Below, piece by piece: positions 1 to 58,244 of a stretch of 58,244 nt of DNA (position 1 is the first letter of the stretch; the number at the start of each line of letters is the position of its first letter). The stretch is from Bdellovibrionales bacterium. GTDB lineage: Bacteria; Bdellovibrionota; Bdellovibrionia; Bdellovibrionales; UBA1609. Made by a program: the position numbers and the translations under genes. Below the pieces are notes generated by a model, which was given only the letters and a program-made list of their open reading frames with translations, was not told where the DNA came from and searched no databases. The stretch covers positions 1-58,244 of the forward strand of contig JAHBUX010000019.1 of NCBI GenBank assembly GCA_019637855.1. Reading direction: 5' to 3'.

Positions 1-88
1 AGTGACTCACGGTTATTAAGTCGTCACATCATGTCTCGCTTCAGCACTCGCATAGGGCCAAAATGAGGACCATCGTTGGGCCACGCCT

Positions 89-610
89 TTATTTAGATTT
101 TGTGGAGTCGGATTGCGACGGCAGTCGGCTTTGGTTGGCCATAGACCAACCCAGCACGATGACCCTTTGTTTTCCATCGTCGTGCCAAATCGACATTGAT
201 GAATGGTCCGTGTATGTCGTCTCGGTATCAATGGAATGATATTTCTCACGAGTTTCTAGCACTTCAAAAGAACTGCGGGGATAACGTGCCATTAAGCTTT
301 TTAACTGACTCTCGGACTCCTGAGGCCAAGGCATCCACAGAACATTCGTTAGTCGCTCCGACTTATCAAACTGCAGCGAAAAGCGCTCAAGGCCCGTGCT
401 TGGGTCGTCAAAATACCAAATCTCTTTATCAGGCAAGGTTTTGGTTTGTGAAGGATTTCCGAATCGAGCGGTCCAATCTTTCTTAGCGAGCGACTTTGCA
501 TGAACGAGCTTTTCGATCTCATCCAAGGAAATGGAGCGGTTTGTTTTGGGCATTCCGGTACAAGAAGCAAAAATTAGCAATGTGGCGATACTGATGAGCG
601 TAGCTCTCAA
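89..610 (-). CDS. Hypothetical lipoprotein
   Basis: A 173-residue protein with an N-terminal lipoprotein signal (hydrophobic LISIATLLIFASC, lipobox Cys17), so probably an anchored envelope lipoprotein. The mature part is hydrophilic and no family is recognised. The start is TTG at 608-610, which overlaps the TGA stop of the upstream zincin-like gene (TTGA) and has AGGAG about 6 bases upstream. The two genes are therefore very likely translationally coupled, and this protein may assist or be processed by its neighbour. Function unknown. Confidence 0.75.
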   Translation of the reverse strand: MRATLISIATLLIFASCTGMPKTNRSISLDEIEKLVHAKSLAKKDWTARFGNPSQTKTLPDKEIWYFDDPSTGLERFSLQFDKSERLTNVLWMPWPQESESQLKSLMARYPRSSFEVLETREKYHSIDTETTYTDHSSMSIWHDDGKQRVIVLGWSMANQSRLPSQSDSTKSK

Positions 611-1368
611 GGAGTGCTCCTTTTAATCTTAAATTTATCACCAAACTGCTTTTTTATCCACTCGTACGCGCTCGGCGTAACCTTCTGGAGCCGTTCCGGA
701 TCAAATAGGAAGTGATCCAAATTGTTTGCGAAGTCCTCATCTGGGCCCCTAGCGCCATCTTCTTCCACGTATCCTTGCTTTCGTCCAGTCCAGTAGTAGT
801 TTCGGCCTTCAACTTCAGGTCGCCATCCGGTCGCGCGGCGATAGCTGGTGCCGATTTCTTTGTTCTCTAATTTTGCGTATCTGAGATGAGCGAGTTCATG
901 AGCTAAAAGCCTTGCTAGCCGTCGATCTTCGCCAAAGGCGTTATCGTACAAAATAATCATCGAACCGCCATAGCTGGACGGATTCGGATGATCCTTGGCG
1001 CGTTTGAGCCGATAAATACCTTTTATAGACTGATCCCACAGTTCTTCAGGAAGCTCACCCAACGCTTCTAAAACCCGTTCGCGCTCTTCTTCAGTCCACT
1101 TTGCTGGCTTTTCGATCTTATGTGGCCATGACGGCGGCATACCGCTTTTTAACCGATCAAACCAAAAATCGTATTCCTTACGTTTATCGCGGCAACTGCT
1201 GGAGACTTGAGTGGCGCGAACATACGTCCCGTCGGCTTTGTAATAGGCCCGTCGGGGATGGGAACGAACGCGGTATTGTCCCTGCCCACATGAGATTTCG
1301 TTATTGGCCCATCCTGATGAACCGTTAAACGCCAATAATGCCAAAGACAGAAAACCTAATACCTTCAC
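607..1368 (-). CDS. Secreted HExxH zincin-like protein
   Basis: A 253-residue secreted protein with the zinc-metalloprotease signature HELAH inside LARLLAHELAHLRYAK. The two His residues would bind zinc and the Glu would be catalytic; I cannot place the third ligand with certainty. The open frame runs upstream to 1470, but GTG at 1368 is preferred because GAGG lies 9-12 bases upstream and the next 21 residues (VKVLGFLSLALLAFNGSSGW) form a signal peptide. ATG at 1392 is the alternative. It is the first gene of a two-gene unit with the downstream lipoprotein. Substrate unknown. Confidence 0.7.
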   Translation of the reverse strand: MKVLGFLSLALLAFNGSSGWANNEISCGQGQYRVRSHPRRAYYKADGTYVRATQVSSSCRDKRKEYDFWFDRLKSGMPPSWPHKIEKPAKWTEEERERVLEALGELPEELWDQSIKGIYRLKRAKDHPNPSSYGGSMIILYDNAFGEDRRLARLLAHELAHLRYAKLENKEIGTSYRRATGWRPEVEGRNYYWTGRKQGYVEEDGARGPDEDFANNLDHFLFDPERLQKVTPSAYEWIKKQFGDKFKIKRSTP

Positions 1369-1824
1369 TCTTAAGTCATCCTCAAAATTCATTATTTGAT
1401 ACGTGCAAGTATAATGTATAGCAACGATTGCTGAGTATACTATTTCAGCCATCACTGAGGGAAATTTCACTAATCCAGGATGTTTATGATTCTAGCTGTC
1501 GGTGTTTAATAACCCAGTGAAGTACATCCGTTGTCCTAAATAGGATTCGACCAGACAATTTTACGAAGGGAATTGTCTGGGTTTTATTCTGTCATGAGAC
1601 ATGACATCCACTATATATCGTTCCAGGTTTAACTCGAAGATCGCTTGTTGAGACTTGGCTATCTGCTCGAAGGGCATCCGCGGTCTCGCTACCCTAAGGA
1701 GACCCTTTAGCCCCGGCCGTCATGATTTGGCAACGTTGAGGTTTTTGAATCCGCCGGCGCTACCGTTCAAGCTCTTTTAAACGAGGCTGAGTTCAGGAAG
1801 GTCCGCGTTTCAGTCTTATTCCGA
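1369..1824. other. Gene-free stretch upstream of the zincin-like gene
   Basis: No convincing gene is present. The stretch holds a strong terminator-like hairpin at 1551-1590 on the plus strand. On the minus strand an 18-codon open stretch before TGA at about 1724 looks like a chance frame or a decayed gene end. The left end should contain the promoter of the zincin-like gene. Confidence 0.5.
1551..1590 (+). terminator. Rho-independent terminator-like hairpin
   Basis: CCAGACAATT (1551-1560) pairs perfectly over 10 bp with AATTGTCTGG (1571-1580) across a 10-base loop, followed by GTTTTATTCT. The T tract follows on the plus strand only, yet no plus-strand gene lies upstream. It may end a small RNA or be a relic. 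Confidence 0.6.
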
Positions 1825-2214
1825 TCAGCGATTGAGCGCCTTAATGATTTCACACTTTTCGGGATCGAGCTCTTGATTGCAGACAGACCGCAATTCCGAC
1901 AATTGGCTTTCCAGCTTTTTGAGTTCCTTGATTCGCGCACGGAGTTTCGCAAGTTGGTCGTCGATGACGAGGTTGGCTTCACGGCAAGACTTTGAAGATC
2001 GAGAACGAACCTGAAGTAGCTTCCTAATTTCGGGTATTGAGATGTCGAGGGCTCTGCATTTTGCGATGAACTTTAGAAGTTCGGTAGTTTCACTGGAGAA
2101 TTCGCGGTAGCCGCCTTCCGTGCGCCCAAGACTCTTTATGAGCCCCTGTTTTTCATAAAAGCGAATCGCATCAACTGTGAGGCCAGTCCTAGAAGCAAGC
2201 GCGCCGATTTTCAT
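1825..2214 (-). CDS. MerR-family regulator, CadR/PbrR type (Cd/Pb/Zn responsive)
   Basis: A 129-residue MerR-family transcription activator. An N-terminal winged helix-turn-helix (MKIGALASRTGLTVDAIRFYE, GGYREF) is followed by a long dimerisation helix (about 78-112). Metal-site cysteines Cys77, Cys112 and Cys121 have the spacing known for CadR/PbrR proteins, which sense Cd(II), Pb(II) or Zn(II). It is divergent from the cation exporter at 2269, with a MerR-type operator/promoter in the 54-base gap. It therefore probably activates that exporter when metal is bound. The exact metal cannot be read from sequence. Confidence 0.9.
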   Translation of the reverse strand: MKIGALASRTGLTVDAIRFYEKQGLIKSLGRTEGGYREFSSETTELLKFIAKCRALDISIPEIRKLLQVRSRSSKSCREANLVIDDQLAKLRARIKELKKLESQLSELRSVCNQELDPEKCEIIKALNR

Positions 2215-2230
2215 AACTTAGAGCAATATG

Positions 2231-2262
2231 CTTGAGTCTGGAGTTACTCAAGAGTTTTTAAT
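2231..2262 (+). promoter_or_regulatory. MerR-type promoter/operator for the metal exporter
   Basis: CTTGAGT (2231-2237) and ACTCAAG (2246-2252) form a perfect 7-bp dyad. A -35 TTGAGT (2232-2237) and a -10 TTTAAT (2257-2262) are 19 bp apart, the over-long spacing typical of MerR-activated promoters. The layout resembles known PbrR/ZntR operators. Transcription would begin at about 2269, the exporter's ATG. Confidence 0.75.
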
Positions 2263-2268
2263 CGGGCT

Positions 2269-2895
2269 ATGGGTAAATCATGTTGCGAAACCAAAGCCTC
2301 CGAGCTCGCCTCTCTACGGCAAAGCCAATCTGGAGTGCTAAAGACTGTGCTGTTGATCAATGCGGGGATGTTCCTGCTTGAACTCGTATTTGGATTCGTA
2401 TCGAAATCGACGGCTCTGACTGCGGATTCTCTGGATATGCTCGGTGATGCGGCGGTCTATGGGTTTAGTCTTTACGCGCTTCATAGGGGAGCCTTGTGGA
2501 GAGCCCGCGCTGGTCTTGTGAAGGGGATTCTCATGGCGCTGTTCGCGGTCGGGGTGCTTGGTCACGCGCTGTACCGCTTTTTAGATGAGAGCACTCCACA
2601 AGCTTCGACAATGGGTTTTGTCGCGGTCGTGGCGCTCGCCGCAAACGCGATTTGTCTCTATTTGCTCTACAGTCATCGGCAAGATGACATCAACATGCGT
2701 TCAACCTGGCTTTGCTCGCGAAATGACATTGTTGCCAACGTCGGCGTGATTGTCGCAAGTTGGTTGGTCTTTCTTTTTCAATCGGGTTTGCCCGACCTTG
2801 TTGTTGGGTGCGGTCTTGCGGGTCTTTTTTTGTGGTCGGGAGTTAGCGTAATACGTGAAGCGAGAAACGAGCTGCTGACAATTCGGCTGAAATAA
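2269..2895 (+). CDS. CDF-type heavy-metal cation transporter
   Basis: A 208-residue, six-helix inner-membrane protein of the cation diffusion facilitator family, lacking the usual C-terminal cytoplasmic domain. The metal-site region in helix 2 reads TADSLDMLGDA, with a second polar site RNDIVANVG in helix 5. The N-terminus has adjacent cysteines (Cys5, Cys6), possible soft-metal ligands. It probably exports Cd, Pb or Zn using the proton gradient. Divergence from the CadR/PbrR-like gene and the dyad promoter support this. There is no Shine-Dalgarno, and the ATG coincides with the predicted transcription start, suggesting a leaderless mRNA. Confidence 0.85.
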   Translation: MGKSCCETKASELASLRQSQSGVLKTVLLINAGMFLLELVFGFVSKSTALTADSLDMLGDAAVYGFSLYALHRGALWRARAGLVKGILMALFAVGVLGHALYRFLDESTPQASTMGFVAVVALAANAICLYLLYSHRQDDINMRSTWLCSRNDIVANVGVIVASWLVFLFQSGLPDLVVGCGLAGLFLWSGVSVIREARNELLTIRLK

Positions 2896-2909
2896 GGCTT
2901 ATTGGAACT

Positions 2910-4178
2910 ATGAACGAAGGCTTAATCCAATACATAGCGACCCTGTGCTTTGCAGTCGCGATTCTACATACGTTTTCCGTCAAAGTGTTTCAGGGTCTTG
3001 CGCATAGATTTCCTCAAGGATCGGTGGGGGAAAACCTGTTTCATCTTTTGGGTGAGATCGAAGTCGTCTTTGGTATCTGGGCAGGAATATTTATTTTATT
3101 GGCCATGGCTTTGTTCGGCACTCAAGAGCCACTAGCCTATCTCGAAAGTCGAAATTTCACCGAGCCGCTTTTTGTTTTTGTCATTATGGCGGTCTGCGCT
3201 TCCAAACCGATCCTTCATTTTTGTGAGAGATTTATTCGTGCTGTGGGCGCGATTCTACCGCTCAATAAAACGATGGGGTTTTACGTTTCAGCACTCATTC
3301 TCGGTCCTTTGCTCGGCAGTTTGATCACTGAGCCAGCGGCAATGACTGTGACAGCGTTAATCTTGCTTAAAAACTTCTATGGCGCCGGTATATCCGACAA
3401 ACTGAAGTATGCGACTTTAGGATTGTTGTTCGTTAGTATTTCTATTGGCGGAACGCTAACGCCCTATGCGGCGCCACCTGTTTTGATGGTGGCCGGTCAG
3501 TGGAATTGGGATCTTGGTTTTATGCTCTCCAATTTTGGTTGGAAGGCGGCTTTGGCCATCGGTACGTCCACGGCCTTGATCGCTGTTCGATTTCGCCACG
3601 AGTTGATGGCGTTGCAGATGCCTAAGGTGAAAGATGAAAGTGTACCTATTCCGTTTTGGGTGACAGCACTGCATTTACTTGTGCTTTTGGCCATCGTCCT
3701 ATGTGCCCATCACATAGTTTTGTTTGCCGGTATTTTCCTTTTCTTCCTGGGGGTGACATCGGTAACCAAAGAGTATCAGGACGAAATCAAAATTCGCGAG
3801 TCCTTGCTGGTGGGATTTTTCTTAGGTGGTTTGGTCGTTCTGGGTGGCTACCAGAATTGGTGGTTAGAGCCCATTCTCAATCAGCTCACGGCACTGCCTT
3901 TGTTTTTGGGATCCATGTCGCTTACTGCCTTTATGGACAATGCGGCCATTACTTATCTCGGCGCTCAAGTGCCCAACTTATCCGATATATCCAAATATGC
4001 GCTGGTGGCGGGGAGTGTGGTCGGTGGCGGCCTTACGGTCATTGCCAATGCCCCCAATCCAGCAGGCTATAGCACTCTGAACCCTTCTTTTGGCCGCGAC
4101 GGAATTAGTCCTCGTCTGTTGTTTGTGAATGCCCTGTTGCCGACACTGATAGCAGCCATTTGTTTTTGGCTACTGTAG
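2910..4178 (+). CDS. Putative Na+/H+ antiporter-like membrane protein
   Basis: A 422-residue polytopic protein with about ten or more hydrophobic segments. It resembles the putative Na+/H+ antiporter family (PF07399 type): conserved helix-breaking motifs LITEPAAMTVTALIL and GGTLTPYAAPPVLMVAG sit in the middle and FMDNAAITYLG plus ANAPNPAGYS near the C-terminus, the layout of an ion-transporter superfamily member with duplicated halves. It lies 14 bases after the cation exporter and is likely co-transcribed, so a role in metal or ion homeostasis is possible. The transported ion is not certain. Confidence 0.75.
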   Translation: MNEGLIQYIATLCFAVAILHTFSVKVFQGLAHRFPQGSVGENLFHLLGEIEVVFGIWAGIFILLAMALFGTQEPLAYLESRNFTEPLFVFVIMAVCASKPILHFCERFIRAVGAILPLNKTMGFYVSALILGPLLGSLITEPAAMTVTALILLKNFYGAGISDKLKYATLGLLFVSISIGGTLTPYAAPPVLMVAGQWNWDLGFMLSNFGWKAALAIGTSTALIAVRFRHELMALQMPKVKDESVPIPFWVTALHLLVLLAIVLCAHHIVLFAGIFLFFLGVTSVTKEYQDEIKIRESLLVGFFLGGLVVLGGYQNWWLEPILNQLTALPLFLGSMSLTAFMDNAAITYLGAQVPNLSDISKYALVAGSVVGGGLTVIANAPNPAGYSTLNPSFGRDGISPRLLFVNALLPTLIAAICFWLL

Positions 4179-4405
4179 GGCGTTCACCCTTGGCATGTGC
4201 CGTGCTTTTAGTGCCGGTGGCGAGCTACCGTCATCACACCGCGGATGCGTCTTCCGTGCCTACTCCCCTAAAATAAACAGTCCATGTATGGTCCGTGCGG
4301 CGCGTGGCTAAATTCCCGGTGTCCCAACACCGATGGTGAATACTGCCGTTGGATGCGTGTTCGCACCTGTGTATTTGTGGAGCAGGAATTGCACAAACCG
4401 GCAGC

Positions 4406-4717
4406 ATGAAAGTTTTTTTATCACGTCGAATGATAAATAAAATTAGTTGGTCTCGAGAATCTACCTTTGTGGTGATTGCAATATTTGCACTATGTTTTGC
4501 TTGCCCGGTGATGGCGCAAAGCGGTCTTGAGGGGCGCATTAGTGAGACCATTCAATCCCTGGTTCGCATCGTCAATGTCCTGATTGCCGGGTTCGTGGTG
4601 TGGGCCGGATTTCTTATCGCCAAAGGCGACGGCACCGGTTTTCAGCGTCTTATTTATGGAGTTATCGGTCTGGTCGTAGCCAATGGTGCGTACCTAATCA
4701 TCAATTACTTTAGGTGA
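4406..4717 (+). CDS. VirB2/TrbC-like pilin subunit of a type IV secretion system
   Basis: About 103 residues. A positively charged N-terminus and a signal peptide ending near PVMAQ precede a short mature region with two hydrophobic helices (LVRIVNVLIAGFVVWAGFLIA and LIYGVIGLVVANGAYLIINYF), the layout of VirB2/TrbC pilins. It would form the pilus or conduit of the secretion machine encoded downstream. The frame is open from 4349; ATG 4406 or 4430 are the plausible starts and neither has a clear ribosome site. It is the first gene of the operon, 7 bases before the VirB3 gene. Confidence 0.8.
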   Translation: MKVFLSRRMINKISWSRESTFVVIAIFALCFACPVMAQSGLEGRISETIQSLVRIVNVLIAGFVVWAGFLIAKGDGTGFQRLIYGVIGLVVANGAYLIINYFR

Positions 4718-4724
4718 GGAAGCG

Positions 4725-5009
4725 ATGCGCTCGCCGGTCTATCGCAATTTAGACAAACCCTTTCAGATTCTCGGCTTCACGCCGATTGAACTGGCCACCT
4801 TGTGTTTTGCCTTTGTTTTGGGCGGGGAACTGGCCCAGTTTCTTGGCTTTGATCGAGCTTGGGCCCTCGTTTTCACTTTGTTGGTTGCGGCCACACTGCA
4901 CTGGTTTCGCCGCTCCATGGGCGAGCTCTTCGGTCGACGTCTCTTGCGTTTTCTGCAATTACCCAGCGAGCTTTATCCGCGACTCTTTATCACAGGAAGG
5001 CGCCGGTGA
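4725..5009 (+). CDS. VirB3/TraL-like inner-membrane protein
   Basis: A 94-residue protein with an N-terminal segment typical of VirB3 (VYRNLDKPFQILGFTPIEL), then two hydrophobic helices (about 20-40 and 46-60) and a basic C-terminus. VirB3 partners with the VirB4 ATPase at the inner membrane; here it directly precedes virB4 and its TGA stop overlaps the virB4 GTG start (GTGA), so the two are translationally coupled. In some systems the two are fused, which fits this tight link. Confidence 0.8.
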   Translation: MRSPVYRNLDKPFQILGFTPIELATLCFAFVLGGELAQFLGFDRAWALVFTLLVAATLHWFRRSMGELFGRRLLRFLQLPSELYPRLFITGRRR

Positions 5010-7306
5010 AAGCCCAATCACTGTCTGACTTTTGGGAGATCACTGAAGTCGACGCACAAGGGTTGATGTTTGCGCCTCGCCGCCGCGGATTTATGTTCGA
5101 GGCGGATGGGCTGGACGGTTCTTTCTTGGCAACCGGTCAATTGACTGCTCTTCATCACGATTGGCGTTCGATCCTGCGACTCGCTCCAGGTGAGGAGCTC
5201 CAGATCGTCTATCGGAAACGCGTTGAGTTCTCGCGCTGGATCGAAGATCAGCTAAGTCAGGCTTTTATGGGAGAAAGTCCCTACGGCAAACGCATTCTGC
5301 TCGACCGCCTCTCCGACCAAGTGGCGCATATGGGTGAAGATGAGCCGCGTCTGCTGTCGCAAAAAATCATTGTGTGTCTGTGGACGGAAGAGGCGCTTGA
5401 GTCCGAAGCCCTTTTAGAAAAACGAGCGTTGATCGAAGCGCAACTGACCTCTTTTGGTTTTGCGGTGCGCCCTTTAAAACGCGATCAGATCGACCGTGAA
5501 ATCCACATCAGTTCGCAGGATTTGTCGTGTTCAGAGCGGCAAGAGGCCGAGTGGCCAGCGCTAAAACTTGAGGCCGGGCAAGTGAAGGTCGGTGGTGACT
5601 GCTTTCGCGCTTTGGAGCTGAATCGCTTACCGGAGGGCTTCACTGAACTGGGGATGATTCAGTCGCTAACTGAGCTTCCCTATCCGATGGACGTTTGTGT
5701 GCGTCTAAAGGCCAGAGACAGCCGACCAATCGTTTCGCGTTTAGAAAAGAAGCGCAATCTGCTGAATGCGCAAAAGGGAAGCCGCCAGGCACCGGCCGCT
5801 GAACTCGAAAGCCAAATGGATCAAATCGATCAAGTGCTGCGCAGTTTGGCGGATCGATCGGAGGCCATATTCGATTTGAGTTTGATTGTGGGGTTACGAC
5901 TGCCACCGCATTTGGCCGCTTTTCAACGTAAGGCCTTGGCCGGTATGGTACGGGCTGCGGCCAAGATGGATTTCTGTGATCTTGAAGAGACCACGATTGG
6001 CACTTTCGATTCATACTTAGAGTGTATTCCTGGATTCTCCGGTAAAAATCTTCGCCGGCACACTGTGCTGGGTTCAAATGCGGTGCACTTTCTTCCGTTC
6101 TTTCGCCCGTCAAAAGGGGACCGGCGCGCGGTGGCCAGCTTCCAAACTCGCGGCACTGGTCTCTACGCCATCGATCCGGTCGATTCACGCTTAGCTAATT
6201 ACAATTGGTTGGTGAGTGGGACGAGTGGCTCGGGTAAGAGCTTCTTCGTTAACTCTTTGTTGGCGCAGAGCTCCTCCATCGATCCTAATATTTTTATTGT
6301 CGATATCGGTGGTTCTTACAATAAGCTGACGCAGTTTTTAGGTGGACGGGTGATGAGTCTCGAGCCAGGGCAAGGATTTGAACTGAGTCCGTTTTTTTTA
6401 GCCAAATCTTCCGATAGCAAAGAAGAGCGGCTACGACGCCAGCATGTTTTTCAGATCTTCCTTGAAATGACCCGGGTTGACGGCCAACTTCCCGCGATTG
6501 AAGTGCGGCATCTTTTGTCCGAAGAACTCCGTGCGCTTTTCGAGTTGGATCGTTTACCGGATCGTCCAATCTCAGCGGTCGTACAAAGTCTTGCTAAGAA
6601 ATCATCACGCGAGGCGCAGCGTCTGTCTTTGCTACTGCAGCCTTGGGCTGGGCAGGGTTTCTTCGCTCAGTTCCTAGACAATGACAGAGTCCTGACCAGC
6701 AACGATCGCGTGTTGACCTTTGATCTCAAGGGCTTAACCGAGTTCGAGGACCTCTCGCGCGTGGTTCAGTTGGTCGTCTGCGCTAGTCTATGGGCGCGCA
6801 TTCGGCATTTGGGTGGAGAGAAGTTCTCTTGGATCGTACTGGATGAAGTGGCGTTCTCTTTATTGAAGACGCAACCTCAGTTTGTCGATGAATTGGTCTC
6901 CACTCTGCGCAAGTACTTCGCGGGCGCCGTGGTTGTTGTTCAAGATCTTGAGAAGGTGACCTCGAATCTGGCGGGATCGAGCATCCTGCAGAACACGCAA
7001 TCGAAAGCCATTCTTCAGCAGCGTGGGGATCCGCGCAACTACTCCGAAGCGTTGTCTTTGCAAGCCGTTGATCGTTGGGCTATTGAATCCTTGCGCCGCA
7101 AGAAGGGCTCTTTTTCCGATGTGTTCCTGATACGCGACAGCGACCGCACCGTGGTTCGCCACGTTCCCAGTGAACTCGAATACTGGTTGTCCACCACAGC
7201 CCCCGAAGACAATCTGGAGCTCCGTCACAGCATGGGTGAAAAGTCCGGTCGGTACCAAGACAAGATTCTGGACTTTGTGGCGCATAGGAAGAGTGGTGGA
7301 CATTGA
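5006..7306 (+). CDS. VirB4/TraC-family type IV secretion ATPase
   Basis: A 766-residue VirB4-family ATPase, which powers pilus assembly and substrate transfer at the inner membrane. Walker A is GTSGSGKS (405-412) and Walker B is IVLDE (Asp613, Glu614). The N-terminal 380 residues form the VirB4 N-domain. The frame is open from 4859, but GTG 5006 is chosen: AGGAAGG lies 7 bases upstream and the codon overlaps the stop of virB3. The only T4SS ATPase here; no VirB11 or VirD4 gene is present in the window. Confidence 0.93.
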   Translation: MKAQSLSDFWEITEVDAQGLMFAPRRRGFMFEADGLDGSFLATGQLTALHHDWRSILRLAPGEELQIVYRKRVEFSRWIEDQLSQAFMGESPYGKRILLDRLSDQVAHMGEDEPRLLSQKIIVCLWTEEALESEALLEKRALIEAQLTSFGFAVRPLKRDQIDREIHISSQDLSCSERQEAEWPALKLEAGQVKVGGDCFRALELNRLPEGFTELGMIQSLTELPYPMDVCVRLKARDSRPIVSRLEKKRNLLNAQKGSRQAPAAELESQMDQIDQVLRSLADRSEAIFDLSLIVGLRLPPHLAAFQRKALAGMVRAAAKMDFCDLEETTIGTFDSYLECIPGFSGKNLRRHTVLGSNAVHFLPFFRPSKGDRRAVASFQTRGTGLYAIDPVDSRLANYNWLVSGTSGSGKSFFVNSLLAQSSSIDPNIFIVDIGGSYNKLTQFLGGRVMSLEPGQGFELSPFFLAKSSDSKEERLRRQHVFQIFLEMTRVDGQLPAIEVRHLLSEELRALFELDRLPDRPISAVVQSLAKKSSREAQRLSLLLQPWAGQGFFAQFLDNDRVLTSNDRVLTFDLKGLTEFEDLSRVVQLVVCASLWARIRHLGGEKFSWIVLDEVAFSLLKTQPQFVDELVSTLRKYFAGAVVVVQDLEKVTSNLAGSSILQNTQSKAILQQRGDPRNYSEALSLQAVDRWAIESLRRKKGSFSDVFLIRDSDRTVVRHVPSELEYWLSTTAPEDNLELRHSMGEKSGRYQDKILDFVAHRKSGGH

Positions 7307-7929
7307 TCTTCCTTATTTTCTTCATATTCACGCCAGTTCTAGCTCAACCGATTTCTACCGAAACTTGGCAGTTACAGCAGTTGATTGATAAGTCGGAGCA
7401 GCAGGTGCGTTCAGCCCGCGAGCTGATCAAGTACTCACAGCGCGACAGTCAGGCGTTAGAGAAAGCGGCTCGTCTGCTGCAAGAGATGTCGAATGGAATC
7501 GACAAATCCATCGAAGGCTATAAGGGCACGCGCGTTTATGAGCAGGCGCTGCTACAAATGCAGGCGCAAGATCAGAGTGCGCCATCAGAAAAAGATCGCG
7601 CTAAGATTATAGAACGGGTCTCGCGTTTTCGCGCGCAGAGTTTGAAAGCCAATCAATCCGATTTGCAGGCGCAAGAAAAACTTGAACAAGCATTGCAAAC
7701 AGCGGCGCCGGGATTTATTCCGAAACTGCAAGCGCAGGCACAGCTTGGCCACTGGCAAACGACGACACGGCTGTCCGTGCAACTGGCCGAATTTATTTCC
7801 ACGATGCAAAACACCTGTGATCCGCAAGGCGGCAAGGACGGATCAATGAAAGGCTTGGCGGCACTGCTAGCGGGTTCGGAAGTGCAGAACCGTAAGCAAA
7901 GAGAAAGCTCATCCAATGGCTTACGCTAG
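7303..7929 (+). CDS. Periplasmic VirB5/TrbJ-like protein
   Basis: A 208-residue exported protein: signal peptide IFLIFFIFTPVLAQ followed by a Gln/Ala/Glu-rich helical, coiled-coil mature domain. Position between virB4 and the polytopic gene is where virB5/trbJ lies in conjugation operons, and VirB5/TrbJ proteins are also exported helical proteins (minor pilus components), so the assignment rests on position and architecture. The TTG start at 7303 overlaps the virB4 TGA stop, with a GAAGAG/GGTGG ribosome site upstream. Confidence 0.65.
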   Translation: MIFLIFFIFTPVLAQPISTETWQLQQLIDKSEQQVRSARELIKYSQRDSQALEKAARLLQEMSNGIDKSIEGYKGTRVYEQALLQMQAQDQSAPSEKDRAKIIERVSRFRAQSLKANQSDLQAQEKLEQALQTAAPGFIPKLQAQAQLGHWQTTTRLSVQLAEFISTMQNTCDPQGGKDGSMKGLAALLAGSEVQNRKQRESSSNGLR

Positions 7930-8980
7930 TCGCCAACTGGTCGATGTCTTTCCCATCACCACGTCGGCCTTCGGGCTGCCCGCCGATTGGTTTCAGCGTT
8001 TTTCTCCGAAACTGCTTTCGCCAACATACCTGTTGATGATTTTGCTATTGGTGGCTTCGGTGGTCGTGATGGCGTTGCGCCGCTTTGAAAACGCCGACTT
8101 AGAGAAGAAGGCGTGGAACATTCCCGTGCTTCTTGTGGTGGTCAGTCTATGGCCAGCCTTGGTGCTGGGAGTGCGGGATCTAGTCAATACCTTCAATACT
8201 TTCTTGATCGTCGACGTCTTTAGGATCCCGTGGCACGGCTTTGGATTTCCCGACATCGGTTCTGTGTCGAACTTCGTGGGTTGGTCGGCCGAAGGAGTGG
8301 CTCGGCTTCTTCCCAATCTGTCTTATTGGATCGTCTACACTTTCTATATCATCTTCTTTTTCTTTTATTCCGTGCTGGGACCTTTTGTGTTGGCAAAAGG
8401 CATTTTGTTCGATGAAACCGAGGCCTTGTTGGAGTTGCTGCAGGAATTGATCAATCTCCTCCTCTGGCAAACGACCCTGGTGATTTTGGTGGCTTTCATT
8501 ATGCCCGATATTGTCAGTGGGCGGCCGTTTCCAGTGCATCCCGAAGCGAACATCTATTTTTTATCTCTTATCTTAGGGGTAATGATCTTTTTTGTTCCGG
8601 CGCTGACTCGTAAGTTTGTTGTGCAGCTGGGGAGTGCATTTGTTCCTCTCGGCTTTCGTTGGGGCGGCGTGGTTTTGGGAGCGGCTGCCTTGTCGCGCGT
8701 GGGCGGGACCGCCATGTCGACCGTTGGAATCTCGGCCAAGACCGGCGCCCGCTTCAAGTTTTGGCGAGACCGCATTTCCGCCCTGGAAGAGTTCAGAACG
8801 AGGTACGAAGGTCGAAAAAAGATGCAAGATCAAATGCGGCAGAGGCGCGATATGGAACTGCGGCTGCACGAAGAATTTGAAAGCGACAAGTTCGAACGCG
8901 GCGAAACCCGTTTGAATGAACGCGATCGCCTGTTGAATCTTTCTCGACAAGCTAAGAAGGAAACGGAGGACAAACCATGA
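7916..8980 (+). CDS. VirB6/TrbL-like polytopic T4SS inner-membrane protein
   Basis: A 354-residue protein with about six to seven membrane helices between residues 35 and 265, including an unusually aromatic one (YTFYIIFFFFY). It ends in a highly charged Arg/Glu/Lys helical tail (about 280-354) that probably sits in the cytoplasm. Place in the operon and topology suggest the VirB6/TrbL channel role, though sequence identity to VirB6 is not obvious by eye. The start overlaps the previous gene by 14 bases. Confidence 0.6.
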   Translation: MAYASRQLVDVFPITTSAFGLPADWFQRFSPKLLSPTYLLMILLLVASVVVMALRRFENADLEKKAWNIPVLLVVVSLWPALVLGVRDLVNTFNTFLIVDVFRIPWHGFGFPDIGSVSNFVGWSAEGVARLLPNLSYWIVYTFYIIFFFFYSVLGPFVLAKGILFDETEALLELLQELINLLLWQTTLVILVAFIMPDIVSGRPFPVHPEANIYFLSLILGVMIFFVPALTRKFVVQLGSAFVPLGFRWGGVVLGAAALSRVGGTAMSTVGISAKTGARFKFWRDRISALEEFRTRYEGRKKMQDQMRQRRDMELRLHEEFESDKFERGETRLNERDRLLNLSRQAKKETEDKP

Positions 8981-9429
8981 TGGCTATTGCGGCTTTTGTC
9001 TTTATGGTTGAATCGGCGTTGGCTGCGCCTTCCGGTGTGCGCTTGGTGTCGAGTTCGTCTTGTCAGATCATTCCCGTGAAGCTGGGGCTTGGTATGACCA
9101 CTCAGATTGTTTTGGAACAAGAACCTAAGGTCACGCTATACGCCGACAAAAAGCACTTCAAGATCGTCACCAACGGCACCTCGCCGCGCAGCTTGGCGAT
9201 CATCCCCTATTTTGAAAGCTCCGAACTTGATATTTTCCGCGGCCCAAAGGGCGATCTGCCTTCGGCGGCGGCATTGGCGAATGATCTTAATCGTAGCTTT
9301 AAGACCAATCTCTTTGTGTTCTTTGAGAATAACAACCAACTGATGTTTGAGCTGCAATTCGTGGATAAAAGCAAAGCGGACTACATTCTCAAGGTTTCGC
9401 AGTCATTTAATGGAAATTGCAACCTATGA
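8977..9429 (+). CDS. Short VirB9/TraK-like periplasmic protein
   Basis: A 150-residue exported protein (signal peptide to about Ala17) with a beta-rich mature part. The stretch with VTLYADKKHFKIVTNG and LAIIPYF resembles the N-terminal beta-sandwich of VirB9/TraK, which joins VirB10 in the outer-membrane core complex; it directly precedes the virB10 gene, as traK precedes traB in F-type systems. It is too short to include the C-terminal VirB9 domain that normally binds VirB7. The ATG overlaps the previous TGA (ATGA) and follows GGAGG. Confidence 0.55.
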   Translation: MMAIAAFVFMVESALAAPSGVRLVSSSSCQIIPVKLGLGMTTQIVLEQEPKVTLYADKKHFKIVTNGTSPRSLAIIPYFESSELDIFRGPKGDLPSAAALANDLNRSFKTNLFVFFENNNQLMFELQFVDKSKADYILKVSQSFNGNCNL

Positions 9430-10385
9430 GTTTAGAAGAACTTTTGCGCGACACCGACAGCTCTTCTGCATGGAAAGGCCAGAGAAAAAAACTCTTGCGC
9501 ATTGTATTCGGTATAGCCGTTGCTGCGATGGCAGTGGTGGCGCTGGGTCTTATGCTGACTTCGTTTCCCCGCGATCATCGCGGGGCCGCTTGGGTGGCTG
9601 AGCAAGACAAACAGACGCAGACGCTCAGTCAGCTGATGCGGGTTCAGAAGGAGGCCGAAGGGCTGCAACAGGATCTCAAAGAGTTGCGGCAGAACCCGCC
9701 CCCACGCCCGGCGGGCTTTGCCCGGGTACCAAGTGCGGCAAATGCCCGTGGGCTTATTGTTGATTTTGATCCAGGCGATGGGTTCACTGTGCAAACGGCT
9801 CAGAAATCCGATATCTACATTCCCACCGGTTCCGTTTTTCAAGCGCAGCTTTTGACCCCGATCAAGACCTCTGTGGATCGCACCTTTGTCATGGCTGAAA
9901 CCACCAATGAATTCAGGATGGATTCCAAACGGCGAATTGCAAAAGGTTCGCGTTTGATTGGGCGCTCGCGTCTCAATCCGGTGCTGAAAGGCGTGGTTGT
10001 TGAGTTCGACACGATCGTTTCACCGGCTGGATTGGAAAGTTCGATCAATGGCCTGGCTCTGTCGCGCAACGCTTTGCCTGAGATTGAGGGACTCTATTTT
10101 TCCGACAAAATTCTCAGATATGGGACCGCCATGGCCTTTGGTTTTCTGAGCGGTTTCGCCGATGCCGGTCGGGAGCGCGAGTATTCCATTCTCGGTTCGC
10201 GGCCGCAGGTGAATGTGGGCAATCAAGCCTTGGCGGGTTTAAGCATAGCCTCCTTCCAAGTGGCCGATGAGATTTTGCGCGATATTCAGGCTAGCGCCGT
10301 CGAATATGTCGTGGTTCCGGCGGGTGAGCGCGTGTTTGTCGTGCTCACGCGGCGCTATGAGATTAATCAAGGAGGACAGCTTTGA
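9426..10385 (+). CDS. VirB10/TrbI/TraB-like core-complex protein
   Basis: A 319-residue protein with a cytoplasmic N-terminus, one membrane helix (about 25-46), a coiled-coil segment and a Pro-rich linker (NPPPRPAG). A C-terminal TrbI-like beta domain follows, with PTGSVFQAQLLTPI and KGSRLIGRSR. VirB10 spans both membranes and transmits ATP energy to the outer-membrane channel. A hydrophobic GTAMAFGFLSGF segment may be the antenna region. ATG 9426 overlaps the upstream TGA (ATGA); an in-frame TTG at 9417 is the alternative start. Confidence 0.85.
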   Translation: MSLEELLRDTDSSSAWKGQRKKLLRIVFGIAVAAMAVVALGLMLTSFPRDHRGAAWVAEQDKQTQTLSQLMRVQKEAEGLQQDLKELRQNPPPRPAGFARVPSAANARGLIVDFDPGDGFTVQTAQKSDIYIPTGSVFQAQLLTPIKTSVDRTFVMAETTNEFRMDSKRRIAKGSRLIGRSRLNPVLKGVVVEFDTIVSPAGLESSINGLALSRNALPEIEGLYFSDKILRYGTAMAFGFLSGFADAGREREYSILGSRPQVNVGNQALAGLSIASFQVADEILRDIQASAVEYVVVPAGERVFVVLTRRYEINQGGQL

Positions 10386-10966
10386 AGAAACATTCTCGAA
10401 CAGTCGGAGCATTCCTACTGGCGGCAGTTCTCTTAACTCAAAGCGGATGCGCGACGGGACAAACGAAAAAGATCGCTCTCGGCATGCTAGCGGGGGCTGT
10501 GGTTGGCGCGGTTGTGGGCAATCAGTTCGTGCATCATGGTCAGTACAAGCAGTATCAGTCGAGCAACACGGTGATCACGTCGATCTTGTTCTCATTAGGC
10601 ACAGGCGCCGTAATGTCTTGGCACTATCAGGCTCTAGAAGAACAAGAAGTCGAGATCTCCGGTCGCTATGCACGTTATCGTCTATGCAATCCCGACGAGA
10701 TGAGCCCTGAGCTTGCGGCTAAGCTGGGCCTGGCCAACAGCGATGGTGCTTACGCCCTTAAGTCTGAGCAAGTCGGCAAGCTGGCGCTATCTCTGGATGA
10801 CAACACCAAGTGGGCCTATCCGACGTTTCGCAAACGCTACTTGCCGCCGGAACGCGGTGACTCGCAAGTGGTGTCTTCACGTTACATCTGGGAGATCTTG
10901 AGGCCGGGCAGCTTCGTGACTCGCACTCAAAACCCTGATTACTTTTTCGAAGGGAAGGAAAAATGA
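10382..10966 (+). CDS. T4SS-associated glycine-zipper lipoprotein
   Basis: A 194-residue lipoprotein (lipobox LTQSGC, Cys about 22). Just after the lipid site is a glycine-zipper helix (LGMLAGAVVGAVVGNQFV), then a second hydrophobic segment near 60-78 and a polar C-terminal domain. Being in the VirB operon directly after virB10, it may serve the outer-membrane role of VirB7/TraV, but I see no clear sequence match. The TTG start overlaps the virB10 stop (TTGA) and is preceded by AAGGAGG. Confidence 0.6.
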   Translation: MKKHSRTVGAFLLAAVLLTQSGCATGQTKKIALGMLAGAVVGAVVGNQFVHHGQYKQYQSSNTVITSILFSLGTGAVMSWHYQALEEQEVEISGRYARYRLCNPDEMSPELAAKLGLANSDGAYALKSEQVGKLALSLDDNTKWAYPTFRKRYLPPERGDSQVVSSRYIWEILRPGSFVTRTQNPDYFFEGKEK

Positions 10967-11799
10967 GACGCCTTTTTGGCGGCGCCTTTATGGTTCTTCT
11001 GCTAAGCGCGTGCGGCGCCAACGATTACGGTCCGCCGCGGGAGCAAGAGGGATCTCCCCCAGTAGTCACGGACAATCGCTCTCCGGAAAATAGGCAAAGG
11101 CCCGTGCTGCGCGCGGAAGCTTCGACCGGCCATCTGTGGAGCGGATTGAGCTGGGTGCGGGTCTCAGATGAAACGATAAGGGGGTGGCGCTGCAGTTTGA
11201 AGGACACAGACGACGTCAGTGACTTTCAAGGTTTCGGAGCTTCCGTGCTGGGAGGCGCGGTGATCGGTGTAGTGATCCGTGCTTCGGGCTCTAACTTCTT
11301 GGGTCAACCTATCGAGCCAGGACCGGGCCATTGGTTTTGGAATCGTTTGGATCAATCGATCAAAACTGCAGGGCGAGGCATTGTGCGTGGCGCCCTTTTG
11401 GCCGGAGTGTGTGAAACTGCTTTGGCAGGAGGCAACTTAACACCTTTCTCAGGGATTCTTGGTCAGGACTTCGTGGCTCTTTCCACCGGTCTGACTTTGG
11501 GTGGGTTGAGCATGCTTGCCGCATCTCCGCTGATCGACAAAAGACTGAGAGAAAAAGAGCCCGTTGAGGAAGTAGTCACTGATGGTGCGCCACCACAGGT
11601 GTTGGCCACGCTCCGCACGTGGGCGCATACCAGCGACGCGGGACGTGGTCTGCGCTATAAACTATTGCCAAAGATCACGGTCGTCGGTGCGGGGAGTGGA
11701 ATTGGGTATTTGGTCTATCATTGGATTCAAGGCGAAGATGAGAATGGCGCGGCGAAGGATGGGGAGTGCCTGGACTTTGGAATGGACCCAAGTTCCTAA
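10963..11799 (+). CDS. T4SS-associated lipoprotein with glycine-rich hydrophobic segments
   Basis: A 278-residue lipoprotein (lipobox LLSAC, Cys17). After a polar linker it has four glycine-rich hydrophobic stretches: FGASVLGGAVIGVVI, GIVRGALLAGV, STGLTLGGLSMLAA and a C-terminal one with VVGAGSGIGYLVY. That is unusual in a lipoprotein and suggests insertion into or oligomerisation at the outer membrane. It overlaps the preceding lipoprotein gene by 4 bases (ATGA), so it belongs to the secretion operon. No family recognised; a VirB7/TraV-like or pore-forming role is a guess. Confidence 0.6.
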   Translation: MRRLFGGAFMVLLLSACGANDYGPPREQEGSPPVVTDNRSPENRQRPVLRAEASTGHLWSGLSWVRVSDETIRGWRCSLKDTDDVSDFQGFGASVLGGAVIGVVIRASGSNFLGQPIEPGPGHWFWNRLDQSIKTAGRGIVRGALLAGVCETALAGGNLTPFSGILGQDFVALSTGLTLGGLSMLAASPLIDKRLREKEPVEEVVTDGAPPQVLATLRTWAHTSDAGRGLRYKLLPKITVVGAGSGIGYLVYHWIQGEDENGAAKDGECLDFGMDPSS

Positions 11800-11811
11800 C
11801 ACGCGCGTGAT

Positions 11812-11839
11812 TTGACTGCCGAACCTCGGGTGCTACCCT
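11812..11839 (+). promoter_or_regulatory. Candidate promoter for the 11847 lipoprotein gene
   Basis: TTGACT (11812-11817) and TACCCT (11834-11839) are separated by 16 bp. The predicted start of transcription falls on or next to the GTG start codon at 11847, which has no ribosome site, so a leaderless mRNA is possible. Confidence 0.4.
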
Positions 11840-11846
11840 GATCCTC

Positions 11847-12227
11847 GTGAAACAAGCATTAGTCTTACTCATGATGACCCAGTTGGCCGCTTGCGCGGCT
11901 GTAAACAAAAAATACTCTGACGGTTACCAGGAACAAAAAAGCTCGGCCGGTGTATACACGGTCAAGTTCACCGGCAATGGTCATACTCCCGTCGCCTCGG
12001 TCGAGCGCGCCCTTGAACGTAGATGTGCCGAGCTCACTCTGCGTGAAGGCTTCGATTGGTTCACTTTCTATACCAAATCTCGGAACGACTCCGTAGGAAT
12101 GATGCAAAAACCCGTTCCGTCTTTTTATGCGGTAATCCATTTGCATAAAGGGCCGGTCGGCGAAGATGGTTATGATGCGAAGACTATCGTCGCCGCCCCT
12201 TTGCCCGAGGGAATTGATAAAGATTAG
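11847..12227 (+). CDS. Small lipoprotein of unknown function
   Basis: A 126-residue lipoprotein (lipobox LAAC, Cys16) with a compact alpha/beta domain containing a stretch VYTVKFTGNGHTPVASVE and a following helix with RRCAEL. It resembles the small CC0125/CC1285-type lipoproteins, in which a similar core follows the lipid anchor; this match is by eye. The start codon is GTG without Shine-Dalgarno. It follows the secretion operon by 47 bases but has its own candidate promoter, so membership in the secretion system is uncertain. Confidence 0.7.
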   Translation: MKQALVLLMMTQLAACAAVNKKYSDGYQEQKSSAGVYTVKFTGNGHTPVASVERALERRCAELTLREGFDWFTFYTKSRNDSVGMMQKPVPSFYAVIHLHKGPVGEDGYDAKTIVAAPLPEGIDKD

Positions 12228-12269
12228 ACAAGTTTTTAAACCCGTTCATCAATTCTCAAGGAGGAATGT

Positions 12270-13340
12270 ATGATGAAGTCTCTGGTTCTTGTACTTGCGG
12301 TCGCGGGCTTAGCGGGATGCGCGTCTACTGGCTCTAGCGGTGTGGCCGGCGCAGCTAATCAATCGGGCGGCAACTCGGTCACTCAATTCTCATCACCGAA
12401 GCCGATTTCGGCAGATGAGTTCAAACAGGATCCGAAGAAGTACGCTAAGTCATGGACTAATTATAAAGGCGGTGGCGTAGACTCTTTCAAAAAAGTGACG
12501 ATTCCCTCTTACACTTTGGAGTTTCAAACCGGCGTTTATCAGGTCAATAGAAATAAAATGGCCGCTTTGCTCGGCAACTCCGATGGTGCAAGAAGTACTC
12601 TCACGATGAGCGTGGGTTTTCCCTGGGAAGTTCATCAAGAGATGCTCAAGGAAGTCGCGGCCACTTCGGCTAAGCGTTTGAAAGAGAAGTTTCAGAAAGC
12701 CGGCGTTGAAGTTGTTGAGTGGGAAACCGTTAAGGCTGGAAACGAAAAAGCCGCTGACTTCGAAAAAAACCGTCTGGCTAACGAACCGGTGTTGGTCAAC
12801 GACCATCTGGTGTCGATCGCGGCTCCTGGCATGGCTCGGTTAAAGTCGGGTATATGGGCGTTCGCAGCGAGTTCCTTGTCCCGCAATGCTGAAGTGTCCT
12901 TGATCTTCCCAAACTTCGGGATCGGCTTTGGCTATTTCGGCGGTGAAACCACTCCGCACACCATCACTGAAGGCCATGACATGACCTCGGTGAAGTTCAC
13001 GCCGCAAGCGCAAGTATTGACTGGTTCCGGCTTCGACTATCAGTCGAAGTGGAACACGGGTAACATCAGTTTGGATTACACTGCTGTGTCCAACGATCCT
13101 TTCGTGAAAAAGATGGTGAAGGGTGGCGACAGCCGCGCGGCTGCAAAAGAGTCCGGCGAAGCTAGACGCGGATTGGCTATGGCCATGAGCGGAGCCCAGT
13201 CTCACGAAGTGAAAGTCAGCACGTCGGCCGCAGTTGAGTATAAATTGGATATCGATCCGGCGAAATATAAAGAATTGATTCTGAGCCAACTCGATGCCGC
13301 TGAAAATTTGATCGTTGAGCGTTATAAAAACGAGTTCTAA
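12270..13340 (+). CDS. Lipoprotein of unknown function
   Basis: A 356-residue lipoprotein (lipobox LAGC, Cys16 or 17) with a Ser/Gly-rich linker and then a soluble domain with no recognised family. AAGGAGG lies upstream of tandem ATG codons at 12270 and 12273. It is 42 bases after the small lipoprotein gene and ends just before a strong terminator, so it closes the transcription unit that began with the secretion genes or at the 11812 promoter. Function unknown. Confidence 0.7.
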   Translation: MMKSLVLVLAVAGLAGCASTGSSGVAGAANQSGGNSVTQFSSPKPISADEFKQDPKKYAKSWTNYKGGGVDSFKKVTIPSYTLEFQTGVYQVNRNKMAALLGNSDGARSTLTMSVGFPWEVHQEMLKEVAATSAKRLKEKFQKAGVEVVEWETVKAGNEKAADFEKNRLANEPVLVNDHLVSIAAPGMARLKSGIWAFAASSLSRNAEVSLIFPNFGIGFGYFGGETTPHTITEGHDMTSVKFTPQAQVLTGSGFDYQSKWNTGNISLDYTAVSNDPFVKKMVKGGDSRAAAKESGEARRGLAMAMSGAQSHEVKVSTSAAVEYKLDIDPAKYKELILSQLDAAENLIVERYKNEF

Positions 13341-13364
13341 AGCGCTTACGCTAAATGTTTGCCG

Positions 13365-13390
13365 AAAGGCCCGGGAAACCGGGCCTTTTT
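13365..13390 (+). terminator. Rho-independent terminator after the lipoprotein gene
   Basis: GGCCCGG (13368-13374), GAAA tetraloop, CCGGGCC (13379-13385), then TTTTT. Flanking AAA/TTT extend the stem. A textbook intrinsic terminator. Confidence 0.92.
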
Positions 13391-13449
13391 ATTTGGCCGC
13401 ACGCTGTTTGCGCTTGTTTGTCAGAAATCGCTGTACTACTTGGAAGCGC

Positions 13450-14007
13450 ATGAACACATTCAAGCTGTTGCTTCTGACGCTGAGTTTGGCGTCGACTCAG
13501 ACCTACGCGGACCATCGTGGCTGTTCGGCTCAGCTGCAAACAATGCCGCTATTCGCACAAGAAACCGACTATACCTGCGGTCCCGCCTGTGCGCGAAGTT
13601 TGGTGCAGTTCTTTACGGGCCGAGCATTCAATGAAACCGATATGGCTGAAGCCATGGATACCTACCGCATTGGCTACACTCCGATCGCTAGCCTCATGGC
13701 GACGCTTCAAAGCCATGGTCTTTATTCGCAAAGTTTGTCGGAGCAGAAAGACAAAGATCTGCACGCGGCCCTGCGGCAGGGGGAAGCGGTCATCCTCTTG
13801 ATCACGTTAGAGGACGGTCCACACTACGTTCTATTGAACTCCATCACGCCGACACATATCACATTGATGGACCCGTGGATCGCGCGCTTGGGCGGTTACA
13901 GGACGATTTCGTTAGCAGACTTCCATGCGATGTGGACGTTTACATTGGATGGTCAAACGATCGACAGGGGCCTATTGCGAGTTCGCCTGGGTCGCCCCTT
14001 CAATTGA
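13450..14007 (+). CDS. Secreted C39-like cysteine peptidase-family protein
   Basis: A 185-residue protein with a signal peptide (to about Ala20) and a papain-fold C39-like domain. Catalytic candidates are Cys43 in DYTCGPACA, His126 in GPHYVLLN and Asp142 in LMDPW. The C39-like family includes bacteriocin-leader peptidases fused to exporters and many stand-alone secreted versions of unknown substrate; here the protein is stand-alone and likely periplasmic. The frame is open from 13315, but ATG 13450 follows GGAAG and opens the signal peptide. It begins after the 13365 terminator, so it is a separate unit. Confidence 0.8.
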   Translation: MNTFKLLLLTLSLASTQTYADHRGCSAQLQTMPLFAQETDYTCGPACARSLVQFFTGRAFNETDMAEAMDTYRIGYTPIASLMATLQSHGLYSQSLSEQKDKDLHAALRQGEAVILLITLEDGPHYVLLNSITPTHITLMDPWIARLGGYRTISLADFHAMWTFTLDGQTIDRGLLRVRLGRPFN

Positions 14008-14012
14008 TCGAT

Positions 14013-14720
14013 CTAATCCTGTTCAGGCTTTAGGTCTTCAAGAAAACGATATTCGATTTGCCCTATGGGCTCGATGCCTAAAACATTGCGCAAATGAACC
14101 TTGCGGATGAGCACCTGCCCTTTGAGCTTAAAGGCATCCGATTTTGCTACCGCCAGCACATAGCCCGCACGTCGTGGAACCACAGAAAAAAGGTTTAGCA
14201 AAAACTCCCGATCCGAATTGCCCACCATGTGCGCCACATCGCGAAGGGTGTAAGGTGTTAGTGCCTGTATCAACTCGTTTTCTGAAACCGAGAGGTAGTC
14301 TTTGCTCTTCGGATCGAGCGGAAGCGCGTCCAAGTTTTTGGCGGTGGATCGGATTAGGGCATGCAACTCTTTATTGACGCGATAGCCTTTGCGCCGGATT
14401 TTGTCTTCCACGTGGCGAGCAATAGCCATCTGAGTAGCAACCCGACTTGCCTTTTTTAAGGCCTCTTTGTCGCTAACTAGGTGAACAGGAAGAGCTTCAG
14501 ACCAGCGAATTGCGCCGTCTTGCAGAAGCGCGTGGATCGTATTGTGAGATACGCCCATATAACCGTAAATGGCGTTATGGTCATCTAGACCTCTAGAATA
14601 GGAATTATAAAGGGATGACCGATTGGGCAGAAGTTGCGGGCCACACTTCTCCTCAACTTTACCGTGAGCGAGGCCGTGAGAGAGACCTAATCCGATAAGA
14701 AGGTAAACAGCTTTAAACAT
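14013..14720 (-). CDS. Secreted hypothetical protein
   Basis: A 235-residue protein with an N-terminal signal peptide (FKAVYLLIGLGLSHGLAHG) and a polar, mostly helical mature part. There is one early Cys (Cys26), not in a lipobox. It faces the C39-like peptidase gene with only 5 bases between the stops. The start follows GGAG. No family recognised. Confidence 0.65.
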   Translation of the reverse strand: MFKAVYLLIGLGLSHGLAHGKVEEKCGPQLLPNRSSLYNSYSRGLDDHNAIYGYMGVSHNTIHALLQDGAIRWSEALPVHLVSDKEALKKASRVATQMAIARHVEDKIRRKGYRVNKELHALIRSTAKNLDALPLDPKSKDYLSVSENELIQALTPYTLRDVAHMVGNSDREFLLNLFSVVPRRAGYVLAVAKSDAFKLKGQVLIRKVHLRNVLGIEPIGQIEYRFLEDLKPEQD

Positions 14721-14813
14721 TTTTCAGCTCCGCGCGGCCACGATCATTAAGATTGAAGTGACTAGAAACATTCGCAAAATCTAAGCCGAGGCGGATCGAT
14801 CTGGAGACTGGCG

Positions 14814-15296
14814 TTAGCTCTTTAAATCTAGGAACGCGAATACCTTGGCCTCGACAAAGTCAGGCTCTAGGGGAACGGCGCACTTAGCGCAGTTGATGGT
14901 CGGCAGATTTAGCCGCGAAGGTTTGTCCGCCGTGGCGTAGTGGTAATCCTTGCCGGCGGTTAACAGCACCATCTTTTCGGTATCGCACTGGGGGCAAACA
15001 AAGGGCGCATTGAATGACTCGACTTGCCCACTCGGAGGCATAAAGCCCACGACCGTAGAGGCCTGATTGATCATGACCAGAGGCGCCTTGGTGAGTATAA
15101 ATGCACAAGATTTAGGGATGCGAACGGTCCACAGGATCCAATTCTTAACGCCAATGGAATTGATATAAGTCATCTTTTCCGCGTTCATCACGATGCGCGT
15201 TGCATCGCGAACGTCTTGGGCAAAGATCGTCGAACCCTCGCCAATCGCACCTTCAATAACAAATTCATAACTTGTGCCGGTTTTGTTAATTTTCAA
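14814..15296 (-). CDS. STAS-like protein with C-terminal zinc ribbon
   Basis: About 160 residues. The N-terminal half resembles a STAS/anti-sigma-antagonist fold: a beta strand, INSIGVKNWI like the conserved helix start, and a hydrophobic core. The C-terminal half has two CxxC pairs (VCPQC and NCAKC) typical of a zinc ribbon. TTG 15296 is preferred because GGCGGAG lies 7 bases upstream; an earlier TTG at 15314 is possible. No kinase or sigma factor is adjacent, so the partner is unknown. The family assignment is by eye. Confidence 0.6.
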   Translation of the reverse strand: MKINKTGTSYEFVIEGAIGEGSTIFAQDVRDATRIVMNAEKMTYINSIGVKNWILWTVRIPKSCAFILTKAPLVMINQASTVVGFMPPSGQVESFNAPFVCPQCDTEKMVLLTAGKDYHYATADKPSRLNLPTINCAKCAVPLEPDFVEAKVFAFLDLKS

Positions 15297-15385
15297 GTGA
15301 GTCTCCGCCAACAACTGGGCTTGCTAAGAATATCGTAAAGAGTTTTTGCGCAGAGGGCAATGAATGAACTGGACCTTTGCCGCAC

Positions 15386-15399
15386 GGTCTCTGATTTGC
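15386..15399 (+). promoter_or_regulatory. Weak candidate sigma54 promoter upstream of the MBL gene
   Basis: GG (15386-15387), ten bases, then GC (15398-15399) within TTTGCA, giving the -24/-12 spacing. Only the GG matches in the -24 half, so support is weak. Confidence 0.25.
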
Positions 15400-15429
15400 A
15401 GATTTTCGTCCACGACGACTGAGGTGGCG

Positions 15430-16317
15430 ATGATGCGAATACATCATATTAATTGTGGCAATCTGCGTCCTTGGGGCGGGCGAATTGTGGACGGATTCAG
15501 CCACGGCGGTGAGGCCCGTTTGGTCTGTCATTGTTGGCTTATTGAAACGGCCAGTGGATTGGTCTTGGTCGACACCGGTCTTGGTTCAGATGATTTGTTG
15601 GAGCGCCAGGGGCGTCTAAGCTCCTTCTATCAGACTCTGCATCGACCCCAAATCAGTGCGGGGCTAACGGCGGAGCGACAAGTACGTCGCATGGGGTTTT
15701 CTCCATCGGACGTCCGTCACATCATTCTCACGCATTTGGACTGTGATCAGGCAGGCGGGATCAGCGATTTTCCGCGGGCGCAAGTGCATGTGCTGCGCGA
15801 TGAGTGGAGTGCTGCCACCGAGCGGCGCTCATGGATGGGACGTCGTCGCTATCGGCCTGAACAGTGGCAGCATCATCCTTTCTGGAATTTTTATGAAGCC
15901 AATCCTCAGCACCGTTGGTTTGGCTTTGAGTGCGTTCGTAACCTGATGGGTTTGCCACCTGAAATTGTACTGGTGCCTTTGCGTGGGCATACGCAAGGTC
16001 ACACGGGCGTGGCAGTGAAGATGCCGCACGGTTGGATGCTGCACGCCGGAGATGCCTATTTTTATCGGCGCGAGTTGGAAAAGGAAGGCTATCACTGCAC
16101 TTTAGGTTTGCGTTTTTATCAACGCCTGCTCGAATTCAATCACCGTCAGAGGATGTTCAGCCTAAGGCGGCTCCGCGATCTGGTGATCGATCATGGCGAC
16201 GAAGTGAGGATATGTTCCTCGCACGATGCGATTGAGTTGGCCGCCTATCAAGCGCAACAGCTGCCACTGGCTGAACAATACGAACCTCTCCGGCTCTCAC
16301 AACCGCTGCCGACCTAA
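15430..16317 (+). CDS. Metallo-beta-lactamase-fold hydrolase
   Basis: A 295-residue MBL-fold hydrolase of the AHL-lactonase-like group. Metal-site segments are THLDCDQAGG (101-110), the later RGHTQGHTGV and the AGDAYF loop. The usual HxHxDH motif reads His102-Leu-Asp104-Cys-Asp106-Gln107: the second His is Asp and the last His is Gln, so metal binding may differ. The frame is open from 15364; ATG 15430, behind GAGGTGG, is preferred. Its 3' end overlaps the convergent isoaspartyl peptidase gene by 21 bases. Substrate unknown. Confidence 0.8.
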   Translation: MMRIHHINCGNLRPWGGRIVDGFSHGGEARLVCHCWLIETASGLVLVDTGLGSDDLLERQGRLSSFYQTLHRPQISAGLTAERQVRRMGFSPSDVRHIILTHLDCDQAGGISDFPRAQVHVLRDEWSAATERRSWMGRRRYRPEQWQHHPFWNFYEANPQHRWFGFECVRNLMGLPPEIVLVPLRGHTQGHTGVAVKMPHGWMLHAGDAYFYRRELEKEGYHCTLGLRFYQRLLEFNHRQRMFSLRRLRDLVIDHGDEVRICSSHDAIELAAYQAQQLPLAEQYEPLRLSQPLPT

Positions 16318-17157
16318 GGTGGAATAACCGGAGCGCGTAGCTGAACCCCAGAGCAAAATCTCGGTCGTGGTGCCTGCGTAGAGGCGGCCATGCGCGTCCA
16401 CGGATATAAATCCAAACTCGGCTTGGGCGTTCTTGGCCTGTTGCAATAGATGGGTACCTGCGGTGGAGAGCGTTTGGCCCGCTTCCACCAAAGTGCAAAG
16501 GCTTGCGGCCACTGAGAACTCCACGATCTGTTCGCCGGTACCCGTGGCTGACGCTGCGGCAAAGCCATTGGCAAAATTGCCTGCCACAGTGGGGGAGTCG
16601 GAAACGCGATCAGGAAACTCAAAGCCCCGACCACCCGTGGAGGTTGCCGCGGCTAGATGTCCCTTGGTGTCCAGAGCCACGGCTCCAATCGTGCCAGACT
16701 TACCCTCTTGTTGGCGCTCAAATGCGTGTCGGGCTCGCTCTGTATAGGGTGACGCGAACTTCAATCCCAATTCGCGAGCTTTGCGGCGGGCTCCTTGGCC
16801 AGCGAGCACGCGGTCTTCTTCGCTCAACAAGGCGCGCGCCAAATGAATTGGATTTTTCAATCCCTCCACATTTACGCAACCGGCGAAGCGGCGGTGATGG
16901 CCATCCATTAAGGAGGCGGACATGCGAATTTTACCGTCGCTCTGAATCTTGGAGCCTTTGCCCGCGTTGTACAGCGGGTCATCTTCCAAAAGGGCTGCGG
17001 CCATGGTGCAAGCCTCAAGAGCGCTCATCCCGTCACGCAAGAGGGGATACACATTCTCAAGAATGGTGTTCAGAGAGAGTTCGATCCGTTGTCGTTTTTG
17101 TTCGGAGAGCGAGCCCTGGCCTGCGCCACCATGAATAAGTAAAACCGGATGTGCCAT
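16297..17157 (-). CDS. iaaA: Isoaspartyl peptidase / L-asparaginase (Ntn hydrolase)
   Basis: A 286-residue member of the plant-type asparaginase/isoaspartyl peptidase family, which self-cleaves to free an N-terminal Thr nucleophile. The site is visible as GKSGTIGAVALD, with Thr156 as the nucleophile; IHGGAG near residue 8 and the NAGKGS loop are also typical. It would hydrolyse isoaspartyl dipeptides and perhaps L-asparagine. ATG 17157 follows GAGGAG; an upstream ATG at 17196 would add 13 unlikely residues. No signal peptide, so cytoplasmic. Confidence 0.92.
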   Translation of the reverse strand: MAHPVLLIHGGAGQGSLSEQKRQRIELSLNTILENVYPLLRDGMSALEACTMAAALLEDDPLYNAGKGSKIQSDGKIRMSASLMDGHHRRFAGCVNVEGLKNPIHLARALLSEEDRVLAGQGARRKARELGLKFASPYTERARHAFERQQEGKSGTIGAVALDTKGHLAAATSTGGRGFEFPDRVSDSPTVAGNFANGFAAASATGTGEQIVEFSVAASLCTLVEAGQTLSTAGTHLLQQAKNAQAEFGFISVDAHGRLYAGTTTEILLWGSATRSGYSTLGRQRL

Positions 17158-17185
17158 CTCTAGCTCCTCAGAGATGAAGATGGTG

Positions 17186-17217
17186 GGGTACGGCACTTGA
17201 AGTCAAGCACCGTACCC
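17186..17217. repeat. Inverted repeat between the Pro-rich gene and iaaA
   Basis: A 15-base arm GGGTACGGCACTTGA (17186-17200) pairs at 13 of 15 positions with 17203-17217 across a 2-base loop. No T tract follows on either strand. It may weaken read-through from the sigma54-type promoter of the upstream gene into iaaA. Confidence 0.5.
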
Positions 17218-17223
17218 TTAGCT

Positions 17224-17466
17224 TTAGGCAGGAGAATTAGGGTTTTTTGGGGCAGAGGGTTGGAGAATAGGGTCTACAGGGCGAGGTTCAGGTTGTGTCT
17301 CCGGCGGAGCCCATTCCGGCTCAGCTTCATCGGCTAAACCTTCTTGCGTGGCTCTACGCTGGTGACTGATGCCAGTCGTGGCATCGTCCCGATCCGTGTT
17401 CGCATAGTTCGAACCTTTCGGACGCGGGTTCACTTCGGAATCTTGACTGGGTTGGCGTGGGTTCAT
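17224..17466 (-). CDS. Small Pro-rich hydrophilic protein
   Basis: An 80-residue, soluble, probably disordered protein rich in Pro, Gln, Glu and Asn, with a C-terminal half repeating PEW/PPE/QPEP/PVDP-like elements. No family recognised. It is very likely real: ATG 17466 follows a strong GGAGGGAG site, and the best sigma54-type promoter in the window lies about 21 bases further upstream. Small disordered stress proteins of this type are common under general-stress control, and it flanks other such genes here. Confidence 0.65.
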   Translation of the reverse strand: MNPRQPSQDSEVNPRPKGSNYANTDRDDATTGISHQRRATQEGLADEAEPEWAPPETQPEPRPVDPILQPSAPKNPNSPA

Positions 17467-17497
17467 CAAATCTCCCTCCGTGCTAATCTTAGTGAAG

Positions 17498-17513
17498 AGC
17501 AACATCCGGGCCG
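17498..17513 (-). promoter_or_regulatory. Strong sigma54 (-24/-12) promoter candidate
   Basis: On the minus strand the sequence reads CGGCCCGGATGTTGCT, against the consensus TGGCACGNNNNTTGCW: all but two specified positions match and the GG-N10-GC spacing is exact. Predicted transcription start near 17487, about 21 bases before the Pro-rich gene's ATG. Confidence 0.75.
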
Positions 17514-17523
17514 TTAAGAGCCC

Positions 17524-18222
17524 TTACAAAATGAGCGGAGAGAGTTTCGATTCAGGCGTACGTACAAAAATGCCCCTATCTTTGGGGCGAAATGAGGCTA
17601 GGCGTCGCACTTCCTTCTGGGCGGGAATCGCCGGTCGGCGGGTGAAGGTCTCAAAACATTCGACCCAAACAACGGCTTTGGAGCTCTGACCATATTCACC
17701 GAACAGACCGACCTCAAGCCGGCCGCTCGGTGCCGCACCGGAAATTTTCAGTGCGGTTTTTACGTCAAATACGGGTCCGCGTACGGAGGCGCGATCACTG
17801 ACGCGCACTTTGTGGGGACGGCGGCTTGCCATATTGACCAATTCAAAGGATGTATCGGCGGGCAGGTCACGGCGCAGTCCAGCCGCGGTCCGCCGAGCTC
17901 GTTGAGCGGCTAGATCAAGGTCTTCCAGAGTGTACTCATCGCGTTCGCCAGGAAATTCGCGGTCACTCCAGGCCAAGACCACAATGTGCACGGGGGCGCG
18001 CACTGGCGAGTTACGCAATTGAGTGCGCGGGCACATCTCATGAATCTCGGCCAAGTTTTCGGCCAAGCTTTGTCGCAAGGGCGTCGAAGTGCGGCGTGGA
18101 AATTCAATTTCACCGGCGACTTGATACCCCAACGCTTCTGCCGCGTTCGTCGTTGGTGGCATCACCATGGTATGAGCCTTCCACGACAGAACAGTTAACG
18201 GCAGCACGAACCACTTCAGCAT
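17524..18222 (-). CDS. Secreted hypothetical protein
   Basis: A 232-residue protein with an N-terminal hydrophobic signal (WFVLPLTVLSWKAHTMVM) and a mature region rich in Arg and Pro; a middle block (VHIVVLAWSDREFPG) suggests an alpha/beta domain. No family recognised. It overlaps the 3' end of the upstream receiver gene by 7 bases and its ribosome site (GGAGCTTGAG) lies inside that gene, so the two are co-expressed. Confidence 0.65.
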   Translation of the reverse strand: MLKWFVLPLTVLSWKAHTMVMPPTTNAAEALGYQVAGEIEFPRRTSTPLRQSLAENLAEIHEMCPRTQLRNSPVRAPVHIVVLAWSDREFPGERDEYTLEDLDLAAQRARRTAAGLRRDLPADTSFELVNMASRRPHKVRVSDRASVRGPVFDVKTALKISGAAPSGRLEVGLFGEYGQSSKAVVWVECFETFTRRPAIPAQKEVRRLASFRPKDRGIFVRTPESKLSPLIL

Positions 18223-18689
18223 GGCTCAAGCTCCGGTAAAGGGGAGAAGCGATGCAAGATATGTTCGGCGAGCAGGCCGATCATCGAAGGACCGCAACTT
18301 TTCAGCAGGAATGACACCGGCTCGAAGTGTTTAAGATCATGTAGGACCTGAGTTTGAGATACCTTTTCTGAACCTGAGATAAACATCACGGGAATCTTTG
18401 CAGGCTTCAGATTTTCTCCAATCATGTCATCCGCGCTGCTCAGGACTTTAGACGCATCGGAGGCATCAAGGGCCCAGTCGCTAACGATCAAGCGATAGTC
18501 TTGCAGGGTGAGTTTTCGAACGGCCTCTTCAGGGTCATGCGCCACATCTACAGTGACGCCCGGAATTTGCTCGATCTCGCAGGTGAGAAGATCAAGAAAG
18601 TCCGGGTCGTCATCGACGATCAAAACATGTGTGGCTTCCGGACGGAAGCGGTTGCTTTTGTAAACGACATTGGTAGCGATTCCCTGCAT
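18216..18689 (-). CDS. Orphan response-regulator receiver protein
   Basis: A 157-residue protein with one receiver domain and no output domain. The acidic pocket is VDDDPD (25-30), the phosphorylated residue is Asp71 in IVSDW, and the conserved Lys lies in FLLKSCG. It could be phosphorylated by an HPt or kinase and act as a shuttle in a phosphorelay. ATG 18689 follows GGTGGAG. A possible sigma54 promoter lies upstream at 18720-18735. No histidine kinase is nearby. Confidence 0.85.
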   Translation of the reverse strand: MQGIATNVVYKSNRFRPEATHVLIVDDDPDFLDLLTCEIEQIPGVTVDVAHDPEEAVRKLTLQDYRLIVSDWALDASDASKVLSSADDMIGENLKPAKIPVMFISGSEKVSQTQVLHDLKHFEPVSFLLKSCGPSMIGLLAEHILHRFSPLPELEPC

Positions 18690-18719
18690 TGCACTCCACC
18701 TTTCTGATGGGCAAGTGGG

Positions 18720-18735
18720 AGCATAAAATATGCCG
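18720..18735 (-). promoter_or_regulatory. Candidate sigma54 promoter for the receiver gene
   Basis: Minus-strand CGGCATATTTTATGCT: GGCA at -24 and TGCT at -12 with exact GG-N10-GC spacing. TTGC reads ATGC, and the core is a partial palindrome, so chance or another operator is possible. Confidence 0.45.
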
Positions 18736-18740
18736 AAAGT

Positions 18741-19019
18741 TTACAAGTCGTCGGCTTTGTCTTTCACCTCGTCGGTTGCATTTTGGACCTTGTGTTTGAT
18801 CTTGTCTCCTGCACATTCCATTTTGCCTTTGACGTACTCGCAACCTTTGTCTTTTGCGGCGCGTGCGGCTTTTTTCACGTCCTTCTTCATATCGCGTCCC
18901 GCCTCTTTCACGTCCTCGCGTACCGAATCTTCAGCCGCAGAGGCCATTGTCGCCCCAAACGAAGTCAAACCCAGCAATAACGAAAGCAAAACAATCTCAG
19001 TCCACTTAATCACATTCAT
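18741..19019 (-). CDS. Small exported LEA-like/apolipophorin-like stress protein
   Basis: A 92-residue protein with a signal peptide (to about Ala28) and a mature domain made of charged amphipathic helix: repeated Lys/Asp/Ala units such as VKEAGRDMKKDVKKAA and KDKGCEYVKGKMEC. This composition is that of LEA-like and other protective small proteins. Two Cys lie about ten residues apart. It is the second gene after the DUF1328 gene (23-base gap), so it probably shares the sigma54-type promoter at 19250-19265. Confidence 0.75.
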   Translation of the reverse strand: MNVIKWTEIVLLSLLLGLTSFGATMASAAEDSVREDVKEAGRDMKKDVKKAARAAKDKGCEYVKGKMECAGDKIKHKVQNATDEVKDKADDL

Positions 19020-19042
19020 TGATTTGTCCTTTCTAGTCCGCG

Positions 19043-19225
19043 CTATGGAAGCGTGGTGGGTGTGCGTCCAGTCACTAGACTTGCCACTAAACTAATAACG
19101 GCGAGTATTAAAAATACGCCCAATAAAGTCTGGCCAATCTCTAATGACACGCCGCCAACATTGCCGGCGCCGAGCATGATGGCAATTAATCCGAGCACAA
19201 AAAATACGAGAGCTGCACGTAACAT
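19043..19225 (-). CDS. DUF1328-family small membrane protein
   Basis: A 60-residue protein with two membrane helices. The stretch with ALVFFVLGLIAIMLG and GVSLEIGQTLLGVFLILAVI is typical of the DUF1328 (YtjA-like) family, which are short inner-membrane proteins found in stress loci; molecular role unknown. The strong ribosome site AGGAGGTGATC precedes ATG 19225 and a good sigma54-type promoter sits about 25 bases upstream. Confidence 0.88.
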   Translation of the reverse strand: MLRAALVFFVLGLIAIMLGAGNVGGVSLEIGQTLLGVFLILAVISLVASLVTGRTPTTLP

Positions 19226-19249
19226 AGATCACCTCCTGATGGACGGTAG

Positions 19250-19265
19250 AGCAATGCCCGTTCCT
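19250..19265 (-). promoter_or_regulatory. Sigma54 promoter candidate for DUF1328 and LEA-like genes
   Basis: Minus-strand AGGAACGGGCATTGCT: GG, ACG, TTGCT and the GG-N10-GC spacing match the consensus. Predicted start near 19239, leaving about 14 bases before the DUF1328 ATG. Confidence 0.65.
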
Positions 19266-19383
19266 AGACCGCGAAGGTTCCAAAAAGGGTTTTAATCCCA
19301 GAACGGGACCTGCGCGTGAAAATTTGGGGAAATGTTCCACTTTTATGTTGGGGCACGAAAGAACCGGTGTTATTACTTGGGGC

Positions 19384-20811
19384 ATGAAGAGACCAAAACT
19401 AGTAGTTATTGACGACGATCCGGATGTACAAGACCTGCTCGTGGGCTTCTTTCGGCCCAAGGGCTATGAACTCATAACCTTCGATGATGCGGAGGAGGCT
19501 TTGAAAGCCATCTCCTCTGCGGATGAATTCTGCGACGTGATCATTTCCGATCTACGTTTGCCAAATATGAGCGGAGTAGAGCTGACAGTGGCGTTGCTTG
19601 AAAAAGGCATCACCACGCCTCTGATCATTATGACGGCTCATAGAAGTGCTGAGGTCGCGCTTGAAGCGATCGAAGCGGGTGCGTACGACTTCGTAGTGAA
19701 GCCGTTGCACTTTCCGCAGCTTCAAGTCTCGGTGGAGCGCGCGCTTCACTTCAGTCGCATGCGCGAAGAGAACCAAGCCCTGCGCGCGGTGGTGGCGGGT
19801 GGAGAACAATCCACTCTTCAAGGGATTATCGGCAAGAGTCCGAAATTTTTGCGCGCGTTGGACCTGGCTCGTCGCGTGGCCAACAGTTCCGCTCACGTGC
19901 TGATCTCGGGCGAGAGCGGTTCCGGTAAAGAGGTGGTGGCCAAGGCCATTCATCAGTTCGGCAACCGCAAAAAAGGTCCGTTCGTGGCGATCAACTGCTC
20001 TGCCATTCCGGAAAATCTTCTGGAAGCCGAGCTTTTTGGTTACGCCAAGGGCGCGTTCACCGGTGCCGTTGAGAAACGCGTGGGTCTGTTTGAGGAGGCC
20101 GCCGGTGGCACTCTGTTCCTCGATGAGATCGGGGATTTGAGTTTGCCCCTGCAGGCCAAGCTGCTGCGCGTGCTGCAGGATAAAAAGATCAAACGCCTGG
20201 GTGAAAACCAAACTCGCACGGTAGATGTGCGCGTGGTTTCGGCCACCCACAAAAACCTCCGTCAAGAGGTGATGGAAAACCGCTTCCGTGAAGACTTATT
20301 TTTCCGCCTGAATGTGATTCCGATCGGGTTGCCGCCTTTGCGTGAGCGCAAAGAAGACATTATGCCGTTGTCGGAATTCTTCCTGAAAAAGCACGCAGCG
20401 CTCAATCGTATCGGCGTTAAGGGCTTCACTAAGGGAGCGACTGAGTATCTGCTAAAGAATCCATGGAAGGGCAATGTACGCGAACTTGAAAATGTGATCG
20501 AGCGCGCTGTCGTTTTGTCGAAAGGCACTTCGATTGATTTGCCCGATTTGAACTTCGAAGAGGAGTTTACCGACGAACGTAAAACTTCGGTGGAGTTCAT
20601 CCATGGGGATCAACCGCGCTTCGTGATCTCGGAAGAAAAGATTCTTCCGCTCGACGAGCTGATAAATAAGTATATTGTTTTCGCGCTAGGCTTGAATCAA
20701 GGAGCGAAAGATCGAACGGCCAAAGACTTGGGTGTGGATCGCAAGACTCTTTATCGTCGAGTGCGCGAAATGGAGCAGTCCGCCTTAAGTGGAGGCGGTT
20801 TGCCCCAGTGA
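19384..20811 (+). CDS. NtrC-family sigma54-dependent response regulator
   Basis: A 475-residue enhancer-binding protein. An N-terminal receiver domain has the acidic pocket at 10-12 and the phospho-acceptor Asp56. The AAA+ domain has Walker A GESGSGKE (about 177-184) and the sigma54-contact loop GAFTGA (about 222-227). A Fis-type helix-turn-helix ([15 protein letters not shown]) ends the protein. It activates sigma54 RNA polymerase when phosphorylated. No cognate kinase is adjacent, while four sigma54-type promoters flank it. ATG 19384 starts the receiver; upstream frame to 19324 is unlikely. Confidence 0.95.
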
Positions 20812-21081
20812 AGTGCGACGGAGCCACTGCTCCAGTAGCTCCACCTGCTTACCCGCTTCGTGGAGGTCCTGGCTTTGGCCAGCGGCCTCCAACTGAATCG
20901 CCACTTTCTCGAGGTCGCCGTATCCAAAAGATGCGGCGTTGCCTTTCAGCTGGTGACCGATACGTTTGAATTCATCAAACGTGCGGGAACTCAAAGCCGA
21001 GCGCAGGCTTTCGATATCCTTCTTACGTCTTTCCAGATAACGCTGACGAGCTTCGTCCGGAATGATGATGTCGGTGTCCAT
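20785..21081 (-). CDS. Stand-alone HPt phosphotransfer protein
   Basis: A 98-residue HPt-domain protein. The phospho-acceptor is His43 in RIGHQLKGNAASFGY, with the neighbouring Lys and Gly also typical. HPt proteins pass phosphate between receiver domains in a phosphorelay. ATG 21081 follows GAGGT; the longer frame to 21177 lacks a site. Its 3' end overlaps that of the NtrC-family gene by 27 bases, in convergent orientation. Likely partners are the orphan receivers at 18216 and 19384, by inference from location. Confidence 0.9.
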   Translation of the reverse strand: MDTDIIIPDEARQRYLERRKKDIESLRSALSSRTFDEFKRIGHQLKGNAASFGYGDLEKVAIQLEAAGQSQDLHEAGKQVELLEQWLRRTSLGQTAST

Positions 21082-21255
21082 AGGACCTCGCTTCTCAAGC
21101 ATTGCAGGTGGAGCTCCAAATGTAGCAATTTGTTTGTAAAAATCCAACCTCCAATCCTCCACTGGTCCAAGTCCCATTCTTTCCTGTTACCCGGGGAAGA
21201 AGTGAACCTCCTGTTAAAATTTCTCGGTGAAATGTAAACAACGGGCTTTTCAGCG

Positions 21256-21271
21256 CGGCCTTCCAATTGCT
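21256..21271 (+). promoter_or_regulatory. Sigma54 promoter candidate for the 21302 operon
   Basis: CGGCCTTCCAATTGCT: GGC at -24 and TTGCT at -12 with exact GG-N10-GC spacing. Predicted start near 21282, 20 bases before the start codon of the first gene. Confidence 0.6.
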
Positions 21272-21301
21272 CTCGCTAAACTACAATAGAGGGAGCGCGT
21301 G

Positions 21302-21523
21302 ATGGACAGCTTAACAAACGACAGCGTCATCAACCAAAAGTGTAGCGAAATGCAGGCTGAGATCGAACGAATCGCCCAAAAGTACGGCATCGCGCCGGAA
21401 GAGGCCGAACGCAAGATCAGCGAGCTGGTGGCGAGCTTTCGCCGCGAGATCGAAGAGGGGCATGAAGCGATCAAAGAGCGCCACCATGAAATCGAACTGA
21501 AAGATCAATTCCGCCAATTATAA
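21302..21523 (+). CDS. Small helical hypothetical protein
   Basis: A 73-residue hydrophilic protein, almost all charged helix, with a likely coiled coil (IEEGHEAIKERHHEIELKDQ). No family recognised. ATG 21302 (or the GTG just before it) follows GAGGGAG. It opens a four-gene operon with the DUF883-like protein, a small protein and Fe-superoxide dismutase, behind a sigma54-type promoter. Confidence 0.65.
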   Translation: MDSLTNDSVINQKCSEMQAEIERIAQKYGIAPEEAERKISELVASFRREIEEGHEAIKERHHEIELKDQFRQL

Positions 21524-21541
21524 CAACCAAGGAGGAAACCA

Positions 21542-21850
21542 ATGCCTGAAGAAACCACTTCCACGAGCACACGCCAAAGCCGCACCAACGGAAAATGGCA
21601 GAAAGCCCAACAGGCCAGCCAGGGCGTCGAGACTGGCAGTGAGTCTGTAAAGACGGCGTTTGACACCGTATCAGAGAAGGCTTCGCAGTATATGGATCAA
21701 GCCAGCGAGCTTTTCGGCAGCATCGATTTCAAAAGCATCGGTAGCAGCCCGGGGCGTATGATTCGTCAATATCCTGTGCAAGCCGCCATCGGTGGCGCGG
21801 TGATCGGCTTTTTGCTGGGCGCCGCAGTTTGCCGCCGTTCCGCCGAATAG
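21542..21850 (+). CDS. DUF883/ElaB-like tail-anchored protein
   Basis: A 102-residue protein with a Ser/Thr/Gln-rich N-terminus, a helical middle (VSEKASQYMDQASELF) and a single C-terminal membrane helix (AAIGGAVIGFLLGAAVC) with glycine-zipper character. This is the layout of ElaB/YqjD (DUF883) proteins, which tether to the inner membrane and are made in stress or stationary phase. AAGGAGG precedes the ATG. Its place in the putative sigma54 operon fits a stress role. Confidence 0.75.
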   Translation: MPEETTSTSTRQSRTNGKWQKAQQASQGVETGSESVKTAFDTVSEKASQYMDQASELFGSIDFKSIGSSPGRMIRQYPVQAAIGGAVIGFLLGAAVCRRSAE

Positions 21851-21862
21851 GTAGAACGGGCC

Positions 21863-22090
21863 ATGTTACAAAGGGCCGGAAAGCTAAGATTTCAGACGAT
21901 ATTTGGAACTCTCGCCCAGTCCGGCCCTGTACTTTCCTTAGTTGACGACGATAACCGCACATATGTGATCGAAGCTGGCCGAATGGGCGTCGGTCGTATC
22001 GATCATTTGATTGGAGCGCGTGTGGAGATCAAGGGCCTTGTCGAGGCTGATCCTACTCCGCGCATCCATGTCATCTACTTGAAAGGCTAG
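21863..22090 (+). CDS. Small beta-rich hypothetical protein
   Basis: A 75-residue protein rich in predicted beta strands, with an OB-fold-like pattern (QTIFGTLAQSGPVLSLVDDD, ARVEIKGLVEADPTPRIHVI). No signal peptide. Its stop is 3 bases before the superoxide dismutase ATG, so the two are co-translated. No family confidently recognised. Confidence 0.65.
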   Translation: MLQRAGKLRFQTIFGTLAQSGPVLSLVDDDNRTYVIEAGRMGVGRIDHLIGARVEIKGLVEADPTPRIHVIYLKG

Positions 22091-22093
22091 AGC

Positions 22094-22747
22094 ATGAAAT
22101 TTCGTCTTCCACATTTACCCTTCGGTCACGCTGAACTTGAACCCTTTTTGTCGAGTGAACAGGTCGACACCCACTACTTCGGCCACCATAAAAACTACGT
22201 CGAGAAGGTCAATCAGCTGGTGATTGAGCAAGGTTTGCCCGATGCGACCTTGGAGTACATCATCAACAATCAAGATGGAAAGCTGTTCGATAACGGCGCA
22301 CAGGCGTGGAATCACACCTTTTATTGGATGGGTTTGACGCCACTCACGCCGGGACCAAATGCGAACGGCAAGCTGATGGAGGCGATCAATCGCAAGTACG
22401 GCAATCTCGAGGGATTGAAGGAGCGTTTTATCGAGTCTGCGGCCGCTTTGTTCGGGTCGGGATGGTGCTGGTTGGTGGCCACACCGGATGGCGAGATAGA
22501 TATTGTGAATACACAAAATGCAGACAATCCCATCCGTTTGGAGCGTGTGCGTCCGTTATGGACATGTGATGTGTGGGAACATGCGTATTACGTGGACTAT
22601 CGCAATGAGCGCAAAGAGTATTTACGCAGCGCCTGGAGACATGTGAATTGGGAGTTCATCGAACGCAACTATTCGACCGAGGAAGTTCCCAACATGACAC
22701 GGCTTATGACGGACCCGTCACCAACCGCGCCTCATAAGAACGCTTAA
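22094..22747 (+). CDS. sodB: Iron superoxide dismutase
   Basis: A 217-residue Fe/Mn-type superoxide dismutase that converts superoxide to O2 and H2O2. Metal ligands are His27, His74 (WNHTFYW), Asp159 and His163 (DVWEH). Gln70 in GAQAWNH and the LFGSGWCWLV segment favour iron. There is no signal peptide, so it is cytoplasmic. It is the last gene of the 21302 operon, which places it under the local sigma54 control if the promoter is real. Its stop abuts the convergent 22749 gene by one base. Confidence 0.95.
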   Translation: MKFRLPHLPFGHAELEPFLSSEQVDTHYFGHHKNYVEKVNQLVIEQGLPDATLEYIINNQDGKLFDNGAQAWNHTFYWMGLTPLTPGPNANGKLMEAINRKYGNLEGLKERFIESAAALFGSGWCWLVATPDGEIDIVNTQNADNPIRLERVRPLWTCDVWEHAYYVDYRNERKEYLRSAWRHVNWEFIERNYSTEEVPNMTRLMTDPSPTAPHKNA

Positions 22748-22748
22748 A

Positions 22749-23822
22749 CTATTTCTCTAGAATGCCGGCGATCTTCTTGGTCATATTTTGACTCAACCAC
22801 GGGATCCCGGCAGTCAGGCCGGCATCGTCATTCCACAGACCTTCACCTTGTAAGTGATCGGCGAGCATGGGCTTTTCCCAGCTATGCGTGCGCACGCCCA
22901 TCGTCACGATGTTGGTCATGATCGATTTGGAAGCGTCGGTCGGATGCTCTTGAATGATCGACAAGATCTTCGAGTATTTGAAAACCTGATTGTAGTAAAA
23001 CGAGCTTTGCTCCACGATTCCGCGGACCGGGGTATTGATGTGCGTGACCTGGGCTAGCGGGATGCGTGCGCCAAATTCAGCTTCGCTCACGTAGTAGCGA
23101 ATCTCGGACTGCATGGCCACTCCTAGATCCTCACGGCGATTCTGGCCGCCGGTGATCAGATTTTTTGCGGCGCGCACGCCAGCTTCTGTCTTGATCGCAC
23201 CTCTCCACACTTTGTTGAAGAGGTAGCAGCTCTCCACGCACAGCGAGCGCTCTGAACCGTCACACCACTTTTTGCCGCCGATATAGTCCAAATGCTTTTC
23301 TTGCTTGGGCTTCAAGATATTGTCGCTGCCATTCGCATTGCACCAATCGAAATTGGTGATCGGCTTACCGGCCGCAAGCACGTTGTTCATCAACTCGTTC
23401 GCTGTGATTTGCTTGGACTTCATTTCCGGGTCGATCGAGTTCAAAGTGTCCAGATTAACCATGGCCTTAACGTTCACTTGCGCTGCCGGCTTGTTCAGCA
23501 CGGTCTTTGTCTTCGCCACGTACATGGTCAGATAATCGATCAGCGAGTCTGGCTGATTGTTGGCGTTGATAAAATCGATTTTCGGCTCTTTGAAACCCTC
23601 ATACAGGCTCATCACTTGCGCATCGGCCGCGTTGCTATTGTTCCAATCGGCAAAGCTCTGAATGTATTCGGTGTAGAAAACCTTATCGCTTGAGAGCGCG
23701 GTTACCGGCAGTTTGTCATAGGCCGCCGGATTGGCTTTCATGCTGTCGTCGATCTTACGTTCGGCAAAAGCCGACAGCGGTAAAACCAGAGCCAACGGTA
23801 GAATGAGTTTGTTGAAATTCAT
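22749..23822 (-). CDS. Periplasmic hypothetical protein linked to PBP1A
   Basis: A 357-residue exported protein (signal peptide to about Ala20). The mature part has six or more Cys, including an WCDGSERSLCVESC cluster that probably forms disulphides. No family recognised. It starts 9 bases after the PBP1A gene, with AGGAG upstream, so the pair is one transcription unit. That suggests a periplasmic partner or regulator of peptidoglycan synthesis. Confidence 0.75.
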   Translation of the reverse strand: MNFNKLILPLALVLPLSAFAERKIDDSMKANPAAYDKLPVTALSSDKVFYTEYIQSFADWNNSNAADAQVMSLYEGFKEPKIDFINANNQPDSLIDYLTMYVAKTKTVLNKPAAQVNVKAMVNLDTLNSIDPEMKSKQITANELMNNVLAAGKPITNFDWCNANGSDNILKPKQEKHLDYIGGKKWCDGSERSLCVESCYLFNKVWRGAIKTEAGVRAAKNLITGGQNRREDLGVAMQSEIRYYVSEAEFGARIPLAQVTHINTPVRGIVEQSSFYYNQVFKYSKILSIIQEHPTDASKSIMTNIVTMGVRTHSWEKPMLADHLQGEGLWNDDAGLTAGIPWLSQNMTKKIAGILEK

Positions 23823-23831
23823 GACTTGCTC

Positions 23832-26789
23832 CTATTGGTAATAATCAGAAGAAAAAGGTTGCTGTTGGAAGTAGCGCTCGCGCGGGTCTTCAAACCCCGG
23901 CATATAATTCTGGTAGCCGGTGGGATTGGCAAATATGCGCGGATCGCCTTGAATCTGTTCGTTGTCATAAAGTGTTTGAACACCATAGCCATCGTCTTCT
24001 TCGCCGAGCGGCTCGGTAATCATCATGCCGTACTCGGCGCGCTTCAAAATGCGGCGTTGAGTGTTCAGCGGACCGCGGTTCGGGCCCATACGGAACACTT
24101 CCATAAACTGGCCGCCGCGAGCAAAGTCACCCGTGCGCACGTCGATCGGGTATTCGATGACTTGCGATTGCAGGTCGGCAGGAATGCCGTCGAGAGGCTC
24201 TTTCTCTTTGTAGAGTTCAAATGAGTTCAAGAACATCTCTTTGGCAATCGGGAGGGCCACGCGTCCACCGGTGTAGGCGCCGCCCAGGCCAGAGGCCACG
24301 TCACGACTGTCGTAGCCCATCCACACGCCGACCACCAAATCGTTGGTGAAGCCGACGAACCAGGCATCGATGGTGTTATTACTTGTTCCTGTTTTGCCAG
24401 CAACAAAACCGCCGAGATCCTTTTTGGCGGCGATCGCTGTTCCGCGTTCGATCGTGCCCTGCAAGATGCGACGGATCTGGTAGAGCGAAACACGATCTAG
24501 TGAGTTCACGGGCTGTAGGCCGTTGGCGCGGTCGCGCTTCCAAATCAGCTTTCCACCTTGCGAGACACTATCAATAAAATGCGGTACCGGTTTCAAGCAC
24601 ATCGGGCATTCGCTGGAGTAAGGAGCTGTGACGTTGGCCACAGTGGCATATGCAACAGCCATATCGATCAAGCGAGTCGGTTGCGCACCCAAAACAAACG
24701 GATATACGCGCAAGGGGTTGTCGTAAATGCCAAGTTCGTGTGTGATGCCGCGAATATAATCCAAACCTTCGGTTGGCGTCTGACCTATGGCGGCCATGAT
24801 TCTTGCCGTCGGCAAATTGAGCGATTTTTCAACGGCGTAACGGAAGGTCACCAGGCCACGGCCGCCACCGTCAAAGTTCTTCGGCGACCACCACTGAGCG
24901 CCGCGCTCGATGGGCGGCAAGCTGAGTGGTGCATTGGGAATTAGAGTGTTGGGTTGCAGGCCCAGGTTCAAAGCCGACAAGTAGATAAAGGGCTTCAGAG
25001 TTGAGCCAGGCTGACGCAAGCTCTGGGTTACGCGGTTGAGCTGAGAAGCGGCGTAAGAAAAACCGCCCGACATCGCCAGCACGCGCCCTGTCTTGGCTTC
25101 CATCACCACAATAGCGCCTTGTACGCGCGGCGGAGAAATCAGTTTGGCCGACTTGCCGTCTTCATTCAGCTTGACGTGCACCAGATCGTAAACAGACAGC
25201 ATGTTTTTGGAGCGCGTATCGGCGATCAAACTGATCACGCGCCCGTCTTGCAAACCGATCATCGGATTTTTAGTGGTGAACACCTTACCGTCTGGGGTTT
25301 GCAGACGGCTACCCAACATTACGGCGAGCGGGAGGCGAATATCCCAGTACGCTCCACGGGCGGAGGCCATAAGTTCTTGCCAGGTCGAATTGCCCTCAGC
25401 CATTTGCTTGGCGATGGAGCCGGCAGGGCCGTTGAACTTGGCGCGGCCTGAGGCTTTTTCGTAGTCCATCAGTCCGTTTTGCAGTGCGAGCTCCGCGGCT
25501 TTCTGCAGTTCGGGGTGAATGGTTGAGCGCACGACGTATGAGCCCGACGTGAGCGAGGCGATACCGGTTTTGGCTTTCACGTCGCGCTGAATTTCATCGA
25601 GGAAGTAATAGGCCGCGCGCTGACGGGGGCTTTCGAACTTGATGACCGGCATCGGATCTTTGCCTTCGATAAAGGTCTGTTCGCCCTTGGTGAGATCTTC
25701 ATCTTTAATATATTTGTCGTCTTTCATCCGGCCGACGACGTATTGCAAGCGTTGTTTGGCTTGCTCAGGAACACGGTCAGGACTGAAAGCGTTTGGTCCT
25801 TTGGTAAGGCCGGCCAAGAACGCGGCTTCGATGCGTGTAAGATCGCGGGCTGATTTGCCGAAGTAACTTTTAGCGGCCATTTCCACACCCCAAGAGGCAC
25901 GGCCTAAGAACACATAGTTTACGTAGAGCTCTAAGATCTCTTGTTTGCTCAAGAGTTTTTCGACCCGCGAAGCGATCACCATCTCGCGCATTTTGCGCTC
26001 GGGTGAAACGCTATCGCCGACCAAAAGATTCTTCACCACCTGCTGTGTGATGGTCGATCCGCCTTGCGGACGGTTCTTTTCGAACAGCGATTTGAAGGCG
26101 CGGATCACACCGTGCAAATCCAAACCATGGTGTTTCATAAAGTCTTGGTCTTCGGCCGCCATAAAGGCTTCGCCCACGTAGGACGGCAATTGAGCCAGGG
26201 GCACGAATGTGCGGCGACCATTCTCGGCAAACACTTCGGTAAAGCGTTCGCCGTTACGATCCAAAATGGTGGTGGCGCCCGGCAGTTGCAAACCTTTGAG
26301 TTTGGTGTGATCCGGCAGGTCCTTCATTGTGTCGTTGAATTTCGCGATGCCCTCTTCAAGGCGCAAAGCCGCGGGATCAGTCTGCTGACCTTTACAGAAA
26401 GTTTTGTAGATCAAAGTGAGCGATTCGAAATCGAGTTTCTCGATCACCTTCTGAGTCATGGTCTTTTTGGCGGTGACGGGAGCTTCGCCAGTGGCTGGGG
26501 TTTCCAGGGTGGCTGAAGCCTCTGCTGCCCATTTCTTTTGCAGAGTCTTTGCGCGCTTCGTGGCCTGCTTGAGCATGGCTTCAACCAAATCTTCTTCGCC
26601 ATCGGCCGTGGTTTCAGTCGAGAAATTCAGGTCCTTGCTCACCAGCTTGCAGCCGTCGCTGAGGATGGCGACGATCTGAGCTCGATCTGCAACTGGATCG
26701 AATTTAGCCTGGAACTGCTCCGGCGGTTTGGTGAAGACCTGGCTGACGGTGAGAGCTACCGCCAAGATTTCTGGCATTCCTAGAGTCAT
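23832..26789 (-). CDS. mrcA: Bifunctional penicillin-binding protein 1A
   Basis: A 985-residue class A PBP that polymerises and cross-links peptidoglycan. The glycosyltransferase domain has catalytic Glu213 (AAEDQDF) and GGSTITQQ (243-250). The transpeptidase has SxxK (Ser596-Lys599), SxN (Ser656-Asn658) and KTGTS (799-803). About 160 extra residues precede the glycosyltransferase domain. The N-terminus is odd: only a short hydrophobic run (ILAVALTVSQVF). An in-frame TAA at 26808-26810 and AGGAC before the ATG fix the start, so no longer anchor is encoded. Confidence 0.93.
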   Translation of the reverse strand: MTLGMPEILAVALTVSQVFTKPPEQFQAKFDPVADRAQIVAILSDGCKLVSKDLNFSTETTADGEEDLVEAMLKQATKRAKTLQKKWAAEASATLETPATGEAPVTAKKTMTQKVIEKLDFESLTLIYKTFCKGQQTDPAALRLEEGIAKFNDTMKDLPDHTKLKGLQLPGATTILDRNGERFTEVFAENGRRTFVPLAQLPSYVGEAFMAAEDQDFMKHHGLDLHGVIRAFKSLFEKNRPQGGSTITQQVVKNLLVGDSVSPERKMREMVIASRVEKLLSKQEILELYVNYVFLGRASWGVEMAAKSYFGKSARDLTRIEAAFLAGLTKGPNAFSPDRVPEQAKQRLQYVVGRMKDDKYIKDEDLTKGEQTFIEGKDPMPVIKFESPRQRAAYYFLDEIQRDVKAKTGIASLTSGSYVVRSTIHPELQKAAELALQNGLMDYEKASGRAKFNGPAGSIAKQMAEGNSTWQELMASARGAYWDIRLPLAVMLGSRLQTPDGKVFTTKNPMIGLQDGRVISLIADTRSKNMLSVYDLVHVKLNEDGKSAKLISPPRVQGAIVVMEAKTGRVLAMSGGFSYAASQLNRVTQSLRQPGSTLKPFIYLSALNLGLQPNTLIPNAPLSLPPIERGAQWWSPKNFDGGGRGLVTFRYAVEKSLNLPTARIMAAIGQTPTEGLDYIRGITHELGIYDNPLRVYPFVLGAQPTRLIDMAVAYATVANVTAPYSSECPMCLKPVPHFIDSVSQGGKLIWKRDRANGLQPVNSLDRVSLYQIRRILQGTIERGTAIAAKKDLGGFVAGKTGTSNNTIDAWFVGFTNDLVVGVWMGYDSRDVASGLGGAYTGGRVALPIAKEMFLNSFELYKEKEPLDGIPADLQSQVIEYPIDVRTGDFARGGQFMEVFRMGPNRGPLNTQRRILKRAEYGMMITEPLGEEDDGYGVQTLYDNEQIQGDPRIFANPTGYQNYMPGFEDPRERYFQQQPFSSDYYQ

Positions 26790-26957
26790 TGCGCGTCCTA
26801 AAGGGAGTTATTTTGCAGCCGTTATATCAGGGCCAATGATGCGACGCACTAAGTACACGATTCGCCTGAAACTTTTATCGAAGTGTCAGCGGGGCGGACA
26901 TTCTGAGCGTGGCCTCACAGGCCCGCGGTGTTTATAAGCTAACCTATTGGAATAAGG

Positions 26958-27848
26958 CTAGAACTTTCCGACCCTGGCGACGACGTCATGGGCGTGAAGG
27001 CTTTCGAAATGGCGCACTTCGATTTGGAAGTCGGCTAGCTCTTCACGTTTGAGCAACGCGGACTTCAGTTTGCGAGCGGCATCTTCGCAAAACATCAGAT
27101 TTTGAGCATTCAAACGTGCAAACTCTTGCTCGTCTTCACGTTTTACGGCGGCTTGCACCGGTGTGCCCAAAGCTTTTTCAATGACGTCGATCAAAGCGAT
27201 CGGAGAGTTGGGGGCTAGAGCTGGATCAAACGTAAAAGTCACAGTGGCCTCACTGCGCTGCGAGTGCGGAGCGGCGACCGTATTCTCCTTCAGCCATTGC
27301 AGCATCTCTTCACGTCCAACCATGTTGGCAGTGAAGTCTTGTCTAAACTGATCTTGCATAGCCTGACGACTGAGGGATGCGGAACAGGGACAGGTGCTCG
27401 AATACAGAATACGGGTGGTGAGAGCCAGAGTTTTCTGACCTTTGTGTGAGCTTACGCGATAGCTGACCGGGTAGGTTCTCCAGCCGTGTTCTTGGCTCAG
27501 CAGCGCCTGCCGCAACACCGGCCAATCCAGCGCCACTTCCATATGGCCAGAGTCGCTGAGAGTGGAGTGTGTGGACAGCATTTGATCCAAACAGTTCGAC
27601 AGCCATTCCCAGCTAAGCTCACGCTCACTGAATTGGGTAAGAATGCGGAACAGGCGCGACATGTGAATTCCACGTGCCTGCTTATCGATGAGCGAGACGG
27701 CCGCCTGTCCGCGCGCTGGCATGCGCGTGCCTTCACGTAGAACTTGCATCTGAACGTTTTCGAGGCCGACCGCATTCAGAGTGAGATCCAAATCTCGTTC
27801 TGGAGGTCTTACGGCCACGTCATCCAATTGGTTGTTTTTGATGCTCAT
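26958..27848 (-). CDS. folE2: GTP cyclohydrolase I, type IB (FolE2)
   Basis: A 296-residue GTP cyclohydrolase of the FolE2 (COG1469) type, which makes dihydroneopterin triphosphate for folate or queuosine. The metal/active-site Cys are in STCPCSASLSRQAM, and PHSQRSEATV carries a conserved His. FolE2 is the zinc-independent counterpart of FolE and is often induced in zinc starvation. ATG 27848 is the internal start chosen; the frame to 27965 would add a spurious hydrophobic leader. It is divergent from cytidine deaminase. Confidence 0.92.
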   Translation of the reverse strand: MSIKNNQLDDVAVRPPERDLDLTLNAVGLENVQMQVLREGTRMPARGQAAVSLIDKQARGIHMSRLFRILTQFSERELSWEWLSNCLDQMLSTHSTLSDSGHMEVALDWPVLRQALLSQEHGWRTYPVSYRVSSHKGQKTLALTTRILYSSTCPCSASLSRQAMQDQFRQDFTANMVGREEMLQWLKENTVAAPHSQRSEATVTFTFDPALAPNSPIALIDVIEKALGTPVQAAVKREDEQEFARLNAQNLMFCEDAARKLKSALLKREELADFQIEVRHFESLHAHDVVARVGKF

Positions 27849-27903
27849 TGCGTCACTAGGGATAGTGCATGTGAAACGCGCTTGCAAGGGGTATAAAAAA
27901 GCT

Positions 27904-28323
27904 ATGGCGAAGATCACCGCGGAAGTTGAAAAAGCGTGGCAAACGGCTCTGAAAGCGCGCGCCAATGCCCATTCACCCTATTCGAAATTCAAAGTGGGAG
28001 CGGCGCTCAAGTTGAAGGGCGTAGCGGAAGCGATTCCGGGTTGCAACGTGGAAAACGCGAGCTTTGGCGCTACCATCTGTGCTGAACGCACGGCCTTCAC
28101 GCAAGCCGTGGCTTGGCATGGCCGTTTTGAGCCCGAGTTTTTGATCGTGGCCACGGACGAAGTGCAGGCCACAGTTCCCTGTGCTCTGTGTCTGCAAGTG
28201 ATTGCCGAATTCTCTTCCGACAATTTGCCCATCTATTTGGCCAACACCGAAGGGGTGCAAAAGCAGTATACGCTGAAAGATCTGCTGCCCTATCCGTTTC
28301 GCGCCTTTAAGGCCTCGCCGTGA
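27904..28323 (+). CDS. cdd: Cytidine deaminase
   Basis: A 139-residue tetrameric-type cytidine deaminase, which turns cytidine or deoxycytidine into uridine or deoxyuridine. Zinc ligands are Cys59 of ICAER, with catalytic Glu61, and Cys93 and Cys96 in PCALC. The usual PCGxCRQ reads PCALCLQ, so the Arg after the last Cys is Leu. NVENASFGA is the substrate-binding segment. The frame is open from 27781; ATG 27904 starts the domain. Its end overlaps the next gene's GTG. Confidence 0.93.
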   Translation: MAKITAEVEKAWQTALKARANAHSPYSKFKVGAALKLKGVAEAIPGCNVENASFGATICAERTAFTQAVAWHGRFEPEFLIVATDEVQATVPCALCLQVIAEFSSDNLPIYLANTEGVQKQYTLKDLLPYPFRAFKASP

Positions 28324-29060
28324 GTCGCCCATGTGCTCTCATCACTGGCGCGAGTAGCGGCATTGGTGCCGCCAGCAGCCGGCTGCTGGCAAAGGCCGGC
28401 TATGACCTCATTTTGCTCGCGCGTCGACGGGAGCGTCTCGACAAACTGGCTTCTGAACTTCCCGGTCAGGTGGAGACTTTTGCCGTCGATGTGCAGAGCT
28501 CAGCGGCTGTGGCGGCTTTTGCCGAGAGAGTGGACCTTAAACGGGTATCGCTTTTGCTCAACAATGCGGGTTTAGCAAAGGGCACCGATCGCGTGCAAAA
28601 CTCCGAGGTGTCCGATTGGGAAGCGATGATCGATACCAATGTGAAGGGATTGCTTTATCTCACCCGCGCTGTTTTGCCGCATATGATTCAGGCGGGGCGG
28701 GGACATGTCGTGAACATAGGTTCGGTGGCGGGACGTTGGGTGTATCCAGGCGGCGCGGTCTACTGTGCGACGAAGTTCGCCGTGCGCGCCTTGAGTGAAG
28801 GGTTGCGGTTGGATCTGCTCGGAACTCCGATTCGGGTCACGAATATTGAGCCGGGTATGGTTGAGACTGAGTTTTCGCAAGTGCGTTTTGCCGATGCGGA
28901 GAAGGCGCGCAAAGTGTACGAGGGGATGACGCCTCTTACGGCGGAAGATGTGGCGGAAGCCATTGTATGGTGTACTGCGCGCCCTTCGCATGTGAATGTG
29001 CAAGAGCTTGTCTTATTCCCCACCGATCAGCCGGCGGTTGGGGTTGTTCATCGCCGTTAG
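28320..29060 (+). CDS. SDR-family NAD(P)-dependent oxidoreductase
   Basis: A 246-residue classical short-chain dehydrogenase. Cofactor motif TGASSGIG near residue 9, NNAG near 84, catalytic Ser in the GSVAG segment, and YCATK for the catalytic Tyr and Lys. Most like the YdfG/serine 3-dehydrogenase branch; the substrate is unknown. GTG 28320 overlaps the cytidine deaminase stop (GTGA), so the two genes are coupled. Confidence 0.9.
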   Translation: MSRPCALITGASSGIGAASSRLLAKAGYDLILLARRRERLDKLASELPGQVETFAVDVQSSAAVAAFAERVDLKRVSLLLNNAGLAKGTDRVQNSEVSDWEAMIDTNVKGLLYLTRAVLPHMIQAGRGHVVNIGSVAGRWVYPGGAVYCATKFAVRALSEGLRLDLLGTPIRVTNIEPGMVETEFSQVRFADAEKARKVYEGMTPLTAEDVAEAIVWCTARPSHVNVQELVLFPTDQPAVGVVHRR

Positions 29061-29276
29061 TGTCACAATCTATTCTCAAAGCAGACCTTCAGACCTTATC
29101 GACTCGCCGCGGTGGTATTTTTCACCACATAATCTTTAGTTAAAACAGCAGTTTAAATTTTTACTACAGATGTGGGTTCCAAAGTGGAACCAAAAAGTTT
29201 GCAAAGTTTTCAGGGGGTTGATCTGATCATTCCTGGACGGAGGTCGAGGTTGATCTCCACGGAACCAGGGGGAAAC

Positions 29277-30929
29277 ATGATTGCACGGAAGATCACTCTG
29301 GCGAGCGCACTTATCGCCGCACTCGCACTGTCACTGACCGCCAACGCCGAATCGAAGCGTTATCTCGTACAGTTTAAAAACACGAATACATATAAGAGCG
29401 TCGCTAAGACAGTGAACTCCAATATGTTGGTTGCACCGGGCGTGATGGCTCCGCTGCGTTTATTCAACTCGGATGCGGTCGTCGCTGGCGCTCTTAATAA
29501 TGTGGAGCTGTTGGTAATTGAGTCTACGGATAGTCGCGCTGTTGAAAGCCTCAAACAACATCCAGCGATTGCGTTGGTTGAAGAGGAGATCTTTCACCCT
29601 GCTCCGCGCACCATCGCCACTTTCGGCGGTGCCGATATTCTGAATGCAAAACCCACAGTCATGGCTCGCCCCTGGGGCATTGATGCTGTGAAAGCGCCGG
29701 CCGCCTGGAACACCACCAAGGGTTCGGGCGTACGTGTGATGGTTCTCGATACCGGCATTGAGACCGCTCACCCGGCTATGCTGACACGCTTCGAAAAAGG
29801 CCAGAACTTCACTTCTCCTAATAAAGGCGACATGGTCGATACTATTGGTCACGGGACGCATGTGGCGGGGACAATCCTAGCGGACGGCCTGAATGGCGGT
29901 TTGGTGGGCGTGGCTCCTGAGGCCCGTTTGCTGATGGGAAAAGTGTGCTCGGATGTTGGCTGCTCCTCGATCGCGATTGCCTCGGGCATCGATTGGGCTG
30001 TGACTGAGAAAGCCGATGTTGTGAACATGTCCCTGGGTGGAATGTTCATCAGCAACGGTGAAGCACAAGCTTTGTTGAAAGCAGAAGCGGCAGGCGTGAT
30101 GGTTGTTGCCGCTAGCGGCAACGGAGGTATGAACACGGTTTCTTATCCGGCGGCTTTCAAAACCGTTTTGGCGGTGGGTGCGGTCGACAGCACTTTGACC
30201 AAAGCGGACTTTTCGCAATGGGGACCTGAGTTGGCGGTAGTTGCTCCTGGCGTGGACGTTCTTTCTTCCCTTCCGCTCGGTGCTGGTCGTGCCGGCAATG
30301 TGATGCTGGATAGTGGCAGCGGAATGACCGAAGTGAAATCGGCTCCCTTCCAAGGTTCACCCGTGGCTTCCGTGGCCAATACGGAAATGGTGTTTGCAGG
30401 CCTAGGTAAACCGGAAGATTTCGCCCGCATTTCGGTAAGCGGTAAGATTGCCTTGATCGGCCGCGGCGAGATCACCTTTAAAGACAAAGTGGCCAACGCC
30501 ATCAAAGCGGGCGTCGCTGGTGTGATCATCTTCAACAATGCTCCGGGCTTATTGCAAGGTGCTTTGACTGAAGACGGCAGCGAAGTCGCTGTCCCCGCCG
30601 CTATGATCGAGCAAAAAGAGGGCGAAGCTATGAAGGCCGCTCTGATCTCTGGTGCAAATGTGCGCGGCACGGTGGAAGTCGTTCGAACGGACTATGGTTC
30701 CTTGCAGGGTACATCCATGGCCACTCCTCACGTAGCCGGTGTGGCAGCGCTGGTTCGCGCGGCTAACCGCAGCCTGACCCCCGAGCAAGTGCGCGAGATT
30801 TTGAAGTCAACTGCCACTCCGCTTGGTCCGAACAACGAGAACCAATATGGTTCAGGACTGGTGAATGCCGAAGCCGCTGTTGCTAAGGCCACCTCTATGT
30901 TCGTCGGCGTGCAACAAGCCGCGAACTAA
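29277..30929 (+). CDS. Secreted subtilisin-like serine protease with PA domain
   Basis: A 550-residue exported S8 protease. Signal peptide to about Ala24, an inhibitor-like I9 propeptide (residues 27-100), then the catalytic domain with Asp158 (VLDTGIE), His192 (GHGTHVAG) and Ser480 (GTSMATPHVAG). A protease-associated (PA) domain is inserted between about 340 and 450, which may steer substrates. It would be an extracellular or periplasmic degradative enzyme. The frame is open from 29172; ATG 29277 after GGGGG starts the signal peptide. A strong terminator follows. Confidence 0.93.
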   Translation: MIARKITLASALIAALALSLTANAESKRYLVQFKNTNTYKSVAKTVNSNMLVAPGVMAPLRLFNSDAVVAGALNNVELLVIESTDSRAVESLKQHPAIALVEEEIFHPAPRTIATFGGADILNAKPTVMARPWGIDAVKAPAAWNTTKGSGVRVMVLDTGIETAHPAMLTRFEKGQNFTSPNKGDMVDTIGHGTHVAGTILADGLNGGLVGVAPEARLLMGKVCSDVGCSSIAIASGIDWAVTEKADVVNMSLGGMFISNGEAQALLKAEAAGVMVVAASGNGGMNTVSYPAAFKTVLAVGAVDSTLTKADFSQWGPELAVVAPGVDVLSSLPLGAGRAGNVMLDSGSGMTEVKSAPFQGSPVASVANTEMVFAGLGKPEDFARISVSGKIALIGRGEITFKDKVANAIKAGVAGVIIFNNAPGLLQGALTEDGSEVAVPAAMIEQKEGEAMKAALISGANVRGTVEVVRTDYGSLQGTSMATPHVAGVAALVRAANRSLTPEQVREILKSTATPLGPNNENQYGSGLVNAEAAVAKATSMFVGVQQAAN

Positions 30930-30954
30930 TTCGCAGCAAATTCAAAGATTTTAA

Positions 30955-30984
30955 AAAGAGGGCTTAACCGGCCCTCTTTTTATT
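30955..30984 (+). terminator. Rho-independent terminator after the subtilase gene
   Basis: GAGGGC (30958-30963) pairs with GCCCTC (30971-30976) across a 7-base loop, extended by AAA/TTT pairs and followed by a long T-rich run. Confidence 0.9.
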
Positions 30985-30999
30985 TTTATGCTACGAAGC

Positions 31000-31740
31000 A
31001 TGCGTCTGAGGGTTCTCACCTACAACATGCACAAGGGCTTTTGTTTTTACTCGCGTCAGTATGTATTGGCCGAGCTGCGAACGGCCATTCGCTCGGTGAA
31101 CGCCGATGTGGTTTTCCTGCAGGAGGTGATGGGCGTTCATCCACCGGATGAGGGTGATCATGATCTGCCTTCTCAGTTCGAATATTTGGCGGATGAGATC
31201 TGGACTCACTTCGCTTACGGTAAGAATGCGATCTATTCCGAGGGCCATCACGGCAACGCGATTTTAAGCAAGCATCCATTTCTGGATTATGAAAACATCA
31301 ATGTTTCGACCAACCCTTTAGAGCGTCGAGGGCTGCTGCACGCTCAGATTCAAGTGAATGGGACGGATCTCCCTGTGCACTTGCTCTGCCTGCATCTGGA
31401 CTTGCTGGAGCGCGGTCGCCGTCAACAGATGCAAAGTCTAATCAGTCGCGTGCAAGAGCGTGTGCCGTCTGAGTGCCCGCTGATCGTTGCCGGAGACTTC
31501 AATGATTGGAAGCAAAAGTTTTCTGATCCGATGTCGGACTCACTAGGCTTGCGTGAAAGCGGTGTGGAGTTCACTGGGCAACATGCCAAAACGTTTCCAT
31601 CGTGGCGGCCGTTTCTGGCTTTGGATCGAGTGTATATTCGTCGCTTTCGGGTGCACGACTATCAAGTGCTGTACGATGTGCCCTGGCGAAAGATGAGTGA
31701 CCACGCCGCCGTGGTCACTGAGCTAGAAATCACTCAGTGA
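31000..31740 (+). CDS. Endonuclease/exonuclease/phosphatase-family protein
   Basis: A 246-residue EEP-fold phosphodiesterase/nuclease. Characteristic segments are LTYNMHKGF at the start, VVFLQEVMG with the metal-binding Glu, GNAILSKHP, VAGDFNDW and a C-terminal SDHAAVV with the catalytic His. It could act on DNA, RNA, phospholipid or inositol phosphates. ATG 31000 is favoured over 30988, which lies in the T tract of the preceding terminator. Its end overlaps the convergent MerC gene by 7 bases. Confidence 0.85.
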   Translation: MRLRVLTYNMHKGFCFYSRQYVLAELRTAIRSVNADVVFLQEVMGVHPPDEGDHDLPSQFEYLADEIWTHFAYGKNAIYSEGHHGNAILSKHPFLDYENINVSTNPLERRGLLHAQIQVNGTDLPVHLLCLHLDLLERGRRQQMQSLISRVQERVPSECPLIVAGDFNDWKQKFSDPMSDSLGLRESGVEFTGQHAKTFPSWRPFLALDRVYIRRFRVHDYQVLYDVPWRKMSDHAAVVTELEITQ

Positions 31741-32102
31741 TGGGTGCGCTGACACTGGCGCAGATTTGAAAAGTGCGCCATAGAAAGAAGCAGCCCGCCT
31801 GAGATCATAAGAATGATTTCGTAGTTGAGGTCGTAGTAACCCACATACAGGGCTAAACATACAAAGATGAGTCCTACCGAGCCTAGCCACAGCACGCGTT
31901 TCAAACGGTGCAGGCGATAGCCGTTCCAAAGAGCCCAGATGGCCACGGGCACAACCACGCAAACGATGATCCAATGAAACCAGCCGTGCGCCAGTTCTTC
32001 TCCGGCGAAGGGCAAAAACACAACCAGCACCGGCGTGAGCAAGCAATGCAGAATGCATAAGATAGAGGTGGAAATTCCCAGCCGGTCCCAAAATTCGTTC
32101 AT
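31734..32102 (-). CDS. MerC-domain inner-membrane protein
   Basis: A 122-residue, four-helix membrane protein of the MerC family, best known as a mercuric-ion uptake protein of mer operons but widespread as chromosomal genes of unclear role. The metal-binding Cys pair of helix 1 is seen in ILCILHCLLTP (Cys16, Cys20), and a second candidate Cys lies near the C-terminus (RQCQRTHH). No merA or merR is near, so mercury resistance should not be assumed. It is divergent from the small transcript at 32159. Confidence 0.85.
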   Translation of the reverse strand: MNEFWDRLGISTSILCILHCLLTPVLVVFLPFAGEELAHGWFHWIIVCVVVPVAIWALWNGYRLHRLKRVLWLGSVGLIFVCLALYVGYYDLNYEIILMISGGLLLSMAHFSNLRQCQRTHH

Positions 32103-32158
32103 GACATACCGCTACCGACTCGACCAAACAGACGTCAATGAAATCAAGTTAATTTCCA

Positions 32159-32186
32159 TTGTAAAATCACGTTACAGAAGTATATT
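32159..32186 (+). promoter_or_regulatory. Promoter with overlapping TGTAA dyad
   Basis: TTGTAA (32159-32164) and TATATT (32181-32186) are separated by 16 bp. TGTAA and TTACA within 32160-32176 form an inverted repeat (5-bp arms, 7-base spacer) over the -35 region, and a further TTGTAA lies at 32185-32190. Probably an operator; which repressor binds is unknown. Confidence 0.55.
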
Positions 32187-32215
32187 GTAAAACTCTCTCT
32201 ATGAAAGGAGGTCGC

Positions 32216-32299
32216 ATGACTAAGCAAAGTTTGAAAATTGGAATGGCGTTGACGATTCAATGCACGGATTCGACCTCCATCGATTGCCCGTTCTCATAG
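32216..32299 (+). CDS. 27-residue small protein with very strong ribosome site
   Basis: A 27-codon ORF starting MTKQSLKIGM and ending DCPFS, with Cys16 and Cys24. AAAGGAGGT, a nearly perfect match to the anti-Shine-Dalgarno, precedes ATG 32216; an in-frame ATG lies at 32201. It sits between a promoter (32159) and a strong terminator (32384), so a short transcript of about 220 bases is predicted. It could be a leader peptide, a metal-binding peptide or a toxin. No known family. Confidence 0.5.
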   Translation: MTKQSLKIGMALTIQCTDSTSIDCPFS

Positions 32300-32383
32300 C
32301 GTTTCCGCTTACAAAATAGCCGTTAAAACTTCGGTCGCTAAAACGCGATTCGCAGTCATCTATTCATTTTCGTTTTGATTTTT

Positions 32384-32415
32384 CCCCCGGGTGCGCTTTT
32401 GCGTCCGGGGTTTTT
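32384..32415 (+). terminator. Rho-independent terminator of the small transcript
   Basis: CCCCGG (32385-32390 region) pairs with CCGGGG (32405-32410) around a GC-rich inner stem and TTTT loop, followed by TTTTT (32411-32415). Confidence 0.85.
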
Positions 32416-32438
32416 AGGGCTATGCCCGGGAGAAAGAT

Positions 32439-32639
32439 ATGAAGCCACGTAACTTGGCCCTATGGCCATTGTTCAACAAACCTAGGCCTGAAGAAGAGCT
32501 TTGGGCTGAGGTAAAACAAGATTGGAACCAGGAGGAAGAGCACTTCCGTAATGGGTTCCAGGAGAACTTCGAGGGACCGCGAGAGAAGGTGGAGCGTCTG
32601 GCTCCGAACTTTGGCGATCTTAAGAGGCTCGTCTTATGA
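32439..32639 (+). CDS. Small hypothetical protein
   Basis: A 66-residue acidic-basic protein rich in Glu, Arg and Trp. The start is preceded by GGGAGAAAGAT. No family recognised, and no homologue is known to me. Position just after a terminator means it needs read-through or its own promoter. Codon use looks coherent, but the gene remains uncertain. Confidence 0.45.
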   Translation: MKPRNLALWPLFNKPRPEEELWAEVKQDWNQEEEHFRNGFQENFEGPREKVERLAPNFGDLKRLVL

Positions 32640-32680
32640 TGAGCATGTCCTTCTGTGAAGGTTTTAGCTCATTAAACACA

Positions 32681-32725
32681 AAGTCCCTGAGGGGCATGTG
32701 ATTAGGATCACTTTCTCAGGGACTT
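32681..32725. repeat. Inverted repeat downstream of rpmG
   Basis: AAGTCCCTGAG (32681-32691) and CTCAGGGACTT (32715-32725) form a perfect 11-bp stem; within the loop GTGAT and ATCAC form a second stem. It lies 7 bases past the rpmG stop and probably acts as its terminator, with TTTGTGTTT following on the minus strand. Confidence 0.7.
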
Positions 32726-32731
32726 ATTCGC

Positions 32732-32914
32732 TTACTTGATTTCTTTATGCAGTGTGTGTCTGCGAAGCGTCGGATTGTACTTCTTTTTTTCCAAGCGCTC
32801 GGGATGAGTTTGGAAGTTCTTTTTGGTCGTGTAACGCGACGGGGACTCGCCCAGTTTGCGCGCTTCAGTGCATTCCAAAGTGATAATACGTACTTTGCCT
32901 TTTTTCTTTGCCAC
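32732..32914 (-). CDS. rpmG: 50S ribosomal protein L33
   Basis: A 60-residue L33, a component of the large ribosomal subunit. [21 protein letters not shown] is the conserved core. It is a C- form without the CxxC zinc ribbon; zinc-independent paralogs are known elsewhere to replace zinc-binding ones in zinc starvation, but whether a second L33 exists here cannot be seen. The start is GTG 32914 with GGAGGA upstream. Confidence 0.95.
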
Positions 32915-32980
32915 GAGTTCCTCCGGAATCGACCGGTATAGCCCAAGTCAGGGCCTCAAGCCAATAAAAATGCTGATGAA

Positions 32981-33220
32981 TTATGGATCTCTTTGTGTGA
33001 GGAAGCGGGGGAGCGGAACACTGACCCGAGAGCCCACCTCAATCCGGCTGAACCAGGCCCAAAATCTTGAAAGCACATAGGAATTTCTAACAAGAGGGGC
33101 AATCTGACGAAGCTCGCACAGATCTTCCAGGTGGAGGCCGAGCTCACTCGCGCGCAAGATTGGAGCCTTGAGGGGCGAGCGCGAGGCCTTGGAGCGAGTG
33201 CGGTTTCTGCTGTGGCTCAT
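32981..33220 (-). CDS. Small basic protein coupled to the TlpA-like gene
   Basis: A 79-residue Arg/Ser-rich protein, with no recognised family. Its ATG overlaps the TGA stop of the upstream thioredoxin-like gene (ATGA) and AAAGGC lies just upstream, which supports translation. It is followed 67 bases later by rpmG on the same strand. The sequence does not resemble a membrane or secreted protein. Could be spurious. Confidence 0.4.
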   Translation of the reverse strand: MSHSRNRTRSKASRSPLKAPILRASELGLHLEDLCELRQIAPLVRNSYVLSRFWAWFSRIEVGSRVSVPLPRFLTQRDP

Positions 33221-33744
33221 GTGCCTTTCAAGTGCCGCTTCACACGTTCTTGGAAAGATTTGAGCGAGGTTTCACCCTCCCAACCCTCTAGAACTTGTAA
33301 GTCACTTCCGAGCAAAACCGTGGCAGGAACGGCGCCTGTCCATTGCGGATAAATCTTAGTTACAAAGTTAAGTGATTGGTTGCCTTTGTAGAACGTCGGA
33401 GGAGCCACGCTTTGTTCCTTTAGGAAAGCTTCCGCGGCCATCAAATCGGCGGGATCGTCGACAGAAATGAAAACGACCTTCAAACCCAGGGGGGCGAACT
33501 CTTTTTGCAGGGAGATCAGGTGGGGGAACTCCACCTTGCAGGGCTCGCACCAGGAGGCCCAAAAGTTAATCAGGACCAGGGGGCTGTTCAGACTGCGCGC
33601 GTAGTCGAGGATCTGCTGCGGTTCGGCCTGTTGAACCAAATCGCTCTTTTCAGAGCCGTCTGGACCTTTGATCCACCAAGCCGTGAGGATTGCGGCAAGG
33701 GCGACGACGAGAATACCTAGGGAGATCCAACGGGTGCGGGTCAT
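33217..33744 (-). CDS. TlpA-like membrane-anchored thioredoxin
   Basis: About 175 residues: one membrane helix (WISLGILVVALAAILTAWWI) anchoring a periplasmic thioredoxin fold with active site WCEPC. TlpA/ResA-type proteins reduce disulphides, for example in cytochrome c maturation. The frame is open to 33957 but the TM helix fits a start at ATG 33744; neither ATG 33813 nor 33828 is preceded by a site. It lies next to the divergent cyclase gene. Confidence 0.85.
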   Translation of the reverse strand: MTRTRWISLGILVVALAAILTAWWIKGPDGSEKSDLVQQAEPQQILDYARSLNSPLVLINFWASWCEPCKVEFPHLISLQKEFAPLGLKVVFISVDDPADLMAAEAFLKEQSVAPPTFYKGNQSLNFVTKIYPQWTGAVPATVLLGSDLQVLEGWEGETSLKSFQERVKRHLKGT

Positions 33745-33832
33745 GTGGGGATCATTGTCGCGCGTGAGGTCGGCCCAGGTCAACCTTGGTTGGCTCGACT
33801 GAGGGCTAAGCATTAAAAAATAGGTCATTTGA

Positions 33833-35701
33833 ATGACTCCTATTTCCGAAAAGAACCCTATGAAGGCCTTTCGGATTCCCATTGCCATAAAGCTGATCAC
33901 GATCACCATCGGTCTGCTTATTTTCGTTTCCGGATATATTGCCATCACCAGTGCCAATGACTTTGAGGAGATTTCAAAAACTCGCGAAGAGACGGCTAAC
34001 CGTGATCAGTCGCGAGCTCGCGCCACCGAAGTGGAAGGCGTGCTGATCTCCTACATCGACAAAGCCAAGATCATTGCTTCATTGCTTTACAAAGACTACG
34101 CCTCGGCCGAGGAAAAAGAGAAGGCTTTGGACCTGACGTTCCGTCGCGACAAAGATTTTGTGACGGTTGAAGTGATTCCTCGCACCCCGCGCGAGCAACC
34201 TTTGCGCGTGGTGAATGACGACTATTTGAAGCAGTACAAGTTGGATAAATCGTTCATCGATGTTTTGCGCAGTGCTCAGAAGGCACGCAAGATGGTGCAC
34301 GCGGAAGCTTTGTTCGCCGGCAAAGAGGGATATATCGAGATCCGTAACTCCACGATCGAGGGTGGTGCCCCTTTGATCACCCTCGGATTCCCGTTGGTCA
34401 AAGATGATTTTGGCAATGTCACGCACATCGTGTTGGCAGAGTTGCGTTTGGATCGCCTGCAAAAAGTTTTCGCTGGCGTCAGCGAACGCGTGCTGTTTCT
34501 GGTCGACAACGAGGGCAAGTTGCTGGCGCATCCGGATGAGAAAAAAGTATTGAAGGGCGAATCGTTTGCCGAGCTCCCGATCGTGAAGTTCGCGATGAGC
34601 CAAGAATTGAAGGAAGGGCAGCGCACATACGCCGACATCGATACGAAGGCGGCGATGTCGGGTGCTTATACCAAGACAGCTTTAGGCGTGATTGCCATCG
34701 CGGCGGTTTCTGAGGATGTGATTTTGGAAGCGGCTCGGGCCGTGAAGCGCAAATCTTTCTTGATCGCGGGACAAACCTTGTCGGTCGCGTTGTTTTTGAT
34801 CTTCGTGTTTTCGATCACACTGACGGCGCCGATTGAGACTCTAGCTGAGTTGACCTCGCGGGTTGCCAAAGGGGATTTCAGCGCTAAGTCTCAGATCCGT
34901 TCGCGGGATGAAGTGGGCCAATTGGGTCAGGCGTTCAACTCCATGATTGAGGGTTTGCTTGAACGTGACAAAGTGAAGAGCATGTTCAGCAAATTTCACG
35001 GTTCCTCTGTGACTGAAGATTTGATGAAGGGCGACCTGCAGCTGGGGGGCTCGAAGAAGCTAGTCACCGTGTTCTTCTCTGATATCCGCGATTTCACAAA
35101 GTTCTCTGAAGGTCACACGCCCGAGCAGGTTGTTGAAATGTTGAATGAGTACTTCCAAATCATGGTGAAGATCATCAACGTAAACGGTGGAGTGGTGGAC
35201 AAGTTCATCGGCGATGCCATCATGGCGGTTTGGGGCGCTCCGAATACGACCGAGCGCGACTCTCACAGTGCTGTTAAAGCGTGCATAGAAATGCGAGTGG
35301 CGTTGGCGTCTTTAAATGAGCGTCGTGCTTTAAAAGGAAAAGTCCCTATCAAGATCGGAATGGGCCTCCACCGTGGCGAAGCAATTTCGGGCACGATTGG
35401 CTCGGAAGAGCGCATGGAGTACACGGTCATTGGCGACACGGTCAACCAAGCGTCAAGGATCGAATCCTCGACAAAGGCGTTTGGCACAGACTTGTTGTTG
35501 AGTGAAGACTTAGCCACTCACGTCCAAGAAGAGTTCATGGTGGAAAATGCCGGCAGCGTGGAGGTGAAGGGCAAGAGCGAGCCCTTAAAGCTCTACAAGG
35601 TGAGGGGCTATTTCGACGAAAACAAGCAACCCGTCCCGGTAAAAACCGAATTCTCCGATTACGAAGCCGGCGACGCCGACAAAGTAAAAATGGCTGGCTA
35701 G
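33833..35701 (+). CDS. Cache-HAMP class III adenylate/guanylate cyclase
   Basis: A 622-residue transmembrane cyclase that makes a cyclic nucleotide in response to an envelope signal. TM1 about 16-39, a periplasmic Cache-like domain, TM2 about 306-328, then HAMP (about 330-385) and a class III catalytic domain from about 410. Metal-binding Asp are in FFSDIRDF and KFIGDAIMAVWG. The KFIGD Lys and the GDTVNQASRIE segment favour ATP as substrate; not certain. The start could also be ATG 33860 (Met10). Confidence 0.93.
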   Translation: MTPISEKNPMKAFRIPIAIKLITITIGLLIFVSGYIAITSANDFEEISKTREETANRDQSRARATEVEGVLISYIDKAKIIASLLYKDYASAEEKEKALDLTFRRDKDFVTVEVIPRTPREQPLRVVNDDYLKQYKLDKSFIDVLRSAQKARKMVHAEALFAGKEGYIEIRNSTIEGGAPLITLGFPLVKDDFGNVTHIVLAELRLDRLQKVFAGVSERVLFLVDNEGKLLAHPDEKKVLKGESFAELPIVKFAMSQELKEGQRTYADIDTKAAMSGAYTKTALGVIAIAAVSEDVILEAARAVKRKSFLIAGQTLSVALFLIFVFSITLTAPIETLAELTSRVAKGDFSAKSQIRSRDEVGQLGQAFNSMIEGLLERDKVKSMFSKFHGSSVTEDLMKGDLQLGGSKKLVTVFFSDIRDFTKFSEGHTPEQVVEMLNEYFQIMVKIINVNGGVVDKFIGDAIMAVWGAPNTTERDSHSAVKACIEMRVALASLNERRALKGKVPIKIGMGLHRGEAISGTIGSEERMEYTVIGDTVNQASRIESSTKAFGTDLLLSEDLATHVQEEFMVENAGSVEVKGKSEPLKLYKVRGYFDENKQPVPVKTEFSDYEAGDADKVKMAG

Positions 35702-35738
35702 GAACGGAACGGTTGGAGAAGCGCTGGAGAAGCGTGTT

Positions 35739-35803
35739 GTAGGAGCGGTGGCGGTAGGCGTGTCTGTAGGCCGGCGGATAGTGGTTGTAGGAACGGCCGT
35801 AGG
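35739..35803. repeat. Degenerate GTAGG repeat block
   Basis: GTAGG occurs at 35739, 35754, 35766, 35787 and 35799, with irregular spacing of 12 to 21 bases and partly shared flanks (TTGTAGGA, TGTAGGCC). The block directly follows the cyclase stop. Confidence 0.5.
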
Positions 35804-35925
35804 ATAGCAATAGGACGGCGGAGCCACTTAAAGAGATAAAACTTGCGCGACTACTGTCTGCTCATCCTGACCGCATCCACACTTACGTCCAAGCCCAGAT
35901 CCAAGCCCACCTATACCCAAACCTA

Positions 35926-35964
<39 letters not shown>

Positions 35965-35996
35965 TTCCTAAGTAAAACCTGATCGATCTATTACCC

Positions 35997-36022
35997 TTCC
36001 ATGCGCGTGGATGCGCATGGAA
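35997..36022. repeat. REP-like inverted repeat
   Basis: TTCCATGCGC (35997-36006) and GCGCATGGAA (36013-36022) form a perfect 10-bp stem with a GTGGAT loop. It lies 150 bases upstream of the RAYT transposase and may be the sequence that this enzyme recognises. Confidence 0.6.
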
Positions 36023-36173
36023 TAGCCCTCTCATGGATGGACGGCCTACAATGCCAGTAGGGGCGGCACCTCGAAGACGTTCTCAGCGGCCAAACCGAAA
36101 ACCAAACCTCCCTCAAGCCATGAAGCGCAGCAAAAAAATTGATATTCAGCTATGGGTAAAATACTAAACCCAC

Positions 36174-36719
36174 ATGACAAAACAAACCAAGTTCAAGGGC
36201 GCGGAATTCAAAAATAGGAATTGTTTTGGCGGGAGCCTATTGAAAGGCAACGCAAGATCAAAGCGTCCATTGGACAGTAAGCTTCCTGTGCATTTAGTTT
36301 TAAGAGCGGATGTGACGGGCAATCTCTCTATGCGGCATCCGAGTTCGTTTTTAAAGGTAAACAAGGCTGTCCGTGATTTGGCATTGAAGTATGGCGTGAC
36401 CATTTACGAATACGCCAATGTAGGAAATCATCTTCATATTCTAATAAAGATAGGCCATCGCCGGTTGTGGGCGCGATTTATTCGCGAGTTGACAGGGAGA
36501 ATTGCGCAGCAGGTACAGGGTTTGAGGGGGCGTGCGAAGGGTAAGAGATTTTGGTTGTACAAGCCCTACACACGAGTGATTCAGGGTTGGGGACGGGCCT
36601 ACAAGGCGGCCAAAGAGTATGTGGTCTTCAACCAGTGGGAGGCCGAGGGGAATATTTCGCGGAAGGATTTCCGTTCGCTGAGGGAGTTAAGGGAAACGTG
36701 GGCCGCTCACTATGTGTAG
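36174..36719 (+). CDS. REP-associated tyrosine transposase (RAYT, IS200-like)
   Basis: A 181-residue Y1 HUH-superfamily transposase. The metal-binding HUH motif is His86-Leu-His88 in ANVGNHLHILIK, and the likely nucleophile is Tyr149 in AKEYVVFN. RAYTs cut and join REP-type hairpins as single strands and are usually domesticated, immobile copies. Intact, with no terminal inverted repeats typical of an insertion sequence. A 10-bp hairpin upstream could be its target. Part of a repeat island between cyclase and FN3 genes. Confidence 0.88.
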   Translation: MTKQTKFKGAEFKNRNCFGGSLLKGNARSKRPLDSKLPVHLVLRADVTGNLSMRHPSSFLKVNKAVRDLALKYGVTIYEYANVGNHLHILIKIGHRRLWARFIRELTGRIAQQVQGLRGRAKGKRFWLYKPYTRVIQGWGRAYKAAKEYVVFNQWEAEGNISRKDFRSLRELRETWAAHYV

Positions 36720-36768
36720 CAAGTGTTTATTAGATTGCGTGTTGGTTAGAGCGTAAAAGCAGGCTGTA

Positions 36769-36840
36769 GAGGTGGGACACTCTGAAGTGGAGCGCCTTGA
36801 GGTGGGGTACAGTGAAGTGGATGCGGTGAAGTGGGGTACC
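36769..36840. repeat. Three tandem degenerate 29-30 bp repeats
   Basis: Units begin GAGGTGGGACAC (36769), GAGGTGGGGTAC (36799) and GAAGTGGGGTAC (36828); the first two share a GTGAAGTGG or CTGAAGTGG middle. They lie just after the transposase, in a 273-base gene-free stretch. Confidence 0.6.
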
Positions 36841-36992
36841 GTTCATGAGAAGAAGCTCGCATTTTAGCTAACGTGGGGAGATGGGAAGAGTGGTATGATT
36901 TAAATTTCATCAAAACAGAGTCTTGTTATTTTGGGCCTAAGCGAGCGACAAAGAACTGAGACTGAGTCCGCGCCCCAAGCCCATCCATCCCC

Positions 36993-38609
36993 CTAAAAAC
37001 TAAACTCCAACATCAAGTTCAAATAGTGTCCTTGGATAGTCACATTGTTTACTTGCCCGTCGGTGGCAAAGGAGTTTGTGCCGGGGGTGGTGGCGTAGTT
37101 GGCTTCATCGTGGCGGAAGGCGTAGCCGGCGTAACCCATCCATGATTGTGTCAGGCGGCGGCTGCCGAGCAATCCATATTGATAGGACAAGCTGCTGGTG
37201 ACCTTCGCTCCTGTACTGGAGCTACCCATCAATGTGTAGTAAGCGCGCGCATTCATCTGTAGGCCCCAACGGTCGTTGAACGGGAACCAGTACACGAAGC
37301 CGGCGTGAGGGCCGATGTTGCGTACCTTTGTCGTCGATGAATAGCCATCGGTGATATTGCCCTTCACCACCGGAAGCTCTTTGGCGAATAAACCGCCCGC
37401 AGCGAGCAAGATGCCGTTTTGACCAAGCTCTAATTTCCGTGTGGCGTGCCCTTCGACGGAAGCGAACTTGAAGTTCTGACCTTGAATGATAAAGCCACTC
37501 AAATCGGCAATGCCGAAGCCGCCCCAGTTTGACTCGGGATCTTGATAGCCCATGCCGATGCGACCCGTGCCGCCGACCGCGGGAAAGCTTGAGCGCGACA
37601 ACTCATCATAGTCGGTACCCTCGTACTCGATCTGCGTCACCATGTAGGAAGTGATGGCGTAGAAGTGCGTCGGCTTGGTCAGGGAGTCACGCAAGATCGC
37701 TTTGTCCAAAGCGGCAGGATCGCGGAAACCCCCGCGGGTTTCGAAATCCATTTGTACGGGTGGCGACGGTTTGCGGCGCTCGCCATAGGCTTGTACCGCC
37801 AAACGGTATTTCCCCGAAGGACGTTGGATGTCGAGATCGACCTTGGTTTCTTTGTAGTCTGACTTTTTATCGACGACTTCCCATTTTTTCGCCGTCGGGT
37901 TGTAGTACTTAAGCTCGTAGGCGTACTTCGAAGCGTGGTTTGGCGCGCCCCAATTCACTTCGCGCAAATACTTGGAAATGGGCTTTTCAATCTTGGGCCT
38001 CTGCAGAGCTGGACCTTTAAGTTCGAACTTGTACGCGCTGCTGGAAATATCCCCCTCGATGCCCTTCGGATCGACAGCTTGTACATTCCACTCGACGGTC
38101 TGACCGACGGGTATTTCCACTCTGACTGAGTTCTGGGAAACCTCACGTTCGTCTTTCCAATCATTGGTCGTCGACTTGACGGTGACTTTGTATTTTGCCG
38201 CGCCGGGGATTGGTTCCCATTTTAAATTCAGCCCCTCAGTCGTTTCGCCAGATGCATCGACAGTCTGGTCGGGAAGGGGGGAAGTCACGATCACCGCCGG
38301 CAGTTTGACTTCGAGATCCGAAGGCGGTGACCACTCACCGGGTGCGCCGCGACCGTCGTAGCTGCGCACCTGCATAAGATAAATTCCCGGAGCTACGGTG
38401 GCGGACCATTTCGATTCTTTCAGCTTAAAAAGGAGCGGCTTTTTGCTCTTGTCATCTTTGCGTACGACTTGAACCTCATAACCGCTCGCGCCCTCAACTC
38501 CGTCCCACTCGACCTCCACGTTGCGTCGCACCTTTTGGGCAAACGCAGGCGCGGAGCTTGCGCTCGCGGCCAGGAGCAAAGTTAAGAAAAGAGCGAGATG
38601 CAAGTGCAA
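36993..38609 (-). CDS. FN3-like and outer-membrane beta-barrel protein
   Basis: A 538-residue exported protein (signal peptide to about Gln25). About three fibronectin-III-like repeats, marked by the VEWDGVEGASGYEVQV and LKWEPIPGAAKYKVTV pattern, are followed by a C-terminal beta barrel (about 300-538) ending in LNLMLEFSF. The terminal Phe is typical of outer-membrane barrels. TTG start with GGTGA upstream, inside the end of the FecR gene. It probably places sugar- or protein-binding repeats on the outer membrane with its partner. Confidence 0.8.
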   Translation of the reverse strand: MHLHLALFLTLLLAASASSAPAFAQKVRRNVEVEWDGVEGASGYEVQVVRKDDKSKKPLLFKLKESKWSATVAPGIYLMQVRSYDGRGAPGEWSPPSDLEVKLPAVIVTSPLPDQTVDASGETTEGLNLKWEPIPGAAKYKVTVKSTTNDWKDEREVSQNSVRVEIPVGQTVEWNVQAVDPKGIEGDISSSAYKFELKGPALQRPKIEKPISKYLREVNWGAPNHASKYAYELKYYNPTAKKWEVVDKKSDYKETKVDLDIQRPSGKYRLAVQAYGERRKPSPPVQMDFETRGGFRDPAALDKAILRDSLTKPTHFYAITSYMVTQIEYEGTDYDELSRSSFPAVGGTGRIGMGYQDPESNWGGFGIADLSGFIIQGQNFKFASVEGHATRKLELGQNGILLAAGGLFAKELPVVKGNITDGYSSTTKVRNIGPHAGFVYWFPFNDRWGLQMNARAYYTLMGSSSTGAKVTSSLSYQYGLLGSRRLTQSWMGYAGYAFRHDEANYATTPGTNSFATDGQVNNVTIQGHYLNLMLEFSF

Positions 38610-38611
38610 TG

Positions 38612-40732
38612 CTATTTCACCTTCATCGCTTTGATTTTAGGGGCGCGTATGTCGCTAGCGTTGGGCACTTCGACCTTTTTCGCCTGGCCTTCGCTGCTCG
38701 GGCGACGGAATGAATCCACGGCGCGCAGTTTGACTTGGTACTGTCCCGGCTTCATTCGGTTCAATGAGGCCGAGTTGCCGTTAAACGACTTCTGCTCCAG
38801 AACTTGCCCTTCGCCGTCTTCGATGATGAGCAGGTACTGTTTGGCACCATCCACTGGCTCCCAGCTGAAGGAGAGGTTGCCTTTGCCATCGCTTTTAAAA
38901 AACTCGGGCGCGTTCGACGCCCATTGCGGGGCAGGTAGCAAAGGTAGGCGTTTGACGTTGAAAGTTTTCGGAGGTGATTGAGCGATGGTCGCGCCCTTGG
39001 CGTTCAGCGCTTCTACCACGGCGGTGTAGCGGCCATCTTCTTTTACCGGCGTGTCGAACAGATTCTGTTTCGTGCTCTGCCAGTCCGCCTCTTCCACAGG
39101 CGTGCTTTCGGGACTGATGCGATAGCGGTAGCCAAAAACATTGGCTAGGGGTTTCCACTGCGCAGCCAGTGTAGGAGTTGGAGTGGTGTAGACATATTCA
39201 TTTTCCTTGTCGTTGTTGGCCCACTCAAGGCGAGGCATATCATCTACTGAGAACTCAAGCATCTCGCTGGGCTTGCCGTCGCCGCCTTTTGGATCCAAGC
39301 TGGTCACTCGCCATTGATGCACGCCTGGGCGCACGTCTGTCAGTTTGACCAGGGTGGCTTCGGTCTCTTGCTCGTGGAGAGTTTTCCAGCCGCCCGTTTC
39401 TTTGCGTTGAGCTAGTACTTTGAAGCGCTTCACTCCCACCGGTGCTTGCCACTTTAGAGTGACGCCATTCTTCTGCGCCTCGAAGAACGAAATCTGTGCC
39501 GCCTTGGGCGGAGCGATCAAAGTTGCCGGTTTGATCTCCCACTGTGAAACGACTTGCAGTTTGGCCGTATTGGAGGACAGACCTTCGGTTTTGTCTTTGA
39601 TTTTCAAATAGCCTGTCACGCGCCAGAAATAGTTGCCGTCTTGCAGGGGCAGTTTCACCGTGGTGTCGTCACCATCCAGCGTTTGCTTGCTCACGACCTG
39701 AGTGAATTTTGCGTCTTTGGAAACTTCGAGGAGCTGGGTGAAGAACTTGTTGCGATTCATCCAGCGGAACTCGACCTCTTGTTCAGGGGTCAGCTTTAGC
39801 AATGCCGTTTCTTGCGAGGGTTCGATCAAAGAGGGGGGAGCTTTGGGCTCAATTACAAACGGAATCACCATCGAAGCCAGTTGCGGTTTCGATTTGTCCT
39901 CGCTGGTCGCATACAAACGCAAGAACCACTTGCCTGGCTTTTGCGCGAACGTCGCTTTGCCTAGGTCACCGGCTACGCTCATATCTGCTAGACGGGTCAT
40001 GTTGGTGCGCGATGATCCCACCTCTGCATGCACGCGGTAGTCTGCGGCCACCGGCGTCCATGACAGATCCACGCGATCGCCGCGCGCCAAGTTCAACAGC
40101 ACTACGGTGCCAGCCACGGGCTGTAGCAGATGCAAACGATCTCGGCTTTCGCTTACGCCTTTGTCGGTCAACACGGCGCTTTTGTTTTTGCTCAGATCGA
40201 GCTTCTGAGAGCCTTGCTTCAACTCGGCCTGACCTTTGAACACCTCTAAAGCGACTTGGCCGCTTTGGTCCTTGGACAAGCTCATATCGGCGGATTTGAG
40301 TTTGATCTCGCCACTTCCAGTCTTCAGAGTAAGATCATCGGCACTAGAGCCTTCCGCTCCGCCTTGCACGAACATGTTACCTTGCAGGAAATCCAAGGCG
40401 AGACCGTTGGCGCTGCGCTCGAGCACGACCAAAGAGTTCGGTTCAAGGTGAATGATCGTTCCCGATTTCAATTGAATCTTGGCTTCAGCATTGGCAGTCG
40501 TGCGAATCGCTTCACCGGGGAAGAATTCGTCGTTACGGCTGACGGTTTCCCAGATCACACGCTGAACTTCTTTGCGCTGCACTTCGTTGTTCGACTCGAA
40601 CAGTTTAGCCACGGAGTCTTTGCCGTTGTGCGCGTGGATGCGCTTGCCCGCTTCGTACCAGAATGTGGTTCCGAGAAAACAAGCGGTGGAAATGAACAGT
40701 GCAATCGCCAGGCGCCACATGTTGCGTTTCAT
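38612..40732 (-). CDS. FecR-domain protein with FN3-like repeats
   Basis: A 706-residue membrane-anchored protein. An N-terminal TM (about 7-25) is followed by a FecR-like domain (about 60-190, with AIRTTANAEAKIQLKSGT and GNMFVQGG), then four or more FN3-like modules. FecR classically relays an iron signal to a sigma factor; none is nearby, so a structural or sensing role is likelier. It is the first gene of a two-gene unit with the FN3-barrel protein (2-base gap). Confidence 0.85.
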   Translation of the reverse strand: MKRNMWRLAIALFISTACFLGTTFWYEAGKRIHAHNGKDSVAKLFESNNEVQRKEVQRVIWETVSRNDEFFPGEAIRTTANAEAKIQLKSGTIIHLEPNSLVVLERSANGLALDFLQGNMFVQGGAEGSSADDLTLKTGSGEIKLKSADMSLSKDQSGQVALEVFKGQAELKQGSQKLDLSKNKSAVLTDKGVSESRDRLHLLQPVAGTVVLLNLARGDRVDLSWTPVAADYRVHAEVGSSRTNMTRLADMSVAGDLGKATFAQKPGKWFLRLYATSEDKSKPQLASMVIPFVIEPKAPPSLIEPSQETALLKLTPEQEVEFRWMNRNKFFTQLLEVSKDAKFTQVVSKQTLDGDDTTVKLPLQDGNYFWRVTGYLKIKDKTEGLSSNTAKLQVVSQWEIKPATLIAPPKAAQISFFEAQKNGVTLKWQAPVGVKRFKVLAQRKETGGWKTLHEQETEATLVKLTDVRPGVHQWRVTSLDPKGGDGKPSEMLEFSVDDMPRLEWANNDKENEYVYTTPTPTLAAQWKPLANVFGYRYRISPESTPVEEADWQSTKQNLFDTPVKEDGRYTAVVEALNAKGATIAQSPPKTFNVKRLPLLPAPQWASNAPEFFKSDGKGNLSFSWEPVDGAKQYLLIIEDGEGQVLEQKSFNGNSASLNRMKPGQYQVKLRAVDSFRRPSSEGQAKKVEVPNASDIRAPKIKAMKVK

Positions 40733-40832
40733 AAAAACCCCCTAAATATTTTTCGGATTAAATAGATAAAGAAGTAAGCAAACAGGACGAAAGACATTCG
40801 CCATTTGGGAGTGAAAATGTTAGACCAAGGGC

Positions 40833-41174
40833 ATGGAAACGAATGACCAAAACACGACCTTGGCCGATGTGAAAAACTGGGTTCAGCGTTTTTGCGAAGA
40901 GCGTGACTGGGACCCGTACCATAGTCCGAAAGACCTTGCCATTGGGCTTGCGACAGAGTCGAGCGAGCTGCTTGAACTGTTCCGTTTTGTGCGCGAGCGC
41001 GAGCTAAAGCCTCTGATGGATGATCCTAGTCAAAGACAGAAGATGGCGGATGAGCTGGCTGACAGCCTTTACTTCATCTTGCGATTTGCGCAGCTGTATC
41101 ACTTCGATCTTTCCGAGTGCATGCGCAACAAGATGGTTAAGAATGCGCAAAAATATCCTGCGCCTCAGAAGTGA
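40833..41174 (+). CDS. MazG-like nucleotide pyrophosphohydrolase
   Basis: A 113-residue all-helical protein with the MazG/dCTPase signature: ESSELLELF and DELADSLYFILR hold the metal-binding Glu and Asp. These enzymes hydrolyse non-canonical dNTPs, such as dCTP analogues, to the monophosphate. It is short, like RS21-C6/DCTPP1. It is divergent from the FecR gene, and its end overlaps the convergent gloB by 10 bases. Confidence 0.88.
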   Translation: METNDQNTTLADVKNWVQRFCEERDWDPYHSPKDLAIGLATESSELLELFRFVRERELKPLMDDPSQRQKMADELADSLYFILRFAQLYHFDLSECMRNKMVKNAQKYPAPQK

Positions 41175-41890
41175 TCGCGTGCGGCTCGCGTTTCTGCGAA
41201 TGTCGCTACATCGGGTGCGCGTAAAAACGGGTTGATCGCCAGTTCAGTCGAAAGCTGTGATGGTGAGGTTGGCTCACCTCGTGCGACGAGTTTTTCACAA
41301 TGTTCGCGATAGGCTCGCAACGCCTGATTGTCTTCACGGCTCTGCACGAAATCCAAATTGTGCAAAGTGTATTCGTGTCCGAAGTAAATTTTAGTGCTGG
41401 CGGGTAGTGCGGCTATCTTGCGCAAACTAATGAACATCTGCTCTGGCGTGCCTTCAAAGAGACGACCACATCCGGCGGAAAACAACGTGTCACCGGGAAA
41501 AAGCATTTGTTCAGGCTCGAAGTAGTAACAGATTTGCCCTAGCGTATGCCCAGGCACATCCAGTATATGCACCGAGCGGCCCCAAAGCTTCAGCGGTTTT
41601 TGCTCACTCACAGCCAGCGTCCCGCGTGGAATGCGGTTCAGATCAAAATCCTTCTGGGATCCGATGACGGCGCATTTATAGGCGTCCACTAGTTCGGCCA
41701 CACCACCTACATGATCGTGATGATGGTGCGTGCACAGGATATGAGTGAGGTGAAGGCTGTGCGCCCGCAGAAACTTCAGGACTGGCGCTGCCTCACCGGG
41801 ATCAATCACCGTCGCTTGTTGGCCATCTTCGGAGGTCAGAACATAAATGAAATTATCTTTCAAAGCGCGTAGGACGTGAAGCCCTAGCAT
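41165..41890 (-). CDS. gloB: Hydroxyacylglutathione hydrolase (glyoxalase II)
   Basis: A 241-residue MBL-fold enzyme that hydrolyses S-lactoylglutathione to lactate and glutathione in methylglyoxal detoxification. It has THHHHDHVGG (metal site), VPGHTLG, GDTLFSAGCGRLFEGT and GHEYTLHN, all typical of GloB. Its ATG is one base downstream of the pdxJ stop, so the two genes are probably co-transcribed. Confidence 0.94.
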   Translation of the reverse strand: MLGLHVLRALKDNFIYVLTSEDGQQATVIDPGEAAPVLKFLRAHSLHLTHILCTHHHHDHVGGVAELVDAYKCAVIGSQKDFDLNRIPRGTLAVSEQKPLKLWGRSVHILDVPGHTLGQICYYFEPEQMLFPGDTLFSAGCGRLFEGTPEQMFISLRKIAALPASTKIYFGHEYTLHNLDFVQSREDNQALRAYREHCEKLVARGEPTSPSQLSTELAINPFLRAPDVATFAETRAARDHF

Positions 41891-41891
41891 T

Positions 41892-42644
41892 TTAGTGGCC
41901 TAGCAAGCGCAGGTAGTTGCGGACGGTGGTCTCGAGCCCCTGCTCCAAGGCTTCGCAAATTAGCGCATGACCAATGGAAACCTCATCAAGCAGTGAAATT
42001 TTTTCGACTAAATAACGCAAGTTTTCCTGATTGAGATCGTGCCCTGCATTCACGCCGATGCCGAGATTGTCGGCGAACTGGGCCACTCGGGCGTACTCTG
42101 CCGTAACGCTGTCCCGTTGCGGCGTGTGGAAGCTATCGGAGAATTTTTCGGTGTAGAGCTCGATACGCTCAGGTTTTAGGCGTTTTAAGGCCGCTCCTTG
42201 CGCGTCGTCGAAGCGAAATGGATCAATGAACAAGGACACACGCGCTCCACTCGTTTGAACGCGAAGCAAAACGTCGCGCAGCAAGGCTTCTGAGCGCACA
42301 AGATCCCAACCCGCATTCGAGGTCAGAGCTTCAGGCGGATCCGGAACCAGTGTGGCCTGATTGGGGCGGATTTCCGTGAGAAGTTGGAGAAACTCGGGGG
42401 CGGGGTAGCCCTCAATATTGAATTCCACAGGTGGTTGCGAACTATTCCATCCCGCAATCATCTCGGCCAAAGAAAACACATCGGCATGACGGATGTGCCG
42501 CCCGTCGGGCCGAGGATGGACGGTAATGCCATGCGCACCGTAGGCCAGAATTTGGCGCGCCATGCGAGTCACATCGGGGAGGTTTTTCTCCCGTGAGTTG
42601 CGCAGGGTGGCCAGTTTGTTCACATTGACGCTTAAACGGGTCAT
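41892..42644 (-). CDS. pdxJ: Pyridoxine 5'-phosphate synthase
   Basis: About 250 residues. PdxJ condenses 1-deoxyxylulose-5-phosphate with aminoacetone-phosphate, the last ring-forming step of vitamin B6 synthesis. Landmarks are LSVNVNKLATLRN, HGITVHPRPDGRHI, LVPDPPEALTSNAGWD and GVNAGHDLN. The DPPE and HPRPD wording is that of the Bacteroidetes-like branch. Met at 42644 is chosen; an ATG two codons upstream is possible. Confidence 0.95.
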   Translation of the reverse strand: MTRLSVNVNKLATLRNSREKNLPDVTRMARQILAYGAHGITVHPRPDGRHIRHADVFSLAEMIAGWNSSQPPVEFNIEGYPAPEFLQLLTEIRPNQATLVPDPPEALTSNAGWDLVRSEALLRDVLLRVQTSGARVSLFIDPFRFDDAQGAALKRLKPERIELYTEKFSDSFHTPQRDSVTAEYARVAQFADNLGIGVNAGHDLNQENLRYLVEKISLLDEVSIGHALICEALEQGLETTVRNYLRLLGH

Positions 42645-42677
42645 GGGCATGCTTTAGCACAAGGCGAGGAAAATGCC

Positions 42678-43178
42678 ATGGGCAAAACCCTGATTCTCAT
42701 TCGGCACGGGCAGCGAGACAACACTCGCCGCGAACTGGATAACGGCTTGACCGAAAAAGGCCGCGAGCAGGCACGCTCTGTTCGCCGTTTTTTCACTGAC
42801 CGTTTTCAAGCAGAGGACTTTAAAAGCGGTTTGTGGCTGCTTTCCAGTCCCAAATTGCGCTGCGTGGAGACCCTGCAACCGCTGGCGAAGGCCTTGGAGC
42901 GTAAGGTGGACATACATCCCGGGTTAGATGAGCAGGGCGTGAGGGAGTCGCGCGCCTCTTTTGACCAGCGCGTGCACGGTTTTTTACACGAGTGGACCCA
43001 AGCAAAAATTCCGTTAACAATTCTGTGCAGTCATGGCGACTGGCTACCCGCAGCTACCTATCATCTACTCGGAGCGGCCTCTGAACAGAAGAAAGGTTCG
43101 TGGCTCGAGCTCGAGTGGGAAGGCGGAGCGGCGGCTCTCCGCTGGTATATCCCTTCCTTTAAGGTTTTTTACCGTTAA
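42678..43178 (+). CDS. Histidine-phosphatase-family protein (SixA-like)
   Basis: A 166-residue single-domain histidine phosphatase. The phospho-acceptor His is in LIRHGQR (about 10), and the second His is in LCSHGDW. It is close to SixA in size and could dephosphorylate a phosphohistidine in an HPt, though a small metabolite is also possible. Divergent from pdxJ; ATG after GAGGAAA. Confidence 0.85.
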   Translation: MGKTLILIRHGQRDNTRRELDNGLTEKGREQARSVRRFFTDRFQAEDFKSGLWLLSSPKLRCVETLQPLAKALERKVDIHPGLDEQGVRESRASFDQRVHGFLHEWTQAKIPLTILCSHGDWLPAATYHLLGAASEQKKGSWLELEWEGGAAALRWYIPSFKVFYR

Positions 43179-43322
43179 CTAACCGAATTTTGACATCCGA
43201 AGGCATTGCTTTCGCAGCCATTTCATTGCTAAAACCGCGGTATGTCGGATTCGCGCGATGAACAAAGAAAAGGTTTTATTTCCCCCCATTTTGAGTCCTA
43301 CAATGGGTCCGAGGGGGGAGCG

Positions 43323-44000
43323 ATGATTCGTCATATCGACGCGGAATTACAGGGCTTGAAAGATCTGGCGCTGCAGATGGGCGACAGTGTTGAGAAGGCT
43401 TTGGATCAGGCTTGTAAGAGCGTATTGGCGCAGAACAAAGAGAAATGCTCTGTGGAAGTGCGTGAGCACGAGTCACGCATTAACGATCTGCAGATGTTGA
43501 TCGATGAATCCTGTGTAAATGTTTTGGCCAAACAAGCCCCCGTGGCTAAAGATCTGCGTTTGGTCATCGCGATCACCAAAATCAATACGGACCTGGAGCG
43601 CATGGGTGACCAATCGGTGAATATCGTACGCAATGCCTGCGATCTTTACAGTGCTTGGCCGCAAGCAACACTTCCGTCCCAACTCACCGAAATGATCGAC
43701 GCGGTTCGATTGATGGTGCGTTCCGCCTTGGACGCCTTTTCGCGTCGGGATGTGGAGCTTTCCAATAAAGTGTTGGCGCAAGACGATCAAGTGGATGATC
43801 TGCGCGATGCTTTGTTCAGTGAAATGAAAGAAAAAATGAAGGCCGGCAGCGATCAAGTCGAGATCGGTTTGGCTTTCATCATGATTGGAAAAAACTTGGA
43901 ACGTATGGCCGATCACGCGACCAACATCGCGGAAGAGGTCATTTATCTAGCTACGGGGAACGATGTCCGACATGGTCATAACGTCTCAGTCAACTCTTAG
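43323..44000 (+). CDS. phoU: Phosphate-signalling protein PhoU
   Basis: A 225-residue PhoU with two three-helix repeats, marked by KINTDLERMGDQSVNI and MIGKNLERMADHATNIAEE (metal-binding E/D signatures). It couples the Pst transporter to PhoR and represses the Pho response. The frame is open from 43242, but ATG 43323 is behind a strong GAGGGGGGAG. Its end overlaps phoB by 38 bases. Confidence 0.95.
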   Translation: MIRHIDAELQGLKDLALQMGDSVEKALDQACKSVLAQNKEKCSVEVREHESRINDLQMLIDESCVNVLAKQAPVAKDLRLVIAITKINTDLERMGDQSVNIVRNACDLYSAWPQATLPSQLTEMIDAVRLMVRSALDAFSRRDVELSNKVLAQDDQVDDLRDALFSEMKEKMKAGSDQVEIGLAFIMIGKNLERMADHATNIAEEVIYLATGNDVRHGHNVSVNS

Positions 44001-44730
44001 TGTGCGCCGCGAACCCGAACTCAATAAACGTGTTTTGGTGGTCGAAGACGAGGGTGAAATCCGCCAATTGATCGTTTTGCATCTGAAGCGCGAAGGCTTT
44101 GACGTGGACGCGGTCGAAGATGGCGAGGAGGCTCGTCAGCTGGTGGCCACCCGCAACTATGATCTGATCGTTCTCGATTGGATGTTGCCTTCTTTGAGCG
44201 GCCTAGAGCTGACACGCTGGGTGCGTAAACGTTCGCCGTCGACTAAGACTCCGATTTTGTTTGTTACCGCCAAGACCGAGCCCGAGCACGTCGCTACCGG
44301 TTTAGATGCGGGTGCAGATGACTACCTCAGCAAGCCCTTTGACACCTTGGTGTTGATGGCGCGCGTGAATGCCCTTTTGCGCCGTCAAGAATGGTTGCAG
44401 GAACAACCGAGTTCCTCGGCTTCGGCCCGCTTGATCTTGGGCGATTTGGTTATGAACACGCACACCTTTGAGGTCACCGTGGCTGGTGCTCCGCTGGAGT
44501 TGACGCGTTCTGAGTTTCGCTTGCTTGAATCGTTGATGATGAATCAAGGCAAGGTGCTGTCACGCGAGAGCCTGATTGAAGAGATTCAGGGCGAAGGCGT
44601 CAATGTGGTTGGTCGCACGGTCGACACCCATGTGTTTGGCCTACGTAAAAAGCTCGGCGCTTATGCGGATGTGATTGAAACCATCCGTGGTGTCGGCTAT
44701 CGCGTCCGTTACCTGCCGCCTCAGAATTAG
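43963..44730 (+). CDS. phoB: Phosphate response regulator PhoB
   Basis: A 255-residue OmpR/PhoB-type response regulator. Receiver with Asp72 as the phospho-acceptor (LIVLDWMLPS) and LSKPFD; then a C-terminal winged helix (ELTRSEFRLLESLM, DTHVFGLRKKLG). It activates phosphate-starvation genes when phosphorylated by PhoR. Starts inside phoU and is 6 bases before phoR. Confidence 0.94.
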   Translation: MSDMVITSQSTLSVRREPELNKRVLVVEDEGEIRQLIVLHLKREGFDVDAVEDGEEARQLVATRNYDLIVLDWMLPSLSGLELTRWVRKRSPSTKTPILFVTAKTEPEHVATGLDAGADDYLSKPFDTLVLMARVNALLRRQEWLQEQPSSSASARLILGDLVMNTHTFEVTVAGAPLELTRSEFRLLESLMMNQGKVLSRESLIEEIQGEGVNVVGRTVDTHVFGLRKKLGAYADVIETIRGVGYRVRYLPPQN

Positions 44731-44736
44731 AGACGG

Positions 44737-46176
44737 ATGAAAAATAGCGTTCATTATTTTCCGACCCGGCTGTTCCGCTGGTTTTTGTCGCAGCAGATTT
44801 TAGCTTCTGCACTTTTCTTTGTCGTGCTGTGTGGAGGGCTTCTATTGTGGCTGGAAGCCACCACTTTGGAGCCCGAGGTGCGGCGTATGATTCGTCACGC
44901 GGTCTTGGTCACCCTCGCCATCTCATTCGGTGGCATGATTGTGATTTCGCTGGCGATGGCCCGTCGGCTGGTGGTGCCCCTCGGCCGCTTGATCGAAAAA
45001 ACGCGGCGTTTGCGTGAGTTTCAAAAACTCGAGGAGCATGAGCCTGAGGCATTGACCTTTGATGAACCGGGCGAATGGTATGAGCTGGAGCGGGCCCTTA
45101 ATCGCTTGGGGCGCGATTTGCGACAGAAGACCATCCGGCTATCGCGTGAGAAGACTGAACTGCGCGCCATTATGTCTGCGGTCAATGAAGCGGTCTTGGC
45201 TGTCAACAGCGAAAAGCGGGTGATGTTCTACAATCCGCAGTTTGCTTACCTGTTCAACCAACAGAGTGCTCCTAAGGGAGAAATTCATATTACGGAACTT
45301 CTACGCTCACCGGAAGTTTTGCAAATCTATGAAACCGCGCTGCAGGGCGGGGATCCGGTCCGACGCGAGGTGCAGATCACTGTGTCTGACGAGCGTCAGG
45401 CGCGGCACTTTCAACTCTCGGTGGCGCCTTTGCGCAAGAAGCACAATCAAGAGATCTACGGTGCGGCCGGTATTTTCTATGACATTACCGAGCTAAAAAA
45501 GGCCGAGCGCATTCGCATCGAATTTGTTGCCAATGTTTCACACGAGCTGCGTACGCCTTTGACGGCTATCAATGGCTATTTGCAGACAGTGATGAGTGAT
45601 TTTGAAAAGGGGCATACTGAACAGGCAGGTGAATTTCTTAAGATTGTCGCGGGCAACGCGACTCGTTTGAAGCATCTGGTTGAAGATTTGCTCGATATTT
45701 CGGCTCTGGAATCGGGTAAAGAGCTTTCCATGGAGCGGGTGAATGTGCAGGACCTCACGGAGGCAGTGATTCGACAGGTGCGCGCCAACTCGCACAAGGT
45801 TCATATCTTTTACGACTTCCAAGAAATGTGGGGCGACCCCAAGCGCCTAGAGCAGGTGCTACGCAACCTCATGGAGAATGCGGTTCGCTATGTTCCTGAG
45901 GGGCGCAATATCGAAATCCGCTGGGCTCGTAAGGGTGATGAGGGCTTTGAGCTGCACGTGAAAGATGACGGGCCGGGCATTGCACCTGAGCATCAGGCGC
46001 GTTTGTTTGAGCGTTTCTATCGGGTCGACGAGGCCCGATCACGCGCCACGGGTGGCACCGGTATAGGTTTGTCCTTGGTGAAGCATATCGTGCAAAGGCA
46101 CGGCGGCCAGGTGCATCTGCACAGCGAAATCGGCCGCGGTTCAGAATTTATCTGCGAGTTTCCGGGTCAATCTTAA
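44737..46176 (+). CDS. phoR: Phosphate-regulon sensor kinase PhoR
   Basis: A 479-residue membrane histidine kinase. TM1 about 18-40, TM2 about 53-76, a HAMP-like linker, a PAS domain (about 140-255), then HisKA with His269 in VSHELRTP and a HATPase domain (NLMENAVRYV, DDGPGIAP, GGTGIGLSL). It phosphorylates PhoB when phosphate is low. There are no pst transporter genes in the window. The end overlaps the convergent porin gene by 4 bases. Confidence 0.94.
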   Translation: MKNSVHYFPTRLFRWFLSQQILASALFFVVLCGGLLLWLEATTLEPEVRRMIRHAVLVTLAISFGGMIVISLAMARRLVVPLGRLIEKTRRLREFQKLEEHEPEALTFDEPGEWYELERALNRLGRDLRQKTIRLSREKTELRAIMSAVNEAVLAVNSEKRVMFYNPQFAYLFNQQSAPKGEIHITELLRSPEVLQIYETALQGGDPVRREVQITVSDERQARHFQLSVAPLRKKHNQEIYGAAGIFYDITELKKAERIRIEFVANVSHELRTPLTAINGYLQTVMSDFEKGHTEQAGEFLKIVAGNATRLKHLVEDLLDISALESGKELSMERVNVQDLTEAVIRQVRANSHKVHIFYDFQEMWGDPKRLEQVLRNLMENAVRYVPEGRNIEIRWARKGDEGFELHVKDDGPGIAPEHQARLFERFYRVDEARSRATGGTGIGLSLVKHIVQRHGGQVHLHSEIGRGSEFICEFPGQS

Positions 46177-47516
46177 AAGATAAAGCCGGCGCCCATATTC
46201 ACTTCGTCGGGTTCGTTGCCGGCGCCACTGCGCTTGTTGGCGTAGTCTACTTTCAGTACAAAGTTGGGTTGCGGAAAATAACTCACGCCGAAAGTGGTGA
46301 TATTTTTATCGAGTGCGGGGTCGCGCGCTAGACCGTCGGTGACTTTGTCATGCAGATTGTAGTGGCTATGACGAACAAAAAACCACAGCTTCTGCTTTTG
46401 TCCCAGCAGCTCAGTGGCGGCTTGTAGGCTGTAACCTTTGGCTTGCTCAGCCACCGTGCTTGAAGTGACTACCGAAATCGAATCCGCGTCCTGCAGGTCA
46501 CCTTGCGCATACATAGCCAGCAGTTGAAGCCGCGAGCGATTTACCTGCATGTGCACTTCAGAAACTTGAAAGGCGCCAGCGCGGATCGAGTCGTTACCTT
46601 GAGCACTATTGCCGAATAGGCTAGAGACGCCGAGGGTGACATTGTTACGACGGGCATTGATACGAAACACGGCCATCAGATCATCTGACGGCGAGCTCTG
46701 TCCTTGGCTGCGCCCGCCCGCTAAAAACGTGTCTTTGTGAAAACCCGTAGCATTCAGTGAACTAAAAACGCCGGCTTGGATTTCGGCCCGGTCGCGATCC
46801 ACCCAAGCGGTGACGCCGTTCTCATGCCAGAAGGAGGGAATGAGTTCACGTTCGAGCTCCGGACGTTGCACGCCGAAGAATGTGGTGGGATCGGCCGAAG
46901 TATTGACCACTCCGATCGGCACTAGCTGGTGACCCAAACGCAGTCCGGCGCGACCGTCCTCGGCACCCAGCCAATCGATGAAGGCCGTTCGCACGATAAC
47001 TTGGCCTTTTTGCTGCGTGACCGTGCCGCTGCTTTCAGCGCCACCATTTTCGAGCAGGAGCTGAGTGTTGAATACCAGGCGTTTGTTCAGATGTAGGCCG
47101 AGTGAGGGGGCGAGACTAAGAACGTTGGAGGTATTTAGGTTTTTCACACCGGCGCTGTTTGTGCCGTTCTGTTGTTTGAAGGCGAAAAACTCGGCGCTAA
47201 GGCCGAACACATAGTCTTCTTTGCTGAAGTAGATTTTGGAGGCGGAGGGACCAAGGCCGGTGAGGGTTTCGCTTGCGAGCGGAACATGCCAGGGTGGGGC
47301 TGTGGTGGCGGACACTTCTGGTGGTGGGGCCTGGGCAGATGATGATGGCGCGGCTGGCGTTGCAGCATCAGTTACGGGAGCTGCAGGCTTTGTCTGCAGC
47401 TCCCGTAACTGATGCTCCAGAACGTTCAAACGTTCGTGAATCGAATTCTCGCTGTCTTGCGCGAATGCATTTGGGGTAAATATCAAAGCTAGGATGGAGA
47501 AAACAAAACGACGCAA
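46173..47516 (-). CDS. Porin-like outer-membrane protein (phosphate-porin type)
   Basis: A 447-residue exported protein: signal peptide to about Ala19, a short coiled coil (ERLNVLEHQLREL), a Pro/Ala/Ser-rich linker, then a beta barrel ending in MGAGFIF. The coiled coil plus barrel layout resembles OprP/OprO-type trimeric porins, and it faces phoBR, so phosphate uptake is a good guess. The start is TTG 47516 after GAGGTCG. The linker region holds a perfect 23-bp inverted repeat. Confidence 0.8.
   Translation of the reverse strand: MRRFVFSILALIFTPNAFAQDSENSIHERLNVLEHQLRELQTKPAAPVTDAATPAAPSSSAQAPPPEVSATTAPPWHVPLASETLTGLGPSASKIYFSKEDYVFGLSAEFFAFKQQNGTNSAGVKNLNTSNVLSLAPSLGLHLNKRLVFNTQLLLENGGAESSGTVTQQKGQVIVRTAFIDWLGAEDGRAGLRLGHQLVPIGVVNTSADPTTFFGVQRPELERELIPSFWHENGVTAWVDRDRAEIQAGVFSSLNATGFHKDTFLAGGRSQGQSSPSDDLMAVFRINARRNNVTLGVSSLFGNSAQGNDSIRAGAFQVSEVHMQVNRSRLQLLAMYAQGDLQDADSISVVTSSTVAEQAKGYSLQAATELLGQKQKLWFFVRHSHYNLHDKVTDGLARDPALDKNITTFGVSYFPQPNFVLKVDYANKRSGAGNEPDEVNMGAGFIF
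47364..47416. repeat. Perfect 23-bp inverted repeat inside the porin gene
   Basis: Left arm 47364-47386 and right arm 47394-47416 are exact reverse complements over 23 bases, with a 7-base loop (GCTTTGT). The arms contain PstI-type CTGCAG cores. In the protein the first arm encodes HQLRELQ and the second encodes AAPVTDA. Confidence 0.97.
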
Positions 47517-47606
47517 GACGACCTCGATGAATATAAGGATAGCAGAGGGCGCGAAACTGTCATGTGTGGGACCGCGCTAACCATCTAAGGTCGCGGCTGG
47601 AAATTT

Positions 47607-47873
47607 TTAACGTCGGCGGGACTTACGACTCGACTGAGGATTTGGATTTTCTGGAAACTCCCCGTTAGCCAGATAAGAGTCTAGCATTCGGCGCAAGACA
47701 GGCTGACAGCTCCCGCCACAAGGGCCAACACCTGCGGTGGTGGCATCGAAAACTTTGCTTAGTGTATTGCAACCACGGGCGATGGCCGCCTCGATCACGT
47801 CCTGAGGGACGCTGTTGCACAGACAGATGAAGCGCGTGCGTTTAGGATTTTTGTCCGCGGGATTCATGCGCAT
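47607..47873 (-). CDS. BFD-like [2Fe-2S] protein
   Basis: An 88-residue protein with a BFD-type [2Fe-2S] domain: Cys pairs ICLC and PCGGSC around a helical core (VIEAAIARGCNTLSKVFDAT). BFD proteins pass electrons, e.g. to release iron from bacterioferritin. The long C-terminal tail is basic (SSRKSRRR). ATG 47873 or 47867 is likely; the open frame to 47969 would overlap the DHH gene more. The gene overlaps the DHH gene end by 32 bases. Confidence 0.75.
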   Translation of the reverse strand: MRMNPADKNPKRTRFICLCNSVPQDVIEAAIARGCNTLSKVFDATTAGVGPCGGSCQPVLRRMLDSYLANGEFPENPNPQSSRKSRRR

Positions 47874-48876
47874 CGTCCAAGCGGTCGAGGAGGAGTTGTA
47901 CGATTTTCTCCTTGAGATCCGTGTACTCGCCACGAATATAGGCGCCCGCCGCAAACATATGGCCGCCACCTTGGAATGCTTCGGCTACACCCAAAACCTC
48001 CATGCGCCCTTTGCTGCGCAAAGAGAGTTTATACTCATTCGGTGCATCTTCACGGAAAAGTGCTGCCGCTTGCAGTGTATTTACATTCATCAACATATCA
48101 ATGACATCGCGCGAATCATCCATATCCAAGCCGTGTTCGCGCAAAGTTTTGTCATTTAGTTTGAGCACGGCGACCTGACCGTTGCCGAAGTATTCGATCT
48201 CGCCCAAAACTTTAGCCAGAAAAGCGACTTTCCCCACTGTGTGGGTGGAGAACAAGTGACGATGAATCTCTTCGGCGTTGTTGATGTGCATTAGCATCTC
48301 GGCCGCGATGAGATGAGAATTGACCGAGTTTTTCACGAACTTAAAAAGTTGGGTGTCGAAGGCAATGCTGGTGTAAAGCGCCTGTGCAATGCGCTCGTCG
48401 ATGCGAATGCCCAAACCCTTGAGAATAAAATAAGAAATTTCTCCGGTGCTGGCAGCGCGCGTTTCAATGAAACTTCCGGCTGTGGGCTCTGGTCCTTGAT
48501 TCAGAACCGGGTGATGATCAACGAAAAGAATTTCTCGACAATGGGGTTGCAGAGCCGTGAACAGCGGGTCCACAAGGCGGCGATCGTTGGTGTCGAAAAT
48601 AAGCGTGAGATCTGTATCCTCAATCGGCGCATGCGGGGCCTCAAAAACCTCTAGGTGCCGTTCTGGCTCCAAAAAAGTATATTTTTTTGGTACCGCATCG
48701 ACTAAAAGAGCGCGGACCTTCTTACCGCTTTTGCGCAACCCGTGGTACAAGGCGAGCAAGGCACCTAAGCCATCCCCGTCGCACTGCTTATGAGTGGACA
48801 ATAAAATCGAGTTGGCCGAGCGAATTCGGCGCACCAGGGAGTCGACGTTGAGGGCAGAAAGATTCGGAGTTCCCAT
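47842..48876 (-). CDS. DHH-family phosphoesterase (NrnA-like)
   Basis: A 344-residue DHH/DHHA1 enzyme. First motif His29-x3-Asp33-Gly-Asp35 (HKQCDGDG), the DHH triad Asp120-His121-His122, and the C-terminal DHHA1 motif GGGHMFAAG. It would act like NrnA, degrading nano-RNA oligonucleotides and pAp. Divergent from greA; the start follows GGGGAT. Confidence 0.9.
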   Translation of the reverse strand: MGTPNLSALNVDSLVRRIRSANSILLSTHKQCDGDGLGALLALYHGLRKSGKKVRALLVDAVPKKYTFLEPERHLEVFEAPHAPIEDTDLTLIFDTNDRRLVDPLFTALQPHCREILFVDHHPVLNQGPEPTAGSFIETRAASTGEISYFILKGLGIRIDERIAQALYTSIAFDTQLFKFVKNSVNSHLIAAEMLMHINNAEEIHRHLFSTHTVGKVAFLAKVLGEIEYFGNGQVAVLKLNDKTLREHGLDMDDSRDVIDMLMNVNTLQAAALFREDAPNEYKLSLRSKGRMEVLGVAEAFQGGGHMFAAGAYIRGEYTDLKEKIVQLLLDRLDDAHESRGQKS

Positions 48877-48989
48877 AACTTATCCCCAGTTTACAGCCGT
48901 CATCTGAGTTTGGCTTGTGGAAAAGGATTTGTTTGACTGCGTTAACTCTTTCACTATGATGGTAGCCTTTGTTTTTGAGGGAGTAAATC

Positions 48990-49466
48990 ATGTCTGACCG
49001 CCAGCCTATGACCTTAGCCGGTAAGGCCAAATTGGAAGCCGAACTGAAAAATCTGATCACTATGGATCGGCCTCAAGTCATTAAAGCCATTGAAGAGGCC
49101 CGTGGTCATGGCGATATCAGCGAGAATGCGGACTACGATGCCGCCAAAGATCGCCAGGCCATGATCGAAGGACGTATCGCCGAGATTCAAGCTAAGCTCG
49201 CCAATGCTGAAGTCGTGGATACGGCCACACTTAAGTCTACCACCATTATTTTCGGCGCCACCGTTGAGCTCCAAGACTTGGAGAACGATGAGCAAGTGAA
49301 ATACACCATCGTCGGGGAAGATGAATCTGACGTTAAGGCCGGAAAAATCTCTATTTTCTCGCCCATCGCAAGAAGTTTGATCGGCAAGAAAAAAGGCGAC
49401 ATCATAGAGTTCAAGAGCCCCAAGGGCGAAAAGGAATTCGAAGTACTCGGCTTTTCCTTTAAATAA
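48990..49466 (+). CDS. greA: Transcription elongation factor GreA
   Basis: A 158-residue GreA, which rescues arrested RNA polymerase by stimulating transcript cleavage. N-terminal coiled coil with acidic tip (GDISENADYDAAK) and a C-terminal domain with FGATVELQD and GKKKGDII. GAGGGAG precedes the ATG. It is 10 bases upstream of the AsmA-like gene, so may share its transcript. Confidence 0.96.
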   Translation: MSDRQPMTLAGKAKLEAELKNLITMDRPQVIKAIEEARGHGDISENADYDAAKDRQAMIEGRIAEIQAKLANAEVVDTATLKSTTIIFGATVELQDLENDEQVKYTIVGEDESDVKAGKISIFSPIARSLIGKKKGDIIEFKSPKGEKEFEVLGFSFK

Positions 49467-49475
49467 AGGACACCT

Positions 49476-51404
49476 TTGCGAATACTGCGTGGCAAATCCA
49501 ATTTGGAAGTTTCTTCCCAAGGATTTGCGCTGTTCGTGGTCGGCCTTGTGTTGGCCACGTTTCTTGGCGGCGCCGTTCGCACCATCTTAAGCTCTGAGCG
49601 TGTTCACTCGCGCATCGTCACGGAGCTACAGAGCCGGTTTCCGCGCAATGAGTTTCAGATTGGCCGCACCGAAGTTCTGCTGTCGCGTGGCCTGTGGCCG
49701 GGTTTGGGCCTGCGTCTGCGTGATGTTGTCTTTCGTCAGGATGTGTGCGGGAAGCTGAGCTTTGAGCTAACGATCCCGCAGGCGGTTTTACCTGTGGATC
49801 TGTTGAGCTTGCGCCATGGCCAAGTGCGTTTGGGCACGGTCAGTCTGACCGATGCGCGCATGCATCTAGATTATCATGACTGTCCACCAAAGTCGGCGGA
49901 CGTCGCGGTGCCCACATCACAGGGCATTCGTTCGGCAGTGGCTGAAAAAGGCATAAAGCCTCCGACGCTCGATTGGCAGGAGGTTTCGCGTGCGCTCGGT
50001 GGGATGGAGCTGACGAACTTTCAGCTGACCTACGAGCGCAATATCACGTGGAAACTGATCTTGAAGTCCGCTGAAATGTATTTCGATGACGATATGCATT
50101 TGCAGGCGACGATGGATGTGCAGAAGAGTTTTTCTGAAGGCGCGTTGAATCACGCTGTTAATCTGGAAGCCCATGGTGAAGGACCGAACGTGCAGTGGCG
50201 CGTGCGTAGCGAGTTCAAAGAGGGGCAAGTGCAATGGTCAGGGACCTGGGACCTGGCGCGCAACTCGGCCCATACGGATTTTACTCTGGTACAAATTCCT
50301 CTCAAAGATTTGTCGAGCGAACTCTACCAAATGGGCTTTGTGGGCCAAGAGATCAAGTTGAAGACCGCATGGTTGACATGCAAAGGCGCGTGGGACGGGC
50401 AGGTTGATCATTTGGATGCGACACCGCTCAGGCTTTCGGCCTGCAAGGTCGAAGGCGCTTATGGACGAGTTGAACTTGAGCAAGCCGATTGGTTTCTAAG
50501 TTCGGTTGTGCCGTTCAAAGTGCCGGCGCAGTTTCACGTGCAAAAGCTACAAGTACAGCCATTGATCGAATCTTTGGGGCGCCAACTCTTGCCGGCCGTA
50601 TTGGCGCGAGTCGGAGTGTGGACCGGCGTCGTGGACTTTAGCCACTCAGCGCGTTGGAGTTTAGATGGTTCGCTTGAGAACGCCGAGATCGTGTTCTCGA
50701 ACCAAAGCCTGCGCGGCAAACAGCTGATTCGCAAGGCTCACACCAAGGCTGAGCGCAATGGCGCCGTGATCGACGCCCGCCTAAGTGGTGTGGAAATGCA
50801 AAACGGCGAGTTCTCAGGTCAGGTGGGCTTCGCCCTCACTGAGGACGGGCGTAGTGGGACCTTCGATGTTCAGATTGATCGCCTTGTATTTAGCCCCGCC
50901 ATTCAAAATATATTGATCGGCGGGAATATCGCGCCCGTAAAATTGAATGGCAAAGGTGCCTTACTCGACGGTGAACTCAGTCAGTGGAATGGTACGTTTA
51001 ACACCGCCGAGTTAAGCGGCGAGGGATGGCGCACGGCTGCGGTGGAGATCAAATCCAAATATTCTCCCGGCGTATTTCACGTCGAGGTACAGGCGCGCGA
51101 GCTCTCGGCGAACACGCGTTGGCGCCCGTTCACGCAATTGCGTGGTCTGCGCGGTTCCTTAGCTGAAGCCATGACCTGGAAAGACCTCAATGCTCGTGTC
51201 GACATTGCGAAGAACGGCGGTACATTGTCTTCTCTTTCAGCCATTGAAGAGAGTAGCTCGAAACCGTGGCGTGTCCGCGGTAGCTGGCTACGCGACGGTG
51301 TATTCACCGGTACCCTCTTGGCCGGTGGTCCACAGGCTTTTGCGTTGCGTGGAGAAAAAGGCAGTTTGAGCATTCACGATCGCCAACCGGGGGATTCGCC
51401 TTGA
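49476..51404 (+). CDS. AsmA-like envelope protein
   Basis: A 642-residue protein with one N-terminal TM helix (GFALFVVGLVLATFLGGAV) and a long periplasmic beta-rich region, typical of AsmA/TamB-like proteins that help move phospholipids or proteins to the outer membrane. VRTILSSERVHSRIV then RGLWPGLGLRLRDVVF is the AsmA-type start. Length is middling for the family. TTG 49476 follows AAGGA. Confidence 0.75.
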   Translation: MRILRGKSNLEVSSQGFALFVVGLVLATFLGGAVRTILSSERVHSRIVTELQSRFPRNEFQIGRTEVLLSRGLWPGLGLRLRDVVFRQDVCGKLSFELTIPQAVLPVDLLSLRHGQVRLGTVSLTDARMHLDYHDCPPKSADVAVPTSQGIRSAVAEKGIKPPTLDWQEVSRALGGMELTNFQLTYERNITWKLILKSAEMYFDDDMHLQATMDVQKSFSEGALNHAVNLEAHGEGPNVQWRVRSEFKEGQVQWSGTWDLARNSAHTDFTLVQIPLKDLSSELYQMGFVGQEIKLKTAWLTCKGAWDGQVDHLDATPLRLSACKVEGAYGRVELEQADWFLSSVVPFKVPAQFHVQKLQVQPLIESLGRQLLPAVLARVGVWTGVVDFSHSARWSLDGSLENAEIVFSNQSLRGKQLIRKAHTKAERNGAVIDARLSGVEMQNGEFSGQVGFALTEDGRSGTFDVQIDRLVFSPAIQNILIGGNIAPVKLNGKGALLDGELSQWNGTFNTAELSGEGWRTAAVEIKSKYSPGVFHVEVQARELSANTRWRPFTQLRGLRGSLAEAMTWKDLNARVDIAKNGGTLSSLSAIEESSSKPWRVRGSWLRDGVFTGTLLAGGPQAFALRGEKGSLSIHDRQPGDSP

Positions 51405-51772
51405 GTGAACCCGTTCCGCGCGGTTTAAAAACCTGGCGTGAGTTCTGGCCTTACTATGTGCGCGAACATTTAAATCCCGTCAGTCGCGCTTTGCATGTGT
51501 GTGGAACGGCTTTGAGTTTGATTTTGTTAGGTGTTTTCGTGAGTCAGGAGCAGTGGGCAGCGTTGTGGATCGTGCCCTTGTGCGGATATGCATTTGCTTG
51601 GATTGGTCATTTCGTGTTCGAGAAGAACAGACCGGCTACATTCCGCTATCCGTTCTTCAGCCTGGCTTCTGATTTCGTAATGCTGTTTAAGACCCTAACG
51701 TTTCAAATGGGTAAAGAGATCGCTCAGGCCCGCGCCGCCGCCCCTCAGGACGGAAAGCGCGACGAGATATAA
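51401..51772 (+). CDS. DUF962/Mpo1-like membrane protein
   Basis: A 123-residue protein of the Mpo1/DUF962 family: FWPYYVREHLNPVSRALHVCGT and IGHFVFEKNRPATFRYP are signature segments. Mpo1 is an iron-dependent fatty-acid alpha-dioxygenase in yeast; the bacterial role is unknown. Two or three TM helices. TTG start overlaps the previous stop (TTGA). Its end overlaps sohB by 28 bases. Confidence 0.88.
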   Translation: MSEPVPRGLKTWREFWPYYVREHLNPVSRALHVCGTALSLILLGVFVSQEQWAALWIVPLCGYAFAWIGHFVFEKNRPATFRYPFFSLASDFVMLFKTLTFQMGKEIAQARAAAPQDGKRDEI

Positions 51773-52767
51773 GAGTTCAACCAAGCGTTTTCATAAACGC
51801 GTACAATCATACGTGCGATATTCTCGGCGAGTTTTTCCGACCACTTCTTGCGGCCCAAAACTTCGACACGATAGATTTTGGCGCTATCACGCTGTTTGAA
51901 TAGATAGTCATCACTGGAGATCACTTCGTCGACCAGCTTCAAATCCAGTGCGCGTGTGCCCAGCCAGTATTCGCCGGTGGCGACTTCGCTCAGGTCCACC
52001 TGCGGCCGGTTGATCTTCACAAAATCTTTGAATAGGGCGTGGGTCTCTTCCATTTGATCCATGAATTTGCGCCGGCCTTTGTCTGTGATCTCGCCAAACA
52101 TGCTGATGGTGCGCTTGAAATCACCGGCGGTGATCTCTTCGTAGTCCACATCGTGCTTTTTGAGCAGGCGATGGAAATTCGGCACCTGCGCCACCACGCC
52201 GATCGATCCGACGATTGAAAACGGAGCAGCGATAATACGATCTCCTGTACATGCCATCATATAGCCACCGCTTGCGGCGACTTTATCTACGGCGACGGTG
52301 AGGTGAACTCCTGCCTGGCGTAGGCGCACCAGCTGAGCGGCCGCCAGTCCGTAGGTGTGAGCCATGCCGCCGGGGCTTTCCACGCGCACCAAGGCTTCAT
52401 CCGTTCCCGGTCGAGCCACGGTTAAAAGAGCGGTGACTTCTTCACGCAGATTTTCGACCTGTGAGGCACGCAGGTCGCCGGCGAAATCGAGGACATAAAT
52501 TCTTTTTTTGTCGCCGTCTTTTTCCTTCTTCTTTTTTTTCTTCTCGGCCTTCTGTTCTTGTTTAAAGGCTTTGGCTTCCCACACCGAGCTTTTTAAGGCT
52601 TGCGCCATCGACTCGTATTTGCGATTCAAGTTTTCGACGGTGATCGTGGGTTGTGTCTTGCGGGCTTTGGCTATGAGCACAAATAGCAAGATGAGGAGAA
52701 TGCCTATGGCGAATGCTAGAATAATCACTTTGCCGCTGAACAGGCCGATTTCGCTTAAAAATTCCAA
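51745..52767 (-). CDS. sohB: SohB-like S49 signal-peptide peptidase
   Basis: A 340-residue membrane protease of the SppA/SohB family. An N-terminal TM helix (VIILAFAIGILLILLFVLI), a Lys-rich linker (KKKKKKEKDGDKK) and a protease domain with Ser in AASGGYMMA and Lys in the LLKKHDVDYE region as catalytic dyad. It would degrade signal peptides or small membrane proteins. TTG 52767 fits GGGAG spacing better than GTG 52773; the open frame to 52848 is unlikely. Confidence 0.9.
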   Translation of the reverse strand: MEFLSEIGLFSGKVIILAFAIGILLILLFVLIAKARKTQPTITVENLNRKYESMAQALKSSVWEAKAFKQEQKAEKKKKKKEKDGDKKRIYVLDFAGDLRASQVENLREEVTALLTVARPGTDEALVRVESPGGMAHTYGLAAAQLVRLRQAGVHLTVAVDKVAASGGYMMACTGDRIIAAPFSIVGSIGVVAQVPNFHRLLKKHDVDYEEITAGDFKRTISMFGEITDKGRRKFMDQMEETHALFKDFVKINRPQVDLSEVATGEYWLGTRALDLKLVDEVISSDDYLFKQRDSAKIYRVEVLGRKKWSEKLAENIARMIVRVYENAWLNSYISSRFPS

Positions 52768-52852
52768 ACTCACTCCCTCATTGGATGACCAAGGTCTGGC
52801 CAGACTTCCTAAAGGATCTCGTTTTAGCAAAGAGTCGGCTAATATCAAGTGT

Positions 52853-53290
52853 ATGGTCCGTCTCTTAAGCGTGTTAATTCTCTTTCATCTCGCGCCTGCT
52901 TATGCGGCTGTTCAGTGTGACGCCAAAGACACAGCCGGCCGCGAGAAAATGGTCGAACGCATCAATGAGCGTTATGACGACTTTTTCCGCTACCAACGCC
53001 ATCTCGAGGAGCGCGAACGGGCCCGTGATAAAGGGCGTGGAGAGAACAAGGCGATGCTGAAAGAGCATGAAGCCAAATTGGAAAAGGCGCGTCTGGAATA
53101 TATTAAGAATCGCCGTCCACCGCCGGATCGCCGTGAGCTGGAAAAACAAGCCGAAGCTGCCGACAAAGAGCGCAAGCAGCGCATGGAATTGGCTCGCCGC
53201 TGCTATGTGGAAGAGCAGAATGCAGCCGAGGCTGTCTTAAAACGCGGCCGCAAAATTCCGGGCAATCAAGAGTTTGGTTTAGACGAGTAA
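52853..53290 (+). CDS. Small exported coiled-coil protein
   Basis: A 145-residue exported protein: signal peptide to about Ala18 and a highly charged Glu/Lys/Arg coiled coil (EKARLEYIKNRRPPPDRRELEKQ). Two Cys, one just after the signal and one in RRCYVEE, may form a disulphide. Function unknown. It starts in the 5' region of the divergent sohB. Confidence 0.7.
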   Translation: MVRLLSVLILFHLAPAYAAVQCDAKDTAGREKMVERINERYDDFFRYQRHLEERERARDKGRGENKAMLKEHEAKLEKARLEYIKNRRPPPDRRELEKQAEAADKERKQRMELARRCYVEEQNAAEAVLKRGRKIPGNQEFGLDE

Positions 53291-53358
53291 GCCTCTACGT
53301 GCATTGACAACCTCATTGGGCGGGAGAAAAATCTCGCTTCAAACAACGAGGAGGTCGC

Positions 53359-53919
53359 ATGACCGGTAAGATTCTTTTGGCAATCAGCGCAGTTTTCATT
53401 TCCTTTGCCGCCCAGGCACAGGAGTATGGCTTTTTAGCCGGTGTTCATCAGACCACCGCCAGCACGGATGTCAATGGTGCCAGCACCGATGGCAAATTCG
53501 GTTTTAAAGCCGGTTTGACTATGGGTTTTGAATTGGCTCCGCTGATGAAATTCCGTACAGGTGCGATTTACAATCAGCGCCATTTCGAAGTGAAGGCAGG
53601 AGCTACCACGGTGGAATGGAACTTTGACTACCTCGACGTGCCGGCTTTGTTTCAATACAACATTAACGAAACCTTCGGTCTGTTCGGAGGCTTAAATATC
53701 GGCATCAATATTAACGACCGCACGAACATCAAACCCTCGGTCGCCGTCACTCCCGACAACGAAGCCAACGGTCTGATCCCGTTGGTGCAGGTCGGCGGTA
53801 ACTTCTTGTTCGAAGATATGATCGGTTTTGATGTGTATTATGAGCGTGGCCTTGGCAAGATCGGCAAAGACGTGAAGGACTTTAGTACCTTCGGCGCCAA
53901 TTTCATTTATTGGTTCTAA
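53359..53919 (+). CDS. Small outer-membrane beta-barrel protein
   Basis: A 186-residue exported beta-barrel protein (signal peptide to Ala20) of the OmpX/Ail-like porin family (PF13568 style), with alternating strands and a C-terminal FGANFIYWF ending in Phe. GAGGAGG precedes the ATG. TTGACA at 53304-53309 with an A-rich -10 may be the promoter. Role unknown. Confidence 0.82.
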   Translation: MTGKILLAISAVFISFAAQAQEYGFLAGVHQTTASTDVNGASTDGKFGFKAGLTMGFELAPLMKFRTGAIYNQRHFEVKAGATTVEWNFDYLDVPALFQYNINETFGLFGGLNIGININDRTNIKPSVAVTPDNEANGLIPLVQVGGNFLFEDMIGFDVYYERGLGKIGKDVKDFSTFGANFIYWF

Positions 53920-54623
53920 GCTTTCAACAGAGTGTTTAAGGGGGTCTCTGTCATCGATGAGACCCTCTTTAAAAAGTTGAATACTAGAATGCCTGAGAAC
54001 ACCATTAAGGGCAGAGCAATCACTGCAAACCCCATCCAAGTCATCCGCGCGATCTGCTCATTGAGGACCTGGTTTTGAGCACCGGCCGCAAGTTCCGGAT
54101 CAATGTCTTTAAAGATTTCTACCGCCAAAACGAAGTTCAGCAAGGCCGAGATAAAGAAGGAGAGCGATAGCCACAGGGTGGTTCGCCGCAATAGCCGGTC
54201 GAAATCAAGCATACGACCTAACGAAGAGAGACGTTCGTTGATCAGGGTCATGTCCAAGATCTGCGGATTGCAAAACATCATGCGTGCGGCCGGATTTTTG
54301 GTCCACGCCGAGCCCAGGACCATTAAACCTAAGAGCAAGGGCAAACTGGCTTCTTTGAACGCAAACCACATTCCGCGCAGACTCAGCATGGCCAAGCCGC
54401 CGGTGAGCAGGATATTAAGAATACCAATCAGTGAAACATAATTCTTATGCTTGCGACGAATATAGTCGGCGATTCCATAGGCGAAGGGAAACATCAAGGC
54501 CACGATCAGAACCACCTGTGGCTCGAAGTATTTGCCACCTTTGTTCAAGACCATCACTGGCAAAAGGATGTTGATCAATAAGTTGAGCAGCGGATTTTCG
54601 GGGGGCGGAGTTTCTGACTTCAT
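53916..54623 (-). CDS. VC0807-like multi-pass membrane protein
   Basis: A 235-residue inner-membrane protein with about six TM helices, of the VC0807 family. LLNLLINILLPVMVL and FFISALLNFVLA are typical segments. Function unknown. The stop overlaps the convergent barrel gene by 4 bases. Confidence 0.8.
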   Translation of the reverse strand: MKSETPPPENPLLNLLINILLPVMVLNKGGKYFEPQVVLIVALMFPFAYGIADYIRRKHKNYVSLIGILNILLTGGLAMLSLRGMWFAFKEASLPLLLGLMVLGSAWTKNPAARMMFCNPQILDMTLINERLSSLGRMLDFDRLLRRTTLWLSLSFFISALLNFVLAVEIFKDIDPELAAGAQNQVLNEQIARMTWMGFAVIALPLMVFSGILVFNFLKRVSSMTETPLNTLLKA

Positions 54624-54654
54624 CGATTAAGGTCTTGGTTTTACTCTTTTTATG

Positions 54655-54685
54655 TTGTGGCCCGTAAAAGGCACGAGAGTATAAT
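54655..54685 (+). promoter_or_regulatory. Candidate promoter for the DUF3307 gene
   Basis: A perfect -10 TATAAT (54680-54685) with TTGTGG (54655-54660) 19 bp upstream. Predicted start near 54692, so the 5' leader would be about 17 bases without a ribosome site. Confidence 0.5.
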
Positions 54686-54708
54686 AAGACAATAGTGAGT
54701 CAATTAGA

Positions 54709-55089
54709 ATGACACCGGTGCAGCTGTTCATCACACTCTTAATCTTATTTCAGGTGAAGCATTTCATCGCGGATTTCGTTTTGCAGAACGTCTGGATGCT
54801 GCAAAAGAGTCGTCCTGGATGGGATTTCGTTCCACCGCTGGCGATCCATTGCTTTGTACACGCTTTAATGACCTTAGCGATCGTACTTTGTGTCGATCCT
54901 GCAGCATGGTGGCTGGCCCTTTTGGATTTTGCAGTGCATTTCACCATGGACCGCATCAAAGCTGGCCCGCGCTATTTGGGACGCTACAGTGACGTGCGTG
55001 GTAAAGCCTTTTGGGTGAGCTTTGGTTTTGATCAGATGGTGCATCATCTGACGCATATCTATATCGCGTGGTACATCACGCTTCGTTAA
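54709..55089 (+). CDS. DUF3307-family membrane protein
   Basis: A 126-residue protein with three or four TM helices and the DUF3307 signature: FQVKHFIADFVLQNVWML, HALMTLAI, DFAVHFTMDRIK and FGFDQMVHHLTHI. The conserved His and Asp suggest a membrane-bound metal enzyme; function unknown. No ribosome site before the ATG. Confidence 0.88.
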   Translation: MTPVQLFITLLILFQVKHFIADFVLQNVWMLQKSRPGWDFVPPLAIHCFVHALMTLAIVLCVDPAAWWLALLDFAVHFTMDRIKAGPRYLGRYSDVRGKAFWVSFGFDQMVHHLTHIYIAWYITLR

Positions 55090-55092
55090 ACG

Positions 55093-55800
55093 TTACCAAC
55101 GTGCTTCGAAGAAAACACCGCCACCATCATCGATAGGTAGAGGTAAAACTCTATATTCGGCAGCACCTTCTTTGCGGCGTTCGCGGGCATAGTAGATGCC
55201 AAGGCCCGTGCTGATGCCGACGGTGGCGCCGGCGATCACGTCTTGCAAATAGTGTTTGTTGTCATTGATACGGCTCCAGCCGGCAAAGCTGGCTGCTAGA
55301 TAGGCCGGTACACCCCAACGCCAGCCATGCTCCACTCCAACGACAGAGGCAAAGGCAAAGGCGGAAGTGGTGTGGCCGGAGGGAAAAGTGTCACGATTGC
55401 CGCCATCGGGACGCTTCGAACGAATGGTGTATTTTAAAACTGTCGTGATTAAAACAGCTTCAGCAGTGGTCATGATCATCATTTGCGCACGTTCGCCGGC
55501 TTGGTTGGCGCCGTAGTAGCTGGCAGTGATCATGCCGGCTGCGTAAATCAGATTGGGAAGGCCTTGGCCAAAGTAGTCACCGTATTCGGACCAGTGGCCG
55601 AGGGGTCGCCGCGTCGATTCGTAGTGTTGAAAATCGTCGACCATAGTTTTGCGGAAGGCCAATACGGTGAGTGTCGCGGCTGTGCCACTGGCGAAGCTGA
55701 TGGGCTCGGGCCATGCGGGTTTTGCTGACCAGTTTTCATACCAAGCCGCTTGGGCGGAAACGCTAAAGGTCAAAAGCAAAAGCACGGGGATTTTCATCAT
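55093..55800 (-). CDS. PAP2-family membrane phosphatase
   Basis: A 235-residue exported PAP2-type phosphatase. The three catalytic blocks are visible: SKRPDGG (C1), PSGHTTSAF (C2) and SRINDNKHYLQDV (C3). It would dephosphorylate lipid phosphates such as phosphatidate or undecaprenyl pyrophosphate in the periplasm. ATG 55800 or 55797. Divergent from a second PAP2-like gene. Confidence 0.88.
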   Translation of the reverse strand: MMKIPVLLLLTFSVSAQAAWYENWSAKPAWPEPISFASGTAATLTVLAFRKTMVDDFQHYESTRRPLGHWSEYGDYFGQGLPNLIYAAGMITASYYGANQAGERAQMMIMTTAEAVLITTVLKYTIRSKRPDGGNRDTFPSGHTTSAFAFASVVGVEHGWRWGVPAYLAASFAGWSRINDNKHYLQDVIAGATVGISTGLGIYYARERRKEGAAEYRVLPLPIDDGGGVFFEARW

Positions 55801-55823
55801 AGGTCTCGGACTAATCGGGGGAC

Positions 55824-55852
55824 TTGACGCAGTCAAGGGAGAGGCCCATATT
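55824..55852 (+). promoter_or_regulatory. Candidate promoter for the second PAP2-like gene
   Basis: TTGACG (55824-55829) and CATATT (55847-55852) are 17 bp apart. The predicted transcription start falls within a few bases of ATG 55863, which lacks a ribosome site. Confidence 0.45.
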
Positions 55853-55862
55853 CTTTAACTCT

Positions 55863-56822
55863 ATGACATCACATCTATGCGTGCTTGCCCTGCTTTTGGG
55901 TTCGTTCTTTGTTCATGCTGCCGACATCGATAGTTCCTGGCCGGTACCGCCTCCCGAGGGCGTTCGCTTGGAGAAAATTAAACCTCTAGAAGTGCTCACA
56001 GAAATTCCCAACACCGCCTGGGAAACACTGAAGTTCAGCTTTCAACGCGATTCCGTGCCGGTGTGGTCAGGTATTTTTATTTCAACCGCTCTTATTTATC
56101 AGTACGATGCTGACATTTTGAAATGGGCCCAAGGGCAAGGTCGTCGTTGGAATTTAGGCAATTCGGATATGACCAAAACGGTCGTTGAGGTTGGGCCTTA
56201 TCCGATCTTTCGTTTTCCTAGCGACACGGGCTCTGCGCTTTATTTCCTTGGCGATGGATGGACTCATTTTGGAATTTCGCTGGGTTTCGCAGGCTATGGT
56301 TACTTCAAAGAAAACACACGCGCTTGGAACACAGGGCTTGAGATCTTTCACGGTATGATGGTGTCGACGATCTTTAACCAGGCACTCAAACGTTCTTTTG
56401 GCCACGAAACCCCGAGTCAACGCACGACCGAGCGCGGGCAGTGGAAGCCTTTTCCGAGCGTTAAGGCGTACAATACGCGCACAGCGAAATACGACGCCAT
56501 GCCGAGTGGTCATATCATGACCACGACTTTGGTGTTTAACACCATTCGCATGAATTATCCGGAGTATTCGTCGTACATTTGGCCAGTACAGATTTTGTGG
56601 AGTGCGGCTTTGGGTTACCAGATGGTTAACAACGGTGTACATTGGGCCAGCGACTATCCCTTGGGAATTGCAATGGGCTGGGCTGTGGCCCGGATGTCGG
56701 TGAAGATGGGTGAGCACAATCGTGAGGCGCGGAAAGAATCGCGCGGAAAAAATCAGTGGCAGTTCTTCCCGTCCGTCGGGCCTGAAGGGGAGACCACAAT
56801 GAACGCTATGTTGAGTTTCTAG
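55863..56822 (+). CDS. PAP2-like phosphatase, divergent copy
   Basis: A 319-residue exported PAP2-like protein (signal peptide to about Ala18). C2 is seen as AMPSGHIMTTT and C3 as NNGVHWASDYPLG; the C1 KxxxxxxRP block is not evident (a LKRSFGHETPSQR stretch stands in its place). It is longer than its neighbour. The two are likely a functional pair in lipid-phosphate turnover. The frame is open from 55824; ATG 55863 opens the signal peptide. Confidence 0.8.
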   Translation: MTSHLCVLALLLGSFFVHAADIDSSWPVPPPEGVRLEKIKPLEVLTEIPNTAWETLKFSFQRDSVPVWSGIFISTALIYQYDADILKWAQGQGRRWNLGNSDMTKTVVEVGPYPIFRFPSDTGSALYFLGDGWTHFGISLGFAGYGYFKENTRAWNTGLEIFHGMMVSTIFNQALKRSFGHETPSQRTTERGQWKPFPSVKAYNTRTAKYDAMPSGHIMTTTLVFNTIRMNYPEYSSYIWPVQILWSAALGYQMVNNGVHWASDYPLGIAMGWAVARMSVKMGEHNREARKESRGKNQWQFFPSVGPEGETTMNAMLSF

Positions 56823-56862
56823 AACACGCACGCGATAATTGAATCTGATTCAGGAGGAATCA

Positions 56863-57798
56863 GTGTTCGGATCGATCAGGAAGATCGCCCTGGCTCTGCT
56901 TTGTTTTCCGCTTCTTGCCGTGGCATCTGGTCAGGGTAACGTTGCGACCGATTGGTCCTACGTACATAAGAAGCTGAAGGCTGCGGGTTTTAAGGCCAAA
57001 TTTATTACAGCCATGCGTAAGAGCTACGATCCGGCCGAGTTCACCTCGGTGTTGGAACTCAATACTCTGCTGTTTCTACGCAAAGCCGACTATCACTCTC
57101 CTCAGCTGTCGGATCAGTCTGTGAGTGATGTGCGCAAATTCATGCAAGACAACCACGCCACTCTGCAAGCAGCTGAAAAGAAGTATGGTGTGTCTCCGAC
57201 GGTCATCACAAGTTTGATCTGGATGGAGTCACGATTCGGCACGAATTTGGGGCGTTTCCATGTGGCCAGTGTATTTTTAAATCTGCTGCAGGCCGATCGA
57301 CCGGAAGTGTTGGCGCATTTGAAGCTCGAGGCAGCTCCGCGTTTCACCCCCAAACTTACAAAAAAAGCTGCCGGCGATATTGTGAAGAAGGCGAAGACCA
57401 AGGCAAAGTGGGCGATTGCGGAGCTCAAGGCGATAGAAAAGATGTACGCTCAGGATAAAGAGCTGGTGAATGGTTTAAAAGGATCGTTCGCAGGGGCTTT
57501 TGGAATGCCGCAGTTTATTCCTTCCAGTTATGTGCACTATGCTCGTGCGGCGAAGGGTAAGCATGCGCCGGATCTTACTCATCCCGAAGACGCTATTCAT
57601 AGTGTTGCTCATTATTTAAAAGAAAGTGGTTGGCGTAAAAGCAAAGCCGCTAGTCATGAAAAAGCATTGATGAGGTATAATAATAGTCGTGATTATGCGC
57701 GGGCTATTCTGAAGCTGGCTGAGCGGGCTTCGGAGACAGGGAAACGCTTACCGGCAGGTAAGCCGGAGAAGAAGAAGCGGCCGGCTAAGCCGGTCTAA
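56863..57798 (+). CDS. MltB-like lytic murein transglycosylase
   Basis: A 311-residue exported transglycosylase that cleaves peptidoglycan glycan strands to 1,6-anhydro products. Catalytic Glu122 in IWMESRFGTNLG; GSFAGAFGMPQFIPSSY and YNNSRDYARAIL are typical of the MltB/SltB family. The start is GTG 56863 after AGGAGGAATCA. Basic Lys/Pro-rich C-terminus. Likely periplasmic; no lipobox. Confidence 0.92.
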   Translation: MFGSIRKIALALLCFPLLAVASGQGNVATDWSYVHKKLKAAGFKAKFITAMRKSYDPAEFTSVLELNTLLFLRKADYHSPQLSDQSVSDVRKFMQDNHATLQAAEKKYGVSPTVITSLIWMESRFGTNLGRFHVASVFLNLLQADRPEVLAHLKLEAAPRFTPKLTKKAAGDIVKKAKTKAKWAIAELKAIEKMYAQDKELVNGLKGSFAGAFGMPQFIPSSYVHYARAAKGKHAPDLTHPEDAIHSVAHYLKESGWRKSKAASHEKALMRYNNSRDYARAILKLAERASETGKRLPAGKPEKKKRPAKPV

Positions 57799-57889
57799 GT
57801 GGTGTGTTTGGTGCGGTGAGAACGTAGGTCTCGTCTCCGAGAGGCCGAACTGGTGGCGCAAAGGCCGTCCGTCCATGAGAGGCCCTCGC

Positions 57890-57910
57890 TGGCGGCCGTC
57901 CTGGCCGCCA
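57890..57910. repeat. GC-rich hairpin
   Basis: TGGCGGCC (57890-57897) and GGCCGCCA (57903-57910) form a perfect 8-bp stem with a GTCCT loop, downstream of the transglycosylase gene. A-rich rather than T-rich sequence follows, so not a classic plus-strand terminator. Confidence 0.55.
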
Positions 57911-57931
57911 CCCAAAAAAATTAAAAATAAG

Positions 57932-57946
57932 GTCCGGATTCCGGAC
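57932..57946 (-). terminator. Possible minus-strand terminator
   Basis: GTCCGGATTCCGGAC is a 7-bp inverted repeat with a one-base centre. Read on the minus strand it is followed by CTTATTTTTAATTTTTTT, so it could end a gene lying beyond the window. The loop is too short to be certain. Confidence 0.35.
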
Positions 57947-58082
57947 AAAAAACCCATAGGCACTTCGTATCCACCACACTACACCGTGCGCACGGTACCG
58001 CCCGATCTGCCCATGCTGATCCGCGCACACTGAACATTCACGCACTGATCATTCTCCCGTCAGTCATTTACCCCTCAAAAAT

Positions 58083-58187
58083 ATTCACGATTCACAACTT
58101 ACGATTCATGACCCACAGTTAACGACTCATGATAATGAATCGTGAATCATAAATCGTGAATCGTGATTCATGAGTGGATCGTGATCA
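58083..58187. repeat. Cluster of direct and inverted ACGATTCA/TGAATCGT repeats
   Basis: ACGATTCAC, ACGATTCATGA and ACGACTCATGAT lie on the left; AATGAATCGTGAATCAT and AAATCGTGAATCGTGATT lie on the right as their approximate reverse complements, followed by GGATCGTGATCA. The left and right halves can fold into a long imperfect hairpin around position 58133. Confidence 0.75.
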
Positions 58188-58244
58188 GGTACATCGCGGA
58201 TAGGGATCAATGATCGAAGTTGAGAGAGATGCTTTTTCCCTCCC

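Follow-up and report, generated by a model that had tools for sequence, protein, structure and literature searches.

Probable template-switch origin of a perfect 23-bp inverted repeat within a Bdellovibrionales porin gene

A gene for an outer-membrane porin in the window, which is the whole 58,244-nt stretch of Bdellovibrionales DNA that was analysed (GCA_019637855.1, contig JAHBUX010000019.1), contains a perfect 23-bp inverted repeat within its coding sequence. This repeat was very likely left by a single template-switch mutation of the quasipalindrome type, in frame and within one strand, although intrastrand and interstrand switches would be indistinguishable from sequence alone. The two arms, at positions 47364-47386 and 47394-47416, match each other exactly as reverse complements on either side of a 7-nt loop, and on the forward strand they read AGCATCAGTTACGGGAGCTGCAG and CTGCAGCTCCCGTAACTGATGCT, respectively, with GCTTTGT between them. 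When one mismatch was allowed, the repeat grew to 26 bp (47361-47419). The gene lies on the reverse strand, so that in coding sense the 5' arm (47394-47416, the putative template) reads AGCATCAGTTACGGGAGCTGCAG, the loop (47387-47393) reads ACAAAGC, and the 3' arm (47364-47386, the putative copy) reads CTGCAGCTCCCGTAACTGATGCT. A self-complementary CTGCAG is present in the sequence at both borders of the loop, with its upstream copy at 47394-47399 and its downstream copy at 47381-47386. The preliminary description had placed the two 23-base arms and the 7-base loop between a coiled coil and a linker, which is exact in the sequence, and had assigned the residues AAPVTDA of the linker to the second arm; the translation agrees, and HQLRELQ, a part of the conserved N-terminal coil, comes from the 5' arm. 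The hairpin as a whole spans porin codons 34-51, just after the signal peptide.

The porin gene itself (46173-47516, reverse strand) was identified by a profile match together with its translation. It starts with TTG and encodes 447 amino acids of the Porin_O_P type, arranged as a signal peptide, a short coiled coil (RLNVLEHQLRELQ), a linker rich in Pro, Ala and Ser, and a beta-barrel. Its score against the Porin_O_P profile PF07396 was 22.8 bits, just above the curated cut-off of 20.9. The host genome comprises 3.37 Mb in 26 contigs and is 99.98% complete. A gene for a PhoR-like sensor histidine kinase (44737-46176 of the window) lies tail to tail with the porin gene with an overlap of 4 bases, and a similar kinase gene was found beside the porin gene in several relatives. 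The pairing of such a kinase with a porin of the phosphate-selective type suggests a phosphate-response neighbourhood.

The repeat is more than chance would produce. Perfect repeats of at least 23 bp with loops of 3-40 nt were expected approximately 3.3e-8 times in the window and 2e-6 times in 3.37 Mb. A 22-mer of the arm, searched across the window with as many as 3 mismatches allowed, occurred in these two places only, against 0.00 expected from shuffles. Synonymous-codon shuffles of 1.08 Mb of coding DNA from the same genome, the coding part of sampled stretches totalling about 1.2 Mb, yielded a mean of 0.0 repeats with arms of at least 14 bp. Within these 1.08 Mb the porin repeat was the longest that is truly intragenic, and the runner-up had arms of 15 bp. 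Two matches of equal or greater length that fell in called coding sequences (L128 and L032) were set aside, since the surrounding sequence suggested palindromic elements lying between genes in over-extended frames. For comparison, the longest intragenic arms measured 13 bp in 0.37 Mb of coding DNA from a genus relative, and 18 bp was the maximum within an open frame across 0.4 Mb of long-ORF DNA surrounding 80 homologues.

Comparison with relatives indicated which of the two arms came first. The two genus relatives, the closest compared, whose porins share 46-51% identity, have no inverted repeat at this site, their best perfect arms being 7 bp, and arms longer than 12 bp occurred nowhere in any of 79 homologous porin genes. 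An alignment-based search of genome contigs returned distant homologues only, and an earlier search with a single protein gave no match. Relatives retain a coil where the 5' arm lies, immediately behind the signal peptide: LEhqLreLq of the present porin aligned with LEaqLeeLr, LEqeIetLk and LEseInaLk, and the relatives' coils included LEAQLEELR (P0002), LEQEIETLK (P0003), LESEINALK, LEKKVQTLT and many more. The linker, by contrast with the coil, is hypervariable among relatives in both length and sequence and could not be aligned. Since the coil arm is conserved and the linker arm is not, the coil was taken as the template and the linker arm as its copy. As both arms are poor in codon usage, this measure does not tell the source from the copy. 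Because the repeat is missing from the relatives, it arose in the present lineage; the hairpin is thus lineage-specific and postdates the split from species whose porin proteins are about 50% identical. The event had also been called recent, a term that holds in so far as the arms are undiverged and the event followed that split, and in no further sense. Instead of the same linker with ordinary divergence between the arms, which the preliminary description had named as the observation that would speak against a copying event, the relatives were found to be without any repeat.

We infer the order of events, the size of the insertion and the pre-event sequence as follows. During synthesis of the coding-sense strand, the 3' end ...CCTGCAG (the downstream CTGCAG, acting as the primer end of the nascent strand) would leave its template, fold back and pair with the upstream CTGCAG located 13 nt earlier, an annealing made possible by the self-complementary 6-mer and leaving a loop of 7 nt. 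The polymerase would then reverse-copy approximately 17 nt of the coiled-coil codons that it had just made (CTCCCGTAACTGATGCT), giving the putative newly templated DNA at 47364-47380 (17 nt, reverse strand), after which 2-3 nt of shared sequence (CT or GCT) would bring the strand back to its true template. In sum, a linker that tolerates change would have gained approximately 15 nt, or five codons (PVTDA); a 21-nt insertion would fit nearly as well, and so would a replacement. The strong hairpin would be a by-product whose lack of function is part of the same inference, and it would have been kept because the linker accepts the added residues and the phase in use contains no stop.

Several features of the sequence are consistent with these steps. 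Two of the three phases of the copied arm contain stops, and the phase in use is the sole open one, in keeping with the survival of tolerated outcomes only. Once 15 nt (or 21 nt) are removed, the Pro/Ala linker again runs in frame without a break (KPAAATPAAP or KPATPAAP), and in the implied empty site, shorter by 15 nt, a stem of 8 bp would remain as the seed of a quasipalindrome. All five-residue deletions across residues 36-85 were also scored against two relatives, with gains of 3-9 score units. Against the first relative, the implied deletion was the best of 45 positions, with PVTDA and APVTD tied; against the second it ranked third to fourth of 45, and neighbouring deletions scored slightly better. 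The comparison leans towards the model, but it is a weak test in a linker of such low complexity. The proposal that coil DNA had been copied in reverse into the linker by a template switch, made in the preliminary description, fits the lack of a repeat in relatives together with a conserved coil arm and a non-conserved linker arm. It also fits the 6-nt self-complementary seed at the turn, the single-copy nature of the sequence and the in-frame outcome.

A hairpin selected at the level of the mRNA, which would slow ribosomes or protect or regulate the porin message, for example by allowing time for secretion targeting, would account for a predicted folding energy of -51.5 kcal/mol (z -10.3), by far the most stable of any 71-nt stretch of the porin gene (gene mean -17, sd 7), and for a position shortly 3' of the signal-peptide codons. 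This explanation is nevertheless unlikely, as the genus relatives have no comparable hairpin at this position and the 79 homologues have none in any part of the gene, and one template switch leaves a 23-bp perfect stem without selection. A selected RNA hairpin, offered earlier as the second alternative, is neither needed nor backed by conservation; a regulatory role of the predicted mRNA stem is possible but unsupported. An intrinsic terminator was rejected, given that 47364-47416 on the coding strand contains no U-tract or terminator-like site. A known RNA family was rejected as well: Rfam returned no family at the gathering score, only weak matches to miRNA precursors of a kind generic to any perfect hairpin. 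We regard as improbable a joint reading in which the hairpin was recruited, one template switch having given the porin a longer linker together with a very stable mRNA stem, just after the signal peptide, by which translation or secretion is tuned, and in which the fold-back rate of this genome is unusually high. Two single-copy perfect repeats, one intragenic (15 bp) and one intergenic (32 bp), can be cited for a high rate; older, decayed repeats of a similar kind were absent from the 1.08 Mb of coding sequence, which therefore gave no sign of a general excess.

Fold-back chimeras formed in a library or amplification step can produce inverted-repeat structures such as this one, so that an artefact of sequencing or assembly has to be weighed too. 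It is very improbable here, in view of a contig that carries on correctly beyond the repeat in both directions without a change of gene or frame, a copied segment that lies in the only stop-free phase (a 1 in 3 chance) and an assembly that is 99.98% complete in 26 contigs. Least probable of all is the in-frame insertion of a mobile palindrome resembling Rickettsia palindromic elements or REP/MITE sequences. Such in-frame elements are known from Rickettsia genes, as cited in PMC6649704, and the present genome holds two multi-copy palindromic families of 36 and 14 half-sites. Neither arm of the porin repeat, however, has another copy in the genome, and the repeat is unlike both families; a mobile or repeated element was thus largely refuted. 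Moreover, one of the arms is itself coil sequence that relatives conserve at the corresponding sites, and the whole repeat therefore cannot have been inserted. A viral origin was rejected, the 22-mer having no exact match in IMG/VR.

Mutations that arise by template switching at quasipalindromes were reportedly described by Ripley in 1982. The process is established in E. coli, where the thyA hotspot and the lacZ QP reporters represent quasipalindrome-associated template-switch mutations (PMC7202029). The mutations studied there either remove a small number of mismatches from a quasipalindrome that already exists or cause loss of function or reversion, whereas the porin event would have copied approximately 17 nt, starting from a seed of 6-8 bp, in frame and in an apparently natural, lineage-fixed gene. 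Monttinen and Loytynoja argued that one template switch yields the hairpin of an RNA gene without selection (PMC8794818). Their RNA-gene hairpins resemble the porin repeat in that one event creates a long perfect stem de novo and places a reverse-complement copy beside its source; their products are RNA genes such as microRNAs and rRNA, while that of the porin is a surviving peptide encoded by a protein-coding gene, with no demonstrated RNA. Template-switch changes have also been documented in protein-coding genes of yeast (PMC8604942). There, as in the porin, amino-acid changes result from copying one arm of an inverted repeat into the other within a gene, but the yeast changes are replacements of at most 5 neighbouring amino acids between existing short repeats, and the porin change appears to be an addition of about five codons that builds the repeat. 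Inverted repeats within coding sequence have been described as rare, the principal cases being Rickettsia elements and the mitochondria of nematomorphs (PMC6649704). According to that paper and the references in it, these cases share with the porin the presence of inverted repeats in translated sequence; as described there, the Rickettsia elements are multi-copy and mobile, and the nematomorph palindromes are numerous, at least 15 bp long and with arms of up to 142 bp, whereas the porin repeat is isolated, measures 23 bp and has a single ancestral arm.

The porin repeat adds a clean new example to a known type of mutation, and it is set apart from the classical cases by the length copied and by an addition that is in frame and apparently fixed. 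It offers a natural case in which one bacterial replication error appears to have written several in-frame codons by reverse-copying adjacent coding DNA, and it implies that disordered linkers can gain sequence in a single step. Furthermore, that a very stable intragenic hairpin can arise without selection for RNA structure calls for caution against regulatory readings of such hairpins.

Other palindromic sequences were observed in this genome (G000). The first of the two multi-copy families, with the core GGTACCAGCTTCC...GGAAGCTGGTACC, has 36 exact half-sites, mostly in close inverted pairs, and its arms reach 44 bp. The examples that were read (L022:18049-18132, L032:11635-11683, L128:8150-8242 and L106:6226-6278) are intergenic and near stop codons. 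Half-sites of this family were absent from three genus relatives, and two were found in genome G041 and one in genome G042. The second family, TAGGGCCTAACATTTCCGGAAATATACGCG, has 14 exact half-sites, with examples at L105:3392-3497 and L103:6914-7015. The 15-bp runner-up among intragenic repeats (L028:246-279, perfect, with a 4-nt loop) lies in a membrane sensor-like coding sequence (LEMKWSGPFHLN); it was compared with relatives at 28-33% identity, which are too distant to show its origin. A perfect inverted repeat of 32 bp with a 3-nt loop (L124:14967-15033), called intergenic and present in a single copy in the sampled 1.2 Mb, is possibly the product of another fold-back event.
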